Program-made: the position numbers and the translations under genes | Shown here: positions 1 to 64,000 of the stretch, one piece after another | Position numbering within the stretch: the first letter of the stretch is position 1 | Layout: every line of letters begins with the position of its first letter | Source of the DNA: Synechococcus sp. PCC 7336 | GTDB lineage: Bacteria; Cyanobacteriota; Cyanobacteriia; Thermostichales; PCC-7336 | Direction of reading: 5' to 3' | Length of the DNA stretch: 64,000 nucleotides | Assembly (NCBI RefSeq): GCF_000332275.1 | Contig: NZ_CM001776.1 | Span: 558,001-622,000, forward strand | The notes under the pieces: generated by a model | What the model saw: the letters and a program-made list of their open reading frames with translations, nothing else | What the model was told of the DNA's origin: nothing | Databases searched by the model: none

Positions 1-72
1 GGGGATGCCGGGGATGCGCTCGAATTCGCGATCGGGAATTCCGGGGGTGCGATAGGGCCAAGAGATCGGCAT
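1..72 (-). CDS. Precorrin-6B C15-methyltransferase (CbiT-like), N-terminal 24 codons only
   Basis: An ATG at 72 (minus strand) opens a frame that runs off the window edge. The visible peptide begins MPISWPYRTPGIPD and continues to an RIPGIP segment. This resembles the N-terminus I know from cyanobacterial CbiT/CobL decarboxylating precorrin methyltransferases (WPY-TPGIPD-FE-LPGIP). The S-adenosylmethionine-binding part lies outside the window, so the call rests on a short match. It would act in cobalamin ring synthesis. radC begins its 3' end about 50 bases away on the same strand, so this gene could follow psbP-radC in one transcript. Confidence 0.5.
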   Translation of the reverse strand, partial: MPISWPYRTPGIPDREFERIPGIP

Positions 73-124
73 AGCAATGGGGTTAGCGCAGAACTGTATA
101 CCGAATTCTGACTTGAATTCGGTT

Positions 125-880
125 CTAAAGCTCCCACAGGTCGGTAATTTCCCTCAAGCTGACAAACTTGCCCCCTCCCAAAATCAGGTGATCGTGCAGG
201 GGAATGTCTAGGAACTGACTAGCTTGCAATAGCTGCTGCGTGAGTTGCCGATCTTCAGGGCTGGGCTCGAGCATACCCGAAGGATGGTTGTGGGCCACTA
301 AAATGCTGCTGGCTCCCTGGCGGATCGCGGCTTTGAAGGTTTCGCGCGGGTGGGATAGAGTTTCAGTCGCAGTCCCTTTCGTCGCAATGTATTGGCCGAG
401 TGGGCGGTTTTTGACATCCAGTAACAGAACGCCAAAATGTTCTTGCTCCGCCCACATCAGCTCGGCACTAAAGATTGAAGCAGCGATCGCCGGAGAATCG
501 ATCGTGGTGCGATCGCTCGGTCGCGATAAAAACACCCGCCGCCCCAACTCAATTGCCGCCAGAATCGTCGCAGCTTTGGCAGGGCCGATGCCATCCACCT
601 GAGTCAGCTCCCCCGCTTCCACCTCCCGCAGGCGGCTGAGGGGATCGGCATCGTGATGGCTGAGGTGGGCCAGCAGCAGTTGTCCCAAACCGACTGCTGA
701 CAACTTGCCTGCCCCCTGACCGGTATTGAGCAATAGGGCCAGCAATTCGGCACTGGAAAGATGGCGGGGGCCGTGGGCCAGCAAGCGCTCGCGCGGGCGA
801 TCGCCTGCGGGAATGTCGGCCATTCTGAGGGAATAGAGGGAGGGAGAGGTATCGGAGGGTGTGAGGGGGGATTGGGTCAC
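125..880 (-). CDS. radC: RadC-family JAB/MPN domain protein
   Basis: This 251-residue protein has the two RadC parts in order. A helix-hairpin-helix segment lies around residues 92-115 ([10 protein letters not shown]). A JAB metalloprotease-like domain from about 145 carries the metal motif HNHPSG at 197-202 and the following Asp210. Despite the gene name, a direct role in DNA repair is not established for the family. The start used is a GTG three bases after the psbP stop, which suggests translational coupling. An ATG 19 codons in is the alternative start. Length and motifs are normal, so the family call is secure. Confidence 0.93.
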
Positions 881-883
881 GCG

Positions 884-1429
884 CTAGTTTACGACCAGAG
901 ACTTACCTACCTCGTAGAATGCCCTGTTCAGGGTTTGCCAGCGACTTTCGGACGTGGAGGCGGTTAAGGTGTAGAGCTTGTTGTGGGCGATCGCAACTGT
1001 CACGACATCGTGGCGGGGCTGGCCGTTGGCATTCACCGCATATTCGAGAATGTAATAGACCCTGCCATCCCGTTCGAGGCTGCCGCCGTTGAGCAGGGTG
1101 GCTTCTCGATCGGAGCCTGCGGGGGCTAGGAGATTGGTGGCAACCCGTCGACCCACTGCTTCAATCGAGCCCAAATCTTCGATGCGCTCGGCTTTGTCAT
1201 AATCGGCAACGGTCAAGCTCACCAGCTCGTCATCGTAGACCAAATCCCGAAATAGCAACGTCCTGCCCGCATCGTTACGAAGTCCCTGCACCTGCATCAT
1301 GCCGTTGGGATATCCAAACGAAAATAAACCCGAGCGATCTGAAAACGTTTGCAAGGCCACGGCATTCGAACAACCCGTCAGCAGGATAACCACAGTTGCT
1401 AAAAATCCGGCGATCGCCCGTCGAAACAT
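884..1429 (-). CDS. psbP: Photosystem II lumenal lipoprotein PsbP (CyanoP)
   Basis: The 181-residue product starts with a hydrophobic signal ending in a lipobox (LLTGC, Cys20), so it is probably a lipoprotein anchored in the lumenal face of the thylakoid. The mature part shows the PsbP fold signature: F-YP near the N-terminus, a central LTVADYDKA segment, and a C-terminal LYTLTASTSE-RW stretch. CyanoP is a peripheral photosystem II subunit implicated in assembly rather than being essential for oxygen evolution. It is first in a probable two-gene unit with radC, three bases downstream. The ATG at 1429 directly precedes the signal peptide. Confidence 0.9.
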   Translation of the reverse strand: MFRRAIAGFLATVVILLTGCSNAVALQTFSDRSGLFSFGYPNGMMQVQGLRNDAGRTLLFRDLVYDDELVSLTVADYDKAERIEDLGSIEAVGRRVATNLLAPAGSDREATLLNGGSLERDGRVYYILEYAVNANGQPRHDVVTVAIAHNKLYTLTASTSESRWQTLNRAFYEVGKSLVVN

Positions 1430-1623
1430 ATTTCCACCCAGCCCCGAGGGCTTGAAATGAACGTTGAAGTTAACTGTTTGAACTTAACTTATTGTTGCAT
1501 TCTGCGGTTCTATCTGACAGACACGGAGCCAGACAGGAAAAATTGGGCGGGCTTGCCGACTCAATTCCGAACCATTGCAGTGGGGCGCGCGGAGAAGGAG
1601 TGCCGATTGAGAGGGGCTTCGGA

Positions 1624-3885
1624 CTAGCGAGAGCTGCGGATGTGGCGATCGCACTTGAGATCGATCACGTCGGAAAGTTGGCGCAAGCGAGCGATCGTGT
1701 GCTTGAGTTGGTCTTTGTGGGCCACATCGATCGAGAGGCGAATGATAGCCGGTTTGCCAGGGGTGGTTTTGACTTTGGCATTGCTGACGTTGATCTGACT
1801 GTCGGACAGGCGGGCCAGGATATCTTTGAGCACGCCCACCCGATCGATCGCTTCCACTTGCAGCTCTACGGGATAAGTGGGGGCGCGGTTGGGAAAATTG
1901 GATTCGTTCCAACTGACGGGCAAGAGGCGATCGCTATTGGTTTCAGCCACTGCAATCAGGTTGGAACAGTCCTGTCGATGAATGGCAATCCCGCGCCCAG
2001 ACAAGGTTACGAGGCCGATAATGTCCTCTCCCGGTAGGGGGTTGCAGCACTTGGCAATATGGTGTGGCATCCCTTCCACCCCCCGAATTGGCTCGGTGCT
2101 GTCTTTTGCAAAGGCTTTCGCCATGGGGGAGGCGTGACGAAAACTAGGGAGTTCTGATTTGGTCTCGGCAGGGGTTTTCGTCGATTCCCGCAGCTTGTTA
2201 ACGACGGAGGTAACTCCTGTTTCGCCAAAGCCCAAGCCTGCTAACAGGTCGTCTGGGCTGGAGTAGTTAAGGCGGACCGCAATCTTTTGCATGCGCTCCG
2301 ATTTGAGCAGTGCATCCAAGCCCGATTTACCCAGCTCCCGCTCCAATAGATGGCGACCGCGAGTGATGTTTTCATCGCGACGCGATCGCTTGTACCACTG
2401 GCGGATGCGGTTGCGGGCGCTGGCGGTGGCGACAAAATTTACCCAATCGAGGCTGGGACTGGCGTTTTTCTGGGTAATAATCGAGACGATATCGCCGTTG
2501 CGCAACTGTCTGTCCAACGGCACCATGAGCTCGTTGACCCGCGCCCCAGCACAGTGATTGCCCACTTCGGTGTGAATGCGATAGGCGAAATCGACCGGCG
2601 TCGATCCGCGAGGCAGGGCAATCAGATCGCTTTTGGGCGTAAACACATACACTTCACTCTCGAATAGATTCTCCCGGACGGAATCCATATATTCGCGGGC
2701 ATCGCTCAAATCGCTCTGCCATTCCAGCAGTTGGCGCACCCAAGCAAATTTTTCTTCATCCCCCGTGACCGTCAAGCCTCCGCCCGACTCTTTATATTTC
2801 CAATGGGCGGCAATCCCGTATTCGGCAATGCGATGCATCTCCCAAGTGCGAATTTGCACCTCTACGGGGCGGCCATTGATGCCAATTACAGCGGTGTGGA
2901 GGGATTGGTATTGATTGGGCTTGGGCAAGCCAATGTAGTCTTTAAACCGACCGGGGATGGGGCGGAAAGAGCGGTGGACGGTGGCGAGGGCCTGATAGCA
3001 CTCGGTGTTGGTATTGACGATGATGCGAACCCCCGCCAAGTCGTAAATTTCGCCGAAGGTCTTTTGCTGGCGCTGCATCTTGCGGTAGATGCTGTAGAGG
3101 TGCTTGGGACGACCGTCGATCTCGAATTGCTCCAAGCCATCTTGCTTGAGGCGCTGCTGCAGGCGATCGATAAAGACTTTAATGCTGGCTTCCCGCTCGG
3201 TGCGCTTGACCGTTACATGCTGCTTCATGCCCTGATAAGCATCGGGTTCTAAATATTTAAAGGAGAGATCTTCTAACTCCCACTTAAATCGCCAAATCCC
3301 CAACCGATTGGCTAAGGGGGCGAAAATATCCTTGGTTTCTGCTGCGATCCGCTGTTGCTTTTCGGAGGGCAGGTGTTCCAACGTGCGCATGTTGTGTAGG
3401 CGATCGGCCAATTTCACCACAATGACGCGAATATCTTGAGCCATTGCCAAGAACATGCGGCGAAAGTTCTCAGCTTGCTGTTCGGTGCGGCTGGAGAAAT
3501 TAAATTTGGATAGCTTTGTGACGCCATCTACGAGGTCGCGCACTTCTAAGCCGAAATGCTGCTCGATCTCGTCTAGGGAAACTTCTGTATCTTCGACGAC
3601 ATCGTGGAGGAACCCAGAAGCCACCATGGCCGCATCTCCCCCCAGATTCCACAGCAAGCCAGCCACTTGAATGGGATGGATAATGTAGGGCTCGCCCGAT
3701 TTTCGCGTTTGGCCTTCGTGCAGATCGCGGGCGAAGCTGAAGGCACGGCAAATCAGTTGGATATCTTCGGGGCTATAGGTGCGAGAACTACTGACAATCG
3801 GACGGCCAGGTTCGATATTCCAGCACGTTTTGAGCCAGTCGGGCAATTGAATGCCTAGGGTTTCGGGCGTTGCGGTCAGGCTCAT
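1624..3885 (-). CDS. relA/spoT: Bifunctional (p)ppGpp synthetase/hydrolase (RelA/SpoT homologue)
   Basis: The 753-residue protein has the complete long-RSH layout. An N-terminal HD hydrolase domain carries FLHDVVEDTEV and LADRLHNMRTL. A synthetase domain carries GRFKDYIGLPKPN-YQSLHT and VEVQIRTWEMH. A TGS domain (VFTPKSDLIALPRGSTPVDF) and a Cys-rich segment (KCCNPLPGEDI) follow, with a C-terminal ACT domain. Both HD and ED residues of the hydrolase site and the synthetase EVQIRT motif are kept, so both activities are expected. This would make it the main stringent-response enzyme. It stands alone, about 195 bases upstream of psbP on the same strand. Confidence 0.95.
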   Translation of the reverse strand: MSLTATPETLGIQLPDWLKTCWNIEPGRPIVSSSRTYSPEDIQLICRAFSFARDLHEGQTRKSGEPYIIHPIQVAGLLWNLGGDAAMVASGFLHDVVEDTEVSLDEIEQHFGLEVRDLVDGVTKLSKFNFSSRTEQQAENFRRMFLAMAQDIRVIVVKLADRLHNMRTLEHLPSEKQQRIAAETKDIFAPLANRLGIWRFKWELEDLSFKYLEPDAYQGMKQHVTVKRTEREASIKVFIDRLQQRLKQDGLEQFEIDGRPKHLYSIYRKMQRQQKTFGEIYDLAGVRIIVNTNTECYQALATVHRSFRPIPGRFKDYIGLPKPNQYQSLHTAVIGINGRPVEVQIRTWEMHRIAEYGIAAHWKYKESGGGLTVTGDEEKFAWVRQLLEWQSDLSDAREYMDSVRENLFESEVYVFTPKSDLIALPRGSTPVDFAYRIHTEVGNHCAGARVNELMVPLDRQLRNGDIVSIITQKNASPSLDWVNFVATASARNRIRQWYKRSRRDENITRGRHLLERELGKSGLDALLKSERMQKIAVRLNYSSPDDLLAGLGFGETGVTSVVNKLRESTKTPAETKSELPSFRHASPMAKAFAKDSTEPIRGVEGMPHHIAKCCNPLPGEDIIGLVTLSGRGIAIHRQDCSNLIAVAETNSDRLLPVSWNESNFPNRAPTYPVELQVEAIDRVGVLKDILARLSDSQINVSNAKVKTTPGKPAIIRLSIDVAHKDQLKHTIARLRQLSDVIDLKCDRHIRSSR

Positions 3886-4271
3886 ACCGGGAAACGTATT
3901 GGGATTTACATTTTAGTCTTTCTAGTGTAAGCGTAAGTTCGTACTTTTGGCGTAAATTTTGCTGCCTTTTTCAGAAATGCTTTCCGTGGTGCGAAGCCTG
4001 TAAGATATCGGCTTGGAGCAGGGGCTCGATCGCCGGCAAAATGAGAGCTCGGAACTGGGGCGAGCCACTGCAGGTTGAAATCGCATGGAGATTTCTCCCA
4101 AGATGTCACGGCTTATGCGATGGTAGCGGGTGTATTGGCGATCGCAACTGTCGATTTCCGAGCGCACTGCAATCCCGCACTCTGCATGATGGCAATTTGC
4201 CACACAATTGAGTCAGGCACCTGTATTTTTTAACACTCTGCTGTCTGTTGAAATCGAGGCGATCGAAGTCC
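3886..4271. other. Intergenic region between divergent relA/spoT and the DegT-type aminotransferase gene
   Basis: About 385 bases separate two divergent genes, so both promoters should lie here. I see short T-rich tracts near 3950 and 4225 and one HIP1-like octamer near 4140. I see no tRNA, recognisable riboswitch or convincing long hairpin. The overlapping short open frames have no recognisable similarity. Confidence 0.5.
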
Positions 4272-5441
4272 GTGAGCGATGTAAAGATTCCCATCCTGAA
4301 TCTGCAGGAGCAATATCGCAATCTCAAAGATGAGATTCAGGCAGCAGTGAATGGCGTACTCGACTCCGGCCAATTTATTCTCGGTCCCGAAGTGTCGCGC
4401 TTCGAGCAGGAGGTGGCAGAGTATTTGGGCACAAAGCACGCGATCGGCGTCAATTCGGGCACAGATGCCCTCATCATTGGCTTGCGGGCGTTGGGCATTG
4501 GCCCTGGCGACGAAGTCATTTCGACTCCATTTAGCTTCTTTGCTACTGCTGAATCCATCAGTAATGTAGGAGCTAAGCCCGTCTTTGCAGATATTGACGC
4601 AGCCACCTTTAACATCGATCCGGCGGGTATTGAAGCGAAGATCGGGCCGCGTACGAAGGCAATTATGCCCGTTCATCTGTACGGCAACCCGGCAGCGATG
4701 GCCGCCATCCTGCAACTGGCAGAAGCCCACAAGCTTAAAGTAATTGAAGACTGCGCTCAATCCTTTGGGGCTCGCTATGCCGGTGGCTGTCGGGGCTGTG
4801 ACGATCGCTGCGACGATAAAATCCGCAGTGCCGTGACTGGCAAGCAAACGGGCTCGATGGGGCATGTGGGAGCCTTCTCGTTTTTCCCGACTAAAAATCT
4901 GGGAGCCTATGGCGATGCCGGATTGATTTCAACCAACGACGATGGCATTGCCGAGTTGGCGCGCAAACTGCGGGTCCACGGCGGCTTGCAACGGTATCGC
5001 AATGAAATGTTGGGCTACAACTCCCGCCTCGACAGCCTGCAAGCAGCGATTCTGCGGGTCAAGCTCAACTACATTGATGCCTGGAACCAACAGCGCCGCG
5101 CGATCGCCCAGCGATACAGCCAACTCCTCGCGGATGTTGCAGGGGTGCTGGTGCCAGCGCTAGAGGAGGGCCACGTCTTTCACCAGTACACCGTCCGAAT
5201 TCTAGACGGCAAGCGGGATGCCGTACGGCAGTTCTTGTGCGAGCGCGGCATTGCCAGCATGGTGTACTATCCAATTCCGCAGGATCGACTGCCGGTCTAC
5301 GAGGGGCAATATCCGGCGAATGTTACCAGCGATCGCGTTGGCAAACAGGTCCTCAGCCTGCCCATCTATCCCGAATTGAAATTTGAGCATGTTGACTGGG
5401 TGGCGATGGCGATTGCAGAGGCCATGCGATCGCTCCCCTAA
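4272..5441 (+). CDS. DegT/DnrJ/EryC1/StrS family PLP-dependent aminotransferase
   Basis: From the GTG at 4272 the protein is 389 residues and starts MSDVKIPILNLQEQY, the usual family opening. An in-frame TTG at 4248 would only add eight unlikely residues. Diagnostic parts are NSGTDALIIGLRALGIGPGD, the VIEDCAQSFGA segment that contacts the cofactor, and the PLP lysine K208 in FFPTKNLGAYGDAG. These enzymes aminate keto-sugars for polysaccharide or natural-product synthesis. No sugar-nucleotide genes are nearby, so the substrate is unknown. A stretch at about 173-193 with three cysteines (CRGCDDRC) lies just before the PLP lysine. It is longer than the short loop I expect there. Confidence 0.9.
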   Translation: MSDVKIPILNLQEQYRNLKDEIQAAVNGVLDSGQFILGPEVSRFEQEVAEYLGTKHAIGVNSGTDALIIGLRALGIGPGDEVISTPFSFFATAESISNVGAKPVFADIDAATFNIDPAGIEAKIGPRTKAIMPVHLYGNPAAMAAILQLAEAHKLKVIEDCAQSFGARYAGGCRGCDDRCDDKIRSAVTGKQTGSMGHVGAFSFFPTKNLGAYGDAGLISTNDDGIAELARKLRVHGGLQRYRNEMLGYNSRLDSLQAAILRVKLNYIDAWNQQRRAIAQRYSQLLADVAGVLVPALEEGHVFHQYTVRILDGKRDAVRQFLCERGIASMVYYPIPQDRLPVYEGQYPANVTSDRVGKQVLSLPIYPELKFEHVDWVAMAIAEAMRSLP

Positions 5442-5487
5442 TCTGTTTGCAGTTGCTGTAGATGAATAGGCACTCAGATCGGGCTAG

Positions 5488-6483
5488 CTATGCGAACTGC
5501 ACTTGATTGAGACAAGGTTTTCCCCGCTCGATATCGGTAATGTTCGCGAGGGTAGTACTGGCAATATTTTCCAGCGCGTTGCGGGTGAAAAAGGCTTGGT
5601 GAGCGGTAATGACAACGTTGGAAAACGATTGCAACAGTTGAAAGGTATCGTCTTGAATGATGGTATCGGACCGATCCTCAAAAAAGAGTTCGTCCTCTTG
5701 TTCGTAAACGTCAATGCCTAAATAGCCAATGGTGCCGGATTTGATGGCGGCGATCGCCGCCGGGGTATCGATTAGGCCCCCTCGACTGGTATTGACGAGC
5801 ATGGCACCCCGCTTGAGCTGTTGCAGTGTGTCGGCATTGATGAGGTGGTAAGTGGAAGGCAAAAGGGGGCAGTGGAGGGAGACAATATCCGACTGGGATA
5901 GCAATTGGGGCAAATCGACATAGGTGGCTCCTAGGGCTGAAACCTCGGAATTTTCATGGGGGTCGCAGGCCAGTAAGTGACAGCCAAAGCCATTCATGAT
6001 GTGGGCAAAGCAGAGCCCAATTTTGCCAGTACCTACGATCCCGACAGTCGAGCCGTGCAGGTCGAACCCCAACAGCCCTTCCAAAGAAAAATTATCATCG
6101 CGAACGCGGTTGTAGGCTCGGCTGAGCTTGCGATTGAGCATCAAAATGAGACCCACAGCATGTTCGGCCACTGCGTAGGGCGAGTAGGCAGGCACTCGCA
6201 CGACCGTTAGCCCCAGTTCGCTGGCGGCTTCTAGATCGACATTGTTAAACCCCGCACAGCGCAGTGCTACCAGACGGGTGCCTCCAGCGGCGATCGCCTC
6301 CAGCGTATCTCGCCCGAGGTCGTCGTTAATGAAGACACATACGGCTGGAAACCCTGCAGCTAGAGCCGATGTTGTGGGGGTCAGTCGCGGTTCTAAAAAT
6401 ACCAATTCGTGACTGTGCTGCTCGTTGGCGGAATTCAGGAATGGTCGTTCGTACTTCTTACTACTGAAAATAGCAACTTTCAT
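5488..6483 (-). CDS. D-lactate dehydrogenase-like 2-hydroxyacid dehydrogenase
   Basis: The likely start is the ATG at 6483 (MKVAIFSSKKYE), giving 331 residues; the longer TTG-started frame adds 19 residues without family resemblance. The NAD-binding motif is GTGKIG. The catalytic set is visible: Arg in NTSRGGLID, Glu in DVYEQEDELFFED, and His in ITAHQAFFT. The DELFFEDRS segment is typical of LdhA-type D-lactate dehydrogenases, which reduce pyruvate to D-lactate during fermentation. The gene converges with the aminotransferase gene and is divergent from rpmF. A block of four ~30-bp tandem repeats lies between it and rpmF. Confidence 0.88.
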   Translation of the reverse strand: MKVAIFSSKKYERPFLNSANEQHSHELVFLEPRLTPTTSALAAGFPAVCVFINDDLGRDTLEAIAAGGTRLVALRCAGFNNVDLEAASELGLTVVRVPAYSPYAVAEHAVGLILMLNRKLSRAYNRVRDDNFSLEGLLGFDLHGSTVGIVGTGKIGLCFAHIMNGFGCHLLACDPHENSEVSALGATYVDLPQLLSQSDIVSLHCPLLPSTYHLINADTLQQLKRGAMLVNTSRGGLIDTPAAIAAIKSGTIGYLGIDVYEQEDELFFEDRSDTIIQDDTFQLLQSFSNVVITAHQAFFTRNALENIASTTLANITDIERGKPCLNQVQFA

Positions 6484-6560
6484 CGCGGTCCCCCTGCCAA
6501 ACGATACTGCCAAACACTTGACTGAAGGTGATTTAGTCAAGCACCGATTTCACTACCTGC

Positions 6561-6679
6561 TCAGTTTAGGCCAAGAACTCTGGAGCGAAGTCAGTTTAGG
6601 CCAAGAATTCTGGAGCGAAGTCAGTTTAGGCCAAGAATTCTGGAGGAATTCAGTTTAGGCCAAGAACTCTGGAGCAAAG
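6561..6679. repeat. Four tandem copies of a ~30-bp unit in the divergent ldh/rpmF intergenic region
   Basis: Units start at 6561, 6591, 6621 and 6650 with the core CAGTTTAGGCCAAGAA. Three are 30 bp and the third is 29 bp. Units differ by one to a few bases. The unit lengths break any continuous reading frame, so this is probably not coding. There are no spacers, so it is not a CRISPR. Confidence 0.9.
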
Positions 6680-6774
6680 TCAGAGTTGGCTCCCCCTCAA
6701 TGTTCTCGATCGGAACCGGAAGATTTCTTGTTAGACTAGCAAAGCTCTTAAAATCCCATTGAGATTGACGAACG

Positions 6775-6954
6775 ATGGCAGTCCCCAAGAAGAAAACCTC
6801 CAAACGCAAGCGTCGCAGCCGCTTTGCCACCTGGAACCGCAAAGCCGACCTCCAAGCTCAAAAGGCGCTGTCTCTGGGTAAAGCCGTGCTGTCTCAGAGA
6901 AACACTGGCTTCTACTACCCGCCTAACGAGGTAGAAGAAGAGGAAGACGACTAG
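6775..6954 (+). CDS. rpmF: 50S ribosomal protein L32
   Basis: A 59-codon frame starts at the ATG at 6775 with [20 protein letters not shown], the highly conserved N-terminus of cyanobacterial/plastid-type L32, and ends in an acidic tail (EEEEDD). It lacks the four-cysteine zinc ribbon seen in some bacterial L32 proteins, as is usual in cyanobacteria. A J-domain gene follows about 125 bases downstream on the same strand. The product is a structural component of the large ribosomal subunit. Confidence 0.95.
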
Positions 6955-7079
6955 ATCGTCCGCTTGCCAGTCCCTCGACCGGTTGGAAAGCCGCTATCCT
7001 CGGCGATCGTTCATCCCATCACTGACTTCACCCGAGACTTTGAGGTACCCTAAAGCATCCTCGCTGTCGAACTCTAGTT

Positions 7080-7499
7080 ATGCGCGAGCCGACTTACTAC
7101 GATCGCTTGGGTGTCGCTCCCTGGGCCTCCATTCAGGAGATTCGCCATGCCTACCGAGACCTCAGCAAGCGCTACCATCCCGATATCTCCCCCTTGGCCC
7201 CCGACATTGCCAAGCAACGCTTCCAAGGCATCCACGAAGCCTACGCCATTCTGACGAATCCCACCCAACGGGCCCTCTACGATGGCCGGACCGGCTTCGG
7301 CACGGTGCCCATCGTGCAAATCCAAGATCCCCCCTCCAACGGTTACCCCGAGCGAGCAGAGGCCGGTCGAGTCAGTGCTGCATCCTACGAAATTACCCGC
7401 CGTCCCCTCTCCGACTCCGAACAATTTGCCTTATTTACTTTAGTGGTAACGATCGCCCTCTCTCTCGCCCTGGTGGCATTTTTGAGCTGGTCAGGCTGA
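7080..7499 (+). CDS. J-domain (DnaJ-like) protein with C-terminal membrane segment
   Basis: The 139-residue product has a J domain at about residues 5-65 (YYDRLGV, the essential HPD in RYHPDISPL, and ALYDGR at the end). There is no Gly/Phe-rich or zinc-finger region, so it is not a full DnaJ. A hydrophobic segment at about 115-137 (LFTLVVTIALSLALVAFL) suggests a single membrane anchor near the C-terminus. It is therefore likely to recruit an Hsp70 to a membrane site. The start is the ATG at 7080. Confidence 0.9.
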   Translation: MREPTYYDRLGVAPWASIQEIRHAYRDLSKRYHPDISPLAPDIAKQRFQGIHEAYAILTNPTQRALYDGRTGFGTVPIVQIQDPPSNGYPERAEAGRVSAASYEITRRPLSDSEQFALFTLVVTIALSLALVAFLSWSG

Positions 7500-7628
7500 G
7501 ACAGCGATCTCGAAATCCTCATAAAGCTTGACTCGATCGCCGCAATTCGTGCGTGCGAGGCGATCGCTTCGCGACTAAAATAGATACTTAGACGAGATAG
7601 ATACTCAGACAAACAAGGCATACTCTCA

Positions 7629-8903
7629 TTGAATTCGCTTGTTTCAGCCGCGATCGTTCGTCAGCTCGAGAATGGGTTGACAGCCATCTACCATCCCATT
7701 GCCGCCACAGATGCAGTCACAGTCGACATTTGGGTTCGAGCGGGCGGGCGTCAGGAACCCCCCGAACTCTTGGGCGTATCCCACTTCCTCGAACATATGA
7801 TTTTTAAGGGCACCGATCGCCTCTCCCCCGGCGAACTCGATCGCGAGGTTGAAAGCCGGGGCGGCATTACCAACGCTGCCACTAGCCAAGACTACACTCA
7901 CTTTTACATCACCGTTGCAGCCGCAGATTTAGCCGATACTCTGCCCTATCTGACTGAAGTGGTCACCCATGCTTCCATCCCTGAGGGCGAGTTTCAGCGA
8001 GAGCGACAGGTGGTCATTGAAGAAATTCGGCGATCGCAAGACAATCCCGACCATCGCGCCCACCACCTCCTCACCCACAGTGCCTACACCAATCACCCCT
8101 ACGGTCGTCCCGTCTTGGGTACTGTCGATAGCCTCATGGCCCTGACCCCCGAACAAATGCGAGCCTACCACCGCAGTTGGTACCGTCCCGATCGCATGAC
8201 GGTCGTGATGGTGGGTAATTTCGAGCTCGATTGGGCCGAGCAGCTCGTCGAGCAACAGTTTGGGGATTTGCCGGTCGGAGGGGTCGAGGTTCCCCGTCCT
8301 TCTGTATCGTCAGAGCCGCCTCTGGAGGGGGTGCGTCGGGTGGAAACGACTGAACCGCGCTTGGAGCAAGCCCGCTTGATTGTGGCTTGGCCCAGTACGA
8401 GTGTTGCAGCTTGGGACGACGCCTGCGGGCTCGATCTGTTGGCCTCGGTGCTGGGAGATGGTCGCTCCTCCCGACTGGTGCAGTTGTTGCGAGAAGAGCG
8501 GGGCTGGGTGCGGGGTATTGGCAGTTCCTCTGCAGTTCACTTAGATGCAGGGTTGTTTTACATCAGTGCCTATCTCGATGCCAGTCGCACGGAAATGGTC
8601 GAGGCTACGATTTTACAGGAAGTTCGCCGCCTGCAGCAGGAGCTGATTTCGCCAGAAGAACTGGAGCGGGCGCGCCGCATTTTAACCAATGAACTGGTCT
8701 TCTCCACCGAATCTCCCAGCCAACTGGCTCGCGTCTACGGCTTTTATCATTTCAGTGGCGGACTGGAGCTGGCCGATCGCTATTTAGAGTGCATCCGCAC
8801 CGCCACTCCCGAATCCCTGAGACAGCTCGCTCTGCGCTATCTGCCGGTCGATCGCTATTGTATTACCCTGCTCGCGCCCGAAGAGGCTGTCCCCATTTGC
8901 TAA
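7629..8903 (+). CDS. M16 family zinc metallopeptidase, catalytic type
   Basis: This 424-residue protein has the inverted zinc motif HFLEH at residues 52-56 and a downstream Glu-rich helix (RQVVIEEIRRS) that supplies the third ligand. The second half shows the LGDGRSSRLVQLLREERGW segment of the non-catalytic repeat. It resembles processing-peptidase beta-type subunits and other bacterial M16B peptidases. The next gene encodes an M16 protein without the zinc motif, the usual partner arrangement. Translation starts from a TTG at 7629; no better start is visible upstream of the conserved N-terminus. Confidence 0.92.
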   Translation: MNSLVSAAIVRQLENGLTAIYHPIAATDAVTVDIWVRAGGRQEPPELLGVSHFLEHMIFKGTDRLSPGELDREVESRGGITNAATSQDYTHFYITVAAADLADTLPYLTEVVTHASIPEGEFQRERQVVIEEIRRSQDNPDHRAHHLLTHSAYTNHPYGRPVLGTVDSLMALTPEQMRAYHRSWYRPDRMTVVMVGNFELDWAEQLVEQQFGDLPVGGVEVPRPSVSSEPPLEGVRRVETTEPRLEQARLIVAWPSTSVAAWDDACGLDLLASVLGDGRSSRLVQLLREERGWVRGIGSSSAVHLDAGLFYISAYLDASRTEMVEATILQEVRRLQQELISPEELERARRILTNELVFSTESPSQLARVYGFYHFSGGLELADRYLECIRTATPESLRQLALRYLPVDRYCITLLAPEEAVPIC

Positions 8904-8996
8904 GAACCCGTTCTGTGCGAATTTGTCAAGCGTGGGGAGACTAGCTGCAATTGCTGTAGTATCTTTACGGTTGCCAGTGCCTGTCTCGAGTCAGAA

Positions 8997-10256
8997 GTGA
9001 ACCCCACTATCCATCGATCCCAATTTTCCAACGGCATTGTCTTGCTGGCGATCGAGAATCCAGCAGTGGATATTGTTTCCGCGCGGCTGTATTGGAGTGG
9101 GGGAGCTTTAGCTGAAACGGCTCGACAGGCGGGACTTTCGCACTTAGTGGCTGCGGTGTTGACCAAGGGGACGGAAGGGCGAACTGCGCTGGATATTGCT
9201 GAATGCGTGGAGTCTGCTGGGGCCTTATTCGGCTCGGAAAGTACTGCCGATTACTTTGCCCTCAGCCTCAAGTCAGTGGCCTCAGATTTTCCCAGCCTGT
9301 TTCATTTAGCCTGCGAGATCGCCCGCAGGCCGAGCTTCCCGCAAACTGAGTTCGATCGCGAGCGAGCTCTGGTGCTGCAATCTATTCGCGCCCAGCAAGA
9401 GCGACCCTTCACAGCAGCCTTCGACCCCCTGAGACGGGCCCTCTACGGCAATCACCCCTATGCCTTTGCCGTCACGGGAACTTCAGACACTGTTGCAGCG
9501 CTCGCATGTGCCGATTTAGTGGCCTATCACCGCGATCGCCTGCGTCCCGACCGGTTGGTGGTGGCGATCGCCGGACGGATCGATCCGATCGAGGCCGAAT
9601 GTCTGGTTGCCGATGCCCTCGGAGATTGGCTTGCCCCTGCCTCAGCCCCAGAATTGGCGGTCAATCCCTTGCCGAGCTTGGAGGGCGATCGCTCGCTGGT
9701 TTCAGAGCAGCAAACGCAGCAAACGATTGCGATGTTGGGCTGTCGGGCAGCCCCGATTGACAATCCCGATTGGATTCCCCTCAAACTTGCTTGCGTGCAT
9801 TTGGGGGGCGGGCTATCCAGTCGCTTGTTTGTGGAATTGCGCGAAAAGCGAGGCTTGGCTTATGAAGTATCGGCCTCCTTCGCCCCCCGCCGTCATGCAG
9901 CGCCGTTGATTGCTTATTTAGGGACTGCTCCAGCCAACGCAGTAGAGGCGGTACAGGGGTTGAGAGACGAGTTCGATCGCCTCGTGCAGCAGCCTCTGAC
10001 GGCAGACGAGTTGGCAATTGCCAAGCGCAAATTGCTCGGACAATATGCGCTGTCGAAGCAGACCAACAGCCAATTGGCACAGCTTTTGGGCTGGTACGAG
10101 ACTCTCGGGCTGGGAGTAGCCTACGATCGTCACTATCCAGAGGCCATTGCGGCGGTGGATGCCGATCGCCTGCAGCGGGTGGTTGCCCGTTACTTAACGC
10201 AGCCCGTTCTTTCGGTGGCGGGACCGGCGGTTCCCGTGACGGCGATCGCGGGCTAA
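8997..10256 (+). CDS. M16 family peptidase-like protein lacking the zinc motif
   Basis: The 419-residue protein is collinear with the preceding M16 peptidase. It has LSHLVAAVLTKGTE where HxxEH should be, so it cannot bind zinc in the usual way. It keeps the Arg/Tyr substrate-binding signature in the second half (HLGGGLSSRLFVELREKRGLAYE). Paired active and inactive M16 subunits form heterodimers in the mitochondrial processing peptidase and in bacterial M16B pairs. I infer a heterodimer with the product of 7629-8903. The start is the GTG at 8997, about 90 bases after the first gene. Confidence 0.9.
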   Translation: MNPTIHRSQFSNGIVLLAIENPAVDIVSARLYWSGGALAETARQAGLSHLVAAVLTKGTEGRTALDIAECVESAGALFGSESTADYFALSLKSVASDFPSLFHLACEIARRPSFPQTEFDRERALVLQSIRAQQERPFTAAFDPLRRALYGNHPYAFAVTGTSDTVAALACADLVAYHRDRLRPDRLVVAIAGRIDPIEAECLVADALGDWLAPASAPELAVNPLPSLEGDRSLVSEQQTQQTIAMLGCRAAPIDNPDWIPLKLACVHLGGGLSSRLFVELREKRGLAYEVSASFAPRRHAAPLIAYLGTAPANAVEAVQGLRDEFDRLVQQPLTADELAIAKRKLLGQYALSKQTNSQLAQLLGWYETLGLGVAYDRHYPEAIAAVDADRLQRVVARYLTQPVLSVAGPAVPVTAIAG

Positions 10257-10347
10257 TAGAGCTAACCGTAAGACTGACGGGCCGTTGGAGGTGCGAGCGG
10301 ATCGATGGAAATTGGCCAGTGCGATCGCGGTTTGCGTTTTTGAGCTT

Positions 10348-10375
10348 TTGCAATCCAGTTCGGGCCGACTATGAT
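10348..10375 (+). promoter_or_regulatory. Sigma70-type promoter of Yfr1
   Basis: A TTGCAA (10348-10353) and a TATGAT (10370-10375) are separated by 16 bases. They sit just upstream of the predicted 5' stem of Yfr1, so transcription would start around 10382. Confidence 0.7.
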
Positions 10376-10381
10376 GGAGGC

Positions 10382-10451
10382 AGCGGAGACTTATGTTTCC
10401 GTTCACTCCTCACACCTTGTTCCGCCTGACGTGTAGTCGGGCGGTTTTTTT
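10382..10451 (+). ncRNA. yfr1: Yfr1 small regulatory RNA
   Basis: The roughly 70-nt region has the Yfr1 layout. A 5' stem (CGGAGAC, loop TTAT, GTTTCCG) is followed by an unpaired stretch holding the conserved ACTCCTCACAC motif (10404-10414). A 3' terminator hairpin closes it (10422-10444) with a T run. The motif and the two-hairpin frame are the diagnostic features of Yfr1, an abundant cyanobacterial RNA. It is known to pair with outer-membrane protein mRNAs in Prochlorococcus. A matching promoter lies just upstream. It is in the gap between the second M16 gene and a convergent pentapeptide-repeat gene. Confidence 0.88.
10422..10451 (+). terminator. Rho-independent terminator of Yfr1
   Basis: Stem arms CCGCCTGAC (10422-10430) and GTCGGGCGG (10436-10444) pair with one G-U, around a GTGTA loop. 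A run of seven T residues follows. Confidence 0.85.
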
Positions 10452-10579
10452 CGGGGCGCGGTGTTTTTGCAACCTGAGGGCCAGACGCCTGTCGAACTGA
10501 CGTTTTGCAATATAGACCCTGTGTTTTCGCGATAGAGGCCCAGGGGCGACGATCCCTGCCAGTGGAGGCCCCCCAACTG

Positions 10580-11041
10580 TCAATTGTCGGAGGGCGCAAT
10601 ATCTACTAGATACATACCTGCTTCGATCGGATCGAAGCCAGCAGGCAAACGGGTTTCCAAAGAGTAATTCGCTTCGCGCAGGTCTGCCAAATCTAAGTTG
10701 ATGGTTCGCAGGTCGGCCCCTACGAGGTTGCACCAAACGAAGTTGGCGTGGGCCAGGTTGGCCCCGTAAAGATTGGCACGGCTGAGTTTAGCCCAGCTTA
10801 AATTGGCACGGTTGAGGTTGGCTCCGCTGAGGTCGGCCCCAATCAAGTTAGTCCAGTCGAGGTGGGCGTATTGCAGCTCGGAATTGTTGAGACGGGTTCC
10901 CACCATATAAGCCCAACTGAGGTCTATACCGTTGAGAATGGCTTTAGCTAGATTGGCTTCGTGCAGCTCGGAGCGGCTGAAGTTGCGTTCGCCATTGGCA
11001 TATTCGTCGAGCAGTTCGAGGACGGTGTTGACAGCGCTCAT
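10580..11041 (-). CDS. Pentapeptide-repeat protein, 153 aa
   Basis: After a 30-residue N-terminal segment the protein is made of A(D/N)LxX repeats (for example LIGADLSGANLNRANLSWAK). These should fold into a right-handed quadrilateral beta helix of about 18 units. A short non-repeat C-terminal tail follows. There is no signal peptide, so it is probably cytoplasmic. Pentapeptide-repeat proteins are numerous in cyanobacteria and mostly without known function. The gene is convergent with Yfr1. The ATG at 11041 is the natural start. Confidence 0.88.
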   Translation of the reverse strand: MSAVNTVLELLDEYANGERNFSRSELHEANLAKAILNGIDLSWAYMVGTRLNNSELQYAHLDWTNLIGADLSGANLNRANLSWAKLSRANLYGANLAHANFVWCNLVGADLRTINLDLADLREANYSLETRLPAGFDPIEAGMYLVDIAPSDN

Positions 11042-11248
11042 GGCTTGAGGGGGGCGGGCGGCGATCGTAGGATTCCCACAGCGAGCTATTCAGCGAGCCT
11101 ATTGGAGCGCGAACTCTTCACTGAGATCGCACCCCCAAGCTCTCTGTCAACACCTGCAGTCCACTGGTCGAACCCCGAGGGGTAGGCCAGCCACTCTGGG
11201 AAAAACTGCCAGTCAATGGCAAGAGATCGCGGAACCCTATCTCGTACT

Positions 11249-13492
11249 TCAGGTGTTTTCCTTCAGAATGTATGGGGTCATTAAGAGCACCACCTCGCGG
11301 CGCTCGTTCTCGGTACTTGATTGACGGAACAAGGCTCCCAACAATGGAATATCCCCCAAGATGGGAACTTTATCCACAGTGACCAGATCGGTATCTTGAA
11401 TCAGACCCGAGATCAATAATGTTTCGCCATCTCTCATGCGCAACTGTTGCGAATTGAGCGTACGCTGGCTGAGGAGTGTGATGGTGGTTTCAGCAAATAT
11501 CTCTGTCGATGAAGGGGATGAGACCTGAGGAGAGAGGTCGAGCGTGACAAAACCGTTGTCATCAATCCGCACATTTCTGACGACTAGCGTGACGCCAACA
11601 TTACCGATAACAGCGGTTTCGGTGGTAACCCCTGTAGCCGGATCGGTCTGGAATTCAACATTGACAATAACTTCATCGCCGATGGTAACGGTACTGAACC
11701 CGCCGTCGCTGACGAAGACTTTCGGATCGGCCAAGATTTTAAAGCGATCGCTTTCGGCTAAGACCTCGATCTCTGCAATTCCTTGCGTGGCCAGATCGCC
11801 CAAACTGTCAAAGATAAAGTTACTGGAGCCATCTTCAAGCGGTGGTTGAAAGGCAGGGTCTAAGAAGAAGCCCAAGCCGAAGTTGCCACTTTGGAAGGAG
11901 CCGGCGAAATCTAACGTCAGGTTGTTATCCAAGATGACATCCACCAGCTTGAAATCGAGCATAGCTTGGCGGCGGCGCACGTCTAACTGACTAATTTGTG
12001 CTGAAATCAGATCGAGCTGGAAGGGGGTGCCGATGGCTGTGATGGTGTTGGTGCGCTCGTCGCCAAACAGTTGGACTCCATCTAGCGGAGGCAGATTGGC
12101 AGCCATATCGAGCAAGGTATCTAATACCCCAGGAATTTCGATATCTTCACCGATGATGGAATCGAGGTCGCCTAGCGTGGGTTCAATCCCTCCAGCTTGC
12201 AGAGTGGTCTCGAATACAAAGGCTTGATTGAGGCGGAACGTGCGCAACGTTTCCTGCTGGACCCCCGGCAAGGTATTGCCGATAAAGACCGTCTGTCCCA
12301 CCCGCTCGGACTGTAACTGGTTGAGTTGCAAGAGGGAACCAAACACGTCCTGCAGTGGCGAGCTATTCACATCTAGAGAAACCGTGGCATCGGCAGGCAC
12401 ATCATTGAGCACAACGTCTAAACCCGCCCGCCGCACTAACAAACTCAAGACATCCGCCACAGGAGCATCTTTGAGCGTCAATGTCACCGTTTCGCGGCTG
12501 CCCAGATCGACAATGGGAGGTGTCAGCCTGATATCTCCCGTCACAATGTCTCCAACGGGAGGAGCTGTCGCGAGTGACAATCGCTGTCGGAGAGGGGGCG
12601 GTATTGGCTGCGCCTCTGGAGTTGTGTCAGTCCCTTGCGCCACAGACGTAGGCGGGAGCGCTGCTGGGGTGGGGGATGACGCTTCTGGGGCAGCAGCGGT
12701 TGATGGTGTTGCTGTAGAGGCTGCGACTGCGTTTGGCCGCGAGGGCGGTGCCGAGGAAGGGGAGCTTGAGGCGTTATTGCCGCGCAAATATGTATCGATG
12801 GGAGATGGCAGGCCATTCTCTAAGAGAACGCCCTCGCCCTGGGAGTTGCTAGCACTGGCGGTGGTAGAACTAGACTCCGATCGACGACTCCGCGGGGGTA
12901 ATAGTGGCGGTAAGATGGCGGGTTCGTTCGCTTGGCTGGATTCCGGTAGTGGCGCTTCACCTGCAGCAACATCAGACACAGTTGCGGAGTCACTGGCATC
13001 TGTCGGTACGGAGGCAATGGTCGCCACGGGCGGGCTGTCGAAGTCGAAGACCAGCAGATCGCTGCTGCGGGTAGAGAGCAATCCTTGCGGAGCAGCAGTA
13101 TCTCCTAAGAGGCGAATTTGAACGCCTGTGTTGCTGATTTGACGGGCTTCTAGATAGCGGATGCCGGGGGCGGGATTATCTTGACGATAGTGGCTGCGTT
13201 CGCCATTGACATCGAGGCTGACATTGGCAATGTCTCCCACCCAGGCGTTACCCTGCTGCGTGAAAAAGACTTGTGGGCGTCCCGTGCCCGCCAGAGCAAT
13301 CTCCAAGGTCAAGCGATCGCCTTGCTGCTGTAGGTCAATCGCTCGAATGGCAGCCTGGTCTTGAGATTCGTTAGCAGCAATGGCCAAACGCGATGACTGC
13401 GAGCTAGGAAATAATACACTCGCAGCGGTTAGCGGCAAACTCAAGGCTAAACCAGCAGCTAGCCCTGTTTTCAGACAACGTTTTACGATCAT
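11249..13492 (-). CDS. pilQ: Type IV pilus outer-membrane secretin PilQ
   Basis: From the ATG at 13492 (MIVKRCLKTGLAAG) the protein is about 747 residues; the longer frame adds 17 residues before a clear signal peptide. Parts in order: signal peptide, AMIN domain (about 40-150), a long Pro/Ser/Thr-rich linker, a secretin N-domain around LTLKDAPVADVLSLLVRRAG, and the C-terminal secretin barrel. The barrel ends with VPILGDIPLLGALFR and VVLLMTPYIL. It forms the pore through which pili for motility and DNA uptake pass. It is the last gene of the pilM-N-O-Q operon. Confidence 0.95.
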   Translation of the reverse strand: MIVKRCLKTGLAAGLALSLPLTAASVLFPSSQSSRLAIAANESQDQAAIRAIDLQQQGDRLTLEIALAGTGRPQVFFTQQGNAWVGDIANVSLDVNGERSHYRQDNPAPGIRYLEARQISNTGVQIRLLGDTAAPQGLLSTRSSDLLVFDFDSPPVATIASVPTDASDSATVSDVAAGEAPLPESSQANEPAILPPLLPPRSRRSESSSTTASASNSQGEGVLLENGLPSPIDTYLRGNNASSSPSSAPPSRPNAVAASTATPSTAAAPEASSPTPAALPPTSVAQGTDTTPEAQPIPPPLRQRLSLATAPPVGDIVTGDIRLTPPIVDLGSRETVTLTLKDAPVADVLSLLVRRAGLDVVLNDVPADATVSLDVNSSPLQDVFGSLLQLNQLQSERVGQTVFIGNTLPGVQQETLRTFRLNQAFVFETTLQAGGIEPTLGDLDSIIGEDIEIPGVLDTLLDMAANLPPLDGVQLFGDERTNTITAIGTPFQLDLISAQISQLDVRRRQAMLDFKLVDVILDNNLTLDFAGSFQSGNFGLGFFLDPAFQPPLEDGSSNFIFDSLGDLATQGIAEIEVLAESDRFKILADPKVFVSDGGFSTVTIGDEVIVNVEFQTDPATGVTTETAVIGNVGVTLVVRNVRIDDNGFVTLDLSPQVSSPSSTEIFAETTITLLSQRTLNSQQLRMRDGETLLISGLIQDTDLVTVDKVPILGDIPLLGALFRQSSTENERREVVLLMTPYILKENT

Positions 13493-13635
13493 AACCTCAC
13501 ACCTCACGGCAAATTCATTCACACCAAAGTTAATCAAACCCATCTCGAGAGATGGCGAATCTAGAGGGTTGTAAACTCAGTAGAGTCGCCAACCCAGCTA
13601 AAAAATAGCCAGCTTGCTAAAACTGGTCGAATCAT

Positions 13636-14352
13636 TTACGTCTCTCCTTCATTAACTGTATTCTCGGGAATCACAATTGGGACCGAGCTATCGTACACAA
13701 ACGCATCGAGATTGAATTCGGTAGTCTGAACTCTGCTATCGGGGTCAATACTGATTCTCAAATCGCTGACTTTAAACAACGTTTCCAAGCGCTCGATATT
13801 GCCCATCAAGTCGATCCATTGGTCGTAAGAAGTGCTATCGACAATCACCTGCGTAGAACTCTGCTGTAACTGCGGCTGAATTGCGACCGGTACGTCCTCC
13901 CCTGCCGGCTGAAATGGGCTGGGAATGAAGCTTTTTAATTGCACGTTGCTTTGGGTGACCAAGCGATTGAGTTCGAGCAATTGCGTATCGACGTTGTCGG
14001 GGGTGGGCAAGAGATTGCTAATGGCATCGTTAACCTGACGGGCTCGAACAATGTCGTCTTCAATGCCTGTCAGACTGACGATAACCTGGTTGGCAGTCTG
14101 TAGCCGTCGAGACTTATCTTGAATATCGGCATCCACCTGTTGCATTTCCTGCAATTTGGGTCGCAGGTGCACGATCGAGAAGATGCCCACACAGAGCAAG
14201 CCGACAGCTCCAATCAAGACCCCCAGTCGCAGTGGCGTAATTTCGATGCCGAAGAGCACCGTCGGCGCAGCCGTTTGTTCTAACGCTGCCAGTTCTTCTG
14301 GAGTCGGAATGTATTCCTCTTGCCCGTCGTAGCCACCATAGGGTCCGCTCAT
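13636..14352 (-). CDS. pilO: Type IV pilus alignment protein PilO
   Basis: The 238-residue protein has a short cytoplasmic N-terminus rich in acidic residues. A single membrane helix lies at about 55-75 (LGVLIGAVGLLCVGIFSIV), followed by a coiled-coil (LQEMQQVDADIQDKSRRLQ) and a periplasmic globular domain. This is the PilO layout. It should pair with PilN in the inner-membrane alignment complex linking PilM to PilQ. Its start overlaps the pilN stop by four bases, and pilQ follows about 140 bases downstream. Confidence 0.92.
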   Translation of the reverse strand: MSGPYGGYDGQEEYIPTPEELAALEQTAAPTVLFGIEITPLRLGVLIGAVGLLCVGIFSIVHLRPKLQEMQQVDADIQDKSRRLQTANQVIVSLTGIEDDIVRARQVNDAISNLLPTPDNVDTQLLELNRLVTQSNVQLKSFIPSPFQPAGEDVPVAIQPQLQQSSTQVIVDSTSYDQWIDLMGNIERLETLFKVSDLRISIDPDSRVQTTEFNLDAFVYDSSVPIVIPENTVNEGET

Positions 14353-15056
14353 GTTTGCTCCTCCAAGTCGCGCAAAATTTCAATTTTCCGAATCAAACCG
14401 GTCGAGCCATTCTCTGAAAGCGTTAAAAACAGATCTTCAACCGAGCGATCGGTCAGGGTTACCTGCAGGCTATATTCAACGGTTGGCAAGAGTTCTGCCT
14501 CTGCGTCTCCTGAGGTATTTTCGAGGACGGCCCTCTCCAGCAAGGCATTTTCCACCAAGGGAGATTGCAACAAGGTCAATTGGTAGTCGTTCACACTATC
14601 GAATGAGGGAGATTGCCCCTCAATCGTGACCGTCCTGTTTTCGGCCCTAATTTCAGTAATCCAGACATTCGCAGGAACTTGCTGTCGGAAGTCTTCTAAA
14701 ATGGACGACCAAGGCCGCAACTGATTGAAAAATGACTTGAAAGCCGAAGTGCGATCGTTGATGGCATTCAACTCGTTTTCCAATTGACGCAACTGGGCTA
14801 CTTCCCCTTCAGCCCGACTCAAATCTGTTTCAACTTGTGCCAGTTCTCCCTTCAGATTGGCGAGCCGCCTCTCGACAAAAAAGGCCACTGCCCCATAAGC
14901 CCCTACGAGGACGAGAGCAAAAGCTGCACCGATAATGACAGCATTCGCTCCACTGCGAATTCCTCGGGCAACCGTAGGGCTGATGACAGTTCCAACTGCC
15001 CCCCCTGCGGCCTGCTGCTGCCGCTGCTTGAGGAAATTAATTTCAGGTGTGTACAC
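14349..15056 (-). CDS. pilN: Type IV pilus assembly protein PilN
   Basis: The 235-residue protein begins with the PilN signature EINFLKQR at residues 5-12, the stretch that binds PilM. A membrane helix (about 37-60) and a coiled-coil (LANLKGELAQVETDLSRAE) leading into a ferredoxin-like periplasmic domain follow. It lies 14 bases after pilM and overlaps pilO by four bases. Confidence 0.93.
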   Translation of the reverse strand: MYTPEINFLKQRQQQAAGGAVGTVISPTVARGIRSGANAVIIGAAFALVLVGAYGAVAFFVERRLANLKGELAQVETDLSRAEGEVAQLRQLENELNAINDRTSAFKSFFNQLRPWSSILEDFRQQVPANVWITEIRAENRTVTIEGQSPSFDSVNDYQLTLLQSPLVENALLERAVLENTSGDAEAELLPTVEYSLQVTLTDRSVEDLFLTLSENGSTGLIRKIEILRDLEEQT

Positions 15057-15070
15057 GGTCTTCCCCTCCG

Positions 15071-16165
15071 CTAACTCTCTCGCATGCCTAAACCCACTGC
15101 CACCCCGATGGATGCCCGCATGCCTTCTGGAATGTCGATCGACTGCGGGACACTCACCCCATTCAAGGGATCTACCAGCGACACAGTTTGACTGAGTTGC
15201 TGTCCCAAGAACACGTCGATATCTTTGAGGCTGGCCCCCTGCCCAGCTAACAGAATTTGTACGACCGATGCACTGCCATCTTGGTTGGCGTAGAAATCGA
15301 TCGAGCGCTGCAACTCGTCGGCCAAGTCGGTCAGTACCCTGGCGACTGCAGCACTGCCCGGATTGCCGGTGGGCCGAGAGCCCACATTGGGATCGACAAT
15401 GGGCAGCTTCAAGGATTTGAGCAACGAGTCTGAGGTGGCTGCCGGAACGTTGAGGGCCTGTCCCAACACTTGCTGCATTTCCGCCGTACCGATATTGATG
15501 GTGCGGGTAAACTGCGGCACCCCAGAAACAATGATGCTCAACTGGGTGACTTCGTAGCCGATCGAGGCTAGGGCGATCGCCTCTTGCTGGCCGAATTGAG
15601 CCAGTTGATCTTTGATGGCGCGAATGAGTGCAAAGCTGGCCAATTCGATCGAGTTGACTTCTAGATTGGCCACCGACATCACCGATAGGTAGTTATCGAC
15701 GATCTCTCTGGGCGTGGCCACCAATAACACCTCAATTTCTTCCGCCCCATCGGGGGAAACATTAATTCCCAAGGGTTGAAAGTCGATGTCCGCCTCTTCT
15801 CGAGGGAAGGGAATGTACAATTCTGCTTCTTGATTGAGGACCGTATTGCGCAACTCGTCTTCTGGCAAGTCGGCAGGTAGTCTCAGCAATCTCACAATGG
15901 CGTCTCGCCCCGGAATGGCACTAGCCACCTGGGTCTGCTTGATGCGATTCTCATTGAGTAACTCCAGTAAGGTTAGCCCTACGGCTTGCGGATCGAGAAT
16001 TTTGTCATCCTCCATCGCTCCGCTGGGCATGGGAGTGGTCGCAAAGTGAGTCAGCTTGAGGCTAGACCCCTGCTGTTTGAGCTGAGCTACAGCAATCGTC
16101 TCCGAGGTGAGTTCCACCCCTAAGAGATTTTCACTTCCGCCGCCAGAAAATAGACCTTTTAACAC
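15071..16165 (-). CDS. pilM: Type IV pilus actin-like ATPase PilM
   Basis: I place the start at the GTG at 16165 (read as MLKGLFSGGG), giving about 364 residues. The TTG-started frame 18 codons longer is less like other PilM proteins. The actin-like fold is shown by LLGVELTSETIAVAQL near the N-terminus. YIPFPREEADIDFQ, typical of PilM, follows in the middle, and the ATP-binding loop VVQILLAGQGASLKDID is near residue 310. It is a cytoplasmic protein that docks on the PilN N-terminus. It is the first gene of pilMNOQ. Confidence 0.94.
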   Translation of the reverse strand: MLKGLFSGGGSENLLGVELTSETIAVAQLKQQGSSLKLTHFATTPMPSGAMEDDKILDPQAVGLTLLELLNENRIKQTQVASAIPGRDAIVRLLRLPADLPEDELRNTVLNQEAELYIPFPREEADIDFQPLGINVSPDGAEEIEVLLVATPREIVDNYLSVMSVANLEVNSIELASFALIRAIKDQLAQFGQQEAIALASIGYEVTQLSIIVSGVPQFTRTINIGTAEMQQVLGQALNVPAATSDSLLKSLKLPIVDPNVGSRPTGNPGSAAVARVLTDLADELQRSIDFYANQDGSASVVQILLAGQGASLKDIDVFLGQQLSQTVSLVDPLNGVSVPQSIDIPEGMRASIGVAVGLGMRES

Positions 16166-16536
16166 AATCGCAAGGGGATAAATAGCCCCAGACACTACGG
16201 CTAGTGGAATAGTACCCAAAGGAATCGGAAGTTACCACCATATATGACAGTAATTTCCTTCTGTTTGAGGTACCCCTCCCTTGCACCCCAACTGGGCAGT
16301 TCATCTCGGCTGACCTGTTTCTCTTGAAAGTCCTTTCTCTTGAAAGTCCTTAGAGCATTGGCTAGGGCTGCGATTGAGGCAACTGCTGTCGGGTTTTCGG
16401 GCAAGTCTGAGGGTTACTCATAGTGTCTGCCGTCAGACCGAGATCGGTCGCTCTGTTAATGTTTCATTACGTTTGCACGTATAAGTTTGCAAGCTGTGCT
16501 GTTCCGGTACACCCCCTTCCTGGTGGGGGCTGACAC
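16166..16536. other. Intergenic region upstream of pilM
   Basis: This should hold the pilMNOQ promoter. CTTGAAAGTCCT occurs twice in tandem near 16323-16352. No RNA gene or recognisable regulatory element is seen. Confidence 0.45.
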
Positions 16537-18030
16537 TCAGCAGGTTCTCATCGGCTGCCCGCCTGCGAGTGTAGCCCCGCACAATTTGGCTCTAGTAAAT
16601 CGGGCCCCGGGAAATCGACTGCCATCGAGATTGGCATTGGTCAAGTCCGCTTTGGCAAAGTTGGCGTCTGCTAAATTGGCTCCCACTAAAGTGACATTCA
16701 CCAAATTGGCTCTAGTTAAATTAGCCCCCGTTAAATTGGCCCCCGTTAAATCGGCTCCTGCTAAATTGACCCGCTGCAGATTTGCATTGCTTAAATTGGC
16801 CCCCGTTAAATTAGCAGCACTCAAATCTAGACGGCGCAGATCGACATTGCTCAAGTCAACTCCACTCAAATCGGTGCCGCGTACAGACGCCTTCTGCAAA
16901 CTTGCCGGAGTCCCAGATGCTCCAGCCAGCGTTGCCCCTGCTAATTGCGCGTTCGAAAATTGGGCGAGATCGATGTTTGTCTGCGATAGGTTGGCGAATT
17001 GCAAGTCTGCCTGTGTCAAATTAGCCCGAGCGAGCGTTGCTGCCGTCAGATCGGCGGAGTTCAACCGGGCTTGACTCAACTCGCTGGCGGTGAAATCGGC
17101 TTGGGGGGCGATCGCCTCACTCAGATTCGCTGCCATTAAATTCGCCTGCTGCAGCGTCGCCCCACTCAAATTAGACGCCACTAAACGTGCTTGACTCAAC
17201 TGACTCTGGCTCAAGTCGGCACCGCTCAAGTCCGCCGTAAATAAATCTGCTGCTGTTAAGTCGGCCCCAGCCAAACTGGCTTCAGACAAAAACGCTCCGG
17301 TTAAGACTGAGTTTGCAACATTCGCTCCCTGCAATTGAGCTCCTCGCAGGTCCGCGCCCGTCAAGTCCGCCTCGCTTAAATCGAGGCTGTTTGTTGGGGC
17401 GGTACCCGCCCCTGTTGCCGCGACTGCCGCTAAATTCATCCCCATCGCCCCATCTGTAACTAGATTGCGCACCTGCAACCAGCGGCTGGCAATCGTGGTG
17501 TTCGCGTCGATCGCGGCATTGTGCAAGCGGGCTCGCTCCAACTGCACGTTCCGCAGATTGGCCCCTTCTAAATTGGCATTGCGCAAATCTGCGCCGGCCA
17601 AATTGGCCCCTTCCAACTGGGCTCCCCGCAAATCGGCCCCGTTTAAATTTGCTGCTCGCAAATCGCTGCCTCGCAAATTCGCCCTCTGCAGATAAGCTCC
17701 CTTCAAGACAGCTCCGGCTAACTGGCAATTCTCGCAGTCTCCCGTGGCCCGCACTTGGGCTAGCCGCTCGGCCGAAGTGGCACCGGGCAGAATATTTCTT
17801 CCCGGCAGAGCCAAGCCCTGGCCGGATAGGGCATCGAGGGCCGTCCTCGCTAACCGACAGTTGAGGCAAAGGGCAGTGGGGTTAAAAAACTGCGCCACTC
17901 GAATCGGTTCGGCAGGGAAGTCTAGGGACTCGGCAGGGAAATCTAGGGATTCGGCAGGGGCAGGCAAGGAGATTGCTCCGGCTGAGGTGGCCGCGATCGC
18001 CAGTAAAAGGGGCTGCCAAAAAGTCGACAT
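16537..18030 (-). CDS. Exported pentapeptide-repeat protein, 497 aa
   Basis: A signal peptide (about 1-27) is followed by a directly repeated ESLDFPA unit. A region with two CxxC pairs comes next (LCLNCR near 55 and CENCQ near 99). Four hundred residues of pentapeptide repeats (ANLxG, ADLxX) are interrupted around residues 180-215 by a non-repeat stretch. The C-terminus ends LCGATLAGGQPMRTC. The CxxC pairs near the repeat start recur in other cyanobacterial exported pentapeptide proteins. Length suggests about 60-70 repeats in a long beta helix. Function is unknown. The gene stands alone on the minus strand. Confidence 0.85.
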   Translation of the reverse strand: MSTFWQPLLLAIAATSAGAISLPAPAESLDFPAESLDFPAEPIRVAQFFNPTALCLNCRLARTALDALSGQGLALPGRNILPGATSAERLAQVRATGDCENCQLAGAVLKGAYLQRANLRGSDLRAANLNGADLRGAQLEGANLAGADLRNANLEGANLRNVQLERARLHNAAIDANTTIASRWLQVRNLVTDGAMGMNLAAVAATGAGTAPTNSLDLSEADLTGADLRGAQLQGANVANSVLTGAFLSEASLAGADLTAADLFTADLSGADLSQSQLSQARLVASNLSGATLQQANLMAANLSEAIAPQADFTASELSQARLNSADLTAATLARANLTQADLQFANLSQTNIDLAQFSNAQLAGATLAGASGTPASLQKASVRGTDLSGVDLSNVDLRRLDLSAANLTGANLSNANLQRVNLAGADLTGANLTGANLTRANLVNVTLVGANLADANFAKADLTNANLDGSRFPGARFTRAKLCGATLAGGQPMRTC

Positions 18031-18428
18031 TGCTGTTAGAAAAGGAGGCTTGCGTTCAGAGTACTGCGGATTCGATCGCCAGCAAACAGTCTCGTTCCTC
18101 CCTTTGATGTACTATGCTTGGGCATTTCCCGCGCGATCGATAGAATGACTCTATATCAAGAATGATCAAGAATGACTCTATTCGGCTCCTGTGGAGGCAG
18201 GGGCTGGGATCGATAAACAGTTTGTGCCATCGGAGAGTTTGTGCCATCGGAGAGTTTGTGCCATCGGAGAGTGCCATCATGGAAGTGGAGACCGATCTGG
18301 TGGAGTCGGGCTAGCGAGTTAGGGGAAAAACAGTATCCATGTTAGAGTTTGCTTCGCACTGAGCGATTGTTCGCGAGAGTCAAGAGTTTAGCTACACCAT
18401 TTGCAGGCGTTTATCTGTGGAAGTGTTT
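18031..18428. other. Intergenic region with short tandem repeats before the DHH phosphoesterase gene
   Basis: Besides the 17-bp repeat annotated separately, a TCAAGAATGA motif is repeated near 18157-18177. No RNA gene or coding frame is convincing here. Confidence 0.5.
18221..18271. repeat. Three perfect tandem copies of a 17-bp unit
   Basis: TTTGTGCCATCGGAGAG occurs at 18221, 18238 and 18255, followed by a partial fourth copy. It lies upstream of the DHH phosphoesterase gene. Confidence 0.95.
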
Positions 18429-19622
18429 ATGACAGTCGAAAGTCAGCAGATTACTCCTATGCCTTCCTTGTCGGCCGTGTCGGTGAATACTGCCAGCAGT
18501 ATGGGTAAGAAGGCCGTTACCGGCTTGCGCTCTAAAGCGGAGTTGTTCCGAGCCAATCTCGAACGGCATCGAGGCGATCGCCAGCTAATTGTCCTGCAGG
18601 ATTTTCCCGATCCAGATGCCTTGTCTACCGCTTGGACCTACAGCCTGATCGCCGAGCAATACGGCATTCAAACCGAGACGGTTTATGCAGGTACCCTCAG
18701 CCATCAAGAAAATATTGCCCTCGTGCGGCTGACGGAGCTACCCTGCCAAAAATGGGATCTCAGCAGCGTGCGGGCAGCCGATCTGAAGCAATACGATGCG
18801 GCGGTGTTTGTCGATCACCAAGGCACCACCAGCCAAATTGCCGCACTGGTAAAAGAAGCCGAACTGCCGATCGCCGTCATTGTCGATCACCACAGCACTC
18901 AAAATCTCTACGAAGGGGAATTCGAAGATATTCGACCTGCGAGTGCGGCTACGGCCACGATCTTCACTCAATATTTGCAAGAGGGCGCGCTCGAACTGGA
19001 TGCCAGCAACCCAGTACACGTCCAGTGTGCGACAGCGCTGATGCACGGCTTGAGATCCGAAACCGATCGATTGCTGCAAGCCAAAGAGGCCGATTTGGCG
19101 GCGGCGGCCTATATCAGCCGCTTCTACGATCCGCAGTTGCTGACAGCGGTGTTGCAGTCTTCGCGATCGCGCCGTGTGATGGAAATTATTGCCAAGGCAT
19201 TGGGCAATCGCTGCATCCGCAACAACTTCTCAATTTCGGGGGTCGGTTACCTGCGCTACGAGGATCGCGATGCGATTCCGCAAGCCGCTGACTTTTTGCT
19301 GTCAGAAGAGGATGTGCATACGGCGATGGTCTACGGCATTATTCATTCTGAAAGCGGCCAAGAAGTGGTGACGGGGTCGTTGCGCACCAGTAAGCTCACG
19401 CTAGACCCCGATGAGTTTCTCAAAAAAGCATTCGGTCAAGACGGACAGGGGCGCTTTTTTGGAGGCGGTCGCAGTCGAGCGGGGGGCTTTGAGATTACCC
19501 TCGGGTTCCTGTCGGGGTCGAATGAAAACTCGGACTACGCCGAGCAGAAGTGGAGCATTTTTGACAAGCAGATTCGCCAGAAGCTGTCTCGGCTAATCGA
19601 TCCCGAGGAATCGACCCGCTGA
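18429..19622 (+). CDS. DHH-family phosphoesterase (NrnA-like oligoribonuclease / pAp phosphatase)
   Basis: From the ATG at 18429 the protein is 397 residues; a GTG four codons earlier is the alternative. DHH motifs are in order: DFPDPDALSTAW (about 58-69), VFVDHQGTT, and VIVDHHSTQ. The C-terminal DHHA1 domain ends with the glycine-rich FFGGGRSRAGGFE nucleotide-binding loop. Such proteins use two manganese ions to degrade nanoRNAs or dephosphorylate pAp. The N-terminal ~35 residues are Ser/Thr-rich and poorly structured. Which activity dominates cannot be told from sequence. Confidence 0.88.
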   Translation: MTVESQQITPMPSLSAVSVNTASSMGKKAVTGLRSKAELFRANLERHRGDRQLIVLQDFPDPDALSTAWTYSLIAEQYGIQTETVYAGTLSHQENIALVRLTELPCQKWDLSSVRAADLKQYDAAVFVDHQGTTSQIAALVKEAELPIAVIVDHHSTQNLYEGEFEDIRPASAATATIFTQYLQEGALELDASNPVHVQCATALMHGLRSETDRLLQAKEADLAAAAYISRFYDPQLLTAVLQSSRSRRVMEIIAKALGNRCIRNNFSISGVGYLRYEDRDAIPQAADFLLSEEDVHTAMVYGIIHSESGQEVVTGSLRTSKLTLDPDEFLKKAFGQDGQGRFFGGGRSRAGGFEITLGFLSGSNENSDYAEQKWSIFDKQIRQKLSRLIDPEESTR

Positions 19623-19950
19623 AAAGTTTAAGCGACGGGTTGTCTGCATACTCCTAGCAATACTGAGCCCCAGACACCCAGTGCGCTCTATCACAATCCC
19701 CCTTGCATCGAAACCATTCGGAGTCCGTACGGTACTTTTTTTTAACTGAGCGATGCTGAAACCTGAGCATTCTGGATGGCAGAGCCGCCGAACGAAGGTC
19801 GCACTGCAGCTAAGGAATTGCTGATTGTCATGACAATCGTATCGATCGTGATTGAAGTAGGATCGTTTCCCTACCTCTTACTAGGCAATGCGCTACAGTT
19901 CTAGGGAGAGCTTCCCGTTCTTGAGGAAAAGCAACATTTTGGAGTAGGGG
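19623..19950. other. Intergenic region between the DHH gene and a response-regulator gene
   Basis: A weak hairpin (AGTCCG/CGGTACT with a tiny loop, 19722-19736) followed by eight T residues could terminate the upstream gene. Its stem is poor. The response-regulator ATG at 19951 is preceded by GGAGTAGGGG, a usable ribosome-binding site. Confidence 0.4.
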
Positions 19951-20664
19951 ATGGCAGAATCGACCCCCAAAGGCCACATCTTGGTGGTAGAGGACGAGCA
20001 GAAACTGGCTCGGTTTATCGAGCTGGAGCTCGGGTATGAAGGCTATCGCGTTACGGTTGCCAACGATGGGACGGGCGGTATGATGGCCTCCCGCGAGCAA
20101 GAACCCGATCTGATTTTGCTCGACTGGATGTTGCCGGGTATTTCTGGTATCGAGATTTGTCGGCGATTGCGGCAAACGGGCAATCGCGTCCCGATTATTT
20201 TGATGACGGCTAAAGACGAAGTGGTCGATCGCGTCGAAGGCTTAGATGCTGGTGCCGACGATTATGTTGTCAAGCCCTTTAGCATTGAAGAGTTGCTAGC
20301 CCGCGTACGGGCTCACCTGCGCCGCTACAGCGGTCAGGGGGAAGGCAAACTCACCTTTTTGGATCTCACCCTCGATCCCATCACCCGCGAGGTGGTGCGG
20401 CGCTCGGGTGAAGGGGATGACGCCAGCCTGCGCCGGATCGAACTGACAGCGAAAGAATTCGACTTGCTGCGCTACTTAATGGAACATCCCCGCCAAGTGC
20501 TTACCCGCCAGCAAATTCTCGAAAATGTTTGGGGCTACGACTTTATGGGCGACTCCAATATTATTGAGGTCTATATTCGCTATTTGCGCTTGAAGGTAGA
20601 ACAAGAGGGAGAAAAACGCTTGATTCAGACAGTGCGTGGTGTGGGATATGTATTGAGAGATTGA
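19951..20664 (+). CDS. OmpR/PhoB-family response regulator
   Basis: The 237-residue protein has a receiver domain with acidic pocket E14-D15, phosphorylated D58 (LILLDWMLPG), Thr86 and K108 (DDYVVKPF). A winged-helix DNA-binding domain follows (LTAKEFDLLRYLMEHP, and GDSNIIEVYIRYLRLK). It is not RpaA or RpaB as I know their sequences. No histidine kinase gene is adjacent, so its partner is unknown. The genes downstream on the same strand encode exported proteins whose signal peptide starts about 90 bases after its stop, so they may be co-transcribed. Confidence 0.92.
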   Translation: MAESTPKGHILVVEDEQKLARFIELELGYEGYRVTVANDGTGGMMASREQEPDLILLDWMLPGISGIEICRRLRQTGNRVPIILMTAKDEVVDRVEGLDAGADDYVVKPFSIEELLARVRAHLRRYSGQGEGKLTFLDLTLDPITREVVRRSGEGDDASLRRIELTAKEFDLLRYLMEHPRQVLTRQQILENVWGYDFMGDSNIIEVYIRYLRLKVEQEGEKRLIQTVRGVGYVLRD

Positions 20665-20753
20665 GTCCCGCTCCCTTGCCGCGCAGGTCACTCCCTGGCG
20701 ATCGCGGTTCTTGCTTCAATGGAAACGTACGTTTGTTCTTCGCTTCTCAAACG

Positions 20754-23012
20754 ATGCTGCACTCTTCCCTCCAATCCTGTACCGCGATCGCGGCAGCTTT
20801 ATTGCTGTCATTCCTTCCCCTATCGCCACTTGCCGCTCAGTCAGACTCCGCCGACCCTGCCGAATCAACTGGCGAGGTGGAGTCCGATGCTGCCAATGCC
20901 GACGGTATTGAGGCGGATGCAACTCTAGATGTGGAAGTGGAAGCCTCCACCACTGAGGTCTCCCCCAACCCTGCTGAAACTGTGGTTGGAGAGGGAGAAG
21001 CTGCAGAGGAAGAAGCTGCGATCGCCGCAGAATCTGAAGCGCTTCACTGCCAGATCCCCGAGTCCGATGGCGAAGCTGCAGCGGCAGCCGCCGACAGCGG
21101 GGAGGGCGAAGGCGAAGCTGACGTAGCAACTGTTGACAGCGAGGGGGCTGAAGGCGGTCTTGCTGACGCTGAATGCGAGATTGCCGCAGTTGAGGACGAA
21201 TCGGGCTTGAGGGCAATCCAGTCGATTCCATTGCCCAGCACGGCCGATCGCATTGATACCATCGTCGATGGCGATCGCACCCTGGCGGTTGTCGGCCTGC
21301 TCGAAGAACAAGCAGTCGCCACGATCGATCTCGCTACGGGCGATACCGTGGCCAAAAATCGCGTCGGCTTTGCCCCACACACCGTTCGGTACGACCCCGT
21401 CAATCGACTGATTTATGCGGCGGGTTTCCAATCGCCCGGGCTCTTGGTGATGAACGCCGATACCCTCGACATCGATAAGGGATACGGCCTCGCTGCCGGA
21501 ATCTTGGATATCGATTTCGATGCGGCCAGCAGACGCATATTTGTCACCCACCCCAGCATCAGCAGCATTTCGGTCATTAGCCTGGAGGAACCGCAGGCGC
21601 GATCGCTGCCCGTCCCCGACCCCCCCCTGGCGATCGCCTTCAACCCCACTTCTGGCAATCTGTTTGTCACCATGCAGACCGCCAATTCCTTGGCTCTACT
21701 CGTTCTCAACGCCGATAATGGCGAGCCGATCGCCCTCTTGCGCAGCGGTACGAATCCCGAAGATATTGCCATTGACCCTCGCACTCAACGGGTGGTGGTG
21801 CTCAACTCCGACAGCAGCGATTTAACCATCATCAACCGCAGCGGCAGTGGAGAGGCGATCGACACCGTCGGCCTCAATTGGGAACCCACCCGGCTGGCCC
21901 TCTCCCCCGATGGCAGCCGTGCCTACGTGACCTCTCGCAATAGCAACCGACTGCAGGTGGTGAATCTAGAGGCGAGCCAATTAGAAGCGGTCTATCCCAT
22001 TGGCGCATCCCCCATCGGCATCAACTATCTGCCCACCGCAGACGGCCCCGGCCTAGTGGTGGTTGAGGCAGGCGAGCCCCGCCTGCGGTGGTTGAGCTTG
22101 CCGGAAACCCCTTCTGAAACGGCGATCGCTGCTGCTGCCTCTCGGCCAAATACGGGTAGCGCCGCCGGACGAATCGTCGATTTGGCGGGCAATCCTGTCT
22201 CTGTCGGCGAGATTCGCCTGCAAAGTATTGGCGACCTCACCCCCGATCTACAGCTCAATCTCTTGCCCGACGGCAGTTTTCTGATCTCCGATCTGCCCGA
22301 GGGAGTCTATCTCGCCGACATTGACGTGCCGGGATTTCCGACGGTCAGCAGCCAATTACGAGTCAGAACTGGGTTCATTTCCTCCACTCGCATCCAATTG
22401 CCCCCCGGTCGTCCCGACGAAGAGAGCCAAGGCATTGGCGTTATTCCCGATCGCGAGCCCTTCTCTGACGATTTGGCCGCCCACGTTCACGCAGCCCTCG
22501 CACAAAAAGCGGCCGATCGCGATGTGGAACTTCTGATCGGCCCCATCGGCGTGTGGAAAGAGTTTCAGCAGCTCGCCCCACTCGTGGAAGGACTGGACAT
22601 TATCGATCGCGACAATCGCTTTACGGAGGATCTCGATCGCCTCAAAACGATCGGCAACAGTTTGGGCTTGCGTTATATCGTGCTGACACACATGGATATC
22701 TCCCGCGACTTCGATACGCGGGGCAATCCCTTCCTCAATTTGGCGGTGCGGTATTTTGTCCCCCAAGTTCCCATCAACGTTCCCGATTTCACCCCCAACG
22801 ACCTGCGCAGTCGCGGTGTCATGATTGTGGTGGATCTGCAGGAAGACGAGCCTGGGGAAGTCTCTCGCTATTTCGAAGCCTTTGGTCGAGACCAAGTGGG
22901 GGGCGATCGCATGTTTGAGGATGCCGCAGCGGGATTATTTCGCCGTCAGGCAGAAAACATGGTGCCCGACCTGTTAGAGCAGTGGATCGAATCGGGGTCA
23001 CCGCTGTCGTAG
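20754..23012 (+). CDS. Exported beta-propeller (YVTN-like) protein with carboxypeptidase-regulatory-like domain
   Basis: I take the ATG at 20754, which begins a clean signal peptide (MLHSSLQSCTAIAAALLLSF); the open frame extends 31 codons upstream without a sensible N-terminus. After cleavage comes a ~150-residue Ala/Glu/Asp-rich acidic region. About 300 residues of YVTN/SMP-30-like propeller blades follow (for example VRYDPVNRLIYAAGF, LALSPDGSRAYVTSRNSNRL). A carboxypeptidase-regulatory-like domain follows (GRIVDLAGNPVSVGEIRLQS), then a C-terminal ~200-residue domain of unknown type. That last domain has a counterpart in the next gene. Location is periplasmic or cell-surface; function unknown. 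Confidence 0.75.
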   Translation: MLHSSLQSCTAIAAALLLSFLPLSPLAAQSDSADPAESTGEVESDAANADGIEADATLDVEVEASTTEVSPNPAETVVGEGEAAEEEAAIAAESEALHCQIPESDGEAAAAAADSGEGEGEADVATVDSEGAEGGLADAECEIAAVEDESGLRAIQSIPLPSTADRIDTIVDGDRTLAVVGLLEEQAVATIDLATGDTVAKNRVGFAPHTVRYDPVNRLIYAAGFQSPGLLVMNADTLDIDKGYGLAAGILDIDFDAASRRIFVTHPSISSISVISLEEPQARSLPVPDPPLAIAFNPTSGNLFVTMQTANSLALLVLNADNGEPIALLRSGTNPEDIAIDPRTQRVVVLNSDSSDLTIINRSGSGEAIDTVGLNWEPTRLALSPDGSRAYVTSRNSNRLQVVNLEASQLEAVYPIGASPIGINYLPTADGPGLVVVEAGEPRLRWLSLPETPSETAIAAAASRPNTGSAAGRIVDLAGNPVSVGEIRLQSIGDLTPDLQLNLLPDGSFLISDLPEGVYLADIDVPGFPTVSSQLRVRTGFISSTRIQLPPGRPDEESQGIGVIPDREPFSDDLAAHVHAALAQKAADRDVELLIGPIGVWKEFQQLAPLVEGLDIIDRDNRFTEDLDRLKTIGNSLGLRYIVLTHMDISRDFDTRGNPFLNLAVRYFVPQVPINVPDFTPNDLRSRGVMIVVDLQEDEPGEVSRYFEAFGRDQVGGDRMFEDAAAGLFRRQAENMVPDLLEQWIESGSPLS

Positions 23013-23027
23013 CTGAGAGCAGAAGGC

Positions 23028-24149
23028 GTGAAGGCTAAAGCACATATGGCGATCGCTCGAAACCTCGCAACTGGCACTGGACTGGTGCTGGCAGGATTGC
23101 TACTGGCCGGTTCGGGGGCGATCGCGCAACCAACTGAGGGCGGGCCACATCCTTCCAGTCAACTGGGGTTGGTGGTGGGCCAGGTAATCAACCAAGCCGG
23201 ACAACCCGTGGCGGGAGCGCAGATTCGAGTCAGTGGCAGTCGCGACGGCAATGTCAACTACGGGCTTTTCGATCGCCTTGCCACCACCGATTCCAGCGGT
23301 GCATTTGAAATTGATGGGGGCCTGCCGGGACGATGGTTGCTGTCGATCGATCATCCCGATTACGAAACCCTAACCGAAGAGGTGTGGCTGTTTTCGGGCC
23401 TGACCACGCCAGTTGAAGTGAGATTGTCTATTCCCATCCGACCCCAACCCCGCACCCGCGTCGGGGTGATTGGCGTGGGCACGTTGGCCCATACGGAATT
23501 TCTGTCGCAGCGCTTGGCCGCCGAAGCCGTACGCTTGGGCTTGGTGCCCAACACCGAGCGCGTCTTGCCCCTCGATAACCGCAACCTTCAACCCATTCTG
23601 GAAAAAATTGGCAGCCCGCTGTTCGATATCCTGGAGCACGACGAAATCGAGCCGGAAGACGTCAACCAATTTTTCGACTTTCTCGGGCTCGAAGCCCTCG
23701 TCGTGGCCAAAGTGGACGTGCTCAGCCGCGCCATCAGTCCCGATTTACTGCGTCTCAAATCTCGCAGCCGACTGGAGCTGTGGACCATTGACAGCAACGG
23801 TCGAGTGCAAGTGAGAGAAATCGCTTCAGAAGATTTTGAGGAGGACGAGACTAGCGATCTGAACGTGGCGGAGCTAGAGCAGATTTATCAAATTCAAGTC
23901 ACTCGCATGGCCACCGAAATTGGCGAAGATTGGCAGGAGAAGGAGCGCAACCCGCTGGCCCGCTTTACTGAAGTGGACCCCGAAGCCGAGCCCACCGTCC
24001 GTACCTCGATCGACACCACCGTCGAGTTAGTCATTCCCGGTGGCGACAGAGCTCTCGACAGCAGCACTCCGGCGTTTCCGGCTCCCGTTGCCGAAGAGGA
24101 AGCCCGAGAGGAGACTGAGGGCGAGCCTGAGGATATCTCGGAACCATGA
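23028..24149 (+). CDS. Exported carboxypeptidase-regulatory-like domain protein
   Basis: The 373-residue frame starts with a GTG at 23028; an ATG at 23046 (MAIARNLATG) sits right before the signal peptide and is the better start. After export there is one carboxypeptidase-regulatory-like beta-sandwich (VVGQVINQAGQPVAGAQIRV to about 145). A domain with GVIGVGTLAHTEFLSQRLA and FLGLEALVVAKVDVLSRAI follows. The last stretch loosely matches LGLRYIVLTHMDISRD of the upstream protein, so the two C-terminal domains are probably paralogous. The C-terminus is acidic. The stop overlaps the start of the next gene (ATGA), implying coupled translation. Confidence 0.7.
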   Translation: MKAKAHMAIARNLATGTGLVLAGLLLAGSGAIAQPTEGGPHPSSQLGLVVGQVINQAGQPVAGAQIRVSGSRDGNVNYGLFDRLATTDSSGAFEIDGGLPGRWLLSIDHPDYETLTEEVWLFSGLTTPVEVRLSIPIRPQPRTRVGVIGVGTLAHTEFLSQRLAAEAVRLGLVPNTERVLPLDNRNLQPILEKIGSPLFDILEHDEIEPEDVNQFFDFLGLEALVVAKVDVLSRAISPDLLRLKSRSRLELWTIDSNGRVQVREIASEDFEEDETSDLNVAELEQIYQIQVTRMATEIGEDWQEKERNPLARFTEVDPEAEPTVRTSIDTTVELVIPGGDRALDSSTPAFPAPVAEEEAREETEGEPEDISEP

Positions 24150-25420
24150 CCGCTGCCTCTCTCCGTGCTGGCTTCTGCGCTGCTCTGCTCGGTCTTTTGC
24201 TGTTCTCGGTCAGTTGCGGCGATCGCCCTCCGGCCACCTCCAGTGTCAGTATCATGGGTTCCATTACGGGCGAGGGAGAAGCCACCATCGCCGAGGTCTT
24301 CGCCCCCTTTACCGCTGCCACTGGCATCGAAGTGACTTATGAAGGGACGGACCAGTTTGCCACTCTCTTAACTGCCCGCATCGCGGCAGGGAACCCACCC
24401 GATATCGCCCTATTTCCGCAACCGGGTCTAATGTCTGACCTAGCCCGTTCCGATCGCCTCGTCCCCCTCGACCGCTTTTTGACCCCCGCGCAACTGAATG
24501 CCGCCTATACCTCCCATTGGCTAGAGCAAGCTGCCGTGAAGGGCCAAGTCTACGGACTGTGGGCGCGGGCATCGCTCAAGAGTCTGGTTTGGTACAGCCC
24601 GCCTGCTTTTGAGGCGGCGGGATACGAGGTGCCCCACACTTGGGGCCAGTTGCAGCAGTTGAGCGATCGCATTGTTGCGGATGGGGGAGTGCCCTGGTGT
24701 CTCGGGCTCGAAAGTGGTGCAGCCACCGGCTGGGTGGGCACCGATTGGGTGGAGGAGTTCCTCCTGCGGGAGGCGGGACCGGAAGTTTACGATCGCTGGG
24801 TGGCCCACGACATCCCTTTCTCCGATCCAGCAGTTCGGCAAGCCTTTGAATCCTTTGGCGAGCTTGTTTTGGATGGCGATCGCGTTTTAGGCGGTCCGAT
24901 CGGCGCACTGTCCACCCCCTTTGGCGACTCCCCCGTTGCCTTATTCGAGCGTCCTCCGGGCTGCTACCTCCACCGTCAAGCCAGCTTCATCGCCACCTTC
25001 TTCCCCGATCGCGTCGAACCGGGTCGCGACGTCAGCCTCTTCTTGCTCCCCGGTATCAATCCCGACTTCGGCAATCCGGTCTTGGTTTCGGGAGAGCTGT
25101 TTGGCCTGTTGAACGATACCCCCGCTGCCCGCGCTTTGATGGAATATTTTACCCGCGTCGAACCCCACACCCTCTGGGCCGCAGCCGAAGGGTTCGTCTC
25201 CCCCCACCGCCAAGTGGCGCTCGATACTTACGCCAACCCCAACACGCGACGGCAGGCAGAAATCTTGGCTCGGGCCGAGGTGTTGCGCTTTGACGGCTCG
25301 GACCTGATGCCGGGGGCAGTGGGGACAGGCTCGTTTTGGTCGGGGGTGACAGATTATATCGGCGGCACCAATCTCGAGACAGTCTTGGCAGAAATTGATG
25401 CGAGTTGGCCCGACGAGTAG
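24146..25420 (+). CDS. Extracellular solute-binding lipoprotein, family 1 (sugar ABC-transporter type)
   Basis: The 424-residue protein has a lipobox (LLFSVSCGD, Cys near 25), then the family-1 binding-protein pattern. Elements are FAPFTAATGIEVTYEG, a DIALFPQPGLMSDLA segment, VYGLWARASLKSLVWYSPPAF, and a C-terminal aromatic-rich lobe. It most resembles binding proteins for alpha-glucoside-like sugars. No permease or ATPase genes are in the neighbourhood, so it is an orphan component here. It overlaps the preceding carboxypeptidase-regulatory-like gene by four bases, an unusual partner for a binding protein. Confidence 0.85.
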   Translation: MTAASLRAGFCAALLGLLLFSVSCGDRPPATSSVSIMGSITGEGEATIAEVFAPFTAATGIEVTYEGTDQFATLLTARIAAGNPPDIALFPQPGLMSDLARSDRLVPLDRFLTPAQLNAAYTSHWLEQAAVKGQVYGLWARASLKSLVWYSPPAFEAAGYEVPHTWGQLQQLSDRIVADGGVPWCLGLESGAATGWVGTDWVEEFLLREAGPEVYDRWVAHDIPFSDPAVRQAFESFGELVLDGDRVLGGPIGALSTPFGDSPVALFERPPGCYLHRQASFIATFFPDRVEPGRDVSLFLLPGINPDFGNPVLVSGELFGLLNDTPAARALMEYFTRVEPHTLWAAAEGFVSPHRQVALDTYANPNTRRQAEILARAEVLRFDGSDLMPGAVGTGSFWSGVTDYIGGTNLETVLAEIDASWPDE

Positions 25421-25693
25421 CTGTGCCACCTGCCTTGCAGACCTCGCTTGCTAGGGGAAATCGCAGACTCAAGAAATGTAAAGTTTTCTGTACAAAGACT
25501 TTGCGATATATTATGTTTTCTAGAGCAATATAACAGCGAGGCAAAAAACAACCCCCTTTTGTGTCAATGCTTAGCCTTGGTTAAGCTAGTATGTTTGCCT
25601 AATTCATAAAATAGACTGCTGGTTTAGAGGCAGCGATCGCCGCCTCAATCAGATTTTTAACAACCGATTCAGCCATTCATGATTTAAAAAACA
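25421..25693. other. AT-rich intergenic region upstream of the thioredoxin-like gene
   Basis: The region is clearly AT-richer than its surroundings. It contains an interrupted palindrome GAGGC-AGCGATCGCC-GCCTC near 25626-25650 built on a HIP1 octamer, followed by a short T run. A promoter for the thioredoxin-like gene probably lies here, but I cannot choose one with confidence. Confidence 0.4.
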
Positions 25694-26047
25694 ATGTCTA
25701 ACCCGATCGCCTTTTGCGAACGCAGCCAGTCCCTTGAGGATCTACTGACTCAACGGCCGTTAGTGGTACTGAACTTCACGGCTGAGTGGAGCGGTCCCTG
25801 CGCTTGCATCAAGCGCGAGGTCGATCGTCTGGCGGCTGCCTACAGTCAGCAATTGACCGTGGTGGAAATCGATATCGATCGCAATCCCAACACGGTCCGC
25901 GAAATGGGTATTGCCAGTTTGCCGACCGTCTCGATCGTCTGGCTGCAGGAACGGGTGGAACAATTTGTGGGGCTGCATGCCTGCGAAGACTTTGAAGCAG
26001 CGATCGCCAAGACATATGCTCGGCAGGCATTTGCAACTGCCGCATAA
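25694..26047 (+). CDS. Thioredoxin-fold protein with altered active site (WSGPCAC)
   Basis: The 117-residue protein aligns along its length with thioredoxins. It has VVLNFTAEWSGPC at 24-36, a DIDRNPNTVREMGIASLPT segment with the cis-proline, and a C-terminal helix. The active site normally reads WCGPC; here the nucleophilic Cys is Ser33, while the resolving Cys36 stays and is followed by Cys38. A standard disulfide-exchange cycle is therefore impossible with the usual pair. A Cys36-Cys38 pair or a binding role is possible. dusA follows about 50 bases downstream. Confidence 0.85.
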   Translation: MSNPIAFCERSQSLEDLLTQRPLVVLNFTAEWSGPCACIKREVDRLAAAYSQQLTVVEIDIDRNPNTVREMGIASLPTVSIVWLQERVEQFVGLHACEDFEAAIAKTYARQAFATAA

Positions 26048-26056
26048 TATCCTTAT

Positions 26057-26075
26057 CTGCCCGCATAGCGGGCAG
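26057..26075. other. Perfect hairpin between the thioredoxin-like gene and dusA
   Basis: CTGCCCGC and GCGGGCAG pair perfectly around an ATA loop. No T run follows, so intrinsic termination is unlikely; it may slow or punctuate the transcript. Confidence 0.55.
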
Positions 26076-26098
26076 CGATCGTCTCCCCCACCGACAAC

Positions 26099-27076
26099 AT
26101 GCTCAGCGTTGCCCCCATGATGGATCGGACCGATCGCCATTTCCGCTATTTCATGCGGCAAATCGCCAAGCGGCCCCTGCTATATACCGAGATGGTGGTG
26201 ACAAAGGCGATCTTGATGGGCGATCGCCATCGCCTATTGGACTTCTCGCCCGAGGAAAAACCGCTTTCTCTGCAACTGGGGGGCGACAATCCGCAAGAGC
26301 TGGCCGAATGTGCCCGCATTGCTGCCGATTGGGGCTATGACGAGGTGAACTTGAATGTGGGATGCCCCAGCGATCGCGTGCAAAACGGCCATTTTGGTGC
26401 TTGCTTGATGGCTCAGCCGGATCGAGTGGCGCGGGCCGTGGAAGCGATGCAGCGGGCGGTGAATATTCCTATCACTGTGAAGCATCGGATTGGGATTGAC
26501 GATCGCGATCGCTACGAAGACCTCACCCACTTCGTGCGGATCGTGGCAGCAGCAGGCTGCCGTCACTTCACCGTCCACGCCCGTAAAGCTTGGCTGCAAG
26601 GGCTCAGCCCCAAACAAAATCGCACTATCCCCCCCCTGCGCTACGGGGATGTGCATCGCCTCAAACAGGATTTCCCCCATCTGTTCGTTGAAATCAATGG
26701 CGGCATCGCCAGTCTCGAAGCAGTGCGGCAGCAACTCCAATATGTCGATGCCGTTATGGTCGGTCGAGCTGCCTACGACACCCCTTATTTGTTCGCGACT
26801 GTCGATCGCGATCTCTACGGCGCTCCTGTCGTCCCCCCAACTCGTTGCGAGATTGCCACCGCCATGCTGCCCTATATCGAGGAGTGGACTGCTCGCGGCA
26901 CCAAACTCCACGCCATTACCCGCCACATGCTGCAGTTGTTTGCCGGACAGCCGGGGACCCGCACCTGGAAGCGCCAGATTACTGAAGGGGTGAAGCGAGC
27001 GGGGGCGGGGGCAGAGGTGGTTCAGCAGGCGTTGGCAACTGTTGCGAACAAACAGGGGGCGATCGCCTCCCTCTAA
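26099..27076 (+). CDS. dusA: tRNA-dihydrouridine synthase DusA
   Basis: The 325-residue flavoenzyme shows the Dus signature in order. SVAPMMDRTDRHFRYFMR is at the N-terminus. Then come LQLGGDNPQELAECA, the catalytic-cysteine motif NLNVGCPSDRVQNGHFGACLM, VKHRIGIDD, FTVHARKAWLQGLSPKQNR, and GRAAYDTPYLF. The length and the KAWLQGLSPKQNR loop point to the DusA subgroup, which modifies U20 and U20a in the D-loop. The start is an ATG at 26099. Confidence 0.95.
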   Translation: MLSVAPMMDRTDRHFRYFMRQIAKRPLLYTEMVVTKAILMGDRHRLLDFSPEEKPLSLQLGGDNPQELAECARIAADWGYDEVNLNVGCPSDRVQNGHFGACLMAQPDRVARAVEAMQRAVNIPITVKHRIGIDDRDRYEDLTHFVRIVAAAGCRHFTVHARKAWLQGLSPKQNRTIPPLRYGDVHRLKQDFPHLFVEINGGIASLEAVRQQLQYVDAVMVGRAAYDTPYLFATVDRDLYGAPVVPPTRCEIATAMLPYIEEWTARGTKLHAITRHMLQLFAGQPGTRTWKRQITEGVKRAGAGAEVVQQALATVANKQGAIASL

Positions 27077-27112
27077 GTGGATTTCAGCCGATCGCCCTCT
27101 AGCCAACCCAAA

Positions 27113-27421
27113 CTAATCCACTTGCGGATGGGGGAAAGGATTGGCAATACAGCCGGCTCCCCAAATACCGGGGGGTAAATCTTCGGCGCAAGGCACCACC
27201 TGCGGAATGGCAGCGGTGCTACTGTTTTGGGGCTGAATCTGAATTTGCTCGATGCGACGAACCTGCCGTCGCTGCAGTTGGACTCTAGTCGGCAGCACTA
27301 GAGGGGCAATGGGAGATCTGGGATCGATATCGTCATCGGGGCTGGGATAGGCCAAAGCGGGAGCCACTGTCGCTAAGGTCAAAATGCCTACTGCAAAACC
27401 GAGGGGAAGTAACCGTTGCAT
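27113..27421 (-). CDS. Small exported protein of unknown function
   Basis: The 102-residue product has a good signal peptide (MQRLLPLGFAVGILTLATVAPALA). A mature part of about 78 residues rich in Pro, Gln and Arg follows, with two cysteines near the C-terminus (VPCAEDLPPG and GCIANP) that could form a disulfide. I do not recognise a family. It converges with dusA. Confidence 0.65.
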   Translation of the reverse strand: MQRLLPLGFAVGILTLATVAPALAYPSPDDDIDPRSPIAPLVLPTRVQLQRRQVRRIEQIQIQPQNSSTAAIPQVVPCAEDLPPGIWGAGCIANPFPHPQVD

Positions 27422-27586
27422 GATGTTTGTCCTTGAGGGTGAAACTTCGATAGTTCCACCCTATAGACTCTGGCTTGCTAGGGACGCGATCGCCAACACC
27501 ACAACCGTGCGATCGAGATCGGGGCGCAGCTAGGATGATAGAGTTTGCGGCTCGAACGCTCTAACTGTTACCTCCAATCTGAAACC

Positions 27587-27985
27587 ATGTCTGCCAAAAT
27601 TCAAAAAACTGACGCCGAATGGCGCGAACAACTCAGCTCCGAGCAATATCGCGTCACCCGCCAAAAGGGCACCGAGCGAGCTTTTACGGGAACCTATTGG
27701 GACAACAAGGCGAAAGGCGCTTACCACTGCGTCTGTTGCGGAGCCAAGCTGTTCGACTCCGACACCAAATTTAAGTCCGGTACCGGCTGGCCCAGCTTTT
27801 GGGATGCCGCAGACAAAGAGAACGTTCGCTTAGAAGAAGACAACAGTTTGTTTATGCGTCGCACCGAAGTGCTCTGCGCCCAATGCGATGCCCACCTCGG
27901 CCACGTCTTTCCCGACGGCCCCGCCCCCACCGGACAGCGCTATTGCATGAATTCTGCTTCCCTCGATTTCAAGCCAGCAGAGTAA
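27587..27985 (+). CDS. msrB: Peptide-methionine (R)-S-oxide reductase
   Basis: From the ATG at 27587 ([14 protein letters not shown]) the protein is 132 residues; the longer frame adds 14 residues with no family match. It has two zinc-binding CxxC pairs (CVCCGAKLF and [10 protein letters not shown]). The substrate-binding [10 protein letters not shown] and the catalytic Cys in [11 protein letters not shown] near the C-terminus are present. It reduces methionine-R-sulfoxide in oxidised proteins. There is no msrA nearby. Confidence 0.96.
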
Positions 27986-28083
27986 ATCGAGCCGTCCGTC
28001 GCCAGCGATCGCCAGCCTCAACCCCTCGGATCGCGATAGGTGCGAAAGGGGGCTAGGGTAAGAGTTGTGTTGAGGACAGTGGT

Positions 28084-28983
28084 TTGGCTAGCTGCAATCC
28101 ATCGAACGAGGGTGGGCGATCGCCGCTATCTGGGCTGGCGCTGTGTCTGCTGTGTCTGCTGGTTCTGCTGTTGTGTAGCGGTTGCGTCCAATACCGCGTC
28201 GATCTGAATTTCAATTGGCTGACCGGCGGTACGATCGTCCAAAACCTCTCGTGGGACCGGACACTCAATACCTTTTTGGGGGAGTTGAGTGACGAATTTA
28301 CCGACGAACTCTTGCAGGAAATCGAACAGCGGGCGGCAGCCGCCGGTGGGACGGTACAAGCGGTCTCCGATAACCGCGTGCGGGTGGAAATTCCCTTTGA
28401 CAACTACACGCAGTTGGAAGATAAATTCAATCGGTTTTTCGATCGCCCCCTGCTGCTGCTCTCCAACCTCGATGCCATCCCCAAGTCAGACCTCCGCCCT
28501 GCCGCCGCACAGCCCTCCAAACCGCTCGTTCCTCCACTGCGATCGCTCCCGAGTGCCGCGCTGGCCCAATCCGCAAATCGGGAAGATTTCCACATCGACC
28601 GGCACGGTTATTGGGTGGCCGATCGCTACGACATGATCTACCAACTCGACCTCGAAGATCTGCGCCTGCCCATTCCCAACGGCTTCTTATCGTTTTCTGC
28701 CGATCGCCTGCTCGACTTGCAGTTCGGCCTCAAACTCCCCATCCCCCCCAGCCGCTCGAATGCCACCCTCCAGCAGGATAACCAGTTGGTTTGGCAGATC
28801 GAACCGGGAGCCTCCAATCTGCTCTCGGCCTCCTTTTGGCTGCCCAGCCCGTTGGGGGCGGGATTGCTGTTGGGGGCGATCGCGATCGCTCTCGTTGTCG
28901 GATGGTATCAATTAGGCCAGCACCGTCCTCGCGCTCGGCGGCAAAACTCAGATAGGCTGAGGTTGCCCAATGGCGATCGCTAG
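28084..28983 (+). CDS. DUF3153 family membrane-anchored lipoprotein
   Basis: The 299-residue protein has a hydrophobic N-terminus ending in a lipobox (LLLCSGC, Cys34). A soluble domain beginning VQYRVDLNFNWLTGGTIVQNL follows, and a C-terminal membrane helix (about 253-275) ends in an Arg-rich tail. This is the DUF3153 layout known from cyanobacteria; function unknown. The start is a TTG at 28084, since no ATG or GTG fits better before the signal. It is followed by a second exported-protein gene with only a one-base overlap of the open frames. Confidence 0.8.
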   Translation: MASCNPSNEGGRSPLSGLALCLLCLLVLLLCSGCVQYRVDLNFNWLTGGTIVQNLSWDRTLNTFLGELSDEFTDELLQEIEQRAAAAGGTVQAVSDNRVRVEIPFDNYTQLEDKFNRFFDRPLLLLSNLDAIPKSDLRPAAAQPSKPLVPPLRSLPSAALAQSANREDFHIDRHGYWVADRYDMIYQLDLEDLRLPIPNGFLSFSADRLLDLQFGLKLPIPPSRSNATLQQDNQLVWQIEPGASNLLSASFWLPSPLGAGLLLGAIAIALVVGWYQLGQHRPRARRQNSDRLRLPNGDR

Positions 28984-29036
28984 TGCGATTCGAGTCTCAA
29001 TACCCGTTGTTGGAGCATTTGCCGAGACTACTCACC

Positions 29037-29558
29037 ATGCATCTATTCCCACCGACCAACTGCTCGCGGGCTAGTTCCAAGCTCGTTCGATACTTTGCTG
29101 CACTGGCGATCGCGATCGCTACGGCGATCGGTCCTGCCGCAGCCGAACCCGAGATCGAATTCGATCCTCCGAACGGCACCCGTCTCTCCGACTTCGACGC
29201 CTTTCTGACCATCACCGTCAATCTCGACGACCATACGTGGGAAACGCTGCCTTGGGACTGGCAGCGTCCGCAGGTCTGGCTCAACGGCACCAATATTTCG
29301 CTGCCCGTCCAATCTCTCATTGCGGGTGCAACCGCATCCGTCCTCACGCCTGAAAAAATTGTCGTTTCCAGCCAAACATTTACCGAAAGGCAAATGAGCT
29401 TGAGCTTGAGTGGCTTGCGGTTAGAGCCCGGATTTAACCGCCTCGTGATTGAGGTTGCTCCCACCTCGGGGGATATGGAACCCCTGAAGATTGATGTTTC
29501 TTATCCGGTCATTGCCGGACAGGGGCAGGTGGTGTCGAGGGTGTCGGGGCAGGAATAG
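29037..29558 (+). CDS. Exported protein of unknown function
   Basis: I prefer the ATG at 29037 (MHLFPPTNCSRASSK), which sits ahead of a signal peptide (YFAALAIAIATAIGPAAAEP); the open frame begins 18 codons earlier. The mature part of about 135 residues is predicted all-beta from its alternating pattern (DAFLTITVNLDD, MSLSLSGLRLEPGFNRLVIEV). It could be a single immunoglobulin-like domain. No catalytic motif is seen. It lies between the DUF3153 gene and a metallophosphoesterase gene on the same strand. Confidence 0.6.
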   Translation: MHLFPPTNCSRASSKLVRYFAALAIAIATAIGPAAAEPEIEFDPPNGTRLSDFDAFLTITVNLDDHTWETLPWDWQRPQVWLNGTNISLPVQSLIAGATASVLTPEKIVVSSQTFTERQMSLSLSGLRLEPGFNRLVIEVAPTSGDMEPLKIDVSYPVIAGQGQVVSRVSGQE

Positions 29559-29672
29559 GGAGATTGTCCTTTCCCATACAACGGACCAGCTCAGCTTCGA
29601 GGAGCGCAGACTTCCGGCGCGATCGCAAAATTCGCAGTATCGTAATTCGTGGAGTAGTGGCGGCGCAAAATC

Positions 29673-30923
29673 GTGCGAGCACAGTGGCGACTGGGACTGA
29701 TTGCAGCCAGCTTGGTGTTGGGCATCAGCTTGGGTATTTTTGGAGCGATCGTTAATAGCAATGTCTCCCCATCCGCCATTACAGCCGAGCAGAGTTTGTC
29801 CCCCGTTAGCGAATCGATCGCGGCGGCACCTGCAGAAGCGGCGATCGCCCCCCAACCCTTACCCGATCGAACAGAAGCCATCTTAGCGAGCGCTGCCCCC
29901 AACGGCTTATTCAATCCCCCCAGAGGCGATGTTCGCTTAGTCGTTATCAGCGATCTCAACAGCGCTTACGGCTCCACCGATTACCAACCAGATGTGGATC
30001 GCGGCATCCAGCTGATGCCGTTTTGGCAGCCGGATCTCGTGCTTTGTAGTGGCGATATGGTGGCGGGGCAAAGTCCAAGTTTGAGCGACGCGCAAATTCG
30101 GGCCATGTGGGCGGCGTTTGACGAGCACGTTGCTGCTCCGTTGCGGGCCATGAATGTGCCCTACGGCTTTACCCTCGGAAATCACGATGCGTCCAGTGCT
30201 CGCAGCACCAGCGGTGGGTTTCTCTTTCAAAACGAGCGCGACTTGGCTGCAGAATATTGGCTCGATCCGACCCGCGCTCCCGGCTTGCAGTTCGCGGACA
30301 AGTTCGAGTTTCCCTTTTACTACACCTTCGAGCGCAAAGGCATCTTCTTCCTCGTTTGGGATGGATCGTCCAGCTACATCCCCCCCGAAAAATTGGCTTG
30401 GGTAGAGCAATCCCTCGCGAGCCCCGAGGCTCGATCTGCCAGAATGCGGGTCTTAGTCAGCCACCTCCCCCTTTACGCTGTGGCAGTGGGTCGCAACACC
30501 CCTGGCGAGGTCATGCAAAACGGCGATCGCCTGCGCGAGATGCTAGAACGCCACAACGTCCATACCTACATCAGCGGCCACCAACACGCCTACTATCCGG
30601 GCCATCGCGGCAATCTCCAACTGTTGCACGCCGGTAACCTCGGAGCTGGCCCGCGCCCTCTGATTGACAGCTCCCTCCCCCCTCGCAAAACCATCACTGT
30701 GGTGGACATCCAGTTCGACAATCCCGACCTCACCACCTACACCACCTACGACATCCGCACGCTCCAAACTATTGAACTGGAGCAATTACCGCGCTTCTTG
30801 GTCGGGCATAACGGTATGATTCTGCGACGCGATCTGGAATGGACCAAACTGAACAATCCAGAACAAGCTGCTTGTATTCGACGCCTGGGAGTAGAAAGTT
30901 GCAATCCTTCAGAAGGGTTCTGA
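29673..30923 (+). CDS. Membrane-anchored calcineurin-like metallophosphoesterase
   Basis: The 416-residue protein starts at a GTG (29673) with an N-terminal membrane segment (LGLIAASLVLGISLGIFGA) and then an Ala/Pro/Ser-rich linker. Metallophosphoesterase motifs follow: VVISDLNSAYG, VLCSGDMVAG, GFTLGNHDAS, VLVSHLPLYA and YISGHQHAYYPG. In the first motif the usual DxH is DLN. The active site would face the periplasm. Substrate is unknown; the closest general type is the acid-phosphatase/icc-like group. Confidence 0.85.
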   Translation: MRAQWRLGLIAASLVLGISLGIFGAIVNSNVSPSAITAEQSLSPVSESIAAAPAEAAIAPQPLPDRTEAILASAAPNGLFNPPRGDVRLVVISDLNSAYGSTDYQPDVDRGIQLMPFWQPDLVLCSGDMVAGQSPSLSDAQIRAMWAAFDEHVAAPLRAMNVPYGFTLGNHDASSARSTSGGFLFQNERDLAAEYWLDPTRAPGLQFADKFEFPFYYTFERKGIFFLVWDGSSSYIPPEKLAWVEQSLASPEARSARMRVLVSHLPLYAVAVGRNTPGEVMQNGDRLREMLERHNVHTYISGHQHAYYPGHRGNLQLLHAGNLGAGPRPLIDSSLPPRKTITVVDIQFDNPDLTTYTTYDIRTLQTIELEQLPRFLVGHNGMILRRDLEWTKLNNPEQAACIRRLGVESCNPSEGF

Positions 30924-30961
30924 AGCCAGTGCCAGTTCGCGAGCGCAGGCAGGCGAGCCCG

Positions 30962-31210
30962 CTACACTGCGATGGAGACTATGACAATACTCGCCAGCGC
31001 TAAAATTACCGCAGCCACCACAATCGCCGCTGCGATGTTGCCGCGCTCGATTTCCTGCCGATAATCAATCGGATCGAGCAGATCGAATAGCTTCACTCCT
31101 CCGTAACAAAGCAACACAGCCAGAACGGCCCATCCAATTGTCGAGATTACCTGAATCAAAATTGGCACTGGTCCGAGTCCTCCTAAACGCTCGCGCACAC
31201 AATCCACCAT
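30962..31210 (-). CDS. DUF350 family small membrane protein
   Basis: From the ATG at 31210 (MVDCVRERLGG) the protein is 82 residues; a TTG start at 31261 would add 17. Two membrane helices flank the diagnostic GGVKLFDLLDPIDYRQEIERG motif of DUF350. The family is often next to aminopropyltransferase and DUF4178 genes, as it is here on the other side of a divergent promoter, and has been linked to envelope-stress (PspA-type) loci. Function is not established. Confidence 0.82.
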   Translation of the reverse strand: MVDCVRERLGGLGPVPILIQVISTIGWAVLAVLLCYGGVKLFDLLDPIDYRQEIERGNIAAAIVVAAVILALASIVIVSIAV

Positions 31211-31327
31211 AGAGGCAGAACCCTGCGCAAGCGTCTCTTTCTCCAACGTCCTCTCCAACAAGTTACCCCTCAGTCTCTAGGCCGAGCAATTTTGTACACT
31301 AACGGTTGTGCCCTACCGCTGCACTCT

Positions 31328-32317
31328 ATGCCTATCTCCAATCCACCCTCTCGGACGAGCAGTCGCTTTATCGATCTCGGGTTCTACTTGACTTTAGCGG
31401 TATGGATCGTCCTCTTGCTTGTCACCATCAGTAGCAGCATGCTCTCCGAGCAGATTTTGTCTAGCACGATTGCCGTTCCTGCCGAAGAACAGATTGCATT
31501 GGAACCCATTACGCTTACCCCACAGAGATGGGGGGCTTGGCGCGTAGATGTGCAGGCTCGACTGGGCTCCAATCAGTGGGCCACCTATGAAGTACAGCTG
31601 TTGGATAGCCAAGGGGAACTGTTGGCTGCGGCCATCAAACAAGCTTGGGACGAATCGGGGGTGTGGCGCGAAGGGGGAGAATCGGGTACTTGGCACGAAA
31701 GCGATCTGAGGGCGGGGTTGGACATGCGGGCTCAAACTGCCGAACCGGTGACGCTGGCGATCGCCTTGCTGGAATATACCGATACCGCTGGCCGAGATAT
31801 TGAGAATCGCGACCTCAGTTTTCGCATCTCTGTCAAAAGTGGCGTGCTCGACAGCCGCTATTTGTGGATGGGATGGGTGTTGGCGAGTTTGTGCTTGGGG
31901 CTCAGTTGGCTGACAGCAGAGAAAGCCGGTAAGCCTGCGATTTACAAAAATGTCTTCGATAGCGATGTCAGACAGCGGGCAGAATTAGGGGGAAAGAATC
32001 GTCTCATCTGTGCCAGCATTGACGTTCGCTCAGATGAAACCTCACCCTCTCAACTCGCGGTACACCTACGGATCGACGATGGGACCGGAAACTGTCTCTA
32101 CAACATTCGCCAGCCCTGCTACCCGAGCTTCGTGAAGTCGGATGGCGAAATTGAATATGCAAGGCTCAAACTCAAAAAATACTTTGTATTTTCTCAACGT
32201 AGCTCCTACCGTTTTTCAGTTGAAGTCGAACCGGACGGTCCCGTCGATCGCACTCAACTCATCGTGCGCGAGGGTGTTCGCACCCTCCTGCCGGTTAATG
32301 TCACTTACCCGCTCTAA
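31328..32317 (+). CDS. Membrane protein of unknown function in the DUF350/DUF4178 group
   Basis: From the ATG at 31328 the protein is 329 residues. A membrane helix (about 17-38) and a second (about 181-200, LWMGWVLASLCLGLSWL) bracket a beta-rich periplasmic domain of about 140 residues. A C-terminal domain of about 125 residues follows. I recognise no family. It is divergent from the DUF350 gene and leads a row with a small lipoprotein, an aminopropyltransferase and a DUF4178 protein. Its last 18 bases including the stop are duplicated immediately downstream. Confidence 0.65.
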   Translation: MPISNPPSRTSSRFIDLGFYLTLAVWIVLLLVTISSSMLSEQILSSTIAVPAEEQIALEPITLTPQRWGAWRVDVQARLGSNQWATYEVQLLDSQGELLAAAIKQAWDESGVWREGGESGTWHESDLRAGLDMRAQTAEPVTLAIALLEYTDTAGRDIENRDLSFRISVKSGVLDSRYLWMGWVLASLCLGLSWLTAEKAGKPAIYKNVFDSDVRQRAELGGKNRLICASIDVRSDETSPSQLAVHLRIDDGTGNCLYNIRQPCYPSFVKSDGEIEYARLKLKKYFVFSQRSSYRFSVEVEPDGPVDRTQLIVREGVRTLLPVNVTYPL

Positions 32318-32364
32318 CGTCACTTACCCGCTCTAATACAGTCTCGAATTCGAGCTGATTGCCA

Positions 32365-32598
32365 ATGTTGTCTAAGTTCCTCGCTGTCGTCACACTTACA
32401 ATCGCCATTGTGGCCATCATGGCTGCCTGTACGCAGCGATCGGCTTTGGTGCTGCGACAAGATACCCCCGGTAGCTACTGGCCCCGTCACAATACGACGC
32501 TGTCAGGTCGCTATGTCAATGGAGTATGGGTGGGCAGTCCCAGTCGCAATTTGGGGAGCGGCGGATTTCGCGGCGGCGGTCCGGGGTCGGGCAAATGA
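32365..32598 (+). CDS. Small lipoprotein with glycine-rich tail
   Basis: The 77-residue product from the ATG at 32365 has a signal with lipobox (IMAACTQ). A short mature part ends in a Gly/Ser-rich tail (NLGSGGFRGGGPGSGK). Small lipoproteins with such tails occur beside aminopropyltransferase and DUF4178 genes in other bacteria, so I infer it belongs to the same functional group. No biochemical role can be read from the sequence. Confidence 0.6.
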   Translation: MLSKFLAVVTLTIAIVAIMAACTQRSALVLRQDTPGSYWPRHNTTLSGRYVNGVWVGSPSRNLGSGGFRGGGPGSGK

Positions 32599-32647
32599 CT
32601 AACATCCAGGCTTTGGCAGCAATTTGACGTTACGAGCGGAGTGAGCG

Positions 32648-34249
32648 ATGGCGGGATCGGTTTCTGAACCTGTACCGATTGCAGAGGAGAGGGAGGACTG
32701 CAATTCGATCGCCCTCAATCAGACGCAATATCGCTGGCTGCTCGCGGCTACGGCGGTGTCGTCAGGCTGCGGTCTGGCGGCGGAATTGTTGTTGGGCACA
32801 TTAGCCAGTTATCTGGTGGGCAATGAGGCGATCGCCTACGGCGTGGCCGTGGGGGGCTTTCTGGCGGCGATGGGCCTAGGCGCTTACCTCAGTCGCTACG
32901 TGGCCAGTGCTGGTGAAGGAGAAGGCGAACATCAGCAGCAAGCCTTACTGCTGCATCGATTCGCTCGAGTGGAACTGTTGCTCGGTCCCCTGACCGCCGC
33001 CCTGCCGCTTGGATTGTTCGCACTGTTTGCCTTTAACGGTTCCCTCTGGCTGGGTCTGGTGTTGGCCACGCTTCTGCTCGGCACCCTCGCCGGTATGGAG
33101 GTGCCCTTACTGACTCGATTGGTGGAACCGGATCGAGGGGTGCGCAATGCGCTGGCTGGAGTGCTGGCGCTGGATTATGTGGGGGCTTTGATCGGCTCTT
33201 TGGCCTTTCCCATTGTGTTGTTGCCGTTGGTCGGCATGTTTCCTGCAGCAGCCCTGATTGGGGCGCTACCGCCGCTGACCGTCTTTGCCTTGAGAGGCAA
33301 TTTTCCGGTGCTGCGCCGTTGGGGAGTGGCGGGGCTAGCCATAGGACTGTTGCTATTGGGATTTGCGCCGCTGGCCCTGCCCTTGAGCGATCGCCTCGAA
33401 GACAATCTCTACAACGCCCCGATTGTGATGCGACAGCAGTCCCCTTACCAGCGCATTGTTCTGACCCGTTTCGGTCGAGATATTCGCTTGTTTCTAGATG
33501 GCGACCTGCAGCTCTCGACATTAGATGAATATCGCTATCACGAGGCCCTAGTGCATCCGGCGATGAGTGCGGCTGGGCCTGTCCGTCAGGTGTTGGTGTT
33601 GGGGGCTGGAGATGGGATGGCGGTGCGAGAGGTGCTCAAATGGCCGCAGGTGGAGCGAGTGGTGTTGGTGGAACTCGATGCTGCCGTGATTGACCTCGCC
33701 CGCCACCATCCATTACTGCGACAGGTTAACCAAGGGGCTCTCGACGATCCGAGAGTTGAGATTCAAATCGCCGATGCGTTTTTAGCCGCCCCCCAACTGC
33801 CCGAGCGCTTCGATGCGATCGTGGCGGATTTTCCCGATCCCGATCGCCCCGCCTTGGCCAAACTCTACAGCAAAGGGTTTTACCAGCGGCTCCTGCCCCG
33901 ACTGGCTCCTGATGGGGTATTGGTCACCCAAGCCTCGACGCCATTTTTTGCCCCCTTAGCGATCGACTGTATTGCCACCACACTGGCCTCCACCGGATTG
34001 TCGGTCCATCCCTACACTGTTTCAGTGCCTAGCTTCGGTCCCTGGGGGTTTGTCTTAGCCTCTCGCACCCCCATCCAGCCCGAAGAGTTATCCCTGCCGG
34101 TGCCAACTCGCTTTCTCAGTGCTGCAGGATTGCCTGACCTGTTTCACCTCCCTGCCGATCTCGAACTGGGACATGCCGCCATTAACCGACTGTCCCATCC
34201 TGTCCTGGTGGGCTATCAAACCGATCCCGAGTGGGCGGCGTACAATTAA
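32648..34249 (+). CDS. Membrane-bound polyamine aminopropyltransferase (spermidine synthase-like)
   Basis: The 533-residue protein has an N-terminal membrane half (about 30-245, seven or so helices). A C-terminal spermidine-synthase domain begins with SPYQRIVLTRFGRDIRLFLD. Cofactor and substrate motifs include VLGAGDGMAVREV, VVLVELDAAVIDLA, IADAFLA and DAIVADFPDPD. The last replaces the usual (D/Y)-D-S-(T/S)-DP region near the active site. Such membrane fusions recur with DUF350 and DUF4178 genes, as here. Whether it makes polyamines or modifies a membrane target is unknown. Confidence 0.87.
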   Translation: MAGSVSEPVPIAEEREDCNSIALNQTQYRWLLAATAVSSGCGLAAELLLGTLASYLVGNEAIAYGVAVGGFLAAMGLGAYLSRYVASAGEGEGEHQQQALLLHRFARVELLLGPLTAALPLGLFALFAFNGSLWLGLVLATLLLGTLAGMEVPLLTRLVEPDRGVRNALAGVLALDYVGALIGSLAFPIVLLPLVGMFPAAALIGALPPLTVFALRGNFPVLRRWGVAGLAIGLLLLGFAPLALPLSDRLEDNLYNAPIVMRQQSPYQRIVLTRFGRDIRLFLDGDLQLSTLDEYRYHEALVHPAMSAAGPVRQVLVLGAGDGMAVREVLKWPQVERVVLVELDAAVIDLARHHPLLRQVNQGALDDPRVEIQIADAFLAAPQLPERFDAIVADFPDPDRPALAKLYSKGFYQRLLPRLAPDGVLVTQASTPFFAPLAIDCIATTLASTGLSVHPYTVSVPSFGPWGFVLASRTPIQPEELSLPVPTRFLSAAGLPDLFHLPADLELGHAAINRLSHPVLVGYQTDPEWAAYN

Positions 34250-34272
34250 CCTGAAATGAATGCAGGCCAGCC

Positions 34273-34833
34273 ATGCTGTGGGTTGTTATTGCACTGTTGG
34301 CGATCGCGATCGGGCTTCTCTTGCTTGCCCTCAGCCGCCAATCGGCCTCCAAATCCGTGCAAGAGGCTATGCTTCCAACGCTGTTCACCTTGCGTACAGG
34401 AGATATCGTGCAGTATCTCGATGAAGACTGGATTGTACGGGGGCAGCTCACCTATACCGAGGACGATTTCACCTGGTTGGAATACATGCTGCAGGATGGC
34501 GATCGCATTTGCTGGCTGGCGGTGGAAGAAGACGATTTTGTCACAACAGCTCTGCTGGCTCCCACCCGCGATCTCGATGTCACCCTGCCGCCCCCCAAAC
34601 AACTCTCGTTTGAGGGGAATGTCTACCAACAGGTTGAGCGCGGCACAGCTCGCATGACCCGAATCGGGACCACGGGAATTCGTCGGGCTGAAACCTGTCG
34701 CTACTACGATTACGAAGGACCAGATAAGCGCCTGCTCTCGATTGAAGATTGGGATGGGGATATTGAAGTGACGGCGGGGCAATCGGTGCGTCCCGATATC
34801 CTCAGATTGCTGCCAGGAGGCGGTCTAGACTGA
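34273..34833 (+). CDS. DUF4178 domain protein, membrane-anchored
   Basis: The 186-residue protein has one N-terminal membrane helix (MLWVVIALLAIAIGLLLLAL). A DUF4178 domain follows, recognisable from LRTGDIVQYLDEDWIVRGQLTY near the start, WLAVEEDD in the middle and CRYYDYEG towards the end. DUF4178 proteins are repeatedly encoded with DUF350 proteins and membrane aminopropyltransferases. The gene follows the aminopropyltransferase by 23 bases, which supports one operon. Confidence 0.8.
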   Translation: MLWVVIALLAIAIGLLLLALSRQSASKSVQEAMLPTLFTLRTGDIVQYLDEDWIVRGQLTYTEDDFTWLEYMLQDGDRICWLAVEEDDFVTTALLAPTRDLDVTLPPPKQLSFEGNVYQQVERGTARMTRIGTTGIRRAETCRYYDYEGPDKRLLSIEDWDGDIEVTAGQSVRPDILRLLPGGGLD

Positions 34834-34847
34834 TACAATTGACCCTC

Positions 34848-35230
34848 CCCACGGCTAAAGCACGGGGGATTCATTAGACGTTTCAGGCTATATCGTCTAA
34901 TATCCGGGGTTCAGAAACGCTTTGTAGCTTACGCTTTACATCGCTCTTAGATATCCGGTTCCCTAGCTGATAGCGTCTGCCATCGCTGGCGCTATCATTC
35001 TGTCCAACAGAAACACCGTTTACGACGGTTTTCTTGGGCGTGACTTCCCCGCAGTCGGCGGGTAGGTTTTTAGCGTCTTTACTGACAAATTTTAGACCGA
35101 CTCGTTAGTGGGCGGCGCTCCAATATCGGCTCTGAAACAGAATATCAACGATCGGCAAAAAAGTTGACTGTTCGCTACGCTCACCCAGCTTATATCTCCA
35201 CGTCTGAAGCCGGGGCTTTACGCTGGAGTA
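34848..35230 (-). mobile_element. Decayed IS200/IS605-type (tnpB-bearing) element
   Basis: A degraded end near 34850-34872 (CCCCACGGCTAAAG) and a second near 35198-35226 (ACGTCTGAAGCCGGGGCTTT) have the look of the subterminal sequences that border cyanobacterial tnpB elements. Between them lies the last part of a tnpB gene on the minus strand. Most of the element has been deleted, leaving a fragment under 400 bp that could not move by itself. Exact ends are uncertain. Confidence 0.55.
34883..35104 (-). pseudogene. C-terminal remnant of tnpB
   Basis: Read on the minus strand, the frame upstream of the TGA at 34883-34885 gives GLKFVSKDAKNLPADCGEVT, then PKKTVVNGVSVGQND and KRKLQSVSEPRILDDIA. 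This matches the tail after the zinc finger of cyanobacterial IS1341-type TnpB proteins. An in-frame stop lies just upstream (35105-35107), and the RuvC and zinc-finger parts are gone. Confidence 0.6.
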
Positions 35231-35307
35231 TCGGTAACACCACTGCCCATGAGCGCCATTGTCTACGAGCATCAAAAGCTATAGAGTCCAACCTGAGTTC
35301 GATGACT

Positions 35308-35345
35308 CTGCATGGCCCTCACCCCCGGCCCCTCTCCCAAGTTTG
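35308..35345. repeat. Dispersed GC-rich repeat, copy 1
   Basis: The segment contains GGCCCTCACCCCCGGCCCCT followed by CTCCCAAGTTTG. It is identical over more than 30 bases to copies at 35399 and 40925. Confidence 0.85.
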
Positions 35346-35393
35346 ATACTGCTGGCCAATTTAACATTTAGAAATATTGGCATGGTGCAAGTC

Positions 35394-35520
35394 CTCTGCA
35401 TGGCCCTCACCCCCGGCCCCTCTCCCAAGTTTGGGAGAGGGGAGAAACAGCCGAAAATCCTTACGGGGCCTTGTTCCCCTGCCCCCAAAGTTGGGGGTAG
35501 GGGTTAGGGGAAGGGGGCCA
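35394..35520. repeat. Dispersed GC-rich repeat, copy 2, with a palindromic extension
   Basis: The repeat core at 35399-35430 is followed by its own partial complement (TTGGGAGAGGGGAG), so the RNA could fold as a hairpin around CCAAGTTTGG. Further G-rich related sequence runs to about 35520. No coding potential is convincing from 34834 to 35786 apart from the tnpB remnant. Confidence 0.8.
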
Positions 35521-35629
35521 CAGGCATCTAGACAAATGGCCAATGTTTCGGAATATGAATTTCGCCAGCAGCATCAAGTTTGGGCGAGGGGAGCAACAGC
35601 CTCAAACCCGCAATCTACCGTTCTGTTCC

Positions 35630-35700
35630 CCTTCCCCCAAAATTACGGCTGACGCCACGCTTCGCGAGGGGGGAAGGGGCCAGGGGAAGGGGGCCAGACG
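35630..35700. repeat. Degenerate member of the GC-rich repeat family
   Basis: CCCCTTCCCCCAAAATTACG, then GACGCCACGCTTCGCGAGGG and runs of AAGGGG/CCAGGGG, form a degenerate palindromic repeat related to copies 1 and 2. Confidence 0.6.
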
Positions 35701-35786
35701 CCTGTTCAATCCCGGGCAGACAACTCAATTGATTGCTCTAGCCCTGGATTTTGCCTCACTGATGACAGGCTCTAGGTCTCAAGGGC

Positions 35787-36209
35787 TTAGGCTGAGGTCG
35801 ATTCATCTAAGTGCTCGGCAGCTGTTCGATAAAGAGCGAGAACGTGACTGTCGTTGAGGGTATAGAAAACGTTGCGTCCTTGCTTGCGGTAACGCACTAG
35901 CCGCATCGCTCGTAACGTCCTCAGTTGATGGGACACTGCCGATTCCGACATCTCGGCGATCGCGGCTAGGTCGCATACACACAATTCTCGTTCGGCCAAA
36001 ATGGATAGCAACCTCAGTCGATTGGGATCTGCCAAAACGCTGAAGAACTCAGCCATTCTCTGGGCTTTGGGGATTGGGAGCGGAGCAGAAAGCAGCTCTT
36101 CTCGACCGATTTCAGCTTCGGAGCAGGGCTGTTCGCATAGCAATTGAGCGGCACGCCTAACGCTCGCATCCGTTTTCCCTTCAGCAGTAGCAATCTTGTG
36201 GACAGGCAT
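35787..36209 (-). CDS. smtB: ArsR/SmtB-family zinc-responsive repressor
   Basis: From the ATG at 36209 ([11 protein letters not shown]) the protein is 140 residues; a TTG start nine codons earlier is less likely. It carries [19 protein letters not shown], then the metal-site helix ELCVCDLA, the recognition helix [13 protein letters not shown], and [12 protein letters not shown]. The C-terminal metal site D-x-H-x10-H-x-x-E ([17 protein letters not shown]) is also present. This combines SmtB/ZiaR features: zinc binding at the C-terminal helices releases DNA. It is divergent from the metallothionein gene smtA, with operator-like inverted repeats between them, the classical smt arrangement. Confidence 0.92.
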
Positions 36210-36237
36210 CGTAGATAAATCTCTTCTCCCTTCCAAA

Positions 36238-36263
36238 ATATCTGAATATACGCTCAGATGTTA
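36238..36263. promoter_or_regulatory. Candidate SmtB operator 1
   Basis: ATATCTGA (36238-36245) and TCAGATGT (36254-36261) form an imperfect inverted repeat between smtB and smtA. This is typical of ArsR/SmtB sites. Confidence 0.65.
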
Positions 36264-36267
36264 TATT

Positions 36268-36291
36268 CTGAATATATGAAAGGTTATTCAG
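36268..36291. promoter_or_regulatory. Candidate SmtB operator 2
   Basis: CTGAAT (36268-36273) and ATTCAG (36286-36291) form an inverted repeat about 20 bases before the smtA start. With operator 1 this could control both divergent genes. Confidence 0.7.
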
Positions 36292-36313
36292 ACATTCTTC
36301 AGGAGGAAAACTG

Positions 36314-36484
36314 ATGGCGACAGTGACGCAAATGAAATGTGCTTGCGAACCATGCCTATGCATTGTGGGTATCAACTCGGCTGTGCAGAAGGATGGCAAG
36401 TATTACTGCAGCGAGGCTTGCGCCAGCGGTCATGCCGATGGCTCGACAGGCTGCGCCCACTCGGGATGCAATTGTCATAGTTAG
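36314..36484 (+). CDS. smtA: Bacterial metallothionein SmtA
   Basis: This 56-residue protein is easily missed because of its size. It has nine cysteines in the SmtA pattern: KCACEPCLC at 8-16, YYCSEAC at 30-36, and GCAHSGCNCH at 46-55. Histidines near the C-terminus (H40, H49, H55) can complete a Zn4 cluster. The ATG at 36314 follows a strong AGGAGG ribosome-binding site at 36301. It sequesters excess zinc (and cadmium) in the cytoplasm. It is divergent from smtB and should be derepressed by zinc. Confidence 0.95.
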   Translation: MATVTQMKCACEPCLCIVGINSAVQKDGKYYCSEACASGHADGSTGCAHSGCNCHS

Positions 36485-36714
36485 GACGCTTGTCAGAGTT
36501 CAGTCGGTTGAAACTGAGATGGTGAGATTTGGCGCGATCGGCTCCAGGCAGCGATCGCGCAAACATTGCTCCCCCGAGATGCCGTCGCGACTCTTTTCAG
36601 TGACAGAAAAGCGATATTCAGAACAGATACAGTCCCACGCCAGAGAATGAGGTTGTAAACCACCGCGATCGCACTGACCCGAAGCAGGTGTTTGACAAGC
36701 AGCTAGATGAATAC

Positions 36715-37404
36715 TCAAGCCGGGAAGATGGCATCAACAACCAGGGTCGTCAGGAACGTAACACCAACACCGCAAATGACGAAGCCCGCAAAACGCAGCG
36801 CCAGACCCGACGGTTCCATCAACTTGTCGAGCACAGCTTTGGCTATCCAGTAAGCCGCCACGGCGATCGCCATCTGAATGAACGCAAATCCCAGCAGGTA
36901 GGCAACGAGCGCTCCCATCTCGGCGCCAAAGATAGCCTCGCCATAAGCATGTCCGTGAAAAATCCCGGCAATCGCCGCCAGCCCGATCGCGATGGGGCGA
37001 CTGGGGGGCGTCTTCAGCGCCAGAAAAACCCCAAAGAGTAGCACCGACGCCGAAATCACCACCTCAGGCACAGGTAGATCGATACTCATCAAATGAATGC
37101 CCGTACCCAGCATCGACGCGACCACGAACGCGGCGGGAATCAGCAAGCCACCACCGATGGCAGCAGCCAACAGGCCAGAGGCAATCACAAACGCCAGATG
37201 GTCAATACCGATTAGCGGATGCCCCGTACCGGATAGAAACGCTTCCACGACATTATCGGGCGTTCCTCCACCGAAGGGATGGTGAGCTAAAGAAGGCGCG
37301 GCGGCGACAAGAAGTACCGCGATCGCCCCCAATGCCACAGATCCTAGTTGGCGCAATGAAAAACTTCTCTTGAGACCCCTCAAGGCTGAAATCGGTAAAT
37401 TCAT
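36715..37404 (-). CDS. hupE: HupE/UreJ-family metal (probably cobalt) permease
   Basis: The 229-residue membrane protein has a signal-like N-terminus. The family metal motif follows (HHPFGGG, then GHPLIGIDHLAF), as do a second conserved site (GIFHGHAYGEA) and six or seven membrane helices. HupE proteins carry nickel or cobalt. A cobalamin riboswitch lies directly upstream, so cobalt uptake for B12 synthesis is the best inference, as in other cyanobacteria. It converges with smtA, making this a small metal-homeostasis cluster. Confidence 0.92.
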   Translation of the reverse strand: MNLPISALRGLKRSFSLRQLGSVALGAIAVLLVAAAPSLAHHPFGGGTPDNVVEAFLSGTGHPLIGIDHLAFVIASGLLAAAIGGGLLIPAAFVVASMLGTGIHLMSIDLPVPEVVISASVLLFGVFLALKTPPSRPIAIGLAAIAGIFHGHAYGEAIFGAEMGALVAYLLGFAFIQMAIAVAAYWIAKAVLDKLMEPSGLALRFAGFVICGVGVTFLTTLVVDAIFPA

Positions 37405-37427
37405 CCGTACCTCGCAGATAAATCAGG

Positions 37428-37606
37428 TTAGTGCCATCGGCGGGCATTCTGACTGAGGCAAATGCTGACTTTAAGAGAGGGCTAGAAGGTTAGCCATCTG
37501 ACAGCATTCAGTTTTGCCAATACAGTTGCGGGACAGCGGCAGATTTGCACTGCTCTTTCCCCGTTTCCTCTAGCGGCCGATCCCCGCTAGAACCGATGAA
37601 GTAGCG
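37428..37606 (-). promoter_or_regulatory. Cobalamin (AdoCbl) riboswitch controlling hupE
   Basis: On the minus strand the leader contains GAGGAAACGGGG. The core follows (GTGCAAATCTGCCGCTGTCC and CGCAACTGTA, plus-strand about 37521-37556). The B12 box AGTCAGAATGCCCGCC is at 37438-37454, some 30 bases before the hupE start. Spacing and order match the class-I cobalamin riboswitch. Binding of adenosylcobalamin would shut off hupE. Confidence 0.9.
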
Positions 37607-37880
37607 CCATCGTATCACTCTTCGCAGAGAGACAAAATTGAGATTCATTATGTGAAGAAATGTGAAATGGCGCTCGTGTGTCCACTGTCGGTTCGAACAT
37701 TTTTCATGGTGTAACAGAATTTTCTTTTCTGCAATCGCGCACTAGATGTAGGGTATCTAAAAATCGGTATCCATACGCTCGCATCAAGAAGAGAGCCACC
37801 CACACTACTGGACCCATTGCTAGATCGGCAGAAGCGATCGGAGGCATTGGATCTAGGATAGGAGCATGCTCAGCTAGGCA
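37607..37880. other. Intergenic region upstream of a small exported-protein gene
   Basis: This holds the hupE promoter on one strand and that of the next gene on the other. I see no RNA gene or repeat. Confidence 0.4.
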
Positions 37881-38495
37881 GTGACTGTGGCTCTGCTAAC
37901 AAAAGGAGTATTCGCAAGTTTTTTCATGGTGCTGGCGATCGCCTATCAGATCGCGCCTGTCTCCGCTCAAACGGTCCCGCAGTTAAAGGCCGTAGTCCGG
38001 GATGCTGTGGACAGAGGGGACCTTCCCGTTGCGATCGCGCGTTTGGGCTGGCTGATTTCGTTGCTGGACGATCCGGCAGAACGGGCTGAGTACCAGGCTT
38101 ATCGAGACAGCCTCGAAGCTTTCTATTATGAAGAGCTGTCTGATGCTGAAAAAATTTATCTACAAATGGCAGGGGCGGGGCGAGAACTGGCGGCGATGCG
38201 ATTGGGTGGCGAATCCGCTTATTTGAATGCAGTAGTAGGAGCCACTCCGACTGACAATGCCGATGGCTTGGCGACGGCCTGTTTGAATGAATTACAGGTG
38301 CGCTTGCACTCGGACGAGCCACTCCGGTTTACGAGTCAGCCGCTGATTGTGGAGCTCGATCCTGGCGTTTATAACTTATCTGGAGTGGTTTCTGGGCCAG
38401 AGCGGGGCAGATATACGCGGCGATGGCGCTATCATTGCCTGCTGCGTCACGACGAGCTAGGCATCGAAGCATTGATCGCCAATATTTGGCTATAA
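37881..38495 (+). CDS. Exported protein of unknown function, 204 aa
   Basis: A signal peptide (about 1-29, ending PVSAQT) is followed by a helical region of about 100 residues. A C-terminal beta-rich stretch (LIVELDPGVYNLSGVVSGPERGR) comes last. The start is a GTG at 37881. I recognise no family. It converges with an antitoxin gene and has no obvious functional neighbours. Confidence 0.6.
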   Translation: MTVALLTKGVFASFFMVLAIAYQIAPVSAQTVPQLKAVVRDAVDRGDLPVAIARLGWLISLLDDPAERAEYQAYRDSLEAFYYEELSDAEKIYLQMAGAGRELAAMRLGGESAYLNAVVGATPTDNADGLATACLNELQVRLHSDEPLRFTSQPLIVELDPGVYNLSGVVSGPERGRYTRRWRYHCLLRHDELGIEALIANIWL

Positions 38496-38519
38496 ACCGC
38501 GCAAACAGGATTGCTCAGT

Positions 38520-38613
38520 CTCCCGTACCAAAGAATCGGAAGCTGGGTTCTCTTTTCTCTTGTACGTTCTTAGGTAAAGCCTCATAGCACTGCCAGAATC
38601 TTCGCGTTGCAAT
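38520..38613 (-). pseudogene. Truncated stump of a RelE/ParE-like toxin gene
   Basis: Just downstream of the antitoxin stop, one minus-strand frame reads ATRRFWQCYEALPKNVQE. This closely resembles the N-terminus of the cyanobacterial RelE/ParE-type toxins that normally follow this antitoxin family. After these ~18 residues the similarity ends and a stop follows shortly. There is no ATG in the correct frame. The toxin is therefore broken at both ends. Confidence 0.55.
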
Positions 38614-38616
38614 GCA

Positions 38617-38817
38617 TCAGACTTCCCGACAGTGACCCGCTTTGAAGTCAGCGATCGCTTCTTTAGCCAGGGTCTCTAACTTGCCATCGGCGATGTCTCG
38701 CTCTAACTGCTCGTCCCATTGCAGGTAATCCAAATCAAAAAACCATTGTCTGAGTTGTTGAAATTCATCTGATGGAAGAGTCAGGATGGCTGCTTCGATT
38801 TGTTCGAGGGTTGACAT
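38617..38817 (-). CDS. Orphan type II antitoxin, 66 aa
   Basis: From the ATG at 38817 the product starts MSTLEQIEAAILTLPSDEFQ. It contains WDEQLERDIADGKLETLAKEA and ends FKAGHCREV. This is the pattern of a widespread cyanobacterial antitoxin usually encoded just before a RelE/ParE toxin. Here only a toxin stump follows, so it is an orphan. The longer open frame (to 39114) adds residues without family similarity. A possible TTGACA box lies at 38881-38886 on the minus strand. Confidence 0.75.
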   Translation of the reverse strand: MSTLEQIEAAILTLPSDEFQQLRQWFFDLDYLQWDEQLERDIADGKLETLAKEAIADFKAGHCREV

Positions 38818-39322
38818 ATCAGTCTCCAACTCTTCTTGGATTGGGTGAGTGTGAGGCACGCTATTCGCAGTATTTGGGCCTGTCAATGTGATAGGAGAGA
38901 GCCTGGATTTTAGCATGACAGAACTCGAACAACAGTAACAATACCTTGCAAAAGTTATGACAGGATTTGGGAGCAGCCTCTGAAGCGTCAATTGAGGTTT
39001 TCTTAGCCGATTCGAAGAAGTCGAGAAAGAAGCTTCACGATGCAAGGCTTCGTCAATGCAGCTACAGAAGCCACGCTCTGGCCGATCGTTGGCAATCTCG
39101 GCGATCGCCGACAAGCAATTCAGTTATTCACATCACACTGCAATCGCAGAGAGAAAGGAAAGCCTAAAATCTGAGCGGGAATGCGCAGGCGTCGTGCTAA
39201 ATTATGGTGCTGGTTGGTGGGTATAGTGCGGTATCGCCGCTGGAGTGCGTCGCCGCGAGCGAAGCGCCAGCTCGCCCAACCCCGTCCCCGTCGTTTCGCA
39301 ATCTCAAAGGTTTGAGGCAGCT
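38818..39322. other. Intergenic region upstream of serA
   Basis: About 500 bases separate the divergent antitoxin and serA genes. Both promoters should lie here. No RNA gene or significant repeat was found. Confidence 0.4.
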
Positions 39323-40903
39323 ATGCCGAGTATTATTGTCACCGACTCGATCGACCCAGCAGGCATCGAAATTCTGTCCCAAGTGGCTCATGTCGATGTC
39401 AAGCTCAAGCTCCCCCCCGCAGAGCTGGTCGCCGCCATCTCCGAATACGACGCCATCATGATCCGTTCCGGCACCCAAGTCACTAAAGAAGTGATCGAAG
39501 CGGGCAAAAACCTCAAGATTATCGGCAGAGCTGGCGTCGGCGTGGATAACGTCGACATTCCTGCCGCCACCCGTGCCGGGATTGTGGTCGTCAACTCCCC
39601 CGAGGGCAACACCATTGCGGCTGCCGAGCACGCGCTGGCCCTGATGCTCAGTCTGTCCCGTCACACCCCCCAAGCCAACGCCTCTCTCAAAGCAGGTAAG
39701 TGGGAGCGGAAGAAGTTTATTGGCGTAGAGGTTTACAAGAAAACCTTAGGCGTCGTCGGTCTGGGCAAAATCGGTTCTCATATCGCCCAAGCTGCTCGGG
39801 CTATGGGCATGAAGCTGCTGGCCTACGATCCCTATCTGTCTAACGAGCGAGCCCAAAAGCTCGGCGCTCGCCTCGTGGATTTCGATACCCTCGTCACCGA
39901 ATCTGATTTCATTACTCTGCACATTCCTAAAACCCCCGAGACCGTCGATCTATTTAATGCCGAAACCTTCAAAAAGATGAAACCTGCTGCTCGCATTATT
40001 AACTGCGCTCGCGGCGGTCTCATCAACGAACAGGATCTCTACGAAGCCCTCGTGGCTGGCGAAATTGCTGGGGCAGCATTAGACGTGTATGACGCTGAAC
40101 CTATGCCCGAATCGCCCTTGTGGTCGCTGGATAAAGAAATTGTGCTCACCCCTCACTTGGGGGCATCCACAGAAGAGGCACAAGCCAATGTAGCGATCGA
40201 TGTGGCCGAGCAAATTCGCGATGTTTTGCTGGGTCTGCCCGCTCGCTCTGCGGTCAATATCCCCGGTCTCATGCCCGAGGCCCTGCAAGAGCTGCAACCG
40301 TATTTGTCGATGGCGGAGCGGTTGGGCTGCATGGTGGGTCAACTGGCTGGCGATCGCATTACCCAGTTAGACATTCGCCTGCAGGGGGATCTGGCCGAGA
40401 AGGACGGACAGCCCATCATCGTGGCTGCCCTCAAAGGTCTCCTGTCGCTGGCGCTGCGGGAGCGGGTCAACTATGTGAACGCATCGATTGAAGCGAAAGA
40501 GCGCGGTATTCGCGTTGTGGAAACCCGCGATGCCTCCGCCCGCGATTACTCCGGTTCGCTGCATTTGACTGCCTATGGCAACAATGGCGATCGCTCGATT
40601 ATGGGGGCTCTGCTGGAGGGCTCTGAAATGCGGATCACCAGTATTGACGACTATCCCATCAACGTGCCTCCTGCCGACAATATGTTGATGACCCTTCACC
40701 GCGATATGCCGGGGATGATCGGCAAAATCGGTTCGTTGTTGGGCTCTTACAACGTCAACATTGCCAGTATGCATTTGGGACGCAAGATCGTGCGCGGCGA
40801 TGCGGTGATGATTTTGAGTCTCGACGATCCTCTGCCTGAAGGCTTGATTGAAGAGATCCGCAAAGAAGCGGGTATCCGCGATGCTTATACGATTGACCTG
40901 TAG
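39323..40903 (+). CDS. serA: D-3-phosphoglycerate dehydrogenase
   Basis: From the ATG at 39323 (MPSIIVTDSIDPAG) the protein is 526 residues, the long form. The NAD motif is GLGKIGSHIA. The catalytic residues lie in RSGTQV/INCARGGLINE (Arg), DVYDAEPMPE (Glu) and LTPHLGASTEEAQ (His). An allosteric substrate-binding domain and a C-terminal ACT domain (MLMTLHRDMPGMIGKIGSLLG) complete it. It catalyses the first step of serine synthesis, with feedback by serine likely through the ACT domain. An IS element is inserted about 50 bases after its stop. Confidence 0.96.
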   Translation: MPSIIVTDSIDPAGIEILSQVAHVDVKLKLPPAELVAAISEYDAIMIRSGTQVTKEVIEAGKNLKIIGRAGVGVDNVDIPAATRAGIVVVNSPEGNTIAAAEHALALMLSLSRHTPQANASLKAGKWERKKFIGVEVYKKTLGVVGLGKIGSHIAQAARAMGMKLLAYDPYLSNERAQKLGARLVDFDTLVTESDFITLHIPKTPETVDLFNAETFKKMKPAARIINCARGGLINEQDLYEALVAGEIAGAALDVYDAEPMPESPLWSLDKEIVLTPHLGASTEEAQANVAIDVAEQIRDVLLGLPARSAVNIPGLMPEALQELQPYLSMAERLGCMVGQLAGDRITQLDIRLQGDLAEKDGQPIIVAALKGLLSLALRERVNYVNASIEAKERGIRVVETRDASARDYSGSLHLTAYGNNGDRSIMGALLEGSEMRITSIDDYPINVPPADNMLMTLHRDMPGMIGKIGSLLGSYNVNIASMHLGRKIVRGDAVMILSLDDPLPEGLIEEIRKEAGIRDAYTIDL

Positions 40904-40924
40904 GATGTGAATTCTGCGGGGGGA

Positions 40925-40955
40925 TGGCCCTCACCCCCGGCCCCTCTCCCTTGGG
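40925..40955. repeat. Dispersed GC-rich repeat, copy 3, interrupted by the IS4-type element
   Basis: GGCCCTCACCCCCGGCCCCT and the following CTCCC match copies 1 and 2. The remainder of the copy (GGGAGAGGGGAGAAACAG) continues on the other side of the insertion at about 42453. Confidence 0.9.
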
Positions 40956-42445
40956 CTATCCATTAGGCAAAAGTAGCTGAACCATAGACAGGCACTAGCT
41001 TTGAGAAGCCAGTTGAGCCCCTTCAAGCAAATGGTGGAGTTTGGTCAGCCCTCGCCAAAGCGTCTTCAATCCAGGGTTGCCATCGCCCTTGCGAGCCAAG
41101 AAGCCTCCCAATCGAGCAATCCACAGCATTGCCTGTTGCAGAGTGGGTGGCTTTTGAGAGCGACTTTTCGGCACAAACTTGCGTCGTAACAGCCGCCATT
41201 CAGCAGGCTGTAAAACGAGCTCACAGGAGGCTTGCGGGGTGAGTCGAGCGCGGTAGGTCAGCCACATCAATCGCCAAGCTACAACGTTGTAGGTTGCCAG
41301 AGCCTTGAGCAAGCGCTCATAGCTTTGCAGTTGGAGCTGTTCGATGCCACAGCCACTTTTGAGGGTGAAGTGAAACCGCTCAATCAGCCAGCGGTAGCTA
41401 TACCAGCGGATGCACTGACAGACCTGCTCGAAGCTCTCAACTGGCAAGCTGGTCAGCAGAAACCAGCGAATCGGCTGAGCGCCATCATCAGGGGGGACGG
41501 TTTCTTCCACGAAGATGGCATTGAGGCGCACGGGCTCTAAGCTCGCGGCTTTGAGGTGATGCGATGGCACCTCCAGCGTCACCGCCATCGCCCGCACCTG
41601 CAACTGGGCAATGCGGGCCGCTCGCTTGGGATTACGCTGCACTTGCAGGCTCATCGCTCCCAAGACTGGGGCTTGTTCGAGGGTGGGGATGAACTTGCCC
41701 AGCTCGTGGCTAAGTTTGCGATTGTGCCTTGCGCGGATGAGTAACTCCCTGTTGTCCGCACGGGGATGGGCAAACAGTTCGAAGATGTCTGCTTCTCGAT
41801 CGCCAATATGAACCACTTGCTCTTGGCCCGCGAGCTCTCGCTCTACGGCTGCGAGAGTTGCTATCCAGCGATAGCTTTCCTTTTGCTCGATGGGAGTCAC
41901 TGAGCGTTTTTCTTTCTTCCCGCGCCGCTGTTTGCGATTCCAGATGAATTGACTCAACAGACCTAAGGGTTCTCCCTCGCCGCTCACCGCAAAACAACTG
42001 TGGACTTTGATTCCCTGTTGATGGCTTTGATTGATGAAGCCCAGCCCTTCGGTCTGGGGGTGAGTGGTGAAGTCGAAATCCGTTGTGTCTTGAATGGCCA
42101 GCACCGTCTTGCCCGTGAGGGCCCGCCTGACCACTCCATCACGATGACTGTCCAGAATGCTGCTCGTGCTCACCTTCGGGTTGGCCCAAAATCGATAGGT
42201 TCCTTGGGCCACTGAGGCATTCCCACTCGCCTGAGGCACGCTCGCTGTGGGCTGCTCACTCAAGTCTGTGACGATCTGCCCCAACCGCTTTGCATGTCGC
42301 AAATCGGCGAAGTGGATCGGGTTGATTTCTTGGCTGACCCAATCTTGCATGGTTTCTCTCCCTCCGGCTACAACTGCTTCAGTCTCTACTGCAGTTTATA
42401 ATCCAGTCACAGTAAGCTCTCCATCGACTTGTGCCTAATGGATAG
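40956..42445 (-). mobile_element. Intact IS4-family insertion sequence, 1490 bp
   Basis: The ends are inverted repeats of about 20 bp: CTATCCATTAGGCAAAAGT at the left and its near complement at the right, with one or two mismatches. They are flanked by a perfect 10-bp direct repeat CTCCCTTGGG (40946-40955 and 42446-42455), the target duplication. The single gene inside is uninterrupted. Perfect target duplication and an intact gene point to a recent insertion. Confidence 0.95.
40995..42350 (-). CDS. IS4-family DDE transposase
   Basis: The 451-residue transposase has an N-terminal domain of the Tn5/IS4 type (HFADLRHAKRLGQIVTDL). The catalytic acidic residues are in AIQDTTDFDF (D88), HIGDREADIFELF and YSYRWLIERFHFTLKSG (Y-x2-R-W-x-IE, the IS4 YREK-like motif). 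The C-terminus is complete. It starts from an ATG at 42350 inside the right end of the element. Confidence 0.95.
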   Translation of the reverse strand: MQDWVSQEINPIHFADLRHAKRLGQIVTDLSEQPTASVPQASGNASVAQGTYRFWANPKVSTSSILDSHRDGVVRRALTGKTVLAIQDTTDFDFTTHPQTEGLGFINQSHQQGIKVHSCFAVSGEGEPLGLLSQFIWNRKQRRGKKEKRSVTPIEQKESYRWIATLAAVERELAGQEQVVHIGDREADIFELFAHPRADNRELLIRARHNRKLSHELGKFIPTLEQAPVLGAMSLQVQRNPKRAARIAQLQVRAMAVTLEVPSHHLKAASLEPVRLNAIFVEETVPPDDGAQPIRWFLLTSLPVESFEQVCQCIRWYSYRWLIERFHFTLKSGCGIEQLQLQSYERLLKALATYNVVAWRLMWLTYRARLTPQASCELVLQPAEWRLLRRKFVPKSRSQKPPTLQQAMLWIARLGGFLARKGDGNPGLKTLWRGLTKLHHLLEGAQLASQS

Positions 42446-42472
42446 CTCCCTTGGGAGAGGGGAGAAACAGGT

Positions 42473-43585
42473 TTAGAGCAGCATTAGCTTCTCTTGGGTC
42501 AATTTTGGCTGGCGCGGTAAATAGACTTGAATTGGTTTCACTGGGTGTCCGTCGGACCAATGGCCCATGTCGAAGGTGAGTCGATCGGCTCGATCGCCCT
42601 TGAGGACGCGATCGAGGGCGTGCCAAATGTATCGCCAGTCCAAATTATTGGCAACCCCCACACCATCCAAGACTGTTAGAGCGAGGAAGGGAGGGAAGAA
42701 ACTGGTATCGTCGGTGGCCTGTTCGTGGTTGGCGTACATTGCCGGACAGCCGTAGGCATCAGTAAAGGACAAGTACATCTTTTTATCGGGCGAGGCAATG
42801 TATTCGAAATAATTCAGCCACTTTTGGGGAGCAATGACCCAATCGTCGTTGCCGTGTAAAATTCCCACTGGCATGGTTAAGTCTTGGCCGGTCTGTTTAA
42901 TGTCGACTTCTTTGATGATTTTTTCCAGCAAGTCCCCTAACTTGCCCGAGAGTGGATCTGAACTGGGAATTGGATCGGCCACGACAACCTGTTGGGGGAG
43001 AAGCTGTTGGGGTAACGCTCGATGTTTGACGTAACTCGGCCAACTGAGGGCAAATAAGCCTCCTAAAGAATGGCCGAACAAATAGGTGTCCACCTCTTGG
43101 CTCAACAGGTTCTCGGATTCATAGGCTTTCTGAACGCTACTCAGAGCATTTCCCATCCACAGCTCTTGAGAGTCGAGGGCTTCTTCTCCTAAGACCGCAT
43201 CGATGAGGGCTTCGAGTGTCTGAAAGGGGGTTTGTTGGAAATGACAAAAGCCTGTTTGAAAATTGGGATAAAACACGTAATAGCCCTGTTTGACTAGATG
43301 CTCGATATGTTCTCCATAAATTCTCGATGGACCGAGGGTAAATCCATGTAGGTAGATGATGCATTTGGGGCGGTTGTTGTCGCCTAAGTAGGGATTGCTG
43401 GGTTTGTGAATTTCAATGTAGCTGCCGTCTTTACAGATTCCTTGATGGATAGGAGGCTGGAGGTCCGAAGTATAAATCTGGCTATAGTCCGGTGGTGCGG
43501 GCGGTTTGGCTCGGAATTCTCCCGTCCACCGACATAAGAACTGATTGAGGTAATAGGCAAGGGTGGCTCTAAAGACAGTTGTCAC
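42473..43585 (-). CDS. Alpha/beta-hydrolase family protein
   Basis: The 370-residue protein has the hydrolase elements in order. The oxyanion loop is CIIYLHGFTLGPSR (about 94-107). The nucleophile elbow is GHSLGGLFALSW (Ser of GHSLGG). An acid is likely in ILHGNDDWVIAP, and a C-terminal His in DMGHWSDGHP. No signal peptide is evident, though the N-terminus is hydrophobic. Substrate cannot be told. The gene is separated from serA by the IS element; its stop lies 28 bases beyond the right IS end. Confidence 0.82.
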   Translation of the reverse strand: MTTVFRATLAYYLNQFLCRWTGEFRAKPPAPPDYSQIYTSDLQPPIHQGICKDGSYIEIHKPSNPYLGDNNRPKCIIYLHGFTLGPSRIYGEHIEHLVKQGYYVFYPNFQTGFCHFQQTPFQTLEALIDAVLGEEALDSQELWMGNALSSVQKAYESENLLSQEVDTYLFGHSLGGLFALSWPSYVKHRALPQQLLPQQVVVADPIPSSDPLSGKLGDLLEKIIKEVDIKQTGQDLTMPVGILHGNDDWVIAPQKWLNYFEYIASPDKKMYLSFTDAYGCPAMYANHEQATDDTSFFPPFLALTVLDGVGVANNLDWRYIWHALDRVLKGDRADRLTFDMGHWSDGHPVKPIQVYLPRQPKLTQEKLMLL

Positions 43586-43659
43586 GAGTAGATCTCCAAG
43601 GCGATCGCCATCAATCGAATCGTATCCAAAGTTTGAGCAAAAACAGAGGGCGGCTGTCA

Positions 43660-43950
43660 GCGCTCGCGGCGCGTGGCGTCAGCTTTGGGAAACTTTTTGG
43701 ATTCGCTGTAAGCTAGGCGAACTTGCGATCGCCACTAGGCCGTGCGAACGCTCGGAATGAAGCTCGAAGCTGTCTGGCTCCTGGCTCGGAGCGGAGTGCC
43801 CACATGGACCCCAACACGCTCGCAAGTGGCGACATCGAGGACCAGCCAAATCCACTGTTGGTTGCCTCGATCGCCGACAAACGACCACAGTTCGTCAGAC
43901 TGAATCGTCAATCGGTAGCGATCGCTCGCCTCGTAGATTGGGTTGAAGCA
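43660..43950 (-). pseudogene. IS1-family transposase relic
   Basis: On the minus strand the frame reads NPIYEASDRYRLTIQSDELW, then SFVGDRGNQQWIWLVLDVAT, then CERVGVHVG. This is the DELWSFVG...WIWLALD core of IS1-type transposases. The N-terminal zinc/HTH part is absent. The frame is interrupted by TAG (43735-43737), and similarity fades over the following ~70 bases. The remaining sequence between 43586 and 44044 shows nothing else recognisable. Confidence 0.7.
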
Positions 43951-44044
43951 TGAAACCCAACATCCGTGCTTGGAGAGACTTTTCTACCCTTTACGGGACA
44001 AATTTTGTCACACTGAATAGAAGCTCGAATTCAGGTAGAAGTGC

Positions 44045-44590
44045 ATGGCTGCGAATTGGAATGGTGTGAGAAGTCAGTGGCTCAGACCGGCTCCAGCACT
44101 GACGTTAGTGGTGTCGCTGTTAGCGATTTGGGGCTGTACGACATCCGATTTAGCTTCTTCGCAGCCCGAACCGCAGCCAATCCCCGACCCGCGAGGACAA
44201 ATGCTGCCGATTGAGGGGCGGGCGATCGTAGGCGATCGCATATTCGATTTGGAAATCGCCCGTACTCCTGCACAGCAGCAACTGGGACTCATGTTTCGCG
44301 ATCCCCTGCCAGAGGGTCAGGGCATGCTATTTCCCTTCGAGCCTCCCCGTCCGGTTAGCTTTTGGATGTTTAACGTCACTTTCGATCTGGACATTGTCTT
44401 TATGTTCGAAGGGGAAGTGGTCTACATTGCGGCATCGGTGCCTGGGTGTGCGGCGCTACCCTGTCCCAGTTACGGCCCGCCTGAGGATGTCTTGGCGGAC
44501 AGTGTTTTGGAACTGAATGGCGGAACTGCTGCGCAAATCGAACTGAAGCCAGGGACAGCGGTGGCTGTGGAATACTTCGACGAGCCGTAG
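44045..44590 (+). CDS. DUF192 family lipoprotein
   Basis: The 181-residue protein has a lipobox (LAIWGCTT, Cys31). The DUF192 domain follows: ARTPAQQQLGLMFRDPLPEGQGMLF, the SFWMFNVTFDLDIVFM strand-turn, and a Cys pair in VPGCAALPC. DUF192 proteins are small beta-barrel exported proteins of unknown function. The domain is full length. Start ATG at 44045. Confidence 0.88.
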   Translation: MAANWNGVRSQWLRPAPALTLVVSLLAIWGCTTSDLASSQPEPQPIPDPRGQMLPIEGRAIVGDRIFDLEIARTPAQQQLGLMFRDPLPEGQGMLFPFEPPRPVSFWMFNVTFDLDIVFMFEGEVVYIAASVPGCAALPCPSYGPPEDVLADSVLELNGGTAAQIELKPGTAVAVEYFDEP

Positions 44591-44759
44591 AGCGGCTTCA
44601 GACCGGCTGGAGGTAGGTTGGCTGCGGTAGAGCTGTTGCGGAGAGAGCGGGAATTGCTTCCATCCTTCCGGCAAGTCGAGTTACCTTATTTGAAGGTGAG
44701 TTGATTTACTTTGCGTTGCATGTCGCGACATTGCCGAATTCGTTCTCAATGCTTTTCCT

Positions 44760-47700
44760 ATGACTGAACAATTTTCGCCCGAACTCCAGGATGCGGTTTT
44801 GGATTCCGAACCCACCGCCCATGCAGTGGAGCTGAGCGATCGCCTCATCGAGGCTGTCAAGCAAGTACCTGCAGTAACTGGGTTCTCGGTGCGAGACAAA
44901 TTCGAGCAGCGGCATATCGGGCCGAGCGAGGCCGAGATCGAACAGATGTTAGAGCAGTTGGGGGATAGCTCCCTCGATGCGCTGATGGATCGCGTCCTGC
45001 CTCAGTCCATTCGGATGGAGAGGGAGCTGAATCTGCCAGACGGGGCCAGCGAGCGGGAGGCATTGAATCAATTAAGGGCGATCGCCGAGAAGAATCAAGT
45101 CTGGCGATCGTTTATCGGCAGCGGCTACTACAACTGCATTACCCCGCCCGTCATCCAGCGCAATATTCTCGAAAATCCCGGCTGGTATACCCAATACACC
45201 CCCTATCAGGCCGAGATCGCTCAGGGTCGGTTGGAGGCACTGCTGAATTTCCAGACGATGGTGTGCGATCTGACCGGCATGGAATTGGCCAACGCCTCTC
45301 TATTAGACGAAGCGACAGCGGCGGCTGAAGCAATGGCGATGAGCTTGCATGCGGTGGGAAAGAAAGCTGCGAGGGCATATTTTGTGGCAGATGACTGCCA
45401 TCCTCAGACGATCGCAGTGGTGCAAACGCGGGCCGAGCCCTTGAGGATTGAGGTAATTGTGGGCGATCGCCGCTCGTTTGACTTCGACGCCACACCCGTG
45501 TTTGGGGCGCTGTTGCAATATCCGGCGACGGACGGAACAGTGTTTGACTACAGCGACTTTGTGGAGCGCGCCCATAGGGCGAAGGCTTTGGTTGCCGTTG
45601 CCGCCGATCCTCTGGCACTGACGCTGCTGGAGCCGCCAGGTGAATTTGGCGCAGATATTGCGGTGGGGAATACGCAGCGGTTTGGGGTGCCTTTAGGCTA
45701 TGGCGGACCTCACGCGGCCTATTTTGCCACAAAGTCCAAGTATGCCCGACAGATGCCCGGACGCATGGTGGGAGTGTCGCAGGACGTGGATGGCAAGCCA
45801 GCACTGCGGTTGGCCCTGCAGACGCGAGAGCAGCACATTCGCCGAGATAAGGCGACCAGTAATATCTGTACCGCTCAGGTGTTGTTGGCGGTGATGGCGA
45901 GTATGTATGCCGTCTACCACGGACCGGAGGGGCTGCAGCGCATTGCAACGCGGGTGCATAGTTTGACAATGCTGTTTGCGGCGGGCGTGCAGCAATTGGG
46001 CTATGCGATCGCCTCCTCCAGCGTTTTCGATACGGTGCAGGTGCAGTTGGGGAATGTCCCGGTGGGGGAGATTGTGGCAGCGGCGGCAGAGCGGCGGATT
46101 AACCTGCGGCAGATGGGCGATCGCGCCATCTGCGTTTCCCTCGACGAAACCAGCTCCGTCGAGGATCTCGAAGATTTATTGGCGATCTTTGCCTTGGGCC
46201 AACAGCCCGTTCCTAGCGCGATCGACTTGGCCCAGTCGGAAGCGGTGCAGGCGATCGACCGACAGTCTGCCGCTCGGGCTCGCAGCAGCGAGTACTTAAC
46301 AAATCCAGTTTTCAATCAATACCATTCTGAAACCGATCTGCTGCGGTATTTACATCGCCTGCAGGCAAAAGACCTCTCCCTGACCACCTCGATGATTCCG
46401 CTGGGCTCCTGCACCATGAAGCTCAATGCCACAGCGGAAATGATGCCGGTGACTTGGCCGGAATTCGGTCAGATCCATCCGTTTGCACCCATCGAACAGG
46501 CTGAAGGCTATCGCATCCTGTTCGATCGATTGGAAAGGGATTTGGCAGAAATTACCGGTTTTGCAGGGATTTCGCTGCAGCCGAATGCGGGGTCGCAGGG
46601 GGAATATGCGGGACTGCTGGCGATTCGGGCCTATCACCAACAGCGGGGGGAGGGCGATCGCCACATTTGCTTAATTCCCGATTCTGCCCACGGCACTAAC
46701 CCCGCCAGTGCGGTGATGGCAGGTATGAAGGTGGTGGTGGTGAAGTGCGATCGCGACGGCAATATTGATGTGGAGGATCTGCGGGCGAAGGCGGAACAAC
46801 ACAGTGCCCATTTGGCGGCACTCATGGTCACCTATCCCTCCACCCACGGCGTCTTCGAGTCGAGTATTCGAGATGTCTGCGAGATTATCCACAGCCACGG
46901 CGGCCAGGTGTATATGGATGGAGCCAATCTCAACGCTCAGGTGGGGTTGTGCCGCCCGGGGGATATCGGTGCGGATGTCTGCCACTTGAATTTGCACAAA
47001 ACTTTCTGCATTCCCCACGGCGGCGGCGGTCCGGGCATGGGGCCGATTGGAGTAGCGGCGCATCTGGTGCCGTTTTTGCCCGCGCACCCCTTGGTGGAGA
47101 TGGGCAGCGAGGGAACTTCGCCGGTGTCGGCGGCTCCTTGGGGCAGTGCCAGTATTCTGCCGATTTCCTGGATGTACGTCCGCATGATGGGGGCTGCCGG
47201 GTTGAAACGAGCGACGCAGGTGGCGATTTTGAATGCCAATTACATGGCAAAGCGGCTGGAGTCCTATTACCCCGTTTTGTATAAAGGGGACTCGGGGTTA
47301 GTGGCCCACGAGTGCATTCTCGATTTGCGTCCTTGCAAGAAGCTGGCCGGGATTGAGGTGGACGATATTGCGAAGCGGCTGATGGATTATGGTTTCCACG
47401 CTCCGACGATTTCTTGGCCGGTGGCGGGGACGATGATGGTGGAGCCGACGGAGAGCGAGTCTAAGGCGGAACTCGATCGCTTCTGCGATGCCATGATTTC
47501 AATTCGCCGAGAGATTGACGCGATCGCCGCCGGTACCTCCGATCCGAAAGACAATCCGCTCAAGCAGGCTCCCCATACGGCAGCAGCGGTGACGGCGAAT
47601 GATTGGCCCCATACCTATTCCCGCGAGCAGGCGGCTTATCCGGCTCGCTGGACGCGGGAACACAAGTTTTGGCCTGCGGTGCGGCGCATTGATAATGCGT

Positions 47701-47762
47701 TTGGCGATCGCAATCTCGTCTGCTCCTGTTTGTCCATCTCTGCGTATGCCGACGACGAGTAG
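44760..47762 (+). CDS. gcvP: Glycine dehydrogenase (decarboxylating), P-protein of the glycine cleavage system
   Basis: The 1000-residue protein is of the single-chain (homodimeric) type, with two related halves. The N-terminal half begins [17 protein letters not shown]. The C-terminal half holds the PLP lysine K747 in [20 protein letters not shown]. It decarboxylates glycine and loads the methylamine onto GcvH, in photorespiratory and one-carbon metabolism. No gcvT or gcvH is adjacent. The last ~25 codons (ending [15 protein letters not shown]) recur twice downstream. Confidence 0.96.
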
Positions 47763-47810
47763 AAGGCGGAGCTGCAATAGCTCTCCTCAATCGCGGATGT
47801 GTGAGAAGGA

Positions 47811-48257
47811 TTAGGGGTTCGGGATCGCTTCGGGATGAAATACAGTGATTTCTGCGAACCGCTCGAAGTCCTCCACATTGAACGTCAGGATGTGTGTTAA
47901 TCCATGCACGAGCATTGCCGCTACCAGCCGCGTATCGTGTACTTGAATGCCCTTAACGCTGTAGCTGACGACCAGCCGACGCCATTGGCGGTAAATGTCT
48001 CGCTCGCTGCCAGTAAATACTGTGAAAGCATTCTCAATGGCCTGCAACTTTCGAGCCGTAACGGCAGATGTCAGCCCCAAGCCATTCTGTTGTAAGGGGC
48101 GCGTGCAAACATTCCAGAATTCAGCGGCAACTTGCGGAACAATCCCCAGTTCATAACCTTGCTGCTCCAAAGTTTTGACGGCATTGTTGGCAGCGGTGAA
48201 TTGCCTCTGCTGCGGTTGTTGCGCGCGCAGCAGTACGTTCGTATCAACCAGGTACAT
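47811..48257 (-). CDS. PIN-domain toxin (VapC-like ribonuclease)
   Basis: From the ATG at 48257 (MYLVDTNVLLRAQQ) the protein is 148 residues. PIN-domain acidic residues appear in VDTNVLLR, the central AEFWNVCTRP helix, VHDTRLVAAMLVHG and FNVEDFERF. It would be a magnesium-dependent ribonuclease. Its start overlaps the stop of the upstream antitoxin gene by one base (TGATG), the normal tight coupling. It converges with gcvP, with about 50 bases between. Confidence 0.88.
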   Translation of the reverse strand: MYLVDTNVLLRAQQPQQRQFTAANNAVKTLEQQGYELGIVPQVAAEFWNVCTRPLQQNGLGLTSAVTARKLQAIENAFTVFTGSERDIYRQWRRLVVSYSVKGIQVHDTRLVAAMLVHGLTHILTFNVEDFERFAEITVFHPEAIPNP

Positions 48258-48514
48258 CAAGCCCGCTCATCGTTATACATGTTCTCGCGACTCAGGGCGT
48301 AATCCGACAGCGGCGGCGCATCCGATAGGGGCTCAGAGGTAAACTTTTCCCACGCTTGTAGGCGCTTCTCAATTTCTTCTGGGGATAGCGTACCCGTTCC
48401 GCCTTTCGACTCGCCATCCTCATCCAGAACAATCACCCGCACTCGGTGTTTTTCAAATTCACTGGCATGGGACAAAACTTCTTCCCAGGTGCCTTCTACA
48501 GCGTGGTAATGCAT
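48257..48514 (-). CDS. Antitoxin partner of the PIN-domain toxin
   Basis: From the ATG at 48514 (MHYHAVEGTWEEVLSHASEF) the protein is 85 residues. It begins with a segment resembling the small cyanobacterial antitoxins that have a short N-terminal fold (HRVRVIVLDED). The C-terminal half is acidic and probably disordered (LQAWEKFTSEPLSDAPPLSD), which would wrap the toxin. The longer open frame adds 15 residues lacking similarity. It is tightly coupled to the toxin gene. Confidence 0.75.
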   Translation of the reverse strand: MHYHAVEGTWEEVLSHASEFEKHRVRVIVLDEDGESKGGTGTLSPEEIEKRLQAWEKFTSEPLSDAPPLSDYALSRENMYNDERA

Positions 48515-48560
48515 CGGACAACTCCAAACAGTTTCGAGGAGACTTGGGAGAAAAGCCATC

Positions 48561-48985
48561 TACTGATGGATAGTCTCACCGGGATTCTAACCGGTCTGCT
48601 GGACTCAGTAGGCACTTCACAACCCCAACGACAAGTTTATGCCGACCCTGATGAGCGCGATTTTTCGCTATGCAGCTATGACGGCAAGCAAGGTGGATTT
48701 CAGCGACTCCAGTTGTCATGAGCTTGTGAGTGCTCTTGGGGATTGCATCAATAATGCTTTTGGCGATCGCAATCTCGTCTGCTCCTGTTTGTCTATCTCT
48801 GCGTATGCCGACGACGAGTAGAGAGTAGAAGACAGTCGAGATCGTTCTCTGGGCTCTGATGGTATCTCAGCTCTTCTACACTGTCGCGCAGTCCTTGACT
48901 GCTACAGAGAGCTTGAGGCCTAGCTGTTCGAGAATGGCTGTCAAGCTCGAAAGTTGGGGGTTACCTTGCTCCGATAAGATGCGAT
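48561..48985. repeat. Direct repeat unit A (~425 bp) flanking a toxin-antitoxin module
   Basis: Begins TACTGATGGATAGTCTCACC and ends near TCCGATAAGATGCGAT. It shares clear similarity along its length with unit B (49572-49985). In order it holds ~190 bp of unknown sequence, a copy of the gcvP 3' end (48748-48822), and the 3' part of the antitoxin gene. Confidence 0.85.
48748..48822 (+). pseudogene. Second copy of the gcvP 3' end
   Basis: From AATAATGCTTTTGGCGATCG through the stop codon this matches the last ~24 codons of gcvP nearly base for base (translation ...[17 protein letters not shown]). It is detached from any gcvP body. Confidence 0.9.
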
Positions 48986-49181
48986 ACATCGATTCCCGAT
49001 TCAGGTCGGCTTGCTTCGCTAGTCTTGTTATGCCGTGTGCCTCGGCTACATTCCGCAGCGCCATGAGGAAGATCTCATTCGAGCTTTCTTCCAAGGCCGC
49101 GTTCAAATATGCAACCGCTTCTTCAGGATCTTGAAGCGCTTTGAGTAGTTCCTGCTTGTACGGTCTCGATGCTTTGGTCAT
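48876..49181 (-). CDS. XRE/HigA-like antitoxin
   Basis: From the ATG at 49181 (MTKASRPYKQELLKALQDPE) the protein is 101 residues. It belongs to the addiction-module antidote family with a helix-turn-helix in the C-terminal half (GITRLAKQADLNRESMYRIL, then LSSLTAILEQLGLKLSV). It overlaps the upstream toxin gene by four bases, in the toxin-first order of HigBA-type modules. Its last ~35 codons lie inside direct repeat A and recur as a fragment in repeat B. Confidence 0.88.
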   Translation of the reverse strand: MTKASRPYKQELLKALQDPEEAVAYLNAALEESSNEIFLMALRNVAEAHGITRLAKQADLNRESMYRILSEQGNPQLSSLTAILEQLGLKLSVAVKDCATV

Positions 49182-49516
49182 AACTCGCGAGCTCTGTAAT
49201 CTTGCCAATACTCTCTGGCCTTGTCGATATCTTTTTGTTGAGCTTTTTTCGTTCCACCGATTAGAAGTAGAATCACTCGATTGTCAACTTCCGCAACATA
49301 AATACGATACCCAGGCCCAACATCAATTCTCAGTTCGCGCAAATGGCCACTAAGAGCGCGATAATCACCAAAGTTACCCAAACTAAGACGGTCTAAGCGA
49401 ACTCGAATCTTAGCTCGGGTTTTCCGATCTTTAAGAGCATTGAACCATTCGCTGAAAGGCGATCGCCCAGCAAGTGTGACATATTCTTCAATGTCCCTCG
49501 GAGTAGCTGTACTCAC
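49178..49516 (-). CDS. RelE/HigB-like toxin
   Basis: The 112-residue protein is of the addiction-module killer type. It carries GRSPFSEWFNALKDRKTRAKI, then RLDRLSLGNFGDYRALSGHLRELRID (split here as two motifs), then GPGYRIYVAEVDNRVILLLIGG and KKAQQKDIDKAREYW. Its fold should be a RelE-like mRNA interferase. It is the first gene of a two-gene unit with its antitoxin and is bracketed by the ~420-bp direct repeats. Confidence 0.88.
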   Translation of the reverse strand: MSTATPRDIEEYVTLAGRSPFSEWFNALKDRKTRAKIRVRLDRLSLGNFGDYRALSGHLRELRIDVGPGYRIYVAEVDNRVILLLIGGTKKAQQKDIDKAREYWQDYRAREL

Positions 49517-49757
49517 ATCACCAAAGTAGCTTAGAAACTACGATATTACTAGCTAGGGAGATGTGGCCGAGTACTGATGGATAGTCTCACCGGGATTCTA
49601 ACCGGTCTGCTGGACCCAGCAGGCCACTTCACAACCCTAACGATAAGTTTATGCCGCTCCTAGTGGCCGCGGTTTTTGTGCTCTCCAGCTATGGCGGCAA
49701 GGTAGATTTAAGCGATTCCAGTCGCCATGAGTTTGGGAGTGCTCTTGGGGGCTGCAT

Positions 49758-49855
49758 CAATGATGGCTTTGGAAGATCGCAATCTCGTCTGCTCCCGTTT
49801 ATCCATCTCTGCGTATGCCGACGACGAGTAGCAAGCGGAGCTGCGATCGCTCTAT
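49758..49855 (+). pseudogene. Third copy of the gcvP 3' end
   Basis: GATCGCAATCTCGTCTGCTC onward to the stop codon repeats the gcvP tail. Like the original it continues with GCGGAGCTGC after the stop, a feature the second copy lacks. It is more diverged in its first bases. Confidence 0.88.
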
Positions 49856-49879
49856 GGGCTCTGGATGGTATCTATACAT

Positions 49880-49985
49880 ACTGTCGCGGAGTCCTTGACT
49901 GCTACAGAGAGCTTGAAGCCTAGCTGTTCGAGAATGGCTGTCAAGCTCGAAAGTCGTGGGTTACCTGGCTCCGATAACGTGCGAT
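49880..49985 (-). pseudogene. C-terminal fragment of a second HigA-like antitoxin
   Basis: Read on the minus strand this gives RTLSEPGNPRLSSLTAILEQ, then LGFKLSVAVKDSATV. It is nearly identical to the end of the intact antitoxin at 48876-49181. The N-terminal two thirds are missing, and sequence upstream does not continue the gene. It indicates that the module, or its end, was once duplicated in tandem. Confidence 0.8.
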
Positions 49986-50143
49986 TGCTGATGGGTGATT
50001 TACATCACGTAACATTCTGCAATCCAAATAAAGATTAAAACTAAAATAAGAAAAATTTATCTTGCTTGCCGTACCGACAATCTAGCGCAAGCGATATTTG
50101 GGCAGTTCGCACTTTGATGATGCACTCTGGAAAAGAGACCGCT

Positions 50144-52627
50144 ATGAAAACTCTATTAGGGCAGGTCGTCGAGACCCATCCTATAGTTGTGACTCCAGAG
50201 ATGCCTCTGCCAGAGGCGATCGCCATCTGCGTAACCGATCCTAACGGCGAACGAGATTCCAATTGCGCTCTCGAGACCGACGGCTTTTTCAAACTCTCTT
50301 CCATGAGTGGGAGGCAAGCAAGTCGAATAAAGTCTTCTTGTGCAATTGTAGCCAACGATGATGGCCCCATTGGAATGCTATCGATTTGTGAGATCTTATC
50401 CTTTGTTGCATCTGAAAAGAACTGGGAAGAAATTAAGATCGAAAGTTTAGCATTACAACCGATTGTCACTCTAATAAAGTCAGAAATCGAGAATATTTAT
50501 TCCATCATAACGTTATTTAAAAAGAGCCAAGTTTCATATTTGGTTATCATAAACAACCAAAATAATATTGTTGGAGCTATTTCTCAAGAAAGATTGTTTC
50601 AGGTCTTAGATTCAGCGGCTGTGATGAGTGAATTGAAGGATGATATACGAGTGACTCGGTCGGTGATACCACTTTCTAACGGTTCTCAGCGGCCAGTCAG
50701 CCAGCCAGCGAGGGTACATCGAAGGCAATATCTAACTCACTCTCCTAAGCACCTTAAAGCAAAAAGTCGCAATTCTGATTTCACAAAGAATCGTCAATTC
50801 AAAAAAAACTCTAGACATACATCGAAATGGATTACTAGAAATTTTAAGCGTTCTAAAAGAGATGAGCTTCGGCTTCAGCACCAACGAGCTAAGCTATTCT
50901 CTGAAGTTACACTCAAGATCCAGCAATCTTTACAGTTAAATGAAATCATTAACACGGCTGTCAGAGAAGTAAAGAGAATTCTACAGGTCGATCGCGTCCT
51001 CATCTATCAGGTTTTTCCCAATGGCACGGGGAGAATCATCAGTGAAGCTGTCTTGCCGATATACCCAGAAACATTAGGAGTTGATTTTCCAGAAGAAGTC
51101 TTTCCGACTGACTATCAGGAACTCTATAGCCAGGGCCGCATCCAGTCTATCCCCAATATTCACGATCCACATTTAGAAATTGCGGAGTGCCTGATTGATT
51201 TCTTAGAAGCCTGGAAAGTCAGAGCCAAGCTAGTCGTACCTATATTGCAAAATATTAATTCACCTTCCCCAACCCATAACCGGCAGTCTCATACCCAGAA
51301 TCACCTTTGGGGACTCTTGATTGCTCATCAGTGTCGCAGCCCTCGCCAATGGACTAATTTTGAGCTGGAACTCATGCAAGAATTAGCCAATCAGATTGGC
51401 ATTGCCATTTCACAAGCGCAGTTACTGGAAAATTTAGAGGAGATTGTTGCCGAGCGTACTTCTGAATTGACTCGAGCAAACATAAACCTTCAACAGGAAA
51501 TTGACGCTCGAATGAAAACTGAGGAAGCACTTCGTCGCAGCGAAGAACAACTGCGATTGATTACCAATGCGCTACCTGCTTTGATTGCTTATGTAGACGA
51601 TCGCCAATACTATCGCTTTAACAATAAAACCTACGAAACCTGGTTTGGACATGCGAATTTAGGACTCGATCGCCATCATATTAAAGATGTTCTTGGAGAA
51701 GAATTTTACCGAGAAAACTATAAGTATATTGAAGCAGTGCTGTCGGGTAAAACCGTCACCTATGAGGGCGAAATCAAAACAATTGGCGATCGCATGCGTT
51801 CTGTAAGTGTCACCTATATACCTCATATAGATGGAGAAGGAGATGTCAAAGGATTCTTTTCTCTCACCAGCGATATTAGCGATCGCAAAGCGGTAGAACG
51901 TATGAAAGATGAATTCATCACGATTGTGAGCCACGAATTACGTACCCCGCTAACATCTATCCACGGATCGCTGACGTTACTCGCCTCAGGTCGTCTGGGA
52001 ACTCTTTCAGCCAAAGGGCAACGAATGCTTGAAATTGCCGATGAAAGTACCAAGCATTTAGTCCGCCTAGTCAATAATATTTTAGATTGGCAGCGGATGG
52101 AATCTGGAAAAGTTGCGATGGAAAAACGGCTCTGTAATGCTGCCGACTTAATGGAGCAAGCTCTAGAGGCAATGCAGACAACGGCTCAACAACATCAAGT
52201 TTTACTTGAAATCAAACCTCTTGAGGTCGAGATATCTGTAGATCCTGACTTTATGATTCAAGCTTTTACAAATCTGTTGAGTAATGCGATTAAGTTTTCA
52301 GAGCCCAATAGCAAGGTTTGGATGATTGCTAAGATCCTAGATGACTGCAGTGGATTGAAAATACAGCATGATTCCATCGACTCGGGGCCTTATGTAAGGT
52401 TTGAAGTAAGAGATGAAGGCCAAGGGATTCCGAGTGATAAGCTAGAGAGCATCTTTGAACGGTTTCAGCAAGTTGATACTTCTGACTCTCGCAAGAAGGG
52501 AGGTACGGGGTTAGGACTCGCGATCTGTCGGAAGATTATCGAACAACATGAAGGACAGATTTGGGTTGAAAGCTCAATAGGGAAAGGGAGCAGTTTTTAT
52601 TTCATATTACCGTCAATGTCTAAATAA
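50144..52627 (+). CDS. rcaE: RcaE-like hybrid photosensor histidine kinase with N-terminal CBS pair
   Basis: From the ATG at 50144 (MKTLLGQVVETHPIVV) the protein is 827 residues; the open frame extends 26 codons upstream. Domains: two CBS-like units (about 1-160), a basic linker, a GAF domain (about 255-425), a coiled-coil, a PAS domain (about 465-585), and HisKA with H597 in SHELRTP. A HATPase domain with DEGQGIPSD and GGTGLGLAICR ends it. The GAF has the bilin-type context and a cysteine, C349, in IAECLIDFLEAWKVRAKLVV, where cyanobacteriochromes attach their chromophore; Cys-Leu replaces the common Cys-His. No DxCF cysteine is present. GAF-PAS-kinase and the following genes match the RcaE-RcaF-RcaC relay of type 3 chromatic acclimation. 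The CBS pair is unusual. Confidence 0.85.
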   Translation: MKTLLGQVVETHPIVVTPEMPLPEAIAICVTDPNGERDSNCALETDGFFKLSSMSGRQASRIKSSCAIVANDDGPIGMLSICEILSFVASEKNWEEIKIESLALQPIVTLIKSEIENIYSIITLFKKSQVSYLVIINNQNNIVGAISQERLFQVLDSAAVMSELKDDIRVTRSVIPLSNGSQRPVSQPARVHRRQYLTHSPKHLKAKSRNSDFTKNRQFKKNSRHTSKWITRNFKRSKRDELRLQHQRAKLFSEVTLKIQQSLQLNEIINTAVREVKRILQVDRVLIYQVFPNGTGRIISEAVLPIYPETLGVDFPEEVFPTDYQELYSQGRIQSIPNIHDPHLEIAECLIDFLEAWKVRAKLVVPILQNINSPSPTHNRQSHTQNHLWGLLIAHQCRSPRQWTNFELELMQELANQIGIAISQAQLLENLEEIVAERTSELTRANINLQQEIDARMKTEEALRRSEEQLRLITNALPALIAYVDDRQYYRFNNKTYETWFGHANLGLDRHHIKDVLGEEFYRENYKYIEAVLSGKTVTYEGEIKTIGDRMRSVSVTYIPHIDGEGDVKGFFSLTSDISDRKAVERMKDEFITIVSHELRTPLTSIHGSLTLLASGRLGTLSAKGQRMLEIADESTKHLVRLVNNILDWQRMESGKVAMEKRLCNAADLMEQALEAMQTTAQQHQVLLEIKPLEVEISVDPDFMIQAFTNLLSNAIKFSEPNSKVWMIAKILDDCSGLKIQHDSIDSGPYVRFEVRDEGQGIPSDKLESIFERFQQVDTSDSRKKGGTGLGLAICRKIIEQHEGQIWVESSIGKGSSFYFILPSMSK

Positions 52628-52672
52628 AAATTTCTATATCAAAAAATTTCTATATCAAAAAATTCTGTATCA
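52626..52672. repeat. Three short AT-rich tandem copies between rcaE and rcaF
   Basis: AAATTTCTATATCAA occurs twice in full, and a third copy reads AAATTCTGTATCAA. They fill the 53-base gap between the two genes. Confidence 0.85.
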
Positions 52673-52680
52673 ACATTTCT

Positions 52681-53067
52681 ATGAGTGCCAAGCAACTATT
52701 ACTGATTGATGACGAGCCAACCATTCAAGAAGTGGTTAAAATCAGCTTGGAGTTAGAGTCAGACTGGATAATCTTATTGGCTTCTTCAGGATCGGAGGGT
52801 ATCAAAAAGGCTGAGGCTGAGCAGCCGGATGCTATTTTGCTAGATGTTATGATGCCAGATATGGATGGTATTGCAACCTTTGAGAAGTTAAGAGACAACA
52901 GTAAAACCCAAACAATCCCTGTTGTATTTTTGACTGCAAAGGCTCGAACTGCACAAGAATTTCAACCCATGAATCTTGGTATATCAGGTATTATTACTAA
53001 ACCTTTCAACTCGCTTCAGCTTGCCAGCCAAATTGCCAAAATATTGGGATGGCGCTTGAAATCTTAA
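52681..53067 (+). CDS. rcaF: RcaF-like single-domain response regulator
   Basis: The 128-residue protein is a lone receiver domain. Acidic pocket D10-D11-E12, phosphorylated D55 (AILLDVMMPD), Thr85 (FLTAKA) and K107 (ITKPF) are all present. There is no output domain, so it should act as a phosphate shuttle. Size and position between an RcaE-like kinase and an RcaC-like regulator match RcaF, which relays phosphate from RcaE to RcaC. It lies 53 bases after rcaE and 28 bases before rcaC, so the three are probably one operon. Confidence 0.87.
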   Translation: MSAKQLLLIDDEPTIQEVVKISLELESDWIILLASSGSEGIKKAEAEQPDAILLDVMMPDMDGIATFEKLRDNSKTQTIPVVFLTAKARTAQEFQPMNLGISGIITKPFNSLQLASQIAKILGWRLKS

Positions 53068-53095
53068 TCTGAAATATTTTATCTGCCGAACCTAA

Positions 53096-54997
53096 ATGAG
53101 AATTCTCCTGATTGATGACGATCTTGCTTTGATTGATGCACTGACATTATCTCTGACTGAGCTGCACTATACAGTCGATGCTGTCACTGATGGAGAAGCA
53201 GGTTGGTCCTATGGATCGACTCTTGACTACGATCTCATCGTCCTGGATTGGATGCTGCCAAAAATTGATGGGATCAGCCTTTGTCGCCGTTTGCGTGCTA
53301 AAGGCTGTCTCGTGCCTATCCTTCTCATCACAGCTCGCAGCAGTAGTCCGGACAAAGTGATTGGGCTCGATGCCGGAGCTGATGACTATGTCATTAAGCC
53401 CTTTGATTTTGAAGAGCTAGTCGCTCGCATTAGGGCGTTGCTCAGACGCACCCATGCTAATCCAGAGCTGATATTTAGCTGGGAAAATTTGAAACTCGAC
53501 CCGCGCAGTTGTGAAGTCACTTATAACGACGAGCTTGTGTCTCTCACAGCTAAAGAGTATGCTCTTTTAGAGCTCTTTTTACGCCGAAGACAGCATATTT
53601 TTAGTATTAGTTCTATTATTGATAATCTTTGGCCTTCAGAGAGTTGTCCTGCCGATGCCACCGTCAGATCCCATTTGAGGGGTCTGCGTCGAAAGCTGCG
53701 AGAATCAGGGGCTCCCTCCGATACAATTGAAACAGTGAATGGCATTGGCTATCGTTTAAAGGCTCCGCCCAAAGTTAATAGAACGACCACTCCATTCCTT
53801 CTTGACCTGCCGAGAAAATCTGAAAGCCGCCAGAAGCACTTTGAAGCTCTAGCAACTGTCTGGCAAAAGCACAAAGCAACAAATCTCAAATATTTAACAC
53901 GGCTCGAGCAATTACTGAGTGCTCCACTCAAAAAGCCTATCCACGATAAGTATTGGGATGAGGCTAGATCCATCGCTCATACATTAGCGGGTACTTTAGG
54001 GACATTTGGTTTCGCTGAAGGGTCCCGATTGGCTCGCGAATTAGAGTCCTTATTAACCTCCTCCGAACGCCATCAAAATATTGCTTCGATCGCCTTACCG
54101 GTGGTTACAGCTGTACGGTATGAACTTGAAAGAAGCCAGCTCGCAGACAGCGACGAGCGATCGCTTGAAGAATCAACGCAGCTCGCGATTATTGGTCGAG
54201 ATGATATTTTCACTCAACAGCTTTTGACAGAGGCCAATTCTCGCGGTATAGAAGTACTTGTTTGGCCTACACTATCAGAGGCTAAACGCTTTTTATCTCA
54301 GAGCTCTCGGCCCAAACAACCTTTGCAGACTGAGAGCACGTGTAAGGCGTTACCCGCTATTGTTCTCATGTCTAGTATGCCAGAAATGGATTGTGAAAGT
54401 TCGAGCGATCGAGCTCAGCTCTTTGCAGACTTCATCGCTTTAGATTCATTGCTTCAGGTCTTTGTTGTTTCAGAGAAAGATAGTCTGAGCGATCGACTTG
54501 AAGTGACTCGCCGAGGTGGAAAATTCTTGTGTAGGCAAATGACCAACTCGGCTCAATTAATCGATCTAGCTTGGCAAAGTATTCTGCCAGCTTCGAATGA
54601 AGAGACAACTATATTGGCAATGGATGACGATCCACAATTTTTGAGTATGCTGGCACCATTACTAAAACCTTGGGGGCTCAAGCCAATTACCCTCAGTGAT
54701 GCGATCGATTTTTGGGCAGTTCTCAAGGCCGTTAGGCCGAGGCTATTGCTACTGGATGTTGAAATGCCGACTGTGAATGGTATCGATTTATGCAAGATGC
54801 TGAGATGCGATCCCGCTTGGAGCCAGCTTCCCATCTTATTTGTGAGTGCGCACGCAGACTCGGAAACGCAACATCGAGCTTTTGCGATCGGCGCTGATGA
54901 TTATATTTGTAAACCTGTCCGAGGTCGCGAGTTGGCCACTCGGATTCTCAACCGCCTCGAGCGCGTCAGGAGCTTGCAATCAGCTCAGCATGTCTAA
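53096..54997 (+). CDS. rcaC: RcaC-like multidomain DNA-binding response regulator
   Basis: The 633-residue protein has this order: receiver 1 (D51 in VLDWMLP, K101 in YVIKPF), an OmpR-type winged helix (about 128-223, SLTAKEYALLELF), and an HPt domain with H295 (RSIAHTLAGTLGTFGF). A degenerate region (about 360-495) and receiver 2 (D554 in LLLDVEMP, K606 in YICKPV) follow. This is the special architecture of RcaC. From memory, RcaC is about 650 residues with key residues D51, H316 and D576; the H-to-D spacing (259 here, 260 there) agrees. It should bind L-box elements. Two such elements lie downstream, before pcyA and cpcB. Confidence 0.9.
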   Translation: MRILLIDDDLALIDALTLSLTELHYTVDAVTDGEAGWSYGSTLDYDLIVLDWMLPKIDGISLCRRLRAKGCLVPILLITARSSSPDKVIGLDAGADDYVIKPFDFEELVARIRALLRRTHANPELIFSWENLKLDPRSCEVTYNDELVSLTAKEYALLELFLRRRQHIFSISSIIDNLWPSESCPADATVRSHLRGLRRKLRESGAPSDTIETVNGIGYRLKAPPKVNRTTTPFLLDLPRKSESRQKHFEALATVWQKHKATNLKYLTRLEQLLSAPLKKPIHDKYWDEARSIAHTLAGTLGTFGFAEGSRLARELESLLTSSERHQNIASIALPVVTAVRYELERSQLADSDERSLEESTQLAIIGRDDIFTQQLLTEANSRGIEVLVWPTLSEAKRFLSQSSRPKQPLQTESTCKALPAIVLMSSMPEMDCESSSDRAQLFADFIALDSLLQVFVVSEKDSLSDRLEVTRRGGKFLCRQMTNSAQLIDLAWQSILPASNEETTILAMDDDPQFLSMLAPLLKPWGLKPITLSDAIDFWAVLKAVRPRLLLLDVEMPTVNGIDLCKMLRCDPAWSQLPILFVSAHADSETQHRAFAIGADDYICKPVRGRELATRILNRLERVRSLQSAQHV

Positions 54998-55006
54998 TAT
55001 CGATCG

Positions 55007-55024
55007 CTACACGCCATTTGCACA
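55007..55024 (+). promoter_or_regulatory. L-box-like direct repeat upstream of pcyA
   Basis: CTACACG-CCAT-TTGCACA has the 7-N4-7 form of the RcaC-binding L box (as I recall, TTGCACA-N4-TTGCACA). The second half is exact; the first matches at four of seven positions. It ends about 43 bases before the pcyA start and overlaps no gene. Confidence 0.65.
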
Positions 55025-55066
55025 GGAATCGGTCAGGGTTAACAACACACTTAGCTTCCTTGGGAT

Positions 55067-55831
55067 ATGTACGCTACCCTGCCACCATCCTTCTTGCGGG
55101 AACGCGAGCCATCGTTGCGAGATCGTCAGCACGACCTGATTCGCAAGCTTGCCAATTGTATTGAGACGGTCTGGCACCGCCAGCTAACGCTATTGCCTTA
55201 TAGCGTTCCTCCTGGGCTTGGCTATATTGAGGGGCAACTTGAAGAAGATCGCCTGACAATCGAAAATCACTGCTATCAGACATCGCAGTTTCGCAAGCTT
55301 CATTTGGAACTTGCACGAGTTGGCAATAACCTCGATATTTTGCACTGTGTCATGTTTCCGAGATCTCAATACCCCCTACCAATCTTCGGTACGGATATTG
55401 TTGTGGGACCCAAGGGAGTTAGTGCTGCGATTGTCGATCTTTCTCCCGTGACATCCGATCTCTCTTTACCTTCAGCCTATAGCCAAGCATTGTCTTCTCT
55501 TCCCGCCGTGCAATTTTCCGAGCAACGCAATTTACCGATCTGGGGCGATATCTTTTCAAAATTTTGTCTCTTTGTCCGCCCGCACGATGCCTGTGAAGAG
55601 GCTGCATTTCTGCAGCGAGTCCAGAGCTACTTGACATTGCACTGCACAATTGCGGTCGAGACGTCGCCCAGTTCTTCAGAGCAGCAGCAGAACGAGATCC
55701 TGTCGGGTCAAAATCATTACTGCACTAAGCAGCGCCAAAATGATAAGACTCGGCGGGTGTTAGAAAAGTCCTTTGGGGTAGAGTGGACCGAGCGATACCT
55801 GCAAAAAATGCTGTTTGACTGCAATTCATAA
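55067..55831 (+). CDS. pcyA: Phycocyanobilin:ferredoxin oxidoreductase
   Basis: The 254-residue enzyme reduces biliverdin IXalpha to phycocyanobilin, the chromophore of phycocyanin and of many cyanobacteriochromes. Conserved segments are LGYIEGQLEEDRLTIENHCY, FRKLHLELARVG, ILHCVMFP, FGTDIVVGPKGVSAAI and NDKTRRVLEKSFGVEW. By spacing E81, H93 and D110 correspond to the catalytic E76, H88 and D105 of the Synechocystis enzyme. It lies between rcaC and cpcB, with an L-box-like repeat in front, so it is probably co-regulated with phycocyanin. Confidence 0.95.
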   Translation: MYATLPPSFLREREPSLRDRQHDLIRKLANCIETVWHRQLTLLPYSVPPGLGYIEGQLEEDRLTIENHCYQTSQFRKLHLELARVGNNLDILHCVMFPRSQYPLPIFGTDIVVGPKGVSAAIVDLSPVTSDLSLPSAYSQALSSLPAVQFSEQRNLPIWGDIFSKFCLFVRPHDACEEAAFLQRVQSYLTLHCTIAVETSPSSSEQQQNEILSGQNHYCTKQRQNDKTRRVLEKSFGVEWTERYLQKMLFDCNS

Positions 55832-56377
55832 GCAGTTCGATCCGTCAAAGCTGAATTTATCGTAATGGGTTTTACTCTGCTAGCCGAGCTCGCCCTGAAG
55901 CTGGCTCGCTCTGATTCGCGATCGAGCTTTGAACTCAGACTAGCTCGATCGGCGTTGTTTTTGGCTCGCTGGCCAATCTGCCAGAGGTCTCGCAGCGATG
56001 CTGGAAAGGCAATTCGCCGAGCTGGCACAGCTCGAGTGACTCAATAAAACTTCACTGTTTTCTCAGGATTCTGCACGCCATCTGCACGGTCGGCCTGTTT
56101 AAATGAGCGTGGTCCAAAAGCCATTACCACCTTCCTCTTTCCCAAGCTAGTTGGGATACCGCCTTATTCAAGCTAGGGAAGTGGCTGGCATGGTTTCGAT
56201 CCCGTCAGGTTACGGTTGACGAGCTCTCCCAAAAGTTCGGCATTTTTTCATGTCTCTTGGCGGGATTGGGATCGTCAGAACATGAGCAATCGCAGTATGT
56301 TTTTATGCTGTTTTGGCTCAAAAATTTAACGGATGTGAATCCAAGTCTTAGAACTCTTTTTGATAGGAGAAATCTTA
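55832..56377. other. cpc promoter and leader region
   Basis: The 546 bases between pcyA and cpcB contain no convincing gene. Besides the L-box-like repeat, CAAGCTAG occurs twice (about 56141 and 56169) in an AT/CT-rich leader, and CTTTCCC/GGGAAG could pair across it. A strong GGAGAA ribosome-binding site lies just before cpcB. Confidence 0.5.
56071..56088 (+). promoter_or_regulatory. L-box-like direct repeat upstream of cpcB
   Basis: CTGCACG-CCAT-CTGCACG is a perfect direct repeat with the 7-N4-7 form of the L box; each half matches TTGCACA at five positions. The CCAT spacer is the same as in the pcyA copy. A TTAAAT (56099-56104) ten bases downstream could be the -10 region, which would give a leader of about 270 bases. 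Confidence 0.72.
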
Positions 56378-56896
56378 ATGTTTGACGCCTTTACTAGGGT
56401 GATCTCCCAAGCTGATACTCGAGGTGCCTACATTGGCGATGCAGAAATCAGCGCGCTAAATCAACTTGTCGCCGACGGCAATAAGCGTATTGATGTTGTC
56501 AATCGTATTACCGGCAATTCTTCAACGATTGTGGCGAATGCTGCCCGAGCTCTGTTTGCCGAGCAACCCGCCTTAATCGCCCCTGGCGGCAATGCCTATA
56601 CCAACCGCCGCATGGCTGCTTGCTTGCGCGACATGGAAATCATTCTTCGCTATGTCACTTACGCAGTCTTTACCGGTGACGGCAGCGTTTTAGAAGATCG
56701 TTGCCTTAACGGCCTCAGAGAAACCTATACCGCATTAGGCGTTCCTGGTGCTTCTGTTGCAGAAGGCGTTAACAAAATGAAGGCGGCTGCAGTTGCGATC
56801 GCCAACGATCCAGAGGGAATTACCCGTGGCGATTGCAGCAGCTTAATGTCAGAGTTGGGCAGCTACTTCGATAAAGCAGCAGCAGCAGTTGGCTAA
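56378..56896 (+). CDS. cpcB: C-phycocyanin beta subunit
   Basis: From the ATG at 56378 ([13 protein letters not shown]) the protein has the canonical 172 residues. Chromophore cysteines are C82 ([12 protein letters not shown]) and C153 (TRGDCSSL). N72, the asparagine methylated in phycobiliproteins, is in GGNAYTNRR. With CpcA it forms the hexameric discs of phycobilisome rods. The six extra codons of the open frame upstream are not needed. It is the first gene of a cpc operon and has an L-box-like site far upstream. Confidence 0.97.
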
Positions 56897-56980
56897 CGCT
56901 CTGAATTTGCTGAATCCCAGCAGATTGAGAAATGTCTCGTGACAAGATCTGACACTACTAAAGATTTAGAGGAATAACGA

Positions 56981-57469
56981 ATGAAGACTCCACTCACTGA
57001 AGCAGTGGCTGCAGCCGATTCTCAAGGTCGTTTTCTCAGTTCAACTGAGCTCCAGGCAGGGTTTGGTCGTTTGCGCCAAGCTGCATCTGGCCTTCAAGCA
57101 GCTCAAGCGCTCAGCTCAAAAGCAGATAGCTTGACGAATGGCGCTGCTAATGCCGTGTATCAGAAGTTTCCCTACACCACTCAGATGCAGGGTTCGAACT
57201 ATGCTTCTACGCCTGAAGGCAAGGCGAAATGCGCTCGGGATATTGGCTACTACCTGCGCATGGTGACCTACTGCCTGATCGCTGGCGGCACCGGACCGAT
57301 GGACGATTACTTGATTTCGGGGATTGCTGAAATCAACAGCACCTTCGAGCTATCGCCCAGTTGGTATGTTGAAGCCCTCAAGTACATCAAGGGAAATCAT
57401 GGTTTGAGCGGCGATGCTGCTGTCGAAGCCAATTCCTATCTCGACTATGCGATTAATGCATTGAGCTAA
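56981..57469 (+). CDS. cpcA: C-phycocyanin alpha subunit
   Basis: The 162-residue protein starts [17 protein letters not shown]. It carries the phycocyanobilin cysteine C84 and D87 in [20 protein letters not shown]. The C-terminus [11 protein letters not shown] is typical. An RBS GGAATAAC precedes the ATG at 56981, 84 bases after cpcB. It pairs with CpcB as the alpha-beta monomer. A long hairpin follows 11 bases after the stop. Confidence 0.97.
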
Positions 57470-57480
57470 ATGGTCGTATT

Positions 57481-57546
57481 TGCCCGGAGCCAAAGATTGC
57501 TGTTGGCGCATCACAAGCACTCAGCAGCAATCTCGACCTTCGGGCA
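57481..57546 (+). other. Long hairpin after cpcA
   Basis: TGCCCGGA and AGATTGCTG on the left (57481-57502) pair with CAGCAATCT and TTCGGGCA on the right (57525-57546), with a short internal bulge and a ~22-base loop. There is no T run. By analogy with other cpc operons it may protect the cpcBA message or reduce read-through into linker genes. Confidence 0.75.
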
Positions 57547-57554
57547 TCCCGCTC

Positions 57555-57780
57555 TCATATCTGCCTGCTTGCTGCTTTAGAATCTTATCGGAAAAGATTT
57601 TTTATCCTCGTTCTCAAGTTCAGTTCAATCAATTGAACTTCAATCTCTTTTTAGCTCGATCGCCTTACAATCTCGCTAAGATTGCTGGACATAGTCAATC
57701 GCTATCACCGATCGAAATATGCTTACTCGATCGACGAGCTGGCTAAAGCACACCAGTTTCACTCACAATACTACAATGTT
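57555..57780 (+). pseudogene. Relic of a phycobilisome rod-linker gene
   Basis: Three frames in turn show pieces of the linker domain: ALESYRKRFF, then YPRSQVQFNQLNFNLFLARSPY, then DIVNRYHRSKYAYSIDEL. These line up with [29 protein letters not shown], and EHLDRY...DIDSYIDS of the intact linkers downstream. At least two frameshifts and a stop break it. From 57781 to 58011 I see only the leader of the next linker gene. Confidence 0.7.
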
Positions 57781-58011
57781 TTGTAAGAGGTTGGCTGGTA
57801 TGAAATTAGGCAGCCGTACTTAAGCTCTGCTGCTTGCAAGTGACCCAGCAACTATAACGGCAGCAGGAGACCAACTCTGAAGCAGTGTTCGGGAGTACGT
57901 CATTCTTGAAGAGAAGAGTAGTTAATCAGATCGCTTGAAGCAGTTTGGAAAGCAGCGTAACAGGGTGAGCAATATTTATCCAGCCTAGCGTTATTATTAG
58001 GAGAATTACTT

Positions 58012-58830
58012 GTGGCAATTACTGAAGCAGCCTCTCGTCTCGGTACCTCAGCCTTCAGCGAAATGAGCCCGATCGAATTGCGCCCCAACCAGAGTCGGGA
58101 AGATGCTGAAGCCATCATTCGAGCGGTATACCGACAGGTTTTGGGCAACGATCATCTGATGGCGTCGGACCGATTGGTCAGTGCTGAATCGTTGTTGCGA
58201 GAAGGCTATATTAGCGTTCGTGACTTTGTTCGCAATGTGGCTAAGTCGGAGCTATACAAACAAAAGTTCTTTTACCCCAATTACCATCCTCGCGTCATTG
58301 AGTTGAATTTCAAGCATCTTTTGGGTCGCGCTCCCTACGATGAGTCTGAGATCGTCGAGCATCTCGACCGCTATCAAAACGAAGGGTTTGAGGCAGATAT
58401 TGACTCTTATATTGATTCAGCCGAATATGCTGAAAGCTTTGGCGACTCTATCGTTCCTTACTATCGAGGATTCTCGACACAAAAGGGGCAAAAAACTGTT
58501 GGCTTTACTCGCATGTTCCAGTTATATCGAGGCTATGCCAATAGCGATCGCGCTCAAGGAAATGGCAAGCGCTCTCGATTGACCTACGAGCTAGCCTGCA
58601 ATACCTCGACACCCGTTCAAAGAGAGCCCCAAATGGCAGCACTCGTTGGCACGACTTCGACTGCTCGCGGGAAGCTCTATCGCTTGGTCGTGACGCAAGC
58701 AGGGGTTGCAGGCATGCCTCAGACCCGGCGCAGTTTGAGTGAATATCTCGTGTCTTACGAGCAACTCTCGCCGACTCTACAAAAACTGAACAAGCGGGGT
58801 AGCAAGATTATTAGTTTAACCCCTGCTTAA
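58012..58830 (+). CDS. cpcC: Phycocyanin-associated rod linker (CpcC type), copy 1
   Basis: The 272-residue protein starts from a GTG at 58012. It has a PBS-linker domain (about 20-165: [68 protein letters not shown]). A basic linker and a C-terminal CpcD-like domain (about 222-272, [20 protein letters not shown], ending SLTPA) follow. It connects phycocyanin hexamers within rods. It begins a group of three closely related genes. Confidence 0.95.
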
Positions 58831-58877
58831 TGACGGTTGCATCATTTGTGATTAGTAGTCTATCGGGAGAATGAGAA

Positions 58878-59087
58878 GTGGCAATTATAGCAACAGCATC
58901 CCGCTTGGGGACGATTGCTTTTGATGGTCGGCGCTATCGATTAGTGGTGACGCAAGCAGGTGTTGACGGCATGCCCCAAACTCGGTGCAGTTCGATGGAA
59001 TACCTCGTGTCCTTCGAGCAACTCTCGCCTACCCTACAGAAGCTGAATAAGCGAGGTGGTAAGATTGTTAGTCTAACCCCGGCTTAA
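58878..59087 (+). CDS. cpcD: Small CpcD-like rod-capping linker, 69 aa
   Basis: A GTG-started frame encodes [17 protein letters not shown], the N-terminus of the neighbouring CpcC proteins. It is joined directly to a CpcD domain ([20 protein letters not shown], then [20 protein letters not shown]). CpcD proteins cap the distal end of phycocyanin rods. The C-terminal 50 residues are nearly those of copy-1 CpcC. The gene looks like a CpcC gene with its whole PBS-linker domain deleted, and it is slightly shorter than usual CpcD proteins. Confidence 0.88.
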   Translation: MAIIATASRLGTIAFDGRRYRLVVTQAGVDGMPQTRCSSMEYLVSFEQLSPTLQKLNKRGGKIVSLTPA

Positions 59088-59135
59088 TGGCGGTTGCATC
59101 GTTTTTTAATTAGCAGTATATCGGGAGAATAAGAA

Positions 59136-60005
59136 GTGGCAATTACGGTGGCAGCATCCCGCTTAGGGACTATTGCTTACGATGGTGAAGCTGTCTTTGA
59201 ACTACGACCACAATCGACGAAGAAAGAGGCTGAGCCGATTATTCGGGCTGCATACCGACAGGTATTGGGCAATGACTATATTATGACCTCCGAGCGGCTA
59301 GTCGGTGCCGAGTCGCTATTGTGTAACGGCTCGATCTCGGTGCGAGACTTTATTCGTACTATAGCCAAATCGGAGTTATATAAGAAAAAGTTTCTTTATT
59401 CAAATTTTCAGACTCGTACCATTGAGTTGAACTTTAAGCACTTATTAGGTCGTGCCCCCTACGACGAGTCAGAAGTTACCGAGCATCTCGACCTTTATCA
59501 AAATAAGGGATTTGAGGCCGAGATTGATTCCTATATCGATTCAGCCGAATATGAAGAGAACTTTGGCGATTCTATTGTTCCTTACTATCGAGGATTTTCG
59601 ACTCAAACTGGCCAAAAGATGGCTGGATTTCCCCGCATGTTCCGCCTTTATCGGGGGTATGCCAATAGCGATCGCTCTCAAGCGGAGGGGGCTGCTCCCC
59701 GTCTGGCCAGCGAACTAGGACAGAATAAAGTCTCGCCTGCGATCGCCCCTTCGGGAGGCAGCAATGGCTGGTCTTATCGCGCCTCCAAACGCAACGTCCC
59801 TCAAAGTCGAAATTTTGCCAGGACCACAACTACAGACTCGGCAGGACGTCTGTATCGGGTTGAAGTTGCGGGCCTTTGTAAGCCTGGCTATCCTAAAATT
59901 CGCAGAAGCAGCAGGGCTTATGTTGTGTCTTACGAGCAACTGTCTCCCACGCTCCAGCGAATCAACAGTCTGGGGGGAAAGGTTGCTAGCATTACGCCAG
60001 CCTAG
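59136..60005 (+). CDS. cpcC: Phycocyanin-associated rod linker (CpcC type), copy 2
   Basis: The 289-residue protein from a GTG at 59136 has the same domains as copy 1. These are the PBS-linker domain ([40 protein letters not shown]) and a CpcD-like domain ([20 protein letters not shown]) separated by a longer Ser/Gly-rich linker. The leader sequence before it nearly repeats that before the small cpcD gene, so the genes arose by tandem duplication. Two rod linkers plus a cap imply rods of about three hexamers, as in the inducible phycocyanin operon of type 3 acclimators. Confidence 0.95.
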
Positions 60006-60164
60006 GTTCTGAGTGTTTTGTCAGCACAGCCGATTGGATATCGATGATTCGGGCTCTCTCAGCATTGGCTAAGGGGGCCTGAAAAGCTTTCACAGCTCTC
60101 TGTATGGAATTGCTGAATGTCGAAGGGAATTAACAACTTTTGCAATTGTTGCAGAGGGCCTTCT

Positions 60165-61718
60165 TCAGTCGATGCCAGCACATAGGTTAGAACCCGAGCT
60201 TGCTGCGATGGAGAGTTGTAGGCCAATTTCAAACATGCGCTGCCAGGGGAAATCGATCGCCAGTCGTTCGATTGTCCAGAACTGAAAGGACTGACGCATG
60301 GTATGTTGCCAAACCTCTTGCAGTCGCGCCTCAGTTTCTGAGGCAATTTGCTGTTCTTTGCCCTTGAAGTTGAAAGCAGAAGCACCCATAGCGGGCAAAA
60401 AGCGATCGCCAACATCGAGTCTCACAATCGACTGATAGGCCCAGTCTTCTAACAGGTGGTGGATTTTATTGAAGGCGATCGCCTGCCGATCGCCTGCCTC
60501 TAAGCCGAGAACTGCTGTTGCGATCGTCGTACCGAGGGTATTGCCGCTGGTATTCCAAGCGGCATAGGCCAGAATGCTATCCCAGCAAGCGGTATCGTCC
60601 AGCAATTCCACCAGTTCGGTTTCGCCGCCATTGGCAAATGCGACATCGGCGATCGCCACGGGCTTTCCCTCCGCGAGCAATTGTTGAATTTGGGCTGCAA
60701 ACCAGCGGAGATTGCGATGGCTGTGGTAGGTCAAATCTTTTGCGGACTGCTGCCACGATTCCTGCACGACTCGACCGGCTGTATTCGCGGCCAAAATGCA
60801 GTCGGCCGCTTGAGGGATGAGGGCAACACTGGCTCCTGCGGCTGCGATATGGGACTTGAGACTTTCGCCAAACGGGCGATCTTCGTAGAGGGGAACGATC
60901 TGTTGGGACTGACTGGAACTCAAGAGGGGGTATAGCTTGCGTCGCACGCCTGCGAGTTGAGCGTAGGCTCTTGCGAGCAGGGTGCAGCCCACCTCATCCG
61001 CACCGGGATAGACATGAACCTGCTGTTGCAAGCGGAGTGCCGTAATGCTGCGAAAGATCTGTTGGCGATCGATCGCCGTAAAACCATACTCGGCACAATC
61101 ATCTTGCGGGATCGACAAAAAGGAAATCACCCCTGACTTCACTAGGGCGATCGCCTGTTGATTGATGTTCAGATTCTTAGCGCGGCGCGATCGATAATCC
61201 TCCAAACACTCTCGATTCAGATCCCGCTCGGTTTGCTCCCATTGCTGCTGTTCGGCATCGGTGAGGCCAGTGCGATTGTGCTTATCCTCCAACCAGCCCC
61301 ACTGGAAAATGAGTTCGCCCCAATCGGCGTAATAGTCCGGTTCTTCTTCACTGCTGTTATACGAGGGCGTTCGCATGATTAAATTGCTAGCCAAGATGTC
61401 GAGATTGAGATGGGCAGTTTTGAGTTGGCAAACTCTGTTCAGGCGATCGCTCAATTCCTCAACAGAGCTATCGTGTAACCGCGACGGCAACAAACCGCCG
61501 TACACCAACATTTCCAGCGAAAGAATGGCGATTTGACAGTGGGGCGCTTCCTGCTGAATCCATTGCCACAGGCGATCGCCGTCTGCTGGTTGTTTCTTGC
61601 GGCCCAAAAGTTCCATCGGCGGCACGACTAAGTGCAAGCGAGGTTGCAGGCTCGCGATCGCCTGCGGGTAACGGTAATTGCAAGGCCGCTCGTCGAGGGG
61701 AAGATACAGAATTTTCAT
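60165..61718 (-). CDS. DUF4127 family protein
   Basis: From the ATG at 61718 (MKILYLPLDERPCNYRYP) the protein is 517 residues; the longer frame adds eight. Family markers are LDERPCNY at the N-terminus, LSLEMLVYGGLLPSR, RTPSYNSSEEEPDYY, HVYPGADEVGCTLLARAY and AYAAWNTSGNTLGTTIA. The His/Asp pattern suggests a metal-dependent hydrolase fold, but no function is established. It follows cobB by 35 bases on the same strand, so it may be part of the cob operon. It converges with cpcC. Confidence 0.85.
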   Translation of the reverse strand: MKILYLPLDERPCNYRYPQAIASLQPRLHLVVPPMELLGRKKQPADGDRLWQWIQQEAPHCQIAILSLEMLVYGGLLPSRLHDSSVEELSDRLNRVCQLKTAHLNLDILASNLIMRTPSYNSSEEEPDYYADWGELIFQWGWLEDKHNRTGLTDAEQQQWEQTERDLNRECLEDYRSRRAKNLNINQQAIALVKSGVISFLSIPQDDCAEYGFTAIDRQQIFRSITALRLQQQVHVYPGADEVGCTLLARAYAQLAGVRRKLYPLLSSSQSQQIVPLYEDRPFGESLKSHIAAAGASVALIPQAADCILAANTAGRVVQESWQQSAKDLTYHSHRNLRWFAAQIQQLLAEGKPVAIADVAFANGGETELVELLDDTACWDSILAYAAWNTSGNTLGTTIATAVLGLEAGDRQAIAFNKIHHLLEDWAYQSIVRLDVGDRFLPAMGASAFNFKGKEQQIASETEARLQEVWQHTMRQSFQFWTIERLAIDFPWQRMFEIGLQLSIAASSGSNLCAGID

Positions 61719-61753
61719 GGGGCGATCGCCAACGGTCCTCATTCCTCAATCGG

Positions 61754-63151
61754 TCAACGGGCAATTTCCATCTGATGTTTGGCTCGAAACGTCGAGTCGC
61801 AGGTCTGCAACCACCGCTGGGCCAGTTGGGTTTGACTGCCCCAATGGACGTGCAAATAAGAAGCATGAACTTGTTCCGTACCCCAGCCTTCCCGGCGATC
61901 GTCCCAGCGATAAATCTCCCCGCGATAAATCTCCCCGCGATAAATCTCCCCGCGATAAATCTCCCTTGCGACTGGCGAGACACAGACTGAATGGTGAAAC
62001 TCGTGTCCGCGCACCGTCTCGCCCGCGCGAATCATGGGCGAATCGGCGATCGCCGTGGCCGACCGGTAACCCAGCGTCAGTCTGTGGGTCATTTGTGTGG
62101 AATAGGGCAATTGCCCTGCCATCGGATAGGTCTTGCCCTCGCGATCGTCCAACTGTTGACCCAGCACCATCAAGCCGCCGCATTCGGCATAGATAATCGG
62201 CAGGTAATCGGGCAGCGGATGGGCTTGCAATTGTTCCGACAACTGCGCTGCAAACACTTCGGGAAAGCCACCCCCCAAATACAAACCGCTGCAATCGTCC
62301 AACTTGCTAAACCCAGAGTCTAACGGCGAAAACTCCTGCAGGTTTGCACCCAGATGTTCCAGTAAATCTAGGTTGTCGGCGTAGTAGAAATTGAAGGCAG
62401 CATCGCGGGCCACAGCGATCGTGGGATGTGCCCTCCCCGGCACCACATCGGGCCAGAGCGATCGCGGTTGGGGTAATGCCTGCACCAAGGGCAGCAGCAG
62501 ATCCCAATTGAGTGACACTTCGGCCAGTTGAGCGAGGCGATCGAGCCTGCGGGAAAAATTCGCTTGTTCCCCTGCAGGCACCAACCCCAAATGGCGGCTG
62601 GGCATGTGAATGTCTGGGGTGGAATAGACAATCCCTAGAACGGGAATGTGGAGGGGGGCGATCGCCTCCTGCAACAATTGGGCGTGACGGGGGGAACCGA
62701 CCCGGTTGAAGATAATTCCGGCGATCGCCACGCGAGGGTCGAACTGCATCAGACCGTAGGCGATCGCCGCCACCGTCCGCCCCACTTTTTGGGCATCTAA
62801 CACTAGGACGGTGGGGAGATCGAGCAGCCGCGATACGTGGGCAGTACTGGCAAAATCGTCGGCCCCCACCTTGCCATCGAATAAGCCCATCACCCCTTCG
62901 ACTACAGCAGCATCTTTGCCCTGGCAGTGGTAAGCAAAACAGCGCCGCACGTAGTCTTCAGAGGTTAAAAACGGGTCCAGATTGCGGCAAGGCAGCTGGG
63001 TTGCCGCCCAATGGAGGCCGGGATCGATATAGTCCGGTCCCACCTTAAAGGACTGCACGCGCAAGCCGCGTCGCTGCAAAGCGGCCAGCAATGCCAGCGC
63101 AATCGTCGTTTTGCCACTGCCGCTAGCGGCAGCAGCGATCGCGATCGCCAC
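61754..63151 (-). CDS. cobB/cbiA: Cobyrinic acid a,c-diamide synthase
   Basis: The 465-residue protein has a P-loop near its start (AAAASGSGKTTIALAL), KVGPDYIDPGLH, EGVMGLFDGKVG, and a class-I glutaminase domain. Its nucleophile Cys lies in YAECGGLMVLG and a conserved His in GHEFHHSVC. It amidates the a and c side chains of cobyrinate using glutamine and ATP. The start is a GTG overlapping the cobO stop by one base. Near the C-terminus an in-frame 15-nt repeat inserts four EIYR units, most likely in a surface loop. Confidence 0.95.
   Translation of the reverse strand: MAIAIAAAASGSGKTTIALALLAALQRRGLRVQSFKVGPDYIDPGLHWAATQLPCRNLDPFLTSEDYVRRCFAYHCQGKDAAVVEGVMGLFDGKVGADDFASTAHVSRLLDLPTVLVLDAQKVGRTVAAIAYGLMQFDPRVAIAGIIFNRVGSPRHAQLLQEAIAPLHIPVLGIVYSTPDIHMPSRHLGLVPAGEQANFSRRLDRLAQLAEVSLNWDLLLPLVQALPQPRSLWPDVVPGRAHPTIAVARDAAFNFYYADNLDLLEHLGANLQEFSPLDSGFSKLDDCSGLYLGGGFPEVFAAQLSEQLQAHPLPDYLPIIYAECGGLMVLGQQLDDREGKTYPMAGQLPYSTQMTHRLTLGYRSATAIADSPMIRAGETVRGHEFHHSVCVSPVAREIYRGEIYRGEIYRGEIYRWDDRREGWGTEQVHASYLHVHWGSQTQLAQRWLQTCDSTFRAKHQMEIAR
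61907..61965. repeat. Four in-frame copies of a 15-bp unit inside cobB
   Basis: GCGATAAATCTCCCC repeats at 61907, 61922, 61937 and 61952 (the last truncated by one base). It encodes EIYRG repeats in CobB without breaking the frame. Confidence 0.95.
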
Positions 63152-63765
63152 TAGTACTCAATCCCCAGTTGCGCTTTAATGCCCTGCTCTCGAAACGGAT
63201 GCTTGACTGAGGTCATTTCCGTTACCAAATCTGCCATCTCGATTAACTCTGGCTTGGCTCCCCGCCCCGTCAAAATGGCGTGGGTGTCTGCAGTTTTTTG
63301 TTGCAACCCTGCTAAAACTGTTTCGATCGCGAGATATCCCAGTTTGACCGCAATATTGATTTCATCCAACAGCACAACGTGACAGTCGCCACTGGTGAGG
63401 AGGCGCAATCCAGTCTGCCAAGCCTTTTGGACGCTGACAATGTCGCGATCGCGATCCTGCGTCTCCCAGGTAAACCCTTCCCCCAAGGCATAAAACTCCA
63501 CTAACTCCGAGTTCATTGACTTAAGTAGCTTCGCTTCTCCGGGCTGCCAAGCTCCTTTAATAAACTGCACCACTCCCACCTTCAAGCCGTGGCCGAGGGT
63601 GCGAAACACTACCCCAAAGGCCGCAGAACTTTTGCCTTTGCCGTCGCCGGTATTGACGATGATGAGACCTTTGCGATCCTTCATCTGGGCCAAGCGTTGG
63701 TCTTGTACCTGCTTGCGGCGCTCCATTTTGAGGCGGTGCTTGTCGGCGACAGAATCGGCAGTCAT
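63151..63765 (-). CDS. cobO: Corrinoid adenosyltransferase, CobO/BtuR type
   Basis: I place the start at the ATG at 63765 (MTADSVADKHRLKMERRKQV), giving 204 residues, which agrees with the family N-terminus. Motifs: P-loop VNTGDGKGKSSAAFG, VGVVQFIKGAWQPGE, VVLLDEINIAVKLGYL, LTGRGAKPELIEMADLVTEM and HPFREQGIKAQLGIEY. It transfers adenosine from ATP to the cobalt of corrinoids. It overlaps cobB by one base. The reading frame stays open upstream to the window edge. Confidence 0.93.
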   Translation of the reverse strand: MTADSVADKHRLKMERRKQVQDQRLAQMKDRKGLIIVNTGDGKGKSSAAFGVVFRTLGHGLKVGVVQFIKGAWQPGEAKLLKSMNSELVEFYALGEGFTWETQDRDRDIVSVQKAWQTGLRLLTSGDCHVVLLDEINIAVKLGYLAIETVLAGLQQKTADTHAILTGRGAKPELIEMADLVTEMTSVKHPFREQGIKAQLGIEY

Positions 63766-64000
63766 GGGCGATCGATCGGGCGAAACGGTTTTGTTATTGT
63801 ATCCGCCCAATCGTTCCCCTACCGCTGAAGCCATGCGGGATCGCTCGATCCTAGACTGCAAGTAGCGCCAGTCCTCGGGTTCCAATCCCAACTTCCTGCG
63901 AGAGTTTTCCTGCCCTTGTTGAAATTTAACCAGTGTTTGGCTCCGACGCAGGCGTCGCTCGTCCACTACTTCCTCTGCAAATGACTGCTGAGGATCGATG
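63766..64000 (-). other. Open frame continuous with cobO, running off the window
   Basis: The cobO frame continues without a stop for at least 78 codons upstream, with plausible peptide (DPQQSFAEEVVDERRLRRSQ, then GLEPEDWRYLQSRIERSRM). It is rich in charged residues. It could be the end of another gene fused in frame, an N-terminal extension of CobO, or chance. The family alignment favours the internal start at 63765. Confidence 0.4.

Follow-up and report, generated by a model that had tools for sequence, protein, structure and literature searches.

A CBS pair in place of the N-terminal PAS domain in a probable RcaE photosensor of Synechococcus sp. PCC 7336

The gene located at 50144-52627 (+, stop codon included) of the window, i.e., of the whole 64-kb stretch of Synechococcus sp. 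PCC 7336 DNA analysed here, probably codes for the photosensor kinase of a complementary chromatic acclimation (CA3-type) cluster. We estimate at about 0.75 the probability that it is an rcaE gene whose product has a normal photocycle and carries a CBS pair, instead of the N-terminal PAS domain, as an accessory module. It is assigned to RcaE because RcaE structures are the nearest to its GAF domain, the bilin cysteine and the protochromic triad are invariant, and the cluster order and L boxes are those of its relatives. The presence of CBS where PAS is usual is real and seems undescribed, as no description of CBS as an RcaE domain was found in the open literature.

The rcaE gene and its N-terminal CBS pair

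The 827 aa product is translated from the ATG at 50144, which is preceded by a GGAAAAGAG stretch. Residues 1-179 match the Pfam CBS profile in two stretches (E = 6.1e-9; score 36.5 bits, cut-off 24); a chance match was rejected on this basis. According to Pfam, the CBS pair is followed by GAF, PAS_4, HisKA and HATPase_c domains in this order; no PAS domain was found by Pfam ahead of GAF, where CBS takes its slot. The PAS_4 domain is encoded at 51566-51889 (+) and the HisKA and HATPase_c kinase module at 51902-52624 (+), with the SHELRTPL, NLLSNAIKFS, DEGQGIP and GTGLGLAI motifs intact. Another kinase encoded in the same genome (G000:C1:4218036-4219115, L002) shares 52% identity with this RcaE over the PAS-HisKA-HATPase half.

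The CBS pair (Bateman module) was delimited by Pfam, AlphaFold, Foldseek and alignment to residues 1-165 (50144-50638, +). CBS1 covers approximately residues 8-90, including a disordered loop of about 30 residues (31-62), and CBS2 approximately residues 100-157. AlphaFold modelling of residues 1-165 from the single sequence gave a pLDDT of only 36 and was superseded by a model built with an alignment of 31 homologous CBS pairs, which has a mean pLDDT of 81.6, exceeds 90 in the cores and confines disorder to residues 37-60. The best PDB matches of this model in Foldseek were CBS pairs (OpuCA, IMPDH, ST2348 and others; probability 1.00), so the two N-terminal units are predicted to adopt the CBS-pair fold. 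The original prediction of a CBS pair fused to the front of an RcaE-like sensor, made from the sequence alone, is thus borne out by profile search, which matched CBS, GAF and PAS in this kinase, as well as by structure prediction and Foldseek.

Between the CBS pair and GAF lies a basic linker (residues 166-236; 50639-50851, +), recognised by alignment and without a counterpart in other CBS-type RcaE proteins. Residues 166-240 contain 21 lysines and arginines against four aspartates and glutamates.

GAF domain and photocycle residues

The RcaE-type bilin-binding GAF region is encoded at 50852-51433 (+). It was identified by phmmer and by its Cys349, E318, L350 and K362 residues. Among solved structures RcaE was the closest (8k9o, E 3.9e-72; RcaE 7ckv, E 9.1e-61). 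The window protein shares the bilin cysteine, the Glu/Leu/Lys triad, the kinase module and the partner genes rcaF and rcaC with RcaE of Fremyella (Microchaete) diplosiphon, a CA3 sensor whose GAF structure is PDB 7CKV.

The original prediction also placed the protochromic glutamate of RcaE 19 residues after the chromophore cysteine (Cys198+19) and, finding Leu368 at this distance, supposed that the photocycle might differ. This rested on a misremembered residue number. The triad is reportedly formed by Glu217, Leu249 and Lys261; in the 7ckv chain, glutamate is located 31 residues before the bilin cysteine, leucine immediately after it, lysine at Cys+13 and valine at Cys+19. The resulting spacings of 32 and 12 fit these residue numbers, so the bilin cysteine is presumably Cys248 and not Cys198. 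A gapped alignment shows the glutamate at the same distance in the window protein, with the same spacings to leucine and lysine, and Cys349 is followed by Leu350, as in the 7ckv chain. E318, C349, L350 and K362 are identical in 80/80 aligned RcaE sequences, and the position of Leu368 is occupied by leucine, valine or isoleucine in every one of these 80 rows. A non-RcaE photocycle caused by loss of the protochromic glutamate, for which only the counting of 19 residues past the cysteine spoke, is therefore extremely improbable and was rejected. In published work, leucine comes after the chromophore cysteine in both RcaE and CcaS (PMC9415938), and the glutamate of 7CKV is 2.7 angstroms from a pyrrole nitrogen (PMC11480761).

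The rca gene cluster and its L boxes

Downstream of rcaE the gene order is rcaF-rcaC-pcyA-cpcB2A2-linker-linker, with all genes on the same strand. rcaF (52681-53067, +) codes for a single-receiver response regulator (Pfam Response_reg; synteny with other rcaE loci). A short tandem repeat AAAAATTTCTATATCA is found between rcaE and rcaF, at 52615-52682. The rcaC product (53096-54997, +; Pfam, synteny) comprises a receiver, an OmpR-type DNA-binding domain, an HPt domain and another receiver. pcyA (55067-55831, +) encodes phycocyanobilin:ferredoxin oxidoreductase (NCBIfam PRK02816; 347.6 bits, cut-off 206). It is followed by a second phycocyanin set consisting of cpcB (beta subunit; 56360-56896, +; TIGR01339, 309.8 bits) and cpcA (alpha subunit; 56981-57469, +; TIGR01338, 297.1 bits). 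The last two genes code for phycobilisome rod linkers: one at 58012-58830 (+; rod linker families, synteny) and one with a CpcD-like C-terminus at 59136-60005 (+; family search).

Motif scanning found L-box-like direct repeats in front of both pcyA (CTACACG-CCAT-TTGCACA, 55007-55024, +) and cpcB (CTGCACG-CCAT-CTGCACG, 56071-56088, +); the former occupies the same place in the CBS-type relatives. We take the L-box consensus to be TTGCACAN4TTGCACA. With at most one mismatch this sequence was not found anywhere in the genome, and the relaxed pattern was derived from the local repeat; the identity of the sites as L boxes is backed by the enrichment of the motif in rcaE loci. The exact YTGCACRN4YTGCACR pattern occurs once in the 5,066,637-base genome (one contig), at the cpcB site, and the window has two sites of the relaxed form where 0.13 are expected. 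Across 76 named rcaE loci, YTGCACRN4YTGCACR was matched 44 times in forward orientation (0.15 expected) and neither in reverse nor in the reversed control. Nine of the ten CBS-type rcaE loci have an L box, mostly just ahead of pcyA.

Phycoerythrin (cpeA) and another cpcA are encoded elsewhere in the genome. Under a YTGCACRN4YTGCACR-type pattern, no L box beyond chance was found by the phycoerythrin genes, so the regulon of this strain may comprise pcyA and the second cpc set only.

Other features of the window

Between gcvP and rcaE (47697-49985), a tandem duplication of roughly 1 kb has decayed; its start-to-start spacings are 1000-1059. The gcvP 3' end is present there three times (at 47697, 48756 and 49766), and part of an antitoxin-gene region occurs a second time. 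A toxin/antitoxin gene pair of RelE/ParE and HI1420 types is located at 48876-49516 (-), and a PIN-like pair, read by eye only, at 47811-48559 (-).

A 15-bp tandem repeat at 61902-61965 (4.3 copies, 97% match) encodes repeated YRGEI in frame within a gene at 61754-63151 (-) that reads like cobyrinate synthase. A cobalamin riboswitch is present at 37422-37612 (-) and the Yfr1 small RNA at 10383-10446 (+).

N-terminal regions of other RcaE proteins

For comparison we used 76 named RcaE loci, with the window counted separately as a further CBS case. The N-terminus is long and lacks CBS in 40 of them (mostly PAS-type), short, i.e., with fewer than 80 residues to GAF, in 26, and contains a CBS pair in ten (L106, L123-L125, L129, L134, L135, L138, L144 and L147). 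Pfam detected PAS in 39 and CBS in 11 of 51 RcaE N-termini, the window being among the 11. The long N-termini of the compared loci are thus mostly of PAS type, while that of the window protein consists of a CBS pair followed by a basic linker. PAS ahead of GAF is frequent in RcaE without being universal and so does not define the family.

All ten CBS-type proteins belong to one clade of Phormidesmis, Leptothoe and Adonisia type. Among 390 sampled genomes, CBS pairs of RcaE type were restricted to one family (f13) and the window; the CBS pairs of a second tier, with scores well below, belonged to numerous other cyanobacterial proteins, most of them of kinase size. The original prediction regarded the fusion as not known in characterised RcaE proteins. 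It does lie outside the usual architecture, but is shared by the ten loci, so the possibility that the same architecture is common among RcaE proteins holds in part, for 10/76 named loci and a single clade.

An RcaE with nearly no N-terminus adjoins rcaF in L080, so the N-terminal slot is apparently dispensable for the family. As the slot may be filled with PAS, CBS or almost nothing, its variable content argues for an accessory role.

One CBS fusion or two

The proteins of Phormidesmis, Leptothoe, Adonisia and Leptolyngbya sp. Heron Island resemble the window in having CBS before the RcaE core, in cluster order and in L boxes. The order rcaE-rcaF-rcaC-pcyA-cpcB-cpcA-linker-linker is identical in those CBS-type relatives that have enough flank, while in some PAS-type loci cpcBA, the linkers and pcyA are placed before rcaE. 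The clade differs from the window in its short linker, in the absence of the CBS1 loop and in T-x-x-D in CBS1 (9/10). A comparable CBS1 loop is found in the N-terminal CBS pairs of other cyanobacterial sensor kinases of large size (L166, L170 and L177-L180, among others), which are different, mostly larger proteins and not rcaE products.

A single origin, with the window and the Phormidesmis/Leptothoe clade inheriting one ancestral cluster, would account for the like gene order and L-box positions and for the match between the CBS pairs in pairwise comparison (E 3e-18). It is also compatible with the RcaF-RcaC-PcyA tree, where the window, the CBS clade and a PAS-type group form an unresolved fork. 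In the RcaE-core tree, however, the window groups with a PAS-type group (100/96), adjacent to the CBS clade yet outside it, and the AU test rejects a single clade of the two (p 0.036). A profile of the clade CBS pairs gives the window 61 bits, less than the 78-103 bits of CBS pairs of unrelated kinases, and it is these kinases that the window matches in the CBS1 loop. We therefore regard a single origin as a tentative alternative and mildly favour a second, separate CBS fusion in the window lineage, as judged from sequence comparison. Every tree gives the window a long branch, and for this reason the trees do not decide between one fusion and two; with such a branch, some functional divergence of the window kinase is possible.

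Possible role of the CBS pair

CBS modules are often used for sensing adenine nucleotides. The G-x-x-T/S-x-x-D motif marks the nucleotide-binding members and not the CBS fold as such. The motif is matched by neither unit of the window protein: in the alignment, CBS1 reads GMLSICE (S80xxE83), with glutamate replacing the usual aspartate, and CBS2 reads GAISQER, with SxxR150 instead of T/SxxD. The nucleotide site of the pair looks eroded.

A true adenine-nucleotide sensor, in which AMP, ADP, ATP or a related ligand alters kinase output and light colour is merged with energy state, thus seems unlikely in the window protein, where the CBS2 aspartate is lacking as it generally is in the aligned cyanobacterial kinases. 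What speaks for it is the fold, which Foldseek matches to ligand-binding CBS pairs (IMPDH with ATP, OpuCA with c-di-AMP, MJ0100 with SAM), and the T-x-x-D retained in CBS1 by most of the related clade. The same two observations, a maintained fold with well-predicted cores and a motif kept by relatives, count against a module that serves only structure or dimerisation and binds no small molecule. The eroded motif, the long basic linker and the tolerance of RcaE beside rcaF for a near-absent N-terminus agree with such a module, and we consider it possible, if somewhat doubtful. Still less probable than nucleotide sensing here is the broader scenario of a swappable slot that acquired CBS pairs independently in at least two lineages, adding adenylate energy sensing before antenna rebuilding.

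Under the preferred reading of an rcaE with an accessory CBS pair, GAF would bind phycocyanobilin at Cys349 and toggle between green- and red-absorbing forms via the normal protochromic cycle. The kinase would presumably pass phosphate to RcaF and on to RcaC, which would act at the L boxes ahead of pcyA and cpcB2A2, and red light would be expected to yield more of the red-absorbing phycocyanin. The CBS pair may tune or stabilise the kinase dimer; a nucleotide, if bound at all, would probably occupy the one degenerate site in CBS1.

RcaE serves as a model light-colour sensor, and descriptions usually give it one input only. Natural variants differ in their N-terminal domain (PAS, CBS or none) but share the same core and partners; they lend themselves to a comparison of slot function, which could also show whether antenna remodelling responds to metabolism. 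For such tests the CBS-type clade, in which the CBS1 motif is intact, is better suited than the window protein.
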